DNA of 29,228 bases, from IMG/VR virus record IMGVR_UViG_3300044730_000517, positions 1-29,228 of that record. One strand, given 5' to 3'. The position numbers and the translations under genes were made by a program. The DNA is from a virus. This document shows, piece by piece, positions 1 to 29,228 of the stretch. The notes beneath the pieces are model-generated. The model saw only the letters and a list, made by a program, of their open reading frames with translations, did no database searches and had not been told where the DNA came from. Position 1 is the first letter of the stretch, and each line of letters starts with the position of its first letter.

Positions 1-260
1 TTGCCTAATGGAAGGCCGTGGGGATGCAAGACGAAGCAAAAATTTAAGACCCGAACATAACAACACACGTTATTTAGATTCGATCGTAGAAACTGCGGTA
101 GAATGGTTTTCTCCGTACGCTCATATAATCAAAGTTATCGGATATGGTAACCACGAAACAAGTATAATCAAATATCAAGAAACGGACTTACTCCGTAGAT
201 TCGTTGATTTATTAAATTATAAATGTTCTTCCAACGTTCAAACGGGCGGGTACGGTGGTT
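1..260. repeat. Terminal direct repeat, left copy
   Basis: Bases 1-260 match 28969-29228 at 257 of 260 positions. The differences are at 127 (A/T), 130 (C/T) and 133 (A/G). The repeat shows that the sequence closes on itself, as a circular assembly or a terminally redundant linear molecule. Confidence 0.95.
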
Positions 261-682
261 GGATAATCATTAAACAAACACTTTACGGAAATTGTAACAT
301 AACCACAAAAGTAAAGTATTACCACGGCTCGGGTGGCGGTGGTGTTGTCACTAAAGGAGCGTTAAACCTTACTCGTTCCCTTGAAATGTACGAAGATTTC
401 GACGTGTTTACAATGGGTCATATACACGAAAATAGTTCTAGAAACGATGTAAGGGAATGCGTAAACCACAACTCTAAAAAAGGTTACTCAGTTAAACAAC
501 GCCAACTGCATTTAATGCTTACTGGTACATACAAAGAAGAATACGGAGTAGGCGCGTTCGGTTGGCACGTTGAACGAGGCGCACCCCCGAAGCCATTAGG
601 CGGGCGAATCTTGAAAATTGAATGTAAAGAAGTTGATAACTCACTAGTCAAGAATATAGATTCTTTTAAGTTTCCGTTGTAA
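2..682 (+). CDS. Metallophosphoesterase, 3' part of a gene split by the window ends
   Basis: This is the C-terminal part of a calcineurin-like metallophosphoesterase; the reading frame is open from base 2, and the Met codon at 8 is internal. The 5' part is at 28787-29228. Joined through the terminal overlap, the gene encodes 287 residues. In full-length numbering the metal-site motifs visible here are GNHE (110-113), a His in YYHGSGGG (169) and GHIH (200-203). The DxH and GD motifs lie in the other part. These are the five ligand blocks of the family, which hydrolyses phosphomono- or phosphodiesters with two metal ions. The substrate is unknown; a nucleic-acid end or cyclic nucleotide are possibilities. 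It is the last gene of the late operon, after the lysis genes and just before a strong terminator. Confidence 0.85.
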   Translation, partial: CLMEGRGDARRSKNLRPEHNNTRYLDSIVETAVEWFSPYAHIIKVIGYGNHETSIIKYQETDLLRRFVDLLNYKCSSNVQTGGYGGWIIIKQTLYGNCNITTKVKYYHGSGGGGVVTKGALNLTRSLEMYEDFDVFTMGHIHENSSRNDVRECVNHNSKKGYSVKQRQLHLMLTGTYKEEYGVGAFGWHVERGAPPKPLGGRILKIECKEVDNSLVKNIDSFKFPL

Positions 683-702
683 TTTAGCACCATAGCGTTT
701 AG

Positions 703-727
703 GGGGATAGAGATATCCCCTTTTTTT
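703..727 (+). terminator. Intrinsic terminator after the metallophosphoesterase gene
   Basis: A perfect 7-bp stem GGGGATA/TATCCCC (703-709 with 714-720) with a GAGA loop is followed directly by seven T (721-727). It lies 20 bases after the stop codon of the metallophosphoesterase gene and ends the late operon. Confidence 0.92.
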
Positions 728-961
728 ATATCCATTAGGTAAAGAAAATCCGTTTTTTTATACACGAACGCATCTAATTCAAGCTAATTCCCTTATTTTT
801 ATTGAGATTATTTAAGGCAATCGCCTAAATTCTGTCGCAAATATAGGAGATACTTGCGACATTTCTTATTTAGAATCATTTTTTTATGACTTAAAAACGC
901 TTGAAAATCAACGAGTTATAAATTATTTTGTAGAAAAGTGAAAAAAAATTGTTAAAAAGTA
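728..961. other. Non-coding control region, candidate replication origin
   Basis: With the flanking terminator and promoter this is the longest stretch without a gene (683-1027). It is very AT-rich and I see no convincing reading frame on either strand. It contains a short hairpin (AGGC-AATC-GCCT, 815-826), an 8-bp perfect inverted repeat at 833-861, and several A and T runs (for example 880-890 and 941-955). Its place between the late terminator and the first early promoter, with a DnaA-like gene nearby, makes it the best candidate for a replication origin or a regulatory hub. No DnaA-box consensus is visible, so the origin idea is inference. Confidence 0.45.
833..861. repeat. Inverted repeat TGTCGCAA-N13-TTGCGACA
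   Basis: TGTCGCAA at 833-840 is matched exactly by its reverse complement TTGCGACA at 854-861, with a 13-base spacer. The centre-to-centre distance is about two helix turns, as expected for a dimeric protein binding site, or it may form a cruciform. It lies about 100 bases upstream of the early promoter. No T-tract follows, so it is not a terminator. Confidence 0.7.
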
Positions 962-991
962 TTGTTAATTGAAACTTAGTTATTATATTTG
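962..991 (+). promoter_or_regulatory. Early promoter, Bacteroidota sigma-ABfr type
   Basis: TTG at 962-964, 19 bp of spacing and TATATTTG at 984-991 match the Bacteroidota -33/-7 consensus (TTG, 19-21 bp, TAnnTTTG). Transcription would start near 998, leaving an A-rich leader of about 30 bases before the ATG at 1028. This would drive the early operon. Confidence 0.88.
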
Positions 992-1027
992 CGTATAGTT
1001 ATTTACTAAACAATTAAAAAAAACGCT

Positions 1028-1204
1028 ATGGAAACATTTACAAAAGCACTTGACTTTATCAAGAAACAAGAAAACAACCCAACTGCCTTAACTTGCTTAA
1101 TCGAAAGGTTATTAGTTGAAGCCTCAGACAAACAAATAGCAACGGCTTTACAGGAAACGGAATATTTTTTAATGAATTTAAACAAACAAAATGAAACTAT
1201 TTAA
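1028..1204 (+). CDS. Small early protein, 58 aa, unknown
   Basis: First gene after the early promoter; ATG in the context AAAACGCTATGG. The 58-residue product begins METFTKALDF, looks helical and has no membrane segment. The stop overlaps the next gene by 14 bases, which fits translational coupling. I do not recognise the family. First-expressed small phage proteins often interact with the host, but nothing in this sequence shows what it does. Confidence 0.7.
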   Translation: METFTKALDFIKKQENNPTALTCLIERLLVEASDKQIATALQETEYFLMNLNKQNETI

Positions 1205-1328
1205 GAACTTATTTAACAGCCTAGACAACGAAGGCAAAATGATGTTAAACACGATTATAGAAGCTTTAACGTTAGTTGGCTTTGTGTTTGTGTCCCTTTT
1301 ATTAATCGCTTATTTTATTATTTTATGA
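1191..1328 (+). CDS. Small single-pass membrane protein, 45 aa
   Basis: A 45-residue frame that overlaps the previous gene by 14 bases and the next by ATGA. A charged N-terminus (MKLFKNLFNS) and a short linker are followed by one strongly hydrophobic segment at about residues 24-45, with only a final Leu after it. It would be a C-terminally anchored or single-pass inner-membrane protein with the N-terminus probably inside. Function unknown. Superinfection exclusion or modulation of a host membrane process is possible, but this rests only on early position and topology. Confidence 0.65.
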   Translation: MKLFKNLFNSLDNEGKMMLNTIIEALTLVGFVFVSLLLIAYFIIL

Positions 1329-1636
1329 TTGTAGACATCCACTACCCGTTAGCGTACTTTTACGCAGATACCTACGAAGGAGAATGCACCTTTGAACTAT
1401 CAATAGACGAAGATAACGACTTGAATGTAACTATTTGCACTGCGATAGCTTACCGCAACGATCTAGAAATAGAATTAGAACACGTACTAAACGACTACGA
1501 CTTACAATTAATCGCAAGTGAAATATACGATGACTTGTTAAACTCAGGTTTACACGAAGAATTTATACAGGAAGAATATAATAACAAATTACAAAACGCT
1601 TATGACAACGGAAAAAACTCCCGACGTGAATTTTGA
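1325..1636 (+). CDS. Acidic early protein, 103 aa, unknown
   Basis: The ATG at 1325 overlaps the TGA of the preceding membrane-protein gene (ATGA). The 103-residue product is rich in Asp, Glu and Tyr, with a likely beta-rich first half (MIVDIHYPLAYFYADTYEGE) and a helical second half. Overall acidity could suggest DNA mimicry or binding to a basic host protein, but that is speculation. No motif recognised. The C-terminus overlaps the next gene by 35 bases. Confidence 0.7.
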   Translation: MIVDIHYPLAYFYADTYEGECTFELSIDEDNDLNVTICTAIAYRNDLEIELEHVLNDYDLQLIASEIYDDLLNSGLHEEFIQEEYNNKLQNAYDNGKNSRREF

Positions 1637-1838
1637 TTTACCCATTCAAGTTAAGTGGTGGCTAAACGGCGAAGGTTGGCTACATAAAAACGGACATTTT
1701 AATTTTAATCATTACTGTAAAGTTGTAAACGCTAAATATGAAGAAATACGAAATAACACATTACTTTCAAGAAACTCCGAAGGCACGCAGGAAACGAACA
1801 AAATCCGTTGTAGAAGCGTATTCCCAACACCACGCTAA
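1602..1838 (+). CDS. Early protein, 78 aa, unknown
   Basis: Begins inside the 3' end of the previous gene. The middle contains an aromatic-rich stretch (QVKWWLNGEGWLHKNGHFNF) that looks like real protein, while the last 33 residues or so lie in DNA shared with the next gene and are rich in Ser, Arg and Asn. The fold is not recognised. If the gene is real, its tail is overprinted by the gene starting at 1738. Confidence 0.55.
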   Translation: MTTEKTPDVNFDLPIQVKWWLNGEGWLHKNGHFNFNHYCKVVNAKYEEIRNNTLLSRNSEGTQETNKIRCRSVFPTPR

Positions 1839-1896
1839 ATTAGTTTTAGATATTTGGGAAGGATTAATAATAAACATAAAAGAAATATGCAACTAA
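1738..1896 (+). CDS. Small basic early protein, 52 aa
   Basis: A 52-residue frame starting with ATG at 1738 that overlaps the previous gene by 101 bases and the next by 10. The sequence has a basic patch (KARRKRTKSV, residues 15-24) followed by an amphipathic helix with LVLDIWEGLI. This looks more like a folded protein than the out-of-frame tail of its neighbour does. Similar short proteins next to the DnaA-like gene seem familiar to me from other Bacteroidota phages, but I cannot confirm that here. Possibly nucleic-acid binding. Confidence 0.55.
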   Translation: MKKYEITHYFQETPKARRKRTKSVVEAYSQHHAKLVLDIWEGLIINIKEICN

Positions 1897-2294
1897 AGAA
1901 TAAATTTACCACACTAATCGAAGAAAACGAATTACGCAAACGAAGCAGAAAACGAAAGTATGTAAACCAACGCGGATACCTAATTAAATTAATGCGGGGG
2001 TACGGATTCTCATATATTGAAATCGGAGAAATGTTAGGACTTAATCACGCTACGTGCATTCACGCGTTTAACAATGCGAACCTTTGGGAATCAATAAACG
2101 ATAGACACTTTTACAACGATACCGAACACCTTCGCGCCGCAATGAATAACTTTAAGGTTAATAGAACAATGCAAGATTTATACCTAGACGTTAAAAATGC
2201 AGGTGGATTAAAAGACCTAGAACATATACAGGAACGAATAAGACGCGGTGAATATGAACTAAGATTTCAACACGAAGAACAAAATATGAATTAA
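1887..2294 (+). CDS. DnaA domain IV-like DNA-binding protein, 135 aa
   Basis: The ATG at 1887 overlaps the stop of the previous small gene; a TTG at 1854 in the same frame is less likely. After a basic N-terminus (ELRKRSRKRKY) comes a helix-turn-helix region at about residues 30-65, including YSYIEIGEMLG-type spacing (here FSYIEIGEMLG) and LNHATCIHAFNNA. This resembles the DnaA C-terminal signature, where the recognition helix carries (D/N)H(A/T)T-xx-HA. The AAA+ ATPase part is absent, so it could bind DnaA-box-like sites but not act as a full initiator. Possible roles are phage origin recognition, competition with host DnaA, or transcription control. The family match rests on motif reading. 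Confidence 0.65.
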   Translation: MQLKNKFTTLIEENELRKRSRKRKYVNQRGYLIKLMRGYGFSYIEIGEMLGLNHATCIHAFNNANLWESINDRHFYNDTEHLRAAMNNFKVNRTMQDLYLDVKNAGGLKDLEHIQERIRRGEYELRFQHEEQNMN

Positions 2295-2299
2295 TTAGT

Positions 2300-2404
2300 T
2301 ATATTTGCGAACGGTTCGACTCTCACATTATAGAACCTTAAAGAAGTTATCAACCCTTGTAATGAAGTCGAAGTGAGAGCCGACGGATTTGCAGGGGTTT
2401 TTTT
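2300..2404 (+). promoter_or_regulatory. -7-like element and structured leader of the replication operon
   Basis: TATATTTG at 2300-2307 fits the -7 element, but I find no TTG at the right distance. The following 97 bases do not code. GGTTC (2313-2317) can pair with GAACC (2333-2337). CTCTCAC (2320-2326) can pair with GTGAGAG (2373-2379), extended by three more pairs after one mismatch. AACCC (2352-2356) can pair with GGGTT (2395-2399), ahead of a T run (2398-2404). The second and third helices interleave like a pseudoknot, and the third resembles a terminator arm. This suggests a regulatory RNA leader upstream of 2424. Structure inferred by eye. Confidence 0.45.
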
Positions 2405-2423
2405 ATGACTTAAATTTAGACAA

Positions 2424-2984
2424 ATGGCTAAAGACAAAAAAGGATTTATTTTGTATTGCGATATGCGATACACGATAGAAAAGCTAACTGATGAACAATC
2501 TGGAAAATTGTTCAAACATATTCTGAGATACGTAAACGATGAAAACCCAGAACCCGAAGACCTAATTACTGAAATCGCTTTTGAGCCTATAAAACAACAA
2601 CTTAAACGCGACCTTGTTAAGTTCGAAGATACCAAAGTAAAGCGAAGCGAAGCGGGAAAAGCGGGGGCAAACAAAAGATGGCAAACGGAATCAAACGATA
2701 GCAAACGCATACAAACGATAGCAAAAATAGCTGATAAAGATAATGTTAAAGTAAAAGATAAAGTAAATATATATAGACGCTTTGCGCATCTATCTATAAC
2801 TCAAGATGAATTCGAAAAGCTAAAAGAACAATATACCGAAGAACAAATTAATGATACGCTAGACCAAATAGAAAACTATGCTAAAAACAAAGCCTATAAA
2901 AGTTTATATTTGACTGCTAAAAAATGGTTAGATAAAAATAATCCGAAACCAAAAGAAGAACCGTTTAAATTTGCCTGGCAATGA
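2424..2984 (+). CDS. Replisome organiser-like protein (DUF6291-like)
   Basis: A 186-residue protein starting [20 protein letters not shown]. The N-terminal part, with [20 protein letters not shown] and a later [13 protein letters not shown] block, matches my memory of the DUF6291 family common in Bacteroidota phages and prophages. A basic, Asn/Lys-rich linker (about residues 75-115) leads to a helical C-terminal region ([14 protein letters not shown]) with aromatic residues. The architecture and position directly before a DnaB-like ATPase suggest an origin-binding or helicase-loading protein similar in role to lambda O or DnaD. Its stop overlaps the next start by 4 bases. Confidence 0.65.
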
Positions 2985-3871
2985 AAGGATTTAAAGTAAC
3001 AAAAGCACACGAAGTAATTGACGATTTATTTCGTTATAGAAACAACTACCACGAAAAAGGTAAATATTTAGGCTTTGAAGGAATGGACGAATACTATTCA
3101 ATGAGTTTAGGTAATTGCACTGATTGGACGGGTTTTCCTATGTCGGGTAAAACGCAAGTTCTTATGGAATGTTTAATGAATACAAGCCGTTTTTATGGTT
3201 GGAAACATTTAGTTTATTTTCCCGACGTTGGTTCTAACGTAGAAATTATCGCAGATTTAATTAACAAGAAAACTGGTAAAAGTTTTAACCCTAGTAGTTA
3301 CAATGTAATTACGGACGATGAAATTTTACAAGCGATTGATTGGATAACGCACCATTTCAAAGTACTAACGCGAAGCGATATTAAAGCAAAAATGACTCCG
3401 ATAGAATTTTGGGATTACGCAGTTCAATTAAAAAAAGACGAAGGATTAGAAACGGCTTCTATAGATTCTTGGAAGGATTTAAACCACCCTTATAACGACC
3501 ACGGGGGTTACGCTCAGTATTTAGAGTTCGTTCTTCCGTATCGTAACCAAATCGCCGAAGATAATGACTTGCACCTGCATACGATTATCCACCCGAAGTT
3601 GACGGAAAAGGAAAACGGCAAACGTAATGCACCTGGTCCCTACGATTTAAAAGGTGGTTCTGAATGGTTTAACTCTGGCAAATGTATGATAACAGTACAC
3701 CGAGACGATCCGACTTATTATAAAGCGGAATTATACTTTAACAAGATTAAACCACGTTCAAACGGGAAGATAGGAAAACACGAAATCTTTTTCGATAAAG
3801 AAAAATTAGTTTACTTTGAACAAGAACAACACGGGAATACATTAATTAAAAAATACGCTAAAGCAAAATAA
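2981..3871 (+). CDS. DnaB-like replicative ATPase/helicase
   Basis: A 296-residue RecA-fold ATPase. Walker A is GFPMSGKT (residues 51-58). A Walker B-like strand ends in SIDSW (around 161-162). The C-terminal blocks DLKGGSEWF (222-230) and ITVHRDD (237-243) line up with the DnaB region that follows 'R-G-S' and ends in 'FI-HR-D'. The N-terminal primase-interaction domain of DnaB is missing, so this is a single-domain helicase or loader. It overlaps the upstream gene by 4 bases and the next gene by 1 base. I infer it works with the protein encoded at 2424 in starting phage DNA replication. Confidence 0.75.
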
Positions 3872-4161
3872 TGGACGATTTTACAACACTACGAGCGCAA
3901 GTTTTACTTTCTCACACTTACTTAAAGATTCAAGGAAGTTTAGACGAAATAAAAGCAAAGAACCCTAACCGAACCGACTTAATAGATAGTATGGAAGAAA
4001 CGTTAGAACATTTACAAGAATGTAAGGTATATTGGAATCAACTCGAACAAGAATACCGAGCGTTGCGCCAAAACGCTTATCGATTAGAATTAGTTAACTT
4101 GGACTTAAAGACGGAAAATAACCGCTTAGAAGCCATAAATAAAGCCTTAAATTACGAATAA
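3871..4161 (+). CDS. Coiled-coil protein, 96 aa, unknown
   Basis: Starts on the last base of the helicase gene stop (TAATG). The product is almost wholly helical; the second half (residues 45-95) has heptad-like leucines (TLEHLQECKVYWNQLEQEYRA, then LELVNLDLKTENNRLEAINK in part) typical of a coiled coil. No enzymatic motif. It sits between the helicase and the methyltransferase, so it could be an accessory replication or oligomerisation factor. Confidence 0.7.
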   Translation: MDDFTTLRAQVLLSHTYLKIQGSLDEIKAKNPNRTDLIDSMEETLEHLQECKVYWNQLEQEYRALRQNAYRLELVNLDLKTENNRLEAINKALNYE

Positions 4162-5234
4162 TGAAAGAAGAACATAAATTTGAATATAATTGGACATTAA
4201 AAAATGCCAATTTTACTAAAGACAAAGGAAAAGTATTTAGTTGTTTTGCCTGTGGTGGTGGTTCTACTATGGGTTATAAATTAGCCGGTTTTGATGTTAT
4301 TGGACACAACGACATTGATATAAAAATGATTGAAGTATATAAAGAAAACCATAAACCTAAATTCAGTTTTCACGAATCAATTACAACTTTCGCAAAAAGA
4401 AAAGATTTACCCAAAGAACTTTACGAACTTGATATTTTAGACGGTTCTCCGCCGTGTAGTAGTTTTTCAATGGCTGGTAATCGCGAAAAAGATTGGGGAA
4501 AAGAAAAAGTATTTAGGGAAGGACAAGCCGAACAAGTTTTAGATACTTTGTTTTTTGATTTTATTGATTTAGCAAAAGAGTTACAACCTAAAGTAGTAGT
4601 GGCTGAAAATGTAAAAGGTCTTTTATTAGGAGCCGCGAAAGAATACGTTATAAAAATATACAAAGCCTTTGATGAAGCAGGTTATTATTGCCAACACTTT
4701 TTATTAAATGCTTCAAAAATGGGTGTGCCTCAAAGAAGAGAACGAGTATTTTTTATATGTTTAAGAAAAGACCTGGCTAAACAATTTTTATATTTTGCAG
4801 ATATGTTTACTGAAGTACCTAAAATAGAAATGAATTTTAATGAGAAAGAAATACCATTTAAAGAGTTTGATAGTGGTAAACCTGGCCGTAAATTATACCC
4901 AAGTGTTATTGAATGGTATGACAAAGTTTTTATTGGTGAATCGGTTGGGAATTGCATAAGAAGATACACTGGAAAAGAAAAATTATTTTCTTATTCAAAA
5001 GTAGATCCTGATAAAGCCTTAAAAACAATTTTAAGCCCTTATGATAGTGGTGAATTTAGACACGACGATATGAGTTATTTACATAATGATGATATTATAC
5101 TTGGTGGTAGTTTTCCAAAAGATTATAATTTTTTAGATGTAAAAACAAAATATTTGGTTGGAATGTCAGTCCCTCCTGTAATGACCGCACAAATAGCAAG
5201 TAATATATACGAACAATGGTTAAGCAAGTTATGA
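4161..5234 (+). CDS. DNA (cytosine-5) methyltransferase
   Basis: A 357-residue m5C methyltransferase with its motifs in order: motif I FSCFACGGGSTMGYKLAGF (about 26-44, SAM binding); motif IV GSPPCSSFSMAG (95-106) with the catalytic Cys99; motif VI VVVAENVKG (145-153); motif VIII QRRERVFF (191-198); and a motif X-like C-terminus (VMTAQIASNIYEQWL). It transfers a methyl group from S-adenosylmethionine to cytosine in DNA. The target site cannot be read from the sequence. No restriction enzyme lies beside it, so it probably protects phage DNA from host restriction. It has clearly fewer CG dinucleotides than its neighbours (about 21 in 1,074 bases by my count), a hint of recent acquisition. Confidence 0.95.
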   Translation: MKEEHKFEYNWTLKNANFTKDKGKVFSCFACGGGSTMGYKLAGFDVIGHNDIDIKMIEVYKENHKPKFSFHESITTFAKRKDLPKELYELDILDGSPPCSSFSMAGNREKDWGKEKVFREGQAEQVLDTLFFDFIDLAKELQPKVVVAENVKGLLLGAAKEYVIKIYKAFDEAGYYCQHFLLNASKMGVPQRRERVFFICLRKDLAKQFLYFADMFTEVPKIEMNFNEKEIPFKEFDSGKPGRKLYPSVIEWYDKVFIGESVGNCIRRYTGKEKLFSYSKVDPDKALKTILSPYDSGEFRHDDMSYLHNDDIILGGSFPKDYNFLDVKTKYLVGMSVPPVMTAQIASNIYEQWLSKL

Positions 5235-5758
5235 AGTGTAAGAATTGTAAAGCCGAATTTACTCCAGTTCGATTTAATCAAAAGTTTTGTTTTGATTCGT
5301 TTTGTGTTAAAGTTTGGGTTGAACTTGAAAAGGAAAAACAATGGAAGAAAAAAAAGAAGGTACTAAAAGACGAACTCCAAACCGTTCAGGAACTCACTAA
5401 ACTTGCTCAAGTAGTGTTTAACAAATATATAAGGCTACGAGACAAGGATAAACTTTGCGTAAGTTGCGGTTCTAAACTCGGTTCAAAGTTTGACGCAGGA
5501 CACTATTTTAGTTCAGGAGGACACAAAGCCGTTACTTTTGACGAAGATAACGTACACGGGCAGTGTGTAACGTGCAATCAGCATAAACACGGAAACTTAC
5601 TTAACTACCAAATAGGAATACAACAACGAATAGGAGCGGATAGGTTAATAGAATTACATTCCCGCGCTCACGATGTCAAGAAGTGGACAAAAGACGAACT
5701 AAACGAAATTATTAAACGCTATAAAACAAAAATAAATGAACGAACAAACGCTATTTGA
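5231..5758 (+). CDS. ninG: NinG/Rap-like recombination endonuclease
   Basis: I place the start at the ATG at 5231, which overlaps the methyltransferase stop as ATGA; an in-frame ATG at 5216 would add five residues. The 175-residue product has an N-terminal zinc-ribbon-like cluster (CKNC, then FCFDSFC), a highly basic helix, and a second Cys/His-rich module (CVSCGSKLGSKFDAGHYFSS followed by HGQCVTCNQHKHGN). This is the arrangement of lambda NinG (Rap), a structure-specific nuclease acting on recombination intermediates. It fits with the ERF and exonuclease genes downstream. Confidence 0.85.
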   Translation: MKCKNCKAEFTPVRFNQKFCFDSFCVKVWVELEKEKQWKKKKKVLKDELQTVQELTKLAQVVFNKYIRLRDKDKLCVSCGSKLGSKFDAGHYFSSGGHKAVTFDEDNVHGQCVTCNQHKHGNLLNYQIGIQQRIGADRLIELHSRAHDVKKWTKDELNEIIKRYKTKINERTNAI

Positions 5759-6119
5759 TTACTTAAAAAGTAAATACTGGGACGATCTAACCCAAAGCAA
5801 AGACAAGTTTTCTTTTTATGATTGCTTTTCGGAGTCCACTAAAACACGAATCGAACTGAAATGCAGGAAAAGACACTACCCTAATTTACTTATTGAAAAA
5901 GACAAGTATTTTAAGTTAGTAAAAAGATACATAGAACAAAACGAAATCCCGTTATATATCAATTCAACCCCCGAAGGAGTTTACGCATTCGATTTACGAG
6001 TAATTAAGCCAACTTGGACTACGGATAAACGAATGCCACAAACAACTGAATTCGATATAATCAACAAAGTAGAAAAGACCTACGCGCTAATCAATATAGA
6101 GCAAGGAAAAAGAATTTAA
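5736..6119 (+). CDS. Conserved phage protein, possible nuclease, 127 aa
   Basis: Overlaps the end of ninG by 23 bases. The core contains RIELKCRKRHYPNLLIEKDK (about residues 38-57) followed by LYINSTPEGVYAFDL. The E-x-K signature after a beta strand, with preceding acidic residues, could be the active site of a small PD-(D/E)XK nuclease. A similar pattern is familiar to me from hypothetical proteins of Bacteroidota phages. Its location directly after ninG fits a Holliday-junction or recombination nuclease, but the catalytic assignment is tentative. Confidence 0.6.
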   Translation: MNEQTLFDYLKSKYWDDLTQSKDKFSFYDCFSESTKTRIELKCRKRHYPNLLIEKDKYFKLVKRYIEQNEIPLYINSTPEGVYAFDLRVIKPTWTTDKRMPQTTEFDIINKVEKTYALINIEQGKRI

Positions 6120-6150
6120 CATTTTTTAACAAATTAATTATATCGAAGTA

Positions 6151-6180
6151 TTGCTAATTCAATTATTAGTTTTATATTTG
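6151..6180 (+). promoter_or_regulatory. Second early promoter, Bacteroidota type
   Basis: TTG at 6151-6153, 19 bp of spacing and TATATTTG at 6173-6180 match the Bacteroidota consensus. Start of transcription is expected near 6187, with a leader of about 18 bases before the ATG at 6205. It would drive the recombination genes separately from the first early operon. Confidence 0.85.
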
Positions 6181-6204
6181 TGTATAATTAAAAACGAAAA
6201 CGCT

Positions 6205-6375
6205 ATGAAAACAATTGAAAAAATGAACAAACTTGAATTATCAACTTTATTAAAAGAATTAAATTATGAGTTATATTTTAATATTAATCCATCAATGGCA
6301 ACAACTAAAAATTTTAGAGTTATTGTAAAAAAAGAATTAACAAAACAAGGGGTGCGACTTGGTAACGCACATTAA
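6205..6375 (+). CDS. Small early protein, 56 aa, unknown
   Basis: First gene after the second promoter. The ATG at 6205 lies in the context AAAACGCTATGAAAAC, almost the same as at 1028. An in-frame TTG at 6151 is part of the promoter and is not a start. The 56-residue product is Leu/Asn/Lys-rich (MKTIEKMNKLELSTLLKELN), probably helical, with a basic C-terminus. It is poor in CG dinucleotides. No family recognised. Confidence 0.65.
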   Translation: MKTIEKMNKLELSTLLKELNYELYFNINPSMATTKNFRVIVKKELTKQGVRLGNAH

Positions 6376-6387
6376 TTTTTATACGCT

Positions 6388-6915
6388 ATGAAACATTTAT
6401 TTAAATCGTTGGCAGCCTTCCAACAAGAAGTACCCGTAATTCACAAAGGTACGCAAGGCTTTGGGTATAGTTACGCAGATTTACCCGCTATCTTTGAAAA
6501 GATTAATCCGCTTTTAGCTAAACACGGATTAGGCTTTACGCAGTTGCTTAATTCTAAAGAGGGTGAAAACTATTTAGTAACCGTACTTTTTCACGTAGAA
6601 ACGGGAGAATCTATCGAAAGCACTACCTTAATACCACAAGTTGAACTTAAAGGTATGAACTCTTATCAATCTTTCGGAAGCGGTTGTACTTATTTTCGTC
6701 GTTACTGCCTATCTTCTATTTGCGGATTAGTTACGGACAAAGATACGGACGCTTCGGGAGAACAAGTAAAACACGAACCAAAGAAACCTAATATTGACCA
6801 AAAGCGATTAGGTAAGGCTTTAGAAGCGATCGCAGAAGGTAAATACACTAAAGACGAACTATTAGCAAACTTTAGTTTAACTGATTCACAAATAAAATTA
6901 CTAGAAAACGTATGA
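6388..6915 (+). CDS. erf: ERF family single-strand annealing protein
   Basis: A 175-residue ERF-type recombinase (P22 Erf superfamily), which anneals complementary single strands during recombination-dependent replication and end joining. Diagnostic blocks are YSYADLPAIFEKINPLLAKH (about 28-47), followed by GLGFTQ, and the C-terminal core YQSFGSGCTYFRRYCLSSIC with GLVTDKD. A short charged linker and helical tail complete it. Its stop overlaps the exonuclease start by ATGA, the usual pairing of an annealing protein and a 5'-3' exonuclease. Confidence 0.92.
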   Translation: MKHLFKSLAAFQQEVPVIHKGTQGFGYSYADLPAIFEKINPLLAKHGLGFTQLLNSKEGENYLVTVLFHVETGESIESTTLIPQVELKGMNSYQSFGSGCTYFRRYCLSSICGLVTDKDTDASGEQVKHEPKKPNIDQKRLGKALEAIAEGKYTKDELLANFSLTDSQIKLLENV

Positions 6916-7583
6916 AAGTCCGATGTTCTCAAATTGGTAAGATAATGACTAACCCCCGCAAGTCGGGGGAAGTCCTAAGCCAAACAGCAAAAACGTACGT
7001 ACAAGACCTTGTCTTATTAGAAAAGTACGGAATCCGTAAAGAATTTAGTTCACGTTACACTGATAAAGGTAACGAAGTAGAAGACCTTTCAATAGCGTTA
7101 GTTAACGAGGTGTTGAATTACAAGTTTATATATAAAAACGATGAACATTTTAACAACGAATGGTTAACGGGTACTCCCGACGTAAACACGGACGAAGTAT
7201 TAATAGACGTTAAAAGTTCTTGGGATGCTTCTACGTTTCCGTTCTTCGAAACTGAAATACCAAACAAAGATTATTATTATCAGTTGCAAGGGTATATGTG
7301 GTTAACGGGTAAAACGGAATCAGTGTTAGCTTATTGTTTGATCGACACCCCGTTAGAAATGGTAGAAGACGAAGTAAGACGCGCTCACTGGAAACTACAT
7401 TTAATCGACGAAAATACGGAAGTAAGAAACGAAATAGAATCTAAGCACAAATTTAGCCATATACCAAACAACCGTAGGGTTAAATACTGGTTCGTTCAAC
7501 GCGACGAACAAGTTATAGAACAAATCAAAGAACGCGTAGAGTTATGCCGCGAATACTATAATCTATTAATGAAAACGATATGA
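6912..7583 (+). CDS. YqaJ/lambda-exonuclease-type PD-(D/E)XK nuclease
   Basis: A 223-residue nuclease of the RecB/YqaJ type. Visible active-site blocks are GNEVEDLS (conserved acidic residues 55 and 57), WLTGTPD (Asp90), LIDVKSSW (Asp99 and Lys101) and the downstream YYYQLQGYMW (121-130) with the conserved Gln and Tyr. It would resect DNA ends to give single strands for the ERF protein, with which its start codon overlaps. Length and layout are normal for the family. Confidence 0.88.
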   Translation: MKVRCSQIGKIMTNPRKSGEVLSQTAKTYVQDLVLLEKYGIRKEFSSRYTDKGNEVEDLSIALVNEVLNYKFIYKNDEHFNNEWLTGTPDVNTDEVLIDVKSSWDASTFPFFETEIPNKDYYYQLQGYMWLTGKTESVLAYCLIDTPLEMVEDEVRRAHWKLHLIDENTEVRNEIESKHKFSHIPNNRRVKYWFVQRDEQVIEQIKERVELCREYYNLLMKTI

Positions 7584-7792
7584 ACATAACACACGAAAAC
7601 GAAATAAAACACGAAGACACTATTCTAGTTTCGGTAATGACAAAATACCACGAACGAAGTAAACGCGGAATACGAAAATACGGAACAAACCTAGATAGAA
7701 AAGACGTTGATTTATTAGGGTGGTTAAACCACTTACAAGAGGAACTAATGGACGCTACTCTATACATTGAAAAACTAAAAAAAGAAATATGA
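7580..7792 (+). CDS. Small MazG-like or phage-conserved helical protein, 70 aa
   Basis: Start overlaps the exonuclease stop (ATGA). The 70-residue product contains KRGIRKYGTNLDRKDVDLLG followed by WLNHLQEELMDATLYIEKL. The EELMD pattern (E-E-x-x-D) resembles the metal-binding helix of all-alpha NTP pyrophosphatases (MazG/dUTPase-2), and such short proteins are common in phage early regions. Too small for a full MazG domain unless it oligomerises; function otherwise unknown. Confidence 0.6.
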   Translation: MNITHENEIKHEDTILVSVMTKYHERSKRGIRKYGTNLDRKDVDLLGWLNHLQEELMDATLYIEKLKKEI

Positions 7793-8034
7793 AACAAACA
7801 GCAGTAGAGTGGTATGCTGAAGAAGCAATGCGATTAGAAATAAAAAAAATAAAAGGTAATATATCAGTTTATCAAATGCTTAATGAATTATCTAATGTTT
7901 TAAACCAAGCCAAAGAGATGGAGAAGCAGCAGATAGTTGATGCCTTTGGAGTTGGTTGTCAAGTTGAATCAACAAGACTAATAGGATATCACAAAATGGC
8001 AGAACAATACTACAACGAAACCTTTAAGGGGTAA
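7789..8034 (+). CDS. Conserved phage protein with KEMEKQQIVDA motif, 81 aa
   Basis: Overlaps the previous stop by ATGA. The product begins MKQTAVEWYAEEAMRLE and contains AKEMEKQQIVDAF, a pairing I recall from many short Bacteroidota phage proteins of unknown function. Predicted all-helical. The stop codon lies inside the first copy of a 19-base direct repeat (8025-8043). No enzymatic motif visible. Confidence 0.7.
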   Translation: MKQTAVEWYAEEAMRLEIKKIKGNISVYQMLNELSNVLNQAKEMEKQQIVDAFGVGCQVESTRLIGYHKMAEQYYNETFKG

Positions 8035-8074
8035 AAATTGCCCTCGATTAACAATAAGGGGTAAAAATTGCCCC
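8025..8074 (+). repeat. Tandem hairpin-forming direct repeat
   Basis: TAAGGGGTAAAAATTGCCC occurs twice, at 8025-8043 and 8055-8073, 19 of 19 bases identical with a 30-base period. Each copy can fold into a 7-bp hairpin GGGGTAA-AAA-TTGCCCC (the first with an outer G-T wobble). The first copy contains the stop codon of the upstream gene; the pair occupies most of the 60-base gap before 8095. No T-tract follows, so they look like protein-binding sites or RNA-processing hairpins rather than terminators. Confidence 0.8.
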
Positions 8075-8094
8075 ATTAACTAAATAGAAATGAT

Positions 8095-8316
8095 ATGAAA
8101 GCAACACTTGAATTTAACTTACCCGACGAAGAAGCGGAATACTATTGCGCCACTAAAGGACAAGCTATGTTAAACGTTCTTTGGGAAATGCAAGCGGAAC
8201 TACGTAAACTATGGAAATACGAAGAACTAAACGCAGATGAACAATTAATAGTTGAACGCATACGAGAAACGTTTTTTAATAGCCTACAAGAACACGAAAT
8301 AAACTTAAATAAATAA
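8095..8316 (+). CDS. Conserved early phage protein, 73 aa
   Basis: First gene after the tandem hairpins, ATG in AATGATATGAAAGC. The product begins MKATLEFNLPDEEAEYYCAT and is acidic and mostly helical; this opening (MKATLEFNLP) is common among small phage proteins in recombination or replication clusters, but I know of no assigned function. No metal or nucleotide-binding motif visible. Confidence 0.7.
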   Translation: MKATLEFNLPDEEAEYYCATKGQAMLNVLWEMQAELRKLWKYEELNADEQLIVERIRETFFNSLQEHEINLNK

Positions 8317-8319
8317 CAA

Positions 8320-8559
8320 ATGGAAACAAAAAACAACACTGGCGCAATTTTTAAGAACGACAAAAAACAAAAGGAAACACACCCCGATTACCGAGGTAAA
8401 GTAAACGTAAACGGAAAAGAAATGGAAATAGCGCTTTGGTTTAAGGAATCCAGTAAAGGAACGAAGTATTTTTCGTGTTCATTTAGTGAGCCTTATGTGA
8501 ACGAAACACCGAAACAAGTTCACACGCAAATAATAGAAAAAGACGATTTACCCTTTTAA
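8320..8559 (+). CDS. Small DUF736-like protein with SSB-like acidic tip
   Basis: A 79-residue protein with GAIFKNDKKQKETHPDYRGK, NVNGKEMEIALWFKES and TKYFSCSFSEPY blocks. These suggest a small beta-barrel of the type seen in DUF736-like proteins. It ends in KDDLPF, very like the acidic C-terminal tip (DDDIPF) by which bacterial SSB proteins recruit partners. Together with the nearby ERF and exonuclease genes this suggests a single-stranded-DNA-binding or recombination accessory protein. The binding role is inferred. Confidence 0.6.
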   Translation: METKNNTGAIFKNDKKQKETHPDYRGKVNVNGKEMEIALWFKESSKGTKYFSCSFSEPYVNETPKQVHTQIIEKDDLPF

Positions 8560-8561
8560 GT

Positions 8562-8771
8562 ATGTTTATAGACGATAATAGTTTACGCAAGGAGTTAAAG
8601 GAAATTCTTCTTACGAAAACACGAAACCAAGTTGTAAAGGAAATAAAGTCCAAAGGCTTAAAGATGCATCAGTATACAATAGATCGCTTTTTAAGTGGCG
8701 CACTGGTAAGTATAAAAACTTTAAGAACTTTAGACGAATACGTTTACCGAACTCAAAAAGGTTTTAAGTAA
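8562..8771 (+). CDS. Small helix-turn-helix protein, 69 aa
   Basis: Last gene of the early region. The segment VVKEIKSKGLKMHQYTIDRF followed by LSGALVSIKTLRTLDEYV resembles a helix-turn-helix of the XRE type, where 'TI-RFL-G--VS-KTL--LD' spans the recognition helix and its packing helix. It may be a transcription regulator of early or late genes. The protein has only the DNA-binding unit, with no oligomerisation or peptidase domain, so it is not a typical lysogenic repressor. A strong terminator follows 6 bases after the stop. Confidence 0.6.
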   Translation: MFIDDNSLRKELKEILLTKTRNQVVKEIKSKGLKMHQYTIDRFLSGALVSIKTLRTLDEYVYRTQKGFK

Positions 8772-8777
8772 AGAAAT

Positions 8778-8804
8778 ACCCCGCCTTAACACGTGGGGTT
8801 TTTT
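8778..8804 (+). terminator. Intrinsic terminator closing the early region
   Basis: ACCCCGC (8778-8784) pairs with GTGGGGT (8793-8799) across an 8-base loop, including one G-T wobble, and is followed by T residues to 8804. It separates the early region from the sigma-factor promoter. Confidence 0.9.
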
Positions 8805-8809
8805 GTGAA

Positions 8810-8841
8810 TTGTTATGTTTAGAAATTAATTATTATATTTG
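8810..8841 (+). promoter_or_regulatory. Promoter of the sigma factor/late region, Bacteroidota type
   Basis: TTG at 8810-8812 and TATATTTG at 8834-8841 with 21 bp between them match the host consensus. Transcription should start near 8848, giving a leader of only about 10 bases before the ATG at 8858. Confidence 0.82.
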
Positions 8842-8857
8842 ACAACAAACTAAGCAA

Positions 8858-9391
8858 ATGGAATGGCTTAAAATAGTTGCAAAAGATCACAAAGAATGGG
8901 TTAAACTCGTTCAAAGTTTCGGCGAAGATTTCTTTGCTGAAGACATAGTACAAGAATCTTATCTTAGATTGCATAAGTATTGCAAACCCGAAAACATTAT
9001 ACAAGATGGGCAAATTAATAAAGGTTTTATGTATTTCGTTCTCCGTAATCTTTACTTATTACACGTTAAAAGCGAAAAAAAGAATGCAATGGTAAGCCTT
9101 AACGAGTTAGCGGTATTAAAAGACGAACCAACCAACCTAACTAAAGAAGAAGCCTATACGAGGTTACTCAGTAAGATACACGAAGAAGTTGATTCGTGGC
9201 ACTGGTATGACAAACAACTATTCACGATCTATAAAGACACGGATTTATCAATAAGGGATATAGCTAAAGAAACTACGATTAGTTCTAGTTCAATTTTTAA
9301 CACGTTAAAAAACTGCAAAAGCAAAGTAAGAACAAAGTTTAAAGAAGATTACGAGGACTACAAAAACGAAGATTACGAATTAATTAAATAA
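8858..9391 (+). CDS. RNA polymerase sigma factor, ECF-like
   Basis: A 177-residue sigma-70 family protein. A region 2-like helix pair lies at about residues 25-72 (FFAEDIVQESYLRLHKY, then GFMYFVLRNLYLLHVKSEKK). A region 4 helix-turn-helix lies at about 115-160 (LSIRDIAKETTISSSSIFNT). The linker is short, as in ECF sigma factors. It would direct host RNA polymerase to phage promoters, most simply those of late genes, since it lies immediately before the terminase and structural genes. Its own promoter looks host-type. The acidic Tyr-rich tail (YEDYKNEDYE) is unusual. An alternative is a sigma-like regulator without core polymerase function. Confidence 0.8.
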   Translation: MEWLKIVAKDHKEWVKLVQSFGEDFFAEDIVQESYLRLHKYCKPENIIQDGQINKGFMYFVLRNLYLLHVKSEKKNAMVSLNELAVLKDEPTNLTKEEAYTRLLSKIHEEVDSWHWYDKQLFTIYKDTDLSIRDIAKETTISSSSIFNTLKNCKSKVRTKFKEDYEDYKNEDYELIK

Positions 9392-9395
9392 CGTT

Positions 9396-9578
9396 ATGAA
9401 ACACGTATTAAAAGTATTGAACGAAGAATTAAAGCAGCGTAAAATCAGAGCGCACGAATGGTACGAAAGGTATAATAAACTTTACGAGGATTACCACGAC
9501 TTAAAAAAGGAAAACGAAATACTAAGAAACGACTTATTTGAACTAAGTCAAGATTACTTTAAGAATAAAAATAAATAA
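9396..9578 (+). CDS. Short coiled-coil protein, 60 aa
   Basis: ATG in TAACGTTATGAAAC, 4 bases after the sigma-factor stop. All 60 residues are charged and helical (MKHVLKVLNEELKQRKIRAH, then LKKENEILRNDLFELSQDYF), with heptad-like leucines. This looks like a single coiled coil. Function unknown; a dimeric partner of the sigma factor or terminase is a possibility from position only. Confidence 0.65.
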   Translation: MKHVLKVLNEELKQRKIRAHEWYERYNKLYEDYHDLKKENEILRNDLFELSQDYFKNKNK

Positions 9579-9580
9579 CT

Positions 9581-9973
9581 ATGGCACGACCAAAGAAAAA
9601 ACAAGCCGAAGGACTAGGCGATACGGTAGAAAACATTTTAGAAGTTACTGGAATAGCAAAAGTAGCAAAGTGGGCAATGGGCGAAGATTGCGGATGCGAA
9701 GAACGTAAGCAAAAGTTAAACGACCTTTGGAGATACACTAAACCCGAATGCCTAACGGAAGACGAATACACCTACTTAGATGAATTCTTTAAGAAAGGTA
9801 GAAATTCAGTTTCACCCAGTGAGCAAAGAGAACTACTTAAGATTTACAACCGAGTATTAAAACAAAGAATGCAACCTACTTCGTGCGGTTCTTGTCTACG
9901 GGAAGTTGTGAACAAATTAAACAAACTTTACGCCATATATAAAGACGAACAAGAAAATGGGAAGACCGAATAA
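9581..9973 (+). CDS. Cys-containing conserved protein upstream of terminase, 130 aa
   Basis: The product starts MARPKKKQAEGLGDTVENIL and has CGCEERKQKLN (about residues 37-47) and SCGSCLREVVNKLNKLY near the C-terminus. Two CxC/CxxC-type pairs could hold one zinc ion. Proteins with a GLGDTVE-like start and a CGCE-R motif are, as I recall, common next to terminase genes in Bacteroidota phages. It overlaps terS by 17 bases. The packaging link is by position. Confidence 0.65.
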   Translation: MARPKKKQAEGLGDTVENILEVTGIAKVAKWAMGEDCGCEERKQKLNDLWRYTKPECLTEDEYTYLDEFFKKGRNSVSPSEQRELLKIYNRVLKQRMQPTSCGSCLREVVNKLNKLYAIYKDEQENGKTE

Positions 9974-10397
9974 AATACATAGTCCCGAACACCTTTGGGA
10001 ACTATTCAGCGATTATAAAAGCCAAGTAAAAAACAACCCTATCTTAAAACACACTTTCGTAGGTAAGGAAGGAAGAAGCGAATACAGTGAACTAGAACGA
10101 CCTCTAACCATAGAAGGCTTTGAATGTTACTGCGCTGATTTAGGGATTATAGGCGATTTAAGCCACTATTTCGCGAATACGAATAATAGATACAAACGCT
10201 TTTTAACTATCGTTACGCGCATACGTAAGGAAGTAAGAAACGACCAAATAGGCGGGGGTATGGCAGGAATCTATAATTCAAGCATAACCGCACGACTAAA
10301 TAACCTAGTCGAAAAGAAGGAAATTACCAACGTAGAGCAACCGCTATTTTTAGATGTTTCAGAAAACGACAGCGATAAACAAGATACTGAATCTTAA
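9957..10397 (+). CDS. terS: Terminase small subunit
   Basis: A 146-residue protein starting MGRPNKIHSPEHLWELFSDY, with LKHTFVGKEG and ERPLTIEGFECYCADLG blocks typical of a small terminase family of Bacteroidota phages. The middle (IGDLSHYFANTNNRYKRFL) is helical and the tail is acidic. It recognises packaging sites on phage DNA and hands them to the large subunit. It overlaps terL by 44 bases, which supports the assignment. Confidence 0.8.
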   Translation: MGRPNKIHSPEHLWELFSDYKSQVKNNPILKHTFVGKEGRSEYSELERPLTIEGFECYCADLGIIGDLSHYFANTNNRYKRFLTIVTRIRKEVRNDQIGGGMAGIYNSSITARLNNLVEKKEITNVEQPLFLDVSENDSDKQDTES

Positions 10398-11514
10398 GAA
10401 ACGGATTAAGATTATTCAAGGGGGAACTTCGGCGGGTAAGACGTTTGGAATTCTTCCTGTATTAATTGACAAGGCCGCACGACACGAAGGAATCGAAATA
10501 AGCGTAGTTGCAGAAACAATACCCCATTTAAGACGGGGTGCGCTCAAAGATTTCTTAAAGATAATGAAATGGACGGGTAGATTCTTCGAAGATAGGTTTA
10601 ACAAATCGTTACTCCGTTATGAGTTCGCAAATGGTTCGGTTATAGAATTCTTTTCCGCAGATGACTCAAGTAAACTACGTGGTGCAAGGCGCGACATTCT
10701 TTATATAAACGAATGTAATAACGTTACGTTTGATTCTTACAACGAGTTAGCTATACGAACACGTAAGGAAGTTTACCTAGATTTCAACCCGTCTAATGAA
10801 TTTTGGGTACACAAAGAATTAAAAGACGAACCCGATTCGGACTTTTTAATCTTAACTTACAAGGATAACGAAGCCTTAGACCAAAGCATTATAGACCAAA
10901 TCGAAAAGAACAAAGAAAAGGCAAAGACGTCTAGTTATTGGGCTAACTGGTGGAAGGTTTACGGGGAAGGCCAATTAGGAATGTTAGAAGGGGTGGTATT
11001 CTCAAATTGGAAAACAATAGACACGATACCAAAAGAAGCAAAGTTACTCGGGATAGGGTTGGATTTTGGTTATACGAACGATCCGACTGCGATAATAGAA
11101 ATATACAACTACAACGGCCAACGAATTGTAAACGAATTAGTTTACCAAACGGGTTTACTTAATAGCGATATAGCGAAACTTCTACCAAAACACGTTATAG
11201 TTTACGCGGATTCTTCCGAACCCAAAAGTATAGACGAAATAAAACGTTTTGGTGTAACGATTAAAGGAGTAACCAAAGGTAAGGACTCGATAAACTACGG
11301 GATAGATGTAATTCAGCGTAACGAATACTTAGTAACGTCAAACAGCAGTAATTTAATCAAAGAATTACGCGCGTACGTTTGGGACACTGACAAACAAGGC
11401 AACCGACTAAACAAACCAATAGATTTTAATAACCACGCTATCGATGCGTTTAGATACCACGAAATGGAAACTCTAGGGATAGGCTCAAACTACGGAAGCT
11501 ATGCAATACGATAA
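10354..11514 (+). CDS. terL: Terminase large subunit
   Basis: A 386-residue packaging motor ATPase-nuclease. Walker A is GGTSAGKT (23-30); Walker B is DILYINE (114-120) with catalytic Glu120; coupling motif LDFNPSNEF (142-150). The RNase H-like nuclease shows GLDFGY (Asp237), YADSSEP (Asp286) and NHAIDAFRYHE (Asp364), the three acidic metal ligands. The ATG at 10354 lies inside terS and leaves 22 residues before Walker A, which is short but usual in this group. All active-site motifs are intact. Confidence 0.96.
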   Translation: MFQKTTAINKILNLKKRIKIIQGGTSAGKTFGILPVLIDKAARHEGIEISVVAETIPHLRRGALKDFLKIMKWTGRFFEDRFNKSLLRYEFANGSVIEFFSADDSSKLRGARRDILYINECNNVTFDSYNELAIRTRKEVYLDFNPSNEFWVHKELKDEPDSDFLILTYKDNEALDQSIIDQIEKNKEKAKTSSYWANWWKVYGEGQLGMLEGVVFSNWKTIDTIPKEAKLLGIGLDFGYTNDPTAIIEIYNYNGQRIVNELVYQTGLLNSDIAKLLPKHVIVYADSSEPKSIDEIKRFGVTIKGVTKGKDSINYGIDVIQRNEYLVTSNSSNLIKELRAYVWDTDKQGNRLNKPIDFNNHAIDAFRYHEMETLGIGSNYGSYAIR

Positions 11515-11683
11515 AACTAACGATATGCAGGTAATGATTTCTCGCGTAGAGCAATACATTTACGAGCGTACTGGCAAAAAGGTTCGAATAGTATTAAATA
11601 ATATGGCGCGGTTTCCTATTCACTTTGAAATGCTAATTAAAGCACACGAACACGTTATGAATTACAAAAACACGAATAAATAA
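11501..11683 (+). CDS. Small protein after terminase, 60 aa
   Basis: Overlaps terL by 14 bases; a second in-frame ATG at 11525 is an alternative start. The product contains QVMISRVEQYIYERTGKKVR and FEMLIKAHEHVMNYKN, predicted helical with one short strand. No motif recognised. Tight packing between terL and the chaperone gene suggests a structural or assembly role. Confidence 0.65.
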   Translation: MQYDKTNDMQVMISRVEQYIYERTGKKVRIVLNNMARFPIHFEMLIKAHEHVMNYKNTNK

Positions 11684-11693
11684 TTATAAGTAT

Positions 11694-12425
11694 ATGAAGT
11701 TAGATATAACTATACCAAGTTCAATTAGTGAAATCCCTTTAGTACACTATCAAAAGTTTCTAAAGTTGCAAAAATCTTCCAACGACGAAGAATTTGTAGC
11801 GCAGAAAATGATAGAGATATTTTGCGGTATTCAGTTAAAGGACGTTGTTAAAATGAAACTAACAAGCGTTAACGAACTGATTGTACACTTTCAAACTATA
11901 TTCGCGGAACGTCCGAAGTTTAAACCTACGTTTAAGATAGGCGAAATAGAATTCGGATTTATTCCCGACCTAGAGAATATAAGTTTCGGCGAATACGTCG
12001 ATTTAGATAACTACCTTTCGAAGTGGGAAGATTTCCACAAAGCTATGGCGGTAATGTACCGACCTATCAAAATACGGAATAAAGATAAATACGAAATAAT
12101 CGAATACACGGGAGCGGGCGAATACTCCGAACTAATGGAGTTCGCGCCAATGGACGTAGCGATAGCGGCTTCGGTTTTTTTTTGGACTTTAGGAAGCGAG
12201 TTGTTAAGCGCTACCCTAAATTATTTGGAGAACCAACTGAGAACGATGAACGAGAACGAACAAGCGACTTTAGCGCACGAACTCAATTCGGGAAAAAGTG
12301 GGGTTGGTATTCAAGCATCTATGGACTCGCTAAAGGCGACCTTACAAAATACGACGAAGTTACTAAATACGGATTATTTAAATGTCTTACCTATCTTACC
12401 TTCGAAGCGGAAAAGAACGAAATAG
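11694..12425 (+). CDS. Tail assembly chaperone-like protein (frame-0 product)
   Basis: A 243-residue protein starting MKLDITIPSSISEIPLVHYQ. The N-terminal half is helical (binding-like), followed by FGFIPDLENISFGEYVDLDN and a region MDVAIAASVFFWTLGSELLS. The C-terminus is rich in Lys and Arg (PSKRKRTK). I recall relatives in Bacteroidota phages described only as hypothetical. A -1 reading frame without a usable start is nested in its last third and encodes a conserved-looking module; together with the slippery site at 12290 this resembles the G/GT tail-assembly chaperones of siphophages. The chaperone role is inferred from that frameshift layout. Confidence 0.65.
   Translation: MKLDITIPSSISEIPLVHYQKFLKLQKSSNDEEFVAQKMIEIFCGIQLKDVVKMKLTSVNELIVHFQTIFAERPKFKPTFKIGEIEFGFIPDLENISFGEYVDLDNYLSKWEDFHKAMAVMYRPIKIRNKDKYEIIEYTGAGEYSELMEFAPMDVAIAASVFFWTLGSELLSATLNYLENQLRTMNENEQATLAHELNSGKSGVGIQASMDSLKATLQNTTKLLNTDYLNVLPILPSKRKRTK
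12290..12296 (+). promoter_or_regulatory. Probable -1 ribosomal frameshift site G GGA AAA
   Basis: In the frame of the gene at 11694 the bases read G GGA AAA, a canonical X-XXY-YYZ slippery heptamer and one base different from the lambda G/T site (GGGAAAG). A slip here continues directly into the -1 frame ORF that lacks its own start. No well-placed downstream hairpin is evident. Confidence 0.75.
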
Positions 12426-12454
12426 AAATGTTAGAAATTAAAAAGAAATACTAA
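12296..12454 (+). CDS. -1 frame extension of the chaperone gene (GT-like module)
   Basis: After a -1 slip at 12290-12296, translation continues for 52 codons in the new frame, beginning KWGWYSSIYGLAKGD and going on through LTYLTFEAEKNEIEM. The fusion would be 253 residues (201 from the frame of 11694 plus 52). This frame is open from 12089 and has no ATG before codon 46 of the module; a TTG at 12182 is the only other early start. The protein-like module starts almost exactly at the slip site and ends with TAATG overlapping the next gene. WGWY-SIY-LAKGD-type sequences are familiar to me from other Bacteroidota phages. Internal initiation at a weak start is the alternative. Confidence 0.7.
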   Translation, partial: KWGWYSSIYGLAKGDLTKYDEVTKYGLFKCLTYLTFEAEKNEIEMLEIKKKY

Positions 12455-12909
12455 TGAATGGTTATTACTCACTTTTAAACGAACTTAGAACACACTTTAA
12501 CAACGACCCGTTAGTAAACACTGTATCGCAAGGTTCGATATTTAACGTGGACTTAGGCAAGCAAACTATTTTTCCGTTGGTTCATATAATTGTAAACCAA
12601 GTTACTTTTAATGACAACGTAATGACTGCGAACGTTACTTTAATGGCTATGGATAACGTAAGCCAACGAAAAGAAGAAGCGCCCGACTCGTTCGAAACTG
12701 CGGATAACGAAATAGATGTTTTAAATACGCAGTTAGCAATTCTTAACCGCGCGTTTGAGATGCTTAAACACGGGAATATTTGGGATAACCTTTACCACTT
12801 AAATGGAGCGCCTACGTGCGAGCCTTTTATAGAACGCTTCGAAAATTATTTAGCGGGTTGGGCTATGACATTCGACGTTGATTTCCCTAACGATATGACT
12901 ATTTGTTAA
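12454..12909 (+). CDS. Tail completion/terminator-like protein, 151 aa
   Basis: Starts on the stop of the frameshift extension (TAATG). The 151-residue product has an N-terminal helix (YYSLLNELRTHFNNDPLV), several beta strands (FPLVHIIVNQVTFNDNVMTA) and ends in FDVDFPNDMTIC. The mixed alpha/beta pattern with an N-terminal helix and its place between terminase and tail genes fit a tail terminator or neck protein. The assignment is by position and predicted structure, not a clear motif. Confidence 0.6.
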   Translation: MNGYYSLLNELRTHFNNDPLVNTVSQGSIFNVDLGKQTIFPLVHIIVNQVTFNDNVMTANVTLMAMDNVSQRKEEAPDSFETADNEIDVLNTQLAILNRAFEMLKHGNIWDNLYHLNGAPTCEPFIERFENYLAGWAMTFDVDFPNDMTIC

Positions 12910-13442
12910 TGGAAAAAGAACTACAATTAGAAGCACTTGAAAAGTTTCGCGACTACGTTATAGCAGAAGCGAAAAGCAACCTACGTAAAAAAGACGTAAC
13001 GGGCGATTTAAGTAAATCCTTAGCCGCTGAAATTAAAGTAATGCCTAATTCAATTCGTTTCTTTTTCGAAATGGAAGAATACGGCTTTTATCAAGACCAA
13101 GGGGTACGCGGTATAAAAAGTGGACGTAGTTTAAGCGGGTTTAAGTTTGGTTCGGGTACTGGTAAAAAAGGCGGTTTAACGGAAGGCATCCAAAAGTGGG
13201 TTAAACAAAGACGAATTCAATTTAGAGATAAAGGGGGAAGGTTCTTGAGTAGCAATGCAACGGCAATGCTTATAACGCGTTCCATTTGGCGCAAAGGAAT
13301 TAAGCCTTCGTTGTTTTTTACTAGACCATTTGAAGCCGCATTTAAGAACTTACCCGACGAACTTATAGAACGTTACGGGTTAGAAGCAGAAGAAACATTC
13401 GATACGATAATGAAAGAAAATTTTAAGAACTATGGCTATTAA
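12909..13442 (+). CDS. HK97 gp10-like tail completion protein, 177 aa
   Basis: I choose the ATG at 12909 (overlapping the previous TAA as TAATG) over a TTG at 12903. The 177-residue product has helical ends and a central region with YGFYQDQGVRG, followed by a Gly/Ser-rich stretch (SGFKFGSGTGKKGG) and a C-terminal FFTRPFEAAFKNLP. This pattern resembles HK97 gp10-type head-tail or tail completion proteins, which carry 'Y-F-D-G' turns and F-RPA-like ends. Assignment moderate. Confidence 0.6.
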   Translation: MEKELQLEALEKFRDYVIAEAKSNLRKKDVTGDLSKSLAAEIKVMPNSIRFFFEMEEYGFYQDQGVRGIKSGRSLSGFKFGSGTGKKGGLTEGIQKWVKQRRIQFRDKGGRFLSSNATAMLITRSIWRKGIKPSLFFTRPFEAAFKNLPDELIERYGLEAEETFDTIMKENFKNYGY

Positions 13443-14529
13443 TAGAATATTTGCACGAAGTCCGTACATTATAGAAATCAACGAAGTAGGACAAAGCGGA
13501 AGTAAGGTAGAATTATACATTTACCCAAACGGTACAACCCCGCCAACTTCCCCCGACTATACGTTAGAAAAATTAATACCCGCGAGTAACAACACACAAA
13601 CGTTGTATAACATTTCTCCATACGTTATGGAGCAAATTACCCACGATGCGTTTATAAACAACTACGCTACCGATTCGGGGTTACTGCAAACAAGCCAATA
13701 TATTTTAGTGGATGTCAAGCGCTACAAATTAGTTTTGAGTACATACGTTTTATTAGACACTATAACTTATTACGCTTACGACGGATTCGGGTATTATTCG
13801 CAAGGCTATAACCCTACTCACGGACAAGCGATGCCCGTACACCTAGACGAAAAGGATTACTATTTTTGGAGCGATGCAAACAACACCCCAATAACTAATC
13901 AACTTGAACGAGCGGGTACATTTACCGCGTGGTTAGAAAATGGTTGGAGCGTGAAATATACGCAATTACAAACGGGTTTAACGCATTCATATACGATCAC
14001 TTCGGATAATATGTATAACCTTTACAGGGTAAGACCTGCGTTTTATCTTACAGGAAACAAAGTAGAAATTTTTACACCTACGTCGGTGTTAAGTTGGGAA
14101 GCAACGTTTTACCCAATAGAAGAATGTAAGTACGATGTAATTACAATAGATTTCATAAATATGTACGGAGCGTGGCAACGTGAATTTATGTTTAAGGCTT
14201 CTTACGAAAACTTAAGTACAAGTACAACCGAATTTAATTTAATGCAAAGCGGTTCCGTTCCTTTTTGGAGTTACGACGAACTTCTAAACCAACGACAAAC
14301 ATTCAACACGAACGGAATAATTAGTTACCGAGTTAATACTGGGTGGGTAGACGAAACGTTTAACTCAAACATTCAACAACTACTTTTAAGCGAACGAATT
14401 TTATTGAATAACCAACCCGTTAAAATGCGTACAAAAGAATTCGAGAAACAAAAAAACATAAACAACAAAACGATTAATTACGTATTAGAATTCGAACAAA
14501 GTAACGACTTAATTAACAACGTTATCTAA
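13432..14529 (+). CDS. Structural tail protein, 365 aa
   Basis: Overlaps the previous gene by 11 bases and the next by 1. The protein is beta-rich with many Tyr, Thr and Asn residues; it begins MAINRIFARSPYIIEINEVG and includes strand-like blocks such as YYFWSDANNTPITNQLERAG and a C-terminal region with LLLSERILLNNQPVKMRTKE. I recall homologues as unnamed structural proteins of Bacteroidota phages. A distal tail or baseplate-like role is probable by position beside the 792-residue protein. Confidence 0.65.
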   Translation: MAINRIFARSPYIIEINEVGQSGSKVELYIYPNGTTPPTSPDYTLEKLIPASNNTQTLYNISPYVMEQITHDAFINNYATDSGLLQTSQYILVDVKRYKLVLSTYVLLDTITYYAYDGFGYYSQGYNPTHGQAMPVHLDEKDYYFWSDANNTPITNQLERAGTFTAWLENGWSVKYTQLQTGLTHSYTITSDNMYNLYRVRPAFYLTGNKVEIFTPTSVLSWEATFYPIEECKYDVITIDFINMYGAWQREFMFKASYENLSTSTTEFNLMQSGSVPFWSYDELLNQRQTFNTNGIISYRVNTGWVDETFNSNIQQLLLSERILLNNQPVKMRTKEFEKQKNINNKTINYVLEFEQSNDLINNVI

Positions 14530-16907
14530 TGAAAAGACAAGTACGCATATTTGTAGAAGGACGGCAATTAGATTTATTTTCAGACGAAACAATCGAAGTA
14601 AATTCTACGATTCAAAACATACAAGACATTTCTAAAACGTTTACGGACTTTTCGCAGTCGTTTACAATACCTACGAGCGCGAATAATAACGCTATTTGGG
14701 AATACTTTTACGAGAACGCGTTAAATAGTTCGATTAACTACCAAGAACGCTTAGACGGCTATATCGAAATAGATATGACCTTTTTTAGACGTGGTAAAAT
14801 CCAAATGGAAAAAAGCCAACTAAAAAACGGACAACCCGACAACTACACGATAACTTTTTACGGGGATGTAACAACGTTAAAGGACTTAGTAGGCGAAGAC
14901 CTATTAAGCGACTTAGATTATACAACTATAAACCACGATTACACGTTTACGGAAGTATTTAATAGAGTTCGCGATATAGTAACGGACTACGATGTATGTT
15001 ACCCGCTTATAACGTCTAATCGTATTTGGGAGTATTTAAGTACGCAACCGACTAGTAACGTTCCGAATTGGTTAGTTCCTTTTATGGGTTCAACGTCTAA
15101 CGATATACACACGAATTCGGGTGCAATAGATTACCGTGAATTATTTCCTGCGGTTAGGGTAAAATCTATTTTTGATATTATCGGTTTACAATACGGAGTA
15201 ACTTTTACGGGTGCATTCTTAAGCGATCCGAAATTTACACAGGCTTATTTATGGTATAAGAATAAAAATGATTACGAGTTTAGTGGGCAACCTAAACAAC
15301 TTGATTTTGATACTATCATTAGTTCATACATACCAACGTACCCGCTTAATTTATACGTTGATTCTTCGTTAAACCAAATTACAACCCCATTCTTTAACGG
15401 CGCTACTTGGATGAACCACGTAATAACGTTAGACGTTACTTCGGTAAGTTCGCCTACAACAACTTACTGGATAGACACGTATAGAAACGGAGCGTTATTT
15501 TCTACAACGCAAGGAACGGGAACGGCTACGTATGGACTTGCTAACGTGCCAAATGTTCTAGGCTTAAACGATGTTTGGGAATTTTATATTCGTTCTAATT
15601 TTCCTTTAACGTTTGATTCGGAAATACAATACGAAGTAACTTACATTACTTCCGTGAATCCGATTCCAACAACGGAATTTATTCGTTATTCAAACATTAC
15701 GTTAAACCTTTCCGCGTTTACGGACTTAGCGCAGTTAGCGCCACAAATGAAAGTAAATGATTTTATAGCGGGAATCTTAAAGCAATTTAATTTAACGTGT
15801 TTTGGCACTGGGGTAAACACTTACGAAATTGTACCTTTGGACGATTGGTATTCAGCGGGTGCGGTTATCGATATTACTGAGTTCACGGACAAAACCGAAA
15901 TAGGAATAGATAGGGTTAAGCTATATAAAAAGATAGCGTTTAAATTCCAAGAATCTAACTCGTTAATGAATAAAGCATTCTTCGAACAAGGATTAAAAGA
16001 ATACGGAAACACGGAATATCAATACCCATACGACGGCGGTGAATTTAGTATAGAAGTTCCTTTCGAGAATCTTTTATTTAATCAGTTTACGCATTCGGGA
16101 ACTCCAACGGGTTTACAAGTTGGCTATTCATTAGATAGTTCGTTTTCGCCTTACATACCTAAGCCGTGTTTACTTTACAAGTACGGGGGCGTTAATTTGG
16201 CTAACCATATACACTTTACCGACGGAAGTAGTTTATATCTTACAAACGACTATGTTATGTTTGGACAAGATTTAACCGATAACGGAATAAAGTATTCTAC
16301 AAACTTTGCGCCCGAAACTTCTTCGTATTGGCTTACTCCGATTCAACAAAGCATCTTCGCTACGTATTATTTTCCTTACTTGACTAACTTATTTAATCCT
16401 AAAAATAGGCTAACAACTATTAAGGCGAATTTACCCGTTTCGATTCTTACAGGATTGCAGTTAAACGATCGCTTAATTATTCGGGACAAGCGTTATTTAA
16501 TTAACGAAATGAAAACGAATCTAGTAACGGGAGAAACTACGTTTCAACTATTGAACGATTTTATGCCCGTGTTTCCTATTCGGGTTATACAAACAAGTCC
16601 AAGCCAAGAAGAAGTTACCGTGCCTATAACGCTTCCGAATTTTGGATTAATGGGTAGTTTTTCTTCGTCAACTACGGGGGTGGTAATTACGCCAAGTTCA
16701 ATTACTTCTAGTCAAACGATTAGAATAAGTTTACCGCCTGTAATTGGGGATATAGATAGAGTAACGCAAAACAATTTATTAAGAATAACCGAAGCGGGGG
16801 TACAATTAGAAACGGAAGGAAGAAACGATGTAATAAGCGTAACCGCAGAATACACTAACCAAAACGGAAGCGTACAAACTCAAGAAATAGTAATTTTAAG
16901 AATATGA
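14529..16907 (+). CDS. Large tail protein, possible distal tail/receptor-binding protein
   Basis: At 792 residues the second-largest gene product. N-terminal region MKRQVRIFVEGRQLDLFSDE, then TFTDFSQSFTIPTSANNNAI, looks like a folded assembly domain. The middle is beta-rich with aromatic and Thr/Ser repeats. The last 110 residues or so (VTVPITLPNF, TGVVITPSSITSSQ, VISVTAEYTNQNG) look like an Ig-like or bacterial surface beta-sandwich that could bind carbohydrate. I infer tail tip or adsorption apparatus. It lies upstream of the tape measure, whereas tip genes usually lie downstream. Confidence 0.65.
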   Translation: MKRQVRIFVEGRQLDLFSDETIEVNSTIQNIQDISKTFTDFSQSFTIPTSANNNAIWEYFYENALNSSINYQERLDGYIEIDMTFFRRGKIQMEKSQLKNGQPDNYTITFYGDVTTLKDLVGEDLLSDLDYTTINHDYTFTEVFNRVRDIVTDYDVCYPLITSNRIWEYLSTQPTSNVPNWLVPFMGSTSNDIHTNSGAIDYRELFPAVRVKSIFDIIGLQYGVTFTGAFLSDPKFTQAYLWYKNKNDYEFSGQPKQLDFDTIISSYIPTYPLNLYVDSSLNQITTPFFNGATWMNHVITLDVTSVSSPTTTYWIDTYRNGALFSTTQGTGTATYGLANVPNVLGLNDVWEFYIRSNFPLTFDSEIQYEVTYITSVNPIPTTEFIRYSNITLNLSAFTDLAQLAPQMKVNDFIAGILKQFNLTCFGTGVNTYEIVPLDDWYSAGAVIDITEFTDKTEIGIDRVKLYKKIAFKFQESNSLMNKAFFEQGLKEYGNTEYQYPYDGGEFSIEVPFENLLFNQFTHSGTPTGLQVGYSLDSSFSPYIPKPCLLYKYGGVNLANHIHFTDGSSLYLTNDYVMFGQDLTDNGIKYSTNFAPETSSYWLTPIQQSIFATYYFPYLTNLFNPKNRLTTIKANLPVSILTGLQLNDRLIIRDKRYLINEMKTNLVTGETTFQLLNDFMPVFPIRVIQTSPSQEEVTVPITLPNFGLMGSFSSSTTGVVITPSSITSSQTIRISLPPVIGDIDRVTQNNLLRITEAGVQLETEGRNDVISVTAEYTNQNGSVQTQEIVILRI

Positions 16908-17089
16908 GTTACATTAATCAAATAGTCCAACTTTTACAAGTAGCGGATTTCGTAGGCGAACACGAATACATTGAAATCGCAAAAGGAAAATACAAACTAC
17001 ACTACGACTTGAAAGGGACGTACAAACAAGCGATAAGAGAGTTTAGAATACAAAGACAAAAAAGAAATGGCAGAAAAAAGAACTATTGA
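16904..17089 (+). CDS. Small basic protein before the tape measure, 61 aa
   Basis: ATG overlaps the previous TGA. The product begins MSYINQIVQLLQVADFVGEH and ends in a strongly basic tail (IQRQKRNGRKKNY). The 3' 23 bases are shared with the start of the tape measure gene, so the two are probably translationally coupled. Position resembles chaperones or small factors acting with the tape measure, but no motif supports this. Confidence 0.65.
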   Translation: MSYINQIVQLLQVADFVGEHEYIEIAKGKYKLHYDLKGTYKQAIREFRIQRQKRNGRKKNY

Positions 17090-19523
17090 ACTTGAGATTC
17101 AAGATAACACTAAAAGCCTTAAGGCGCAGTATAAAGAAGCCGTTGTAGAATTACAAAAAGTTTCCGCTGCATATGGAGAAACCTCGGACGAAGCAATTTT
17201 AGCAGCAAAGGCCGCCGCCGAATTAAAAGACCAAATCGGATTTACTAACGACTTAGTAAACTCATTTAACCCCGACGCTAAATTTGATGCACTAAGCAAA
17301 TCGTTTGGCGGTGTGTTAGACGGCTTTTCTGCGGTTCAAGGTGCAATGGGGTTAGTTGGTGTTGAATCCGAATCGGTAGAACAAGCAATGCTTAAAGTTC
17401 AAAGCGCTATGGCTTTATCTCAAGGTTTTCAAGGTTTAATGGAAGCCAAAGATTCATTTAAGCAATTAGGCACGGTAGCAAAAGAAACGTTTAAAAGTTT
17501 ATCTTCTGAAAGTTCATTAGCGGGTAAGGCTACAAGCGCACTTGGTCCTGTATGGAAGGCGGTTGGATTAAGCGGTAAAAATGCTTTAAGTGGAATCCGT
17601 GCGGGAATCGCTGCAACGGGAATAGGTTTATTAGTAGTTGCATTGGGTGCTATCGTTGCTTATTGGGACGATATTAAAGCCGCCGTAGGTGGGGTTACTG
17701 GTGAAATGAAAAAGAACTTAGAGTTAAGCCACGAACAAGTAGCAAACGCACAAACCGAAGTAGAATTATTCGACTTACAAGAAAACTCATTAAAATTACA
17801 AGGGAAAAGCGAAGAAGAAATATTAAAGATTCGCCAAGGTAAATTAAAAGTTTTAGCTAAAGAACAAGAAGAAGAAATAAAATTAGCGGAAAATAAAAAA
17901 ATATTAGAAGTAGAAGCATCAAAACGAAATCAAAAGTTTTTAAGTTTGTACATTCAAGGGGTTTTACTTGGAGCAAGTTCGTTTGCTTATGTATTCACTG
18001 CGATAATAGACGGCGTTTCGAATGGTATTATTTTTCTAGGTAAGAAATTAAATTCGTTTTCGCAAGGTTTCCAAAACATAATGATAGACGCAATAGTTTT
18101 GCCCGTTGAAACTGCGTTAAAAGGAGTAAACGAATTACTTAAGGTTGCGGGATTATCAACTATAAACGTTAAAGGAATTGTAGGGGATATTAAAGGTTCG
18201 ATGAAGGAAGTTACTTCCATAGGTAACAAATTTATTCAAGGGTTAGAAGGAACGACTTTAACAAAAGATTTATTCAACCTAACTAAAGAATATGCAGCCG
18301 ATCCGTTAGCTAAATTAGTGTTTGATCCCGAAGCGGTAACAAAAGAGGGGGACGATGCGTTAAAGGCGATGAAAACGGAACTCGCGAAAACTCAAAACGA
18401 AATCGCGGGCGCGGAATTAGAAATTAGAGATATTAAAAAAGAATCTAACAAAGCAACGGCAAAAGACAAAAAAGAATCCGATACTTCGATGACTGAATAT
18501 CTAAACGCTTTGGAAGCCGAACGACAAGCGAATATAAAAGACGCAAGGGAAAAAGAATTACAGGAAGCCGCGAATAAATACGATGAACTTACCGCGTTAG
18601 CTGATAAGGCGGGACAAGACACAACTAAAATTACCGAAGATTATATAGCACAAAGAAAAGAAATAAATAATCGTTTTGATGCGTTAGAAATCGAAGAACA
18701 ACAAAAGAAGGACGCGGAACTTTTACAAAAAATGGTTGAAGCGGATGCGGCCGCGTGGGAAATAGAAAAGAATAATCGTCAACTTCGAATTGACGGGATG
18801 AAAGACGGAAGAAAAAAGGAATTAGAAATAATCGATTTAGCTTACGATTCTGAATTACTCGCTTTGAATAATCAATTAGACGCGAAAACAATAAGCGAAG
18901 AAGAATACCAAAAACAAAAGGTATTAATGGAGGAAAAGTACGGTAAACAAATTGCCGATACTAACAAAAAGTTTGACGAAGAAGACAAAGCACGAAGACA
19001 AGCGGCAATGGAGCGTAACGCGGATTTTGCTAAACAAGGATTATCTATTATTTCAGACATTACGGAAATGTTTGGTAAGAAATCAGAGAAACAAGCGAAA
19101 CGCGCATTCCAAGTTAAGAAGGCGGCTAATATTGCTTCGGCTTTGGTTGATACGTATATGAGCGCGAACGCGGCTTATTTATCGCAGTTTACACCCGTTC
19201 CCGATCCGACTTCCCCCGTTCGTGGTGGTATCGCTGCGGGGTTAGCAGTTGCGGCGGGATTAGTTAACGTTGCTAAAATTTCTTCGCAAAAGTTTGAAGG
19301 TGGCGGCGCTTCGGGCGGTGGTGGTGGTTCTACTGGTGGCGGTGGTTCAATAGGTAGTGGAATGTCGGGCAGTCAAGCACCTTCGTTTAACGTTGTAGGT
19401 AATAACGGACTAAATCAATTAGCACAACTACAACAACAACCAACACAAGCCTACGTGGTGAGTGGACAAGTTACCACGGCTCAAAGTTTGGATAGGAATA
19501 GAATACAAAACGCAACACTTTAA
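17067..19523 (+). CDS. Tail tape measure protein
   Basis: The largest gene, 818 residues. Helical N-terminus (MAEKRTIELEIQDNTKSLKA), hydrophobic segments at about 177-200 and 291-325, a long charged helical or coiled-coil stretch (roughly 430-700), a Gly/Ser-rich linker near 745-770, and a C-terminal end including QAYVVSGQVTTAQSLDRNRI. I know this ending from tape measures of Bacteroidota phages. The protein sets tail length; at about 0.15 nm per residue the tail would be roughly 120 nm. It probably also helps DNA entry through its hydrophobic segments. Confidence 0.9.
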   Translation: MAEKRTIELEIQDNTKSLKAQYKEAVVELQKVSAAYGETSDEAILAAKAAAELKDQIGFTNDLVNSFNPDAKFDALSKSFGGVLDGFSAVQGAMGLVGVESESVEQAMLKVQSAMALSQGFQGLMEAKDSFKQLGTVAKETFKSLSSESSLAGKATSALGPVWKAVGLSGKNALSGIRAGIAATGIGLLVVALGAIVAYWDDIKAAVGGVTGEMKKNLELSHEQVANAQTEVELFDLQENSLKLQGKSEEEILKIRQGKLKVLAKEQEEEIKLAENKKILEVEASKRNQKFLSLYIQGVLLGASSFAYVFTAIIDGVSNGIIFLGKKLNSFSQGFQNIMIDAIVLPVETALKGVNELLKVAGLSTINVKGIVGDIKGSMKEVTSIGNKFIQGLEGTTLTKDLFNLTKEYAADPLAKLVFDPEAVTKEGDDALKAMKTELAKTQNEIAGAELEIRDIKKESNKATAKDKKESDTSMTEYLNALEAERQANIKDAREKELQEAANKYDELTALADKAGQDTTKITEDYIAQRKEINNRFDALEIEEQQKKDAELLQKMVEADAAAWEIEKNNRQLRIDGMKDGRKKELEIIDLAYDSELLALNNQLDAKTISEEEYQKQKVLMEEKYGKQIADTNKKFDEEDKARRQAAMERNADFAKQGLSIISDITEMFGKKSEKQAKRAFQVKKAANIASALVDTYMSANAAYLSQFTPVPDPTSPVRGGIAAGLAVAAGLVNVAKISSQKFEGGGASGGGGGSTGGGGSIGSGMSGSQAPSFNVVGNNGLNQLAQLQQQPTQAYVVSGQVTTAQSLDRNRIQNATL

Positions 19524-19544
19524 TAATAATTAAATTAATAAGTT

Positions 19545-20429
19545 ATGAGAATCATAGAATTGATTATAGACGAAAAGGACGAACAAAGCGGAATAGATGC
19601 GGTTAGTGTTGTACATTCCCCCGCGATCGAAGAAAACTTTATAGCGTTAAATAAACACGAAATCGAATTAAAAGAAGTTGATACCGAGAAAAGAATTCTA
19701 ATGGGTGCGGCTTTAGTTCCTAATAAGCAAATTTACCGACGAAACGCAAAGAACGAAGAATACTATATTTACTTTAGTTCGGACACGATTCGTAAAGCAA
19801 GTGAATTATTTTTAATGCGTTCAAACCAAAACAACGCAACTTACGAACACGAAAAAAAGTTAACTGGTTTAAGTGTTGTTGAATCGTGGATAATCGAAGA
19901 CGAAGAAAAAGACAAAAGCAAACTTTACGGATTCGACTTACCAAAAGGAACTTGGATGATTTCGATGAAGGTAAACAACGAAGAAGTTTGGAAGGATGTT
20001 AAAGAAGGCAAAGTAAAAGGCTTTTCAATAGAAGGGTATTTTGCTGATAAATTCGAAATGAGCGCAGAGGAAGACGAAGCAACCGAGGTGGTAAATGAGT
20101 TAAAAAGGTTGTTAGGAATCGAATTAGAATCTTACACGGACTATCCAAAAGGCGCAACGGAAAACGCTAAAATAGCTTTGAGATACGCAGAAGAAAACGG
20201 GTGGGGTGAATGCGGAACGGACGTAGGTAAACAACGCGCAAACCAATTAGCAAAAGGCGAACCAATAAGCGAGGAAACTATTTCACGTATGGCAAGTTTT
20301 GAACGACACCGCCAAAACTCAAATAAAGAACTTGGGGACGGATGCGGACGTTTAATGTGGTTAGCTTGGGGTGGGGACGAAGGTATAGAATGGGCGCAAA
20401 GAAAACTAGAACAAATTAAAAATGGCTAA
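19545..20429 (+). CDS. XkdF-like prohead protease with extra C-terminal domain
   Basis: A 294-residue protein. Residues about 45-172 match the XkdF-type putative serine protease family: MGAALVPNKQIYRR, ATYEHEKKLTGLSVVESWII with His102, and KGFSIEGYF with Ser161 as possible catalytic residues. After an acidic linker comes a second domain (198-291): YPKGATENAKIALRYAEENG, ECGTDVGKQRANQLA and GDGCGRLMWLAWGG. I recall this domain fused to various phage head proteins; its function is unknown. The enzyme probably matures capsid or scaffold during head assembly. It lies at the start of the head block. Confidence 0.75.
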   Translation: MRIIELIIDEKDEQSGIDAVSVVHSPAIEENFIALNKHEIELKEVDTEKRILMGAALVPNKQIYRRNAKNEEYYIYFSSDTIRKASELFLMRSNQNNATYEHEKKLTGLSVVESWIIEDEEKDKSKLYGFDLPKGTWMISMKVNNEEVWKDVKEGKVKGFSIEGYFADKFEMSAEEDEATEVVNELKRLLGIELESYTDYPKGATENAKIALRYAEENGWGECGTDVGKQRANQLAKGEPISEETISRMASFERHRQNSNKELGDGCGRLMWLAWGGDEGIEWAQRKLEQIKNG

Positions 20430-20556
20430 ACAAACAAGCGTAACTACTCACACTCGTAAACCAAAAGTAAAACGTCCAAACGTTCACGCGAAAAGTAAAA
20501 CGAGCAAACTAAAAACGAGTAAAAATTACGTTAAACTAAATAAAGGTCAAGGATGA
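20422..20556 (+). CDS. Small Lys-rich protein, 44 aa
   Basis: Starts 8 bases before the protease gene stop and ends 4 bases inside the next start (ATGA). The 44 residues are highly basic with HAKSKTSKLKTSKNY and a GQG ending. Short proteins with a 'HAK-KTSK-K-SK-Y' core are, as I recall, found in the head region of Bacteroidota phages. It probably binds DNA or an acidic capsid component; function unknown. Confidence 0.65.
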   Translation: MAKQTSVTTHTRKPKVKRPNVHAKSKTSKLKTSKNYVKLNKGQG

Positions 20557-20735
20557 ACGAAAACGGAAACAAACCACGAGCAGCGCGAACAAGTGGAAAA
20601 AGAGCGTGTTTATGTAAAGACGGAAAATACCGCCTTAAGTGTTGTACGGGCGAACTACAAAACCAAGGGATAGGAAGCGATGTAACACCACCGCAACCCG
20701 TGCCACCCGCACCGAATTGGAATCCACTACCATAA
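20553..20735 (+). CDS. Small Cys-rich protein, 60 aa
   Basis: Begins MNENGNKPRAARTSGKRACL and contains ACLCKDGKYRLKCCTGELQN-type spacing (four Cys, CLC and CC) then QGIGSDVTPPQ. The C-terminus is Pro-rich. The cluster could bind zinc or form disulfides. I recall similar proteins next to the Lys-rich small gene in related phages, where they look like minor virion components; that role is not proven here. Confidence 0.65.
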   Translation: MNENGNKPRAARTSGKRACLCKDGKYRLKCCTGELQNQGIGSDVTPPQPVPPAPNWNPLP

Positions 20736-20772
20736 AAATGCAACAAACAAAAATTAAATAAGTTATTAGATT

Positions 20773-21114
20773 ATGAAAAACATTTTAGACAAAATCAATA
20801 AGGCTCACGAAGTTGAAGCAACTAAGTTAGCAAAACACGAAGTAGAATTAGCGATAGTTCAAGACATTATAAAATTATTTTCCGATGGTCAAAATTTAGC
20901 TTCTACTGCGGGTTCAATGGTAGATAGTTCAGCGGTAAAATTTGCTGATGCGTTAAAACCATTAGAACAAGCAAAGAAATTAATTGAAAAAGTTTTAGTA
21001 GATGCAAAATCTTTAGGTGTTGAAATTCCTAAAGAAACGTTAACTATTTTTAATAAAGTAGATGAATTTATTAAGTATTCTAAAAACTCAATTAATACAT
21101 TAAATAAAATATAA
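20773..21114 (+). CDS. Helical head-region protein, 113 aa
   Basis: All-helical product beginning MKNILDKINKAHEVEATKLA. It contains long amphipathic helices, with a hinge at SLGVEIPKETLTI. No motif recognised. It has fewer CG dinucleotides than most neighbours (about 8 in 342 bases). Location between the protease and the scaffold-like gene suggests a head assembly or internal protein. Confidence 0.65.
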   Translation: MKNILDKINKAHEVEATKLAKHEVELAIVQDIIKLFSDGQNLASTAGSMVDSSAVKFADALKPLEQAKKLIEKVLVDAKSLGVEIPKETLTIFNKVDEFIKYSKNSINTLNKI

Positions 21115-21115
21115 A

Positions 21116-21712
21116 ATGAAAAATAGCACACTATTAGAAAAAATCAAATCTATGTTATCTAACGAAGTAAAGTTAGAACAAATGCTTATGGGCGATGGAG
21201 TAACCAAAATCGAAGCGGATATGTTCGAAGCGGGTAAGGAAGTATTCGTTGTAACTGAAGACGAACAAAAGATAGCCGTTCCCGTTGGAGAATACGAATT
21301 AGAAGACGGACGTATTCTAGTTATCGTTGAAGAAGGGATTATTTCCGAAATCAAAGAAAAGGTAGAAGAAGTTGAAGAAGAAGTTGCACCAACTGAAGAA
21401 CCAACCGAAGCAGAGCCCGAAGAAGAAATGAGCGCACCAGTATCTACTCCTAAAAAAACAATCGAATCCATCGTTAAAGAAACGTTCTTTAGCGAAATGG
21501 AAAAACTTAAAGAAGAAAACGAAGCGTTAAAAGCAGAATTGGCAAAACTTTCAAAAGTTGACGTGATCGCAAACGAAGCGACCGAACTTAGTGAAATACC
21601 TACCCCAATTTCTTTTAACCCCGAGAACGAAGCAAAAACCGAGTTTACTAAAATCGGGAAAAAAGCACCACGCGGAATAATGGATTCCGTTTTAGACAAA
21701 ATTTATAAATAA
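21116..21712 (+). CDS. Scaffold-like acidic protein, 198 aa
   Basis: Starts 1 base after the previous stop. N-terminal part has strands and turns (GVTKIEADMFEAGKEVFVVT), then a strongly acidic Glu/Pro/Val-rich segment at about 80-107 (EEVEEEVAPTEEPTEAEPEE), a helical coil (EMEKLKEENEALKAELAKL) and a basic C-terminus (GKKAPRGIMDSVLDKIYK). This layout, immediately upstream of the major capsid gene, fits a capsid scaffolding protein. Confidence 0.7.
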   Translation: MKNSTLLEKIKSMLSNEVKLEQMLMGDGVTKIEADMFEAGKEVFVVTEDEQKIAVPVGEYELEDGRILVIVEEGIISEIKEKVEEVEEEVAPTEEPTEAEPEEEMSAPVSTPKKTIESIVKETFFSEMEKLKEENEALKAELAKLSKVDVIANEATELSEIPTPISFNPENEAKTEFTKIGKKAPRGIMDSVLDKIYK

Positions 21713-21728
21713 TTAAAAAAAAGAAAAA

Positions 21729-22661
21729 ATGCCAAATCCAAACATTACAACTACTTACGCAGGCCAGTGGGCAGGTAAGTACGTTTCAGCGGCTCTTTTG
21801 AGCGCACCAACTATTGAAGGTGGCGGGGTAACCGTTATGCCTAACATTAAATTTAAAAGCGTTATTCAACGTTTAGAGACAACTAACTTTTTGCAAGACG
21901 CAACTTGTGATTTTAACCCTGCGGGACAAGTTAACTTAACCGAGCGAGTTCTCGAGGTTAAAGACCTACAAGTGAATATGACACTTTGTAAAAAAGAGTT
22001 CCATTCAACTTGGCAATCAATCGAAATGGGTTATTCTTCTTTCGATACTTTACCAAAATCTTTTGCTGATTACCTTATCGCTTATGCCGCTGAAAAAGTT
22101 GCAGCCGCTAACGAGGTTTCTATTTGGCAAGGTTCTTCTTCTACAAGTGGTCAATTTGACGGGTTATTTACAACCGCTCAAGCAGACCCTGCATTACCAG
22201 TAGCGCAAAATATCGCGGGTGGTGTAATTAACGCGGGTAACGTTATCCCTGCTTTGCAATCGGTTTACGATGCTATCCCTGCTTCTTTGTTCGGTAAGCC
22301 CGACCTTAAAATTTACGTTGCACAAAACGTTCTTAAAGCGTATGTTGCGGCATTAGGTGGTTTCTCTGCATTGGCTACGTCTAACTCGGGGGTTAACGCT
22401 CAAGGGACAATGTGGTATAACAACGGAATGGTAACTTTTAACGGAGTTCCTATCTTTATGGCTAACGGATTGCCTACTTCTTCTATGATGGCTACAACTA
22501 CTTCTAACCTTTACTTCGGTTGTTCTTTGTTGAGCGACACGCAAGAAGTTAGAGTAATTGATACTTCTGCTACTTTAGGAGATGACAACGTTCGCGTTAT
22601 TATGCGATACGCTGCGGGTGCGCAATACGGAGTTATTGAAGATATCGTAGTTTACGGATAA
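21729..22661 (+). CDS. Major capsid protein
   Basis: A 310-residue protein whose composition is rich in Ala, Gly, Thr and Val, starting MPNPNITTTYAGQWAGKYVS. Blocks such as SFADYLIAYAAEKVAAANEV (spine helix-like) and IWQGSSSTSGQFDGLF, then YVAQNVLKAYVAALGG, and a C-terminal VRVIMRYAAGAQYGVIEDIV fit the HK97-fold capsid family. No long N-terminal delta domain is present, consistent with a separate scaffold gene. Codon use here favours GCT/GGT and other frequent codons, as in strongly expressed genes. A terminator follows at once. Confidence 0.88.
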   Translation: MPNPNITTTYAGQWAGKYVSAALLSAPTIEGGGVTVMPNIKFKSVIQRLETTNFLQDATCDFNPAGQVNLTERVLEVKDLQVNMTLCKKEFHSTWQSIEMGYSSFDTLPKSFADYLIAYAAEKVAAANEVSIWQGSSSTSGQFDGLFTTAQADPALPVAQNIAGGVINAGNVIPALQSVYDAIPASLFGKPDLKIYVAQNVLKAYVAALGGFSALATSNSGVNAQGTMWYNNGMVTFNGVPIFMANGLPTSSMMATTTSNLYFGCSLLSDTQEVRVIDTSATLGDDNVRVIMRYAAGAQYGVIEDIVVYG

Positions 22662-22683
22662 TCAACCTAACCAAAATATAACG

Positions 22684-22715
22684 GGGTGGTGGATAAAACT
22701 GCCACCCTTTTTTTT
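22684..22715 (+). terminator. Intrinsic terminator after the major capsid gene
   Basis: GGGTGGTGG (22684-22692) pairs with CTGCCACCC (22699-22707), nine pairs including two G-T wobbles, across the loop ATAAAA, and is followed by eight T (22708-22715). Only 21 bases separate it from the next start codon. Confidence 0.9.
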
Positions 22716-22736
22716 AACAAATAAAAAACTAAAATT

Positions 22737-23300
22737 ATGAGCTGCGATATTAGCCACGGAAGATTAGAACAATGTAAAGATTCAATTTCGGGTATTCAAG
22801 CGATTTACGTATTAAACTACGGACTTTACGATCCATACACCGACGTTACTTACGACACGGCAGTAGGTTTGGAAGACGTTATTACTGCGATTTCTTTACC
22901 CGCTTTATCTAACATTTACAAATTTGAATTGAAAGGCGCAAATATGTTCGATACAACGATTACTAGTTCACGTGATAACGGAACTACGTTCTTCGAACAA
23001 GTTTTAACCGTACAATTAAAGAAACAAGACGCGATTACCCACAAACAAGTTAAATTACTTGCTTACGGACGTCCTAACATTATCGTTCAAACAAACGCAA
23101 ATCAATTCTTTATTGCGGGATTAGTTCGCGGAATGGACGTTACTGCGGGAACTATTAATAGCGGTACAAATTTGGGGGACTACAATGGTTATAGTTTGAC
23201 TTTCACTGGTCAAGAAGCCGTGCCTGCGAACTTCCTAGATTGTTCCGATGAACCGACATTAGTTGCATTATTAGGTAACCCTACGGTGGTTAATTCTTAA
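22737..23300 (+). CDS. Major tail (tube) protein
   Basis: A 187-residue protein starting MSCDISHGRLEQCKDSISGI and continuing QAIYVLNYG. Alternating strands (TVQLKKQDAITHKQVKLLAY) and a C-terminal DCSDEPTLVALLGNP fit tail-tube subunits. I recall SCDI-x-x-GR-E-CKDS as the opening of the major tail protein in Bacteroidota siphophages. It is flanked on both sides by strong terminators, and codons look optimised as in the capsid gene. Confidence 0.8.
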   Translation: MSCDISHGRLEQCKDSISGIQAIYVLNYGLYDPYTDVTYDTAVGLEDVITAISLPALSNIYKFELKGANMFDTTITSSRDNGTTFFEQVLTVQLKKQDAITHKQVKLLAYGRPNIIVQTNANQFFIAGLVRGMDVTAGTINSGTNLGDYNGYSLTFTGQEAVPANFLDCSDEPTLVALLGNPTVVNS

Positions 23301-23324
23301 GAACTTTGTTTCATATGCGTTAAG

Positions 23325-23346
23325 GGGGTGGAAACACCCCTTTTTT
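23325..23346 (+). terminator. Intrinsic terminator after the tail tube gene
   Basis: GGGGTG (23325-23330) and CACCCC (23335-23340) form a 6-bp stem closed by a GAAA tetraloop, followed by six T (23341-23346). Confidence 0.9.
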
Positions 23347-23381
23347 ATTGCACAAAAAAACGGATTACTAGTTATAAATAT

Positions 23382-23717
23382 ATGATAGTAGTCAAAGAGC
23401 AAATTACTCCACAACAAATTAATTTTATCGTACGTTACGGAATGGCGCAGGATTTATATTTAATTGACGAAAACACGAATGTAAGCGTTTATGTATCTAA
23501 CATTCAAATTTTACCTAATGACTATTATACTGCTGCTTTAGGTATTTTTCCAACTAAAGAGAATCATTTTTATTGGTTACAAGTATACGATGCAAATCAA
23601 AATCTTGTTTTAAAAGAACGTATGTTTTGCACTAATCAACCAATAGACACGTTCTCAGTAAATAACGGCGGTTACATTAGTAACCAAACAACTAACGACT
23701 TTATAATGTATGAGTAA
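23382..23717 (+). CDS. Structural-region protein, 111 aa, unknown
   Basis: I use the ATG at 23382; an in-frame GTG at 23328 lies in the terminator stem and cannot be a sensible start. The 111-residue product is beta-rich (MIVVKEQITPQQINFIVRYG, NVSVYVSNIQILPNDYYTAA) with a compact single-domain look. It ends 8 bases inside the portal gene. Possibly a virion decoration or head/neck protein; no family recognised. Confidence 0.65.
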   Translation: MIVVKEQITPQQINFIVRYGMAQDLYLIDENTNVSVYVSNIQILPNDYYTAALGIFPTKENHFYWLQVYDANQNLVLKERMFCTNQPIDTFSVNNGGYISNQTTNDFIMYE

Positions 23718-25512
23718 TAACGTCCATATACTTCAACTTGCGGAATATCAACAACCGACTATCCAAGAATCCAAACGAGATGCGTGGGTAGAATTCGGGG
23801 AAGATAATAATTACTTCGGGTACTTAATAGATAGGTATACGAAATCCACTACAAACAGCGCGATTATAAACAACGTAAGCCGTTTAATTTACGGCAAAGG
23901 TCTTAGCGCCTTAGATGCTTCGCGTAAGCCTAACGAGTACGCTCAAATGATGACCTTGTTTAGTCCCGATTGTTTGCGTAAAATGGTATTCGATCGTAAG
24001 TTATTCGGGCAATTCGCAATGCAAGTTCATTATAATGACAAACACGATAAAATACTAAAGGTTTACCATATGCCAGTAAACTTATTACGTGCGGAAAAAT
24101 GCAACGACAAAGGCGAAATAACGGGATATTTTTATTCCGATAATTGGGAAGACGTACGTAAGTTTCCACCTACGCGAATTCCCGCGTTCGGACACTCAAA
24201 AGACAAAGTAGAAATAATGTTCGTTAAGCCTTACGGAGTTGGGATGAAATACTACGCATACCCCGACTACCAAGGCGCGATTCCTTACGCAGTTTTAGAA
24301 GAAGAAGTAAGCGACTATTTAATTAACGAGGTTCAAAACGGATTTTCGGGAACGAAAGTAGTTAATTTTAACAACGGAGTTCCTTCGGAAGAACAACAAG
24401 ACCTTATTTCACAAAAGGTTTTATCTAAGTTAACGGGTTCAAAAGGTCAAAAAGTTATAGTAGCGTTTAACCTAAATTCGGAATCAAAAACCACCGTAGA
24501 CGATATTCCATTAAACGACGCACCCGACCATTACACTTACCTAAGCGAAGAATGTTTACGCAAAATAATGTTAGGCCATAACGTAACAAGTCCGTTACTT
24601 TTCGGGATTGCAAGTTCTAACGGATTTAGTTCTAACGCGGATGAATTGCAAAACTCGTTTATTCTATTTAATAATATGGTTATTAAGCCATTTCAAGACG
24701 AAATAATAGAAGCGTTTGATCGTATCTTAGCATTTAACGGAATAGCCTTAAAATTATTCTTTAGAACGTTAAAACCGCTTGAATTTACCGACCTAGAAAA
24801 CGCAACTACGGAAGAACAAGTAACCGAAGAAACGGGAGCGGATGCAACCGAACTTAAAGCACAAAGCACGGAAGAACAAATAGCGTTAGCGTTACAAGAA
24901 TTCGGCGAACAACCCCAAGCGGATTGGCTATTAATAGACGAAGCACCCGTAGATTACGACACGGACGAAGAAGAAAACAACGCGCTAAAAGGCGAAAAAA
25001 GTTTATTCTCTAGGTTAGTTGAATTGGTAAATACTGGTATCGCATTCCCTAACGCTAAGTCCGAACAAGACGAAGTTATAGAAGGCGTTAAATTTATTAC
25101 ACGCTATGTTTACGAAGGCGAAGACGGCGGGAAAAGCGGGAAGACAAGACCATTTTGTAAGTTAATGAAATCTTCTAAAAAGATTTACCGCAAAGAAGAC
25201 ATTTTACGTATGAGTAAAAGTATAGTAAACGGATTTTACGTAAACGCAGAAGGCGAACAAATAGGATTCGGACCACGTGGTAAACTTAGTTACGATATTT
25301 GGTTATATAAAGGTGGACCAAATTGCCACCACCGATGGAATAAACAAGTTTACGCGCAGTTCGATAGCCGTTTTGGAATAGACGTAAATTCTCCAAAGGC
25401 TAAACAAATTGCCGTAGCCAAAGCGGAAAAATTTGGATATAAAATTAAAAACAATGCATTGGTTTCGACACGTCCAATAGATATGCCGAACCGAGGATTT
25501 TTACCTAAATAG
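23710..25512 (+). CDS. Portal protein fused to a MuF-like minor head domain
   Basis: A 600-residue fusion. Residues about 1-360 form a portal (EDNNYFGYLIDRYTKSTTNS; KLFGQFAMQVHYND; LGHNVTSPLLFGIASSNGFS; IIEAFDRILAFNGI), the dodecameric DNA channel at the head vertex. A very acidic linker (about 361-430) follows. Residues about 440-600 resemble SPP1 gp7/Mu F-type head morphogenesis domains: KTRPFCKLM (478-486), KEDILRMSKSIVNG, YDIWLYKGGPNCHHRW (528-543) and RPIDMPNRGF near the end. In most phages these are two genes. The fusion joins portal and minor head function in one chain. It lies downstream of the capsid gene, an unusual order. Confidence 0.82.
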   Translation: MSNNVHILQLAEYQQPTIQESKRDAWVEFGEDNNYFGYLIDRYTKSTTNSAIINNVSRLIYGKGLSALDASRKPNEYAQMMTLFSPDCLRKMVFDRKLFGQFAMQVHYNDKHDKILKVYHMPVNLLRAEKCNDKGEITGYFYSDNWEDVRKFPPTRIPAFGHSKDKVEIMFVKPYGVGMKYYAYPDYQGAIPYAVLEEEVSDYLINEVQNGFSGTKVVNFNNGVPSEEQQDLISQKVLSKLTGSKGQKVIVAFNLNSESKTTVDDIPLNDAPDHYTYLSEECLRKIMLGHNVTSPLLFGIASSNGFSSNADELQNSFILFNNMVIKPFQDEIIEAFDRILAFNGIALKLFFRTLKPLEFTDLENATTEEQVTEETGADATELKAQSTEEQIALALQEFGEQPQADWLLIDEAPVDYDTDEEENNALKGEKSLFSRLVELVNTGIAFPNAKSEQDEVIEGVKFITRYVYEGEDGGKSGKTRPFCKLMKSSKKIYRKEDILRMSKSIVNGFYVNAEGEQIGFGPRGKLSYDIWLYKGGPNCHHRWNKQVYAQFDSRFGIDVNSPKAKQIAVAKAEKFGYKIKNNALVSTRPIDMPNRGFLPK

Positions 25513-25514
25513 AA

Positions 25515-26015
25515 ATGGCAGAAGCATTACTAATAACTAGAGACGATTTGGTGCGATTTACCGCGCTAAACGGAAACATAGATACCGATACGTTCATACA
25601 ATGGATTAAAGTTGCGCAGGACATCCATATACAGCAGTACACGGGAACGCAACTACTCGAAAAAATCAAAGCGGATATAATCGCAAACACGTTAGCTAAT
25701 CCGTATTTAGATTTAGTTGAGACCTACTTAAAGCCTATGTTAATCCATTGGGCTATGGTTGAATACCTTCCTTTTATGGCTTATACAATGGCTAATAAAG
25801 GAATCTTTAAACATAGTTCGGAAAACGCTTCTAACGTGGATAAAAACGAAGTAGATTTTTTGATCGACAAGCAAAGATATTTAGCGCAAAATTATACGGA
25901 GCGTTTTGTTCAATATATGATTTTTTCGGGTAATACGTTTCCCGAATATTACACAAACACGAACTCAGACATTTACCCGAACACGGATTCAAACTATACA
26001 GGATGGGTAATATAA
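25515..26015 (+). CDS. Head-tail connector-like protein, 166 aa
   Basis: Directly follows the portal gene (2 bases). The N-terminal part is helical (ITRDDLVRFTALNGNIDTDT, then FIQWIKVAQDIHIQQYTGTQ) and the middle contains LKPMLIHWAMVEYLPFMAYT. This resembles the small helical head-tail adaptors (gp6/DUF6712-like) that dock under the portal. The Asn/Thr/Tyr-rich tail (YYTNTNSDIYPNTDSNYTGW) is unlike typical adaptors. Role by position and fold pattern. Confidence 0.65.
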   Translation: MAEALLITRDDLVRFTALNGNIDTDTFIQWIKVAQDIHIQQYTGTQLLEKIKADIIANTLANPYLDLVETYLKPMLIHWAMVEYLPFMAYTMANKGIFKHSSENASNVDKNEVDFLIDKQRYLAQNYTERFVQYMIFSGNTFPEYYTNTNSDIYPNTDSNYTGWVI

Positions 26016-26095
26016 AGAAGGAATACACGCCAAAGAAAAGCAACGTAATTAAGTTGCAAAAACTGATTAAGAAACTACAAGTAATTAAGAAATGA
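26003..26095 (+). CDS. Very small basic protein, 30 aa
   Basis: ATG at 26003 inside the previous gene end; stop overlaps the next start (ATGA). The 30 residues (MGNIKKEYTPKKSNVIKLQK and a helical Lys-rich tail) form a probable basic amphipathic helix. Overlaps at both ends argue that it is translated, but its size makes it uncertain. Confidence 0.5.
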   Translation: MGNIKKEYTPKKSNVIKLQKLIKKLQVIKK

Positions 26096-26223
26096 GCGAT
26101 TGGGGACAAGCAAATATAAACGAAGTTTTTTGGGGACAATGCGCCTCACAAAATAATTTTGATTGGGGAATAGTTCAATTTAATAGCCCTTCGGGAGTTA
26201 CTAATATAAGCGGTAAAGAATAA
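26092..26223 (+). CDS. Trp-Gly repeat miniprotein, 43 aa
   Basis: Overlaps at both ends (ATGA, TAATG). The product has three Trp-Gly units spaced 10-11 residues apart (DWGQANIN, FWGQCASQ, DWGIVQFN). The pattern 'WG---NN--WG' is familiar to me from miniproteins before tail-fibre-like genes in Bacteroidota phages. It may be a structural peptide on the virion. Function unknown. Confidence 0.6.
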   Translation: MSDWGQANINEVFWGQCASQNNFDWGIVQFNSPSGVTNISGKE

Positions 26224-26909
26224 TGATTAAGATTAGCGAACTAACCCCAAAGGGTACAAATTTAGAAAATAGCGACTTACTAGAAGTTTCGGAAGTTACC
26301 GCGGATGGATATAGTTCTAAATCCATTACGGGTGCGGAGATTATTACCGCATCGCAAGAAGGTATGCAAGTTGGCCTAGTAAGTGGAACTAACATTAAAA
26401 CGATTAATTCTACTTCGTTACTTGGTTCGGGAAATATTGCGATTTCTACTAACCCAAGAACATTGGGTAACGTTGTAGGCTCAAACCTAACAGGTTTAAC
26501 AAATCAAATTAGCGGATCCGTTTTGATTCCTTCGGGAACTATGGTTACAAACAATTCTATTTACGTTCGTAACCTACTAACTAAAACGGCGGGCTCTACA
26601 ACCTCAACGGGTAGAATTTATATAAACACTACAAATAGTTTAACGGGTGCGACTTTATTAGGAACAAGTGGGGGGATGAATTCATCGGTTTACTTTCAAA
26701 GATTCGAACGAAGTTTTTACTTTGACGGAACGAACTTAAATGTATATAATCCAACGAATGGAATAAGCACCGATTTAACGGCGGGAACAAATACATTATT
26801 TGCTTTTAATCCTGCAAATGATTATTATTTAATTTTTGCAGTTCAAAACTCAACAACGACCCCCGACAACTTAGGACATAAACGCGTAACAATTCAAATT
26901 TATGATTAA
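26223..26909 (+). CDS. Tail fibre- or appendage-like protein, 228 aa
   Basis: The N-terminal region (ISELTPKGTNLENSDLLEVS, then SSKSITGAEIITA) and the block VSGTNIKTINSTSLLGSGNI resemble phage appendage proteins with short beta-repeats. The second half (IYINTTNSLTGATLLGTSGG, FYFDGTNLNVYNPTNG) has the Thr/Asn/Gly-rich look of a beta-sandwich receptor-binding domain. It could be a surface fibre or capsid decoration. The distance from the tail block leaves its location on the virion open. Confidence 0.65.
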   Translation: MIKISELTPKGTNLENSDLLEVSEVTADGYSSKSITGAEIITASQEGMQVGLVSGTNIKTINSTSLLGSGNIAISTNPRTLGNVVGSNLTGLTNQISGSVLIPSGTMVTNNSIYVRNLLTKTAGSTTSTGRIYINTTNSLTGATLLGTSGGMNSSVYFQRFERSFYFDGTNLNVYNPTNGISTDLTAGTNTLFAFNPANDYYLIFAVQNSTTTPDNLGHKRVTIQIYD

Positions 26910-27102
26910 TCTAACAACCATTAAAGGCGGGTTCGTTATGCGCGAACTTGAATACATTTTCGAAGGCGAAGCGGAAATTCTAGACGAAACACAAGCACAC
27001 GTGCCAACTGATAAAGGCGTAATTCTTTGCGACACTACAATGTCAATTAACGAAGAAACTTACGAGAATATAAACGACTTTATAACCGCTTTATATGAAT
27101 AA
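26902..27102 (+). CDS. Small acidic protein, 66 aa
   Basis: Overlaps the previous gene by 8 bases; an in-frame ATG at 26938 would give a 54-residue product and is also possible. The product has RELEYIFEGEAEILDETQAH and is acidic, predicted alpha/beta. No motif recognised. It lies between the fibre-like gene and the lysis cassette. Confidence 0.6.
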   Translation: MINLTTIKGGFVMRELEYIFEGEAEILDETQAHVPTDKGVILCDTTMSINEETYENINDFITALYE

Positions 27103-27262
27103 CCATTTACGGGGATTATCCTTACTTTATTATTTGCTTTCGTTTACAGGAATCGTATTCACGTTGTTTGAAGCGCCTTACGCTTTTTACAAAATATTTG
27201 CAGTGGCTTACGCAAGTTATTTAGCGTTCGACCTATTAAATTATTACGAAAATGAATACTAA
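27095..27262 (+). CDS. Small two-helix membrane protein, holin-like
   Basis: A 55-residue protein with two hydrophobic segments: about 8-25 (LSLLYYLLSFTGIVFTLF) and 31-48 (FYKIFAVAYASYLAFDLL). It overlaps the previous gene by 8 bases and the next by 11. Placed directly before a larger holin candidate and the endolysin, it may be a pinholin, antiholin or holin partner. No sequence family recognised, so the lysis role is inferred. Confidence 0.6.
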   Translation: MNNHLRGLSLLYYLLSFTGIVFTLFEAPYAFYKIFAVAYASYLAFDLLNYYENEY

Positions 27263-27680
27263 ACTTTCACTTTTTTTACTTTCGCTATTTACTATTTTAA
27301 TGCCTGTATTCCCGCTTGTTTTAATTACAATAGGGTTTATTTGGTTAGATACTTTTTTCGGAGTATGGCGAAGCGTAAAATTAGGGGGTTGGAAGGCTTT
27401 TCGTTCCCGAAGATTAAGCGCAATAGTTTCTAAATCTATTCTTTATTCGGGCGGTATTTTTTCGGTATTCTTTTTAGAAAAATTTGTTTTAGCGGATATT
27501 CTCGGACTTTTTATAAGCGTTGATTTAATTCTAACAAAAGCGTTTACGTTCTTTTGTGCGTTCATCGAAATCAAAAGCATAAACGAATCTTACGAAGATA
27601 TTACTGGTAAAAACATTCTTAAATCGTTAAAGGAATTTTTAACACGAACTAAAGACGAATTAAATGAGTTCAAGCCTTGA
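27252..27680 (+). CDS. Holin, 142 aa
   Basis: Three or four hydrophobic segments: about 5-30, 58-78 and 80-110, with the cytoplasmic-looking loop WRSVKLGGWKAFRSRRLSAI between. FIWLDTFFGVWRSVKLGG resembles the conserved LDT-G/holin pattern of holin family 4 (TcdE/phi-CP39-O type). The C-terminus is charged (LKEFLTRTKDELNEFKP), as usual for holins. It would permeabilise the inner membrane so that the amidase encoded next reaches the murein. Overlaps the amidase by 17 bases. Confidence 0.75.
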   Translation: MNTKLSLFLLSLFTILMPVFPLVLITIGFIWLDTFFGVWRSVKLGGWKAFRSRRLSAIVSKSILYSGGIFSVFFLEKFVLADILGLFISVDLILTKAFTFFCAFIEIKSINESYEDITGKNILKSLKEFLTRTKDELNEFKP

Positions 27681-28317
27681 CATTCAAAAAATAGTACAAA
27701 AGCGTTTATCGAAAGGGCAGTTCTTCGAAGAACCGAGCGACAAAACGCAAATATATTTACACCACACCGCGGGGAACGGAAACGCGGAAGGAGTAGCGCG
27801 ATTTTGGAATAGTAATGATTCACAAATAGCAACGGCGTTCGTAGTTGGAGAAAACGGAACGATCGTACAATGTTTTAGCTCTAAGCATTGGGCGTGGCAC
27901 TTGGGAATAGATTCGCAGGATTTTACAACGCGTGGACTACCTTACAAGAATCTAAATAAACTTTCGGTAGGTATCGAAGTTTGTAATTGGGGAATGCTAA
28001 AAGAAAAAAACGGAAAATTCTTTAACTACGTAGGCGGGGAAATAAACCCTTCTTATGTTACCACGTTAGAAACCCCTTACAAAGGCTATAAGCACTGGTA
28101 CAAATACACCGACGCACAAATAGAAGCAACGCGCCAACTTGTCGTTTATCTTTGCGAAACGTACGGAATCCCGAAGGCTTATCGTAAAGAAATATGGAGT
28201 TTAGATAACGAAGCGTTCAAGGGTTCTAAGGGAATTTATACGCATAACTCCGTACGTAAAGATAAAGCGGATATTTACCCGTGTCCACGTATGATTAAAA
28301 TGTTACAAAGTTTATGA
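27664..28317 (+). CDS. N-acetylmuramoyl-L-alanine amidase (endolysin)
   Basis: A 217-residue amidase_2/T7-lysozyme-type endolysin that cleaves the bond between muramic acid and the peptide stem. YLHHTAGNGNAEGVARFWNS holds the first His ligand (33-34). SVGIEVCNWG carries the conserved Glu105. IYTHNSVRKDKADIYPCP supplies His194 and Cys207 as the other probable zinc ligands. No signal peptide is seen, so export depends on the holin. It overlaps the spanin gene by 4 bases. Confidence 0.92.
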   Translation: MSSSLDIQKIVQKRLSKGQFFEEPSDKTQIYLHHTAGNGNAEGVARFWNSNDSQIATAFVVGENGTIVQCFSSKHWAWHLGIDSQDFTTRGLPYKNLNKLSVGIEVCNWGMLKEKNGKFFNYVGGEINPSYVTTLETPYKGYKHWYKYTDAQIEATRQLVVYLCETYGIPKAYRKEIWSLDNEAFKGSKGIYTHNSVRKDKADIYPCPRMIKMLQSL

Positions 28318-28781
28318 TTCGAATAATAGCGATTTTAAGCGTTTTAACGCTACTTTCGTGTTCAAGTGAACGCAAGGCTCAATACCACTATAAAAAGGCG
28401 CTTAAACACGGGCTAAAGGTGGTTAACGATAGCGATACGATAAGAATAACTACTTTGGATTCGTTTCCTGTAATAAAAAACGATACTATAGTTTGGGAAA
28501 AGTTTATCGCGTATCGCGATACGGTAATAAATTACAAAAATATATATATTCCTAAAACACGTTGGCAAACTAAAATAGAATACAAAGAACGGGTTAAGAC
28601 GTTACGAATAGAAGGTAAGACGAAATGGAAGACCGCAAAGGCTACGCAAGTGGTTAAATATCGCACTTCGTGGTGGTTGGTGTTACTTGCTTTTGTACTC
28701 GGATTCGTTCTTCGGTTTATTCTAAATTCTACCTTTATTTCGCGGGTTCGTCTTTTCTTCCGATATTTCGGGCAAATTTAA
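28314..28781 (+). CDS. Unimolecular spanin (u-spanin), 155 aa
   Basis: Two opposite membrane anchors in one chain. A lipoprotein signal (MIRIIAILSVLTLLSC) ends in lipobox LLSC with Cys16, which would anchor the N-terminus in the outer membrane. A C-terminal hydrophobic segment at about 119-138 (SWWLVLLAFVLGFVLRFILN) would sit in the inner membrane. Between them is a periplasmic domain rich in Lys, Arg, Thr and Tyr (YIPKTRWQTKIEYKERVKTL). This is the layout of u-spanins (such as T1 gp11), which fuse the two membranes at the end of lysis. It follows the amidase directly. Confidence 0.8.
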   Translation: MIRIIAILSVLTLLSCSSERKAQYHYKKALKHGLKVVNDSDTIRITTLDSFPVIKNDTIVWEKFIAYRDTVINYKNIYIPKTRWQTKIEYKERVKTLRIEGKTKWKTAKATQVVKYRTSWWLVLLAFVLGFVLRFILNSTFISRVRLFFRYFGQI

Positions 28782-28786
28782 CATTT

Positions 28787-29228
28787 ATGAATGTAATAAA
28801 ACACGGAAAAAATATCCACGAATTACAATTAGTGGGTAGTCAAGTTCACGTAGCTATGTTATCGGATTTACACTGGGATAACCCTAAATGCGATTGGCAA
28901 CTACTTAGAAAACACTTGGACTTCTGCAACGATAACGGAATACCCGTAATAATAAATGGGGATTTCTTTTGCCTAATGGAAGGCCGTGGGGATGCAAGAC
29001 GAAGCAAAAATTTAAGACCCGAACATAACAACACACGTTATTTAGATTCGATCGTAGAAACTGCGGTAGAATGGTTTTCTCCGTACGCTCATATTATTAA
29101 GGTTATCGGATATGGTAACCACGAAACAAGTATAATCAAATATCAAGAAACGGACTTACTCCGTAGATTCGTTGATTTATTAAATTATAAATGTTCTTCC
29201 AACGTTCAAACGGGCGGGTACGGTGGTT
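28787..29228 (+). CDS. Metallophosphoesterase, 5' part of the split gene
   Basis: Starts with ATG at 28787, 6 bases after the spanin stop, and runs open to the end of the window. It supplies the first 147 residues; the gene continues at base 261 of the window. The motifs here are DLH in MLSDLHW (Asp27, His29), GD in IINGDFF (58-59) and GNHE (110-113). The part from 28969 on duplicates bases 1-260. Joined, the gene gives a 287-residue enzyme with all metal-site blocks. It probably shares the late transcript of the lysis genes. Confidence 0.88.
   Translation, partial: MNVIKHGKNIHELQLVGSQVHVAMLSDLHWDNPKCDWQLLRKHLDFCNDNGIPVIINGDFFCLMEGRGDARRSKNLRPEHNNTRYLDSIVETAVEWFSPYAHIIKVIGYGNHETSIIKYQETDLLRRFVDLLNYKCSSNVQTGGYGG
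28969..29228. repeat. Terminal direct repeat, right copy
   Basis: Second copy of the 260-base terminal overlap, starting TTGCCTAATG inside the metallophosphoesterase gene. Removing one copy gives a unit length of 28,968 bp and restores one complete gene, which supports circular closure. Confidence 0.95.

Follow-up and report, generated by a model that had tools for sequence, protein, structure and literature searches.

The window analysed here, 29,228 nucleotides of tailed phage DNA from an IMG/VR virus record, carries a gene that appears to be read in two frames, and it raises the question of where the frame is switched, by which machine, and what the resulting proteins may be. The initial annotation had proposed a programmed -1 frameshift at a G GGA AAA heptamer in this gene. 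Much of what it described was present in the sequence, namely the 243-codon ORF, the heptamer in frame, a -1 frame open from 12089 to 12454 with no ATG near the module (KWGWYSSIYGLAKGD was found in this frame), the TAATG junction with the next gene, and a tape measure gene (17067) five genes away. It overlooked a run of nine T (T9) upstream of the heptamer. Table 1 shows the coordinates of the features.

Table 1. Features of the recoded gene and its surroundings in the window
Feature	Coordinates	Strand	Evidence
Frame-0 gene, G-like, 243 aa	11694..12425	+	ORF; PHROG 32199, E 2.7e-13; AF2 model
T9 slip site, frame 0 GTT TTT TTT TGG	12175..12183	+	Conservation; synonymous-rate collapse
-1-frame extension, T-like module, 90 aa and stop, begins LDFRKR	12182..12454	+	Conserved; omega 0.19-0.40; AF2
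Dual-coding stretch, frame-0 tail over -1 module, 240 nt	12183..12422	+	Selection in both frames; frames kept open
G GGA AAA, rejected slip site	12290..12296	+	Absent in most homologues; 8 copies in window
Next gene, 151 aa	12454..12909	+	ATG overlaps -1-frame stop (TAATG)
Tape measure protein	17067..19523	+	PHROG 24676 'tail length tape measure protein', E 4.5e-23

The nearest named relatives of the window phage were the Nonlabens (Persicivirga) phages P12024S and P12024L, and homologous genes were also present in Winogradskyella and other Bacteroidetes assemblies. Some relatives came from contigs assigned to Epsilonproteobacteria, Euryarchaeota and Pseudooceanicola bins; these are likely misbinned phage contigs. 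The gene order was terminase large subunit, a small ORF and then the frame-0 gene, with the tape measure gene further downstream on the same strand and five genes in between. PHROG 32199, the family matched by the frame-0 protein, is of unknown function, and 61/61 sampled homologues matched it likewise. In the AF2 model of this protein, residues 1-178 were folded, while residues 180-243, past the slip site, were mostly of low confidence. Elsewhere in the window, a C-5 cytosine DNA methyltransferase gene (4161-5234, PF00145) was followed by a NinG-like gene (5216-5758, PF05766). Positions 22737-23300 coded for a 187-aa protein that was tail tube-like by eye and matched PHROG 19091 (unknown function), with no Pfam match; if this is the tail tube gene, the tail tube and tape measure genes lie far apart in an unusual order.

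T9 was the only run of at least nine A or T in the window, and it contained the heptamer T_TTT_TTT (12176-12182) in frame. Among the first-round distinct sequences, T9 was found in identical register in 100/100, including the Nonlabens phage (26% identity). The wider collection comprised 410 distinct homologous loci (337 distinct loci and 73 of a divergent branch, profile match 99.9%), part of them collected with queries stopping before the T-run or with codon-agnostic patterns. All 410, down to about 26% identity, had a run of 9 (358 loci) or 10 T (52 loci), and none had a run of eight or fewer or of eleven or more. The T10 loci had the same frame relation as the T9 loci, and the divergent branch, about 26% identical to the window, shared the T9/T10 run and had a different N-terminus. 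Directly after T9, an L-x-F-R motif was nearly universal among the homologues.

The run was also kept free of interruptions. TTC made up 26-39% of the Phe codons upstream of the run and interrupted the run in no member of the family; a T-to-C change at the last base of the heptamer would be silent in both frames in 67 non-redundant lineages and was never observed. T9/T10 was kept in differing codon registers, even where neither flanking residue supplied a T. In such cases a third TTT codon was present, as in ATG/TTA-TTT TTT TTT-CTG, AGT-TTT TTT TTT-CAT and CGG/AGG-TTT TTT TTT-GCT/GTT. These cases are suggestive rather than proof because they come from about three independent lineages, and a 2x2 test on the T-run pattern, being inflated by relatedness, was taken as pattern only.

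Selection was estimated as omega by frame from 53 disjoint sequence pairs. Upstream of T9, frame 0 had an omega of 0.12 and the -1 frame was unconstrained (SN/SS 0.84). In the stretch from T9 to GGGAAAA, both frames were constrained (frame 0 about 0.50, -1 frame about 0.40), and past GGGAAAA the -1 frame was under strong constraint (omega 0.19, bootstrap 0.14-0.26) and frame 0 under weak constraint (0.70, 0.54-0.88). The frame-0 synonymous rate was about 0.2-0.39 in all 10-codon windows before T9 and dropped to 0.008 in the one beginning at T9. After T9, the codon position with most variation in clean clades moved from frame-0 position 3 to position 2, which is position 3 of the -1 frame; the (480,281) group, which probably mixes sequences with indels, was left out of this comparison. 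On this comparative evidence, the frameshift is real and the entry into two-frame constraint is placeable to one codon. The comparison of homologues establishes the slip site, its direction, the fusion frame and the dual coding. The two-frame alignment suggested as a check in the initial annotation thus bore out constraint in both frames and did not bear out conservation of GGGAAAA.

The -1 module joined after residue 163 of the 243-residue protein, giving a computed 253-aa fusion, and the product sizes of 243 and 253 aa proposed earlier stand as computed values. AF2 modelled the module as all helical (pLDDT 81). An added U and a -1 ribosomal slip would give the identical 253-aa protein, and the loss of one U a 165-aa product (computed). 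The fold-match lists of the G model and the T module shared about eleven viral proteins (226-280 aa), a number of which matched weakly; matches to both models are expected of in-frame fusions, and these proteins are likely, but not proven, to be such fusions. The next gene had the same -1 offset as in the window in 57/80 non-redundant relatives, and the overlap of its ATG with the -1 stop makes translational coupling to the fusion frame probable.

With the slip site at T9, the overlap was about 240 nt, nearly twice the 130 bases claimed previously. The dual-coded length was 80 codons in the window and 55-88 codons in most of the family, and the frame-0 tail past the slip was shorter in the divergent branch (mostly 25-48 codons). 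Resampling of -1 codons under an unchanged -1 protein left frame 0 open over its observed length in 0/2000 trials for the window, and gave P <= 0.026 in every long-overlap lineage tested. For the Nonlabens type, with a frame-0 tail of 16-25 codons, the open length was no different from chance. From the resampling P and the omega values, the long frame-0 tail is, as judged from sequence comparison, kept open yet weakly constrained.

Three other readings of the locus were weighed against a slip at T9. A slip at G GGA AAA, under which the -1 frame would go untranslated for 107 nt past T9, is scarcely credible: the window and some relatives do carry the heptamer in frame, but most homologues lack it, among them some that are more than 85% identical, and there were 8 copies of GGGAAAA in the window. 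The -1 frame was already constrained (omega about 0.4) between T9 and the heptamer, the frame-0 synonymous rate collapsed at T9, which lies some 38 codons before GGGAAAA, and the nearly universal L-x-F-R lies just after T9. This site was rejected for the family; the proposed heptamer class gives way to a T-run at which the slip is possibly transcriptional rather than ribosomal. The module could instead be a separate gene with its own start and no fusion, as the annotation of P12024S has it and as the TTG found as the first -1 codon after the run in the window would allow. This is very improbable and was rejected, since start codons are missing in most relatives: the first -1 codon was TTA, which is no start, in 111/250 relatives and TTA or TTT in 159/250, and ahead of the core W-x-W-Y motif 77/80 non-redundant modules had no ATG and 68/80 had no ATG, GTG or TTG. 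Constraint began within the T-run itself, and the nearest upstream -1 stop lay down to two codons ahead of the first codon of the module. T-runs are prone to error and mutation, and the run could therefore be a sequencing error or a phase-variable tract in a gene that is truly one open frame. A frame-changing length was, however, found in 0/410 loci, T10 preserved the frame relation, the Nonlabens isolates agreed, and frame 0 past T9 was kept open and mildly constrained, so that this reading was also rejected and can hardly be entertained.

The choice between polymerase and ribosome is closer. Nine A or T is the usual threshold for transcriptional slippage in bacteria, and a downstream stimulatory RNA structure is usual, though not obligatory, in -1 ribosomal frameshifting. 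In many bacterial genomes, A/T runs are visibly selected against once they reach nine (PMC1088944), and both Shigella and Thermus make use of slippage at runs of this length (PMC5009743; PMC1088944). Both signals were found at every locus of the 410, as an uninterrupted and conserved run of at least nine T (the A9/T9 slippage criterion) and as the X_XXY_YYZ-type heptamer T_TTT_TTT in frame at the switch. Because U_UUU_UUU was present in every case, ribosomal slippage would account for nearly everything too, and classical -1 ribosomal frameshifting on it, with no part for RNA polymerase and the G/GT arrangement unchanged, is a serious possibility, if somewhat short of an even chance. The usual flanks (V/L/I before, Y/W after) explain two of the nine T's, and the tail-chaperone recoding described in the literature consulted is ribosomal (PMC5009743). 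Against this, seven T's would be enough, yet fewer than nine were never found, even where the flanks give no T; U_UUU_UUC is a heptamer expected to shift about as well as U_UUU_UUU (PMC4066793), yet TTC never occurs in the run. A conserved downstream stimulator was not found, with a mean z of about -0.4 over 88 sequences, and RNAalifold on 13 sequences gave a covariation term of -0.13 and a weak local stem only, with one pair showing two-sided change; stimulator-less heptamers are weak in E. coli (PMC4066793). The T-run minimum of nine was invariant and gives a slight lean to the polymerase, so that, judged from the sequences, transcriptional slippage appears slightly likelier than a ribosomal -1 slip on U_UUU_UUU, and both may contribute.

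It is quite probable that one start gives two proteins through the T9 switch and that these form a G/GT-like tail assembly chaperone pair. The majority product would be the 243-aa G-like protein. At T9, RNA polymerase would add one U (9 to 10) or the ribosome would slip by -1, and in a minority of products Val-Phe-Phe (residues 161-163) would be followed by the 90-aa helical T-like module in the -1 frame, giving the 253-aa G-T fusion. On the model of lambda gpG/gpGT, the tape measure protein, presumed client of the G part, would be bound by the shared part and the tail tube protein by the extra module, and neither product would be expected in virions; the ratio of the two chaperones would then follow from the rate of slippage. 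We infer the occurrence, machine and rate of the slip, as well as the chaperone role.

A tail chaperone gene customarily adjoins the tape measure gene, though not obligatorily; in the window the two genes were not adjacent. Two products from one start by a conserved -1 switch, as in G/GT, are predicted by the sequence comparison. The most likely role, by analogy with lambda G/GT, is that of a pair of tail assembly chaperones: the tape measure gene lies downstream, and the design has two products, of which the longer gains a helical module. Conservation supports this role, which the initial annotation had suggested, and likewise its -1 direction, its fusion to a protein-like module and its long overprinting. 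Pfam, PDB sequence and PDB fold searches with the gene products gave no relevant match, phrog_166 'tail protein' matched 11/61 homologues weakly, and one named chaperone came up in the fold search at E 0.41. A likeness to G/GT is claimed and membership by homology is not, because similarity to the named chaperones was not significant.

Taken further, there is about an even chance that a large phage family, probably of Bacteroidetes, sets its chaperone ratio by RNA polymerase slippage at an invariant T9/T10 rather than by ribosomal slippage, with two C-termini overprinted for up to 88 codons. In the open-access literature there was no report of the T9 site or of a frameshifted tail chaperone in P12024-related phages, and none of transcriptional slippage in a tail chaperone. 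With its minimum of nine T's in whatever register, no conserved stimulator and long dual coding, the T9 family offers a natural test of RNA polymerase slippage in virion assembly.

Among known systems, lambda gpG/gpGT (PMC5009743) resembles the window gene in having one start and two products, a minority of which carries a C-terminal module by a -1 switch, and in lying upstream of the tape measure gene. The window gene differs in its T9/T10 site, which is not a lambda-type heptamer, in a slip far from the frame-0 end with up to 88 codons in two frames, and in its position behind the terminase, with five genes separating it from the tape measure gene; sequence homology of the window protein to lambda and other named chaperones was not detectable. 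Shigella mxiE and spa13 and Thermus dnaX (PMC5009743; PMC1088944) likewise have a conserved uninterrupted run of 9 (or 10) joining two frames, but they belong to cells or plasmids and are backed by RNA evidence, whereas the window gene is a phage morphogenesis gene and its evidence is comparative. In the 10047-10927 region (minus strand) of Flavobacterium phage 6H, a 191-aa protein with a weak fold match to the G model ended near T_TTT_TTC, and about 300 nt downstream of its gene were unannotated and held an open frame. It is possible that this gene is a differently recoded chaperone; it was set aside as support because its -1 frame at T_TTT_TTC stops at once. A further parallel was gp38/gp39 of Nonlabens phages P12024S and P12024L, where the G-like protein is homologous (26% identity), the register of T9 is that of the window and the -1 module is of the same type. 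Unlike the window gene, its frame 0 ended 25 codons past the slip, and gp38 and gp39 are annotated as two unrelated hypothetical proteins. In P12024S (NC_018271.1, 4001-4792, gp38-gp40), gp39 is annotated as a separate short gene with its start inside the -1 frame, and gp40 as a gene on the opposite strand. The gp39 annotation is probably a misannotated G-T fusion, and across hundreds of environmental phage contigs the predicted fusion protein has been missed, split or left unannotated as 'hypothetical'.
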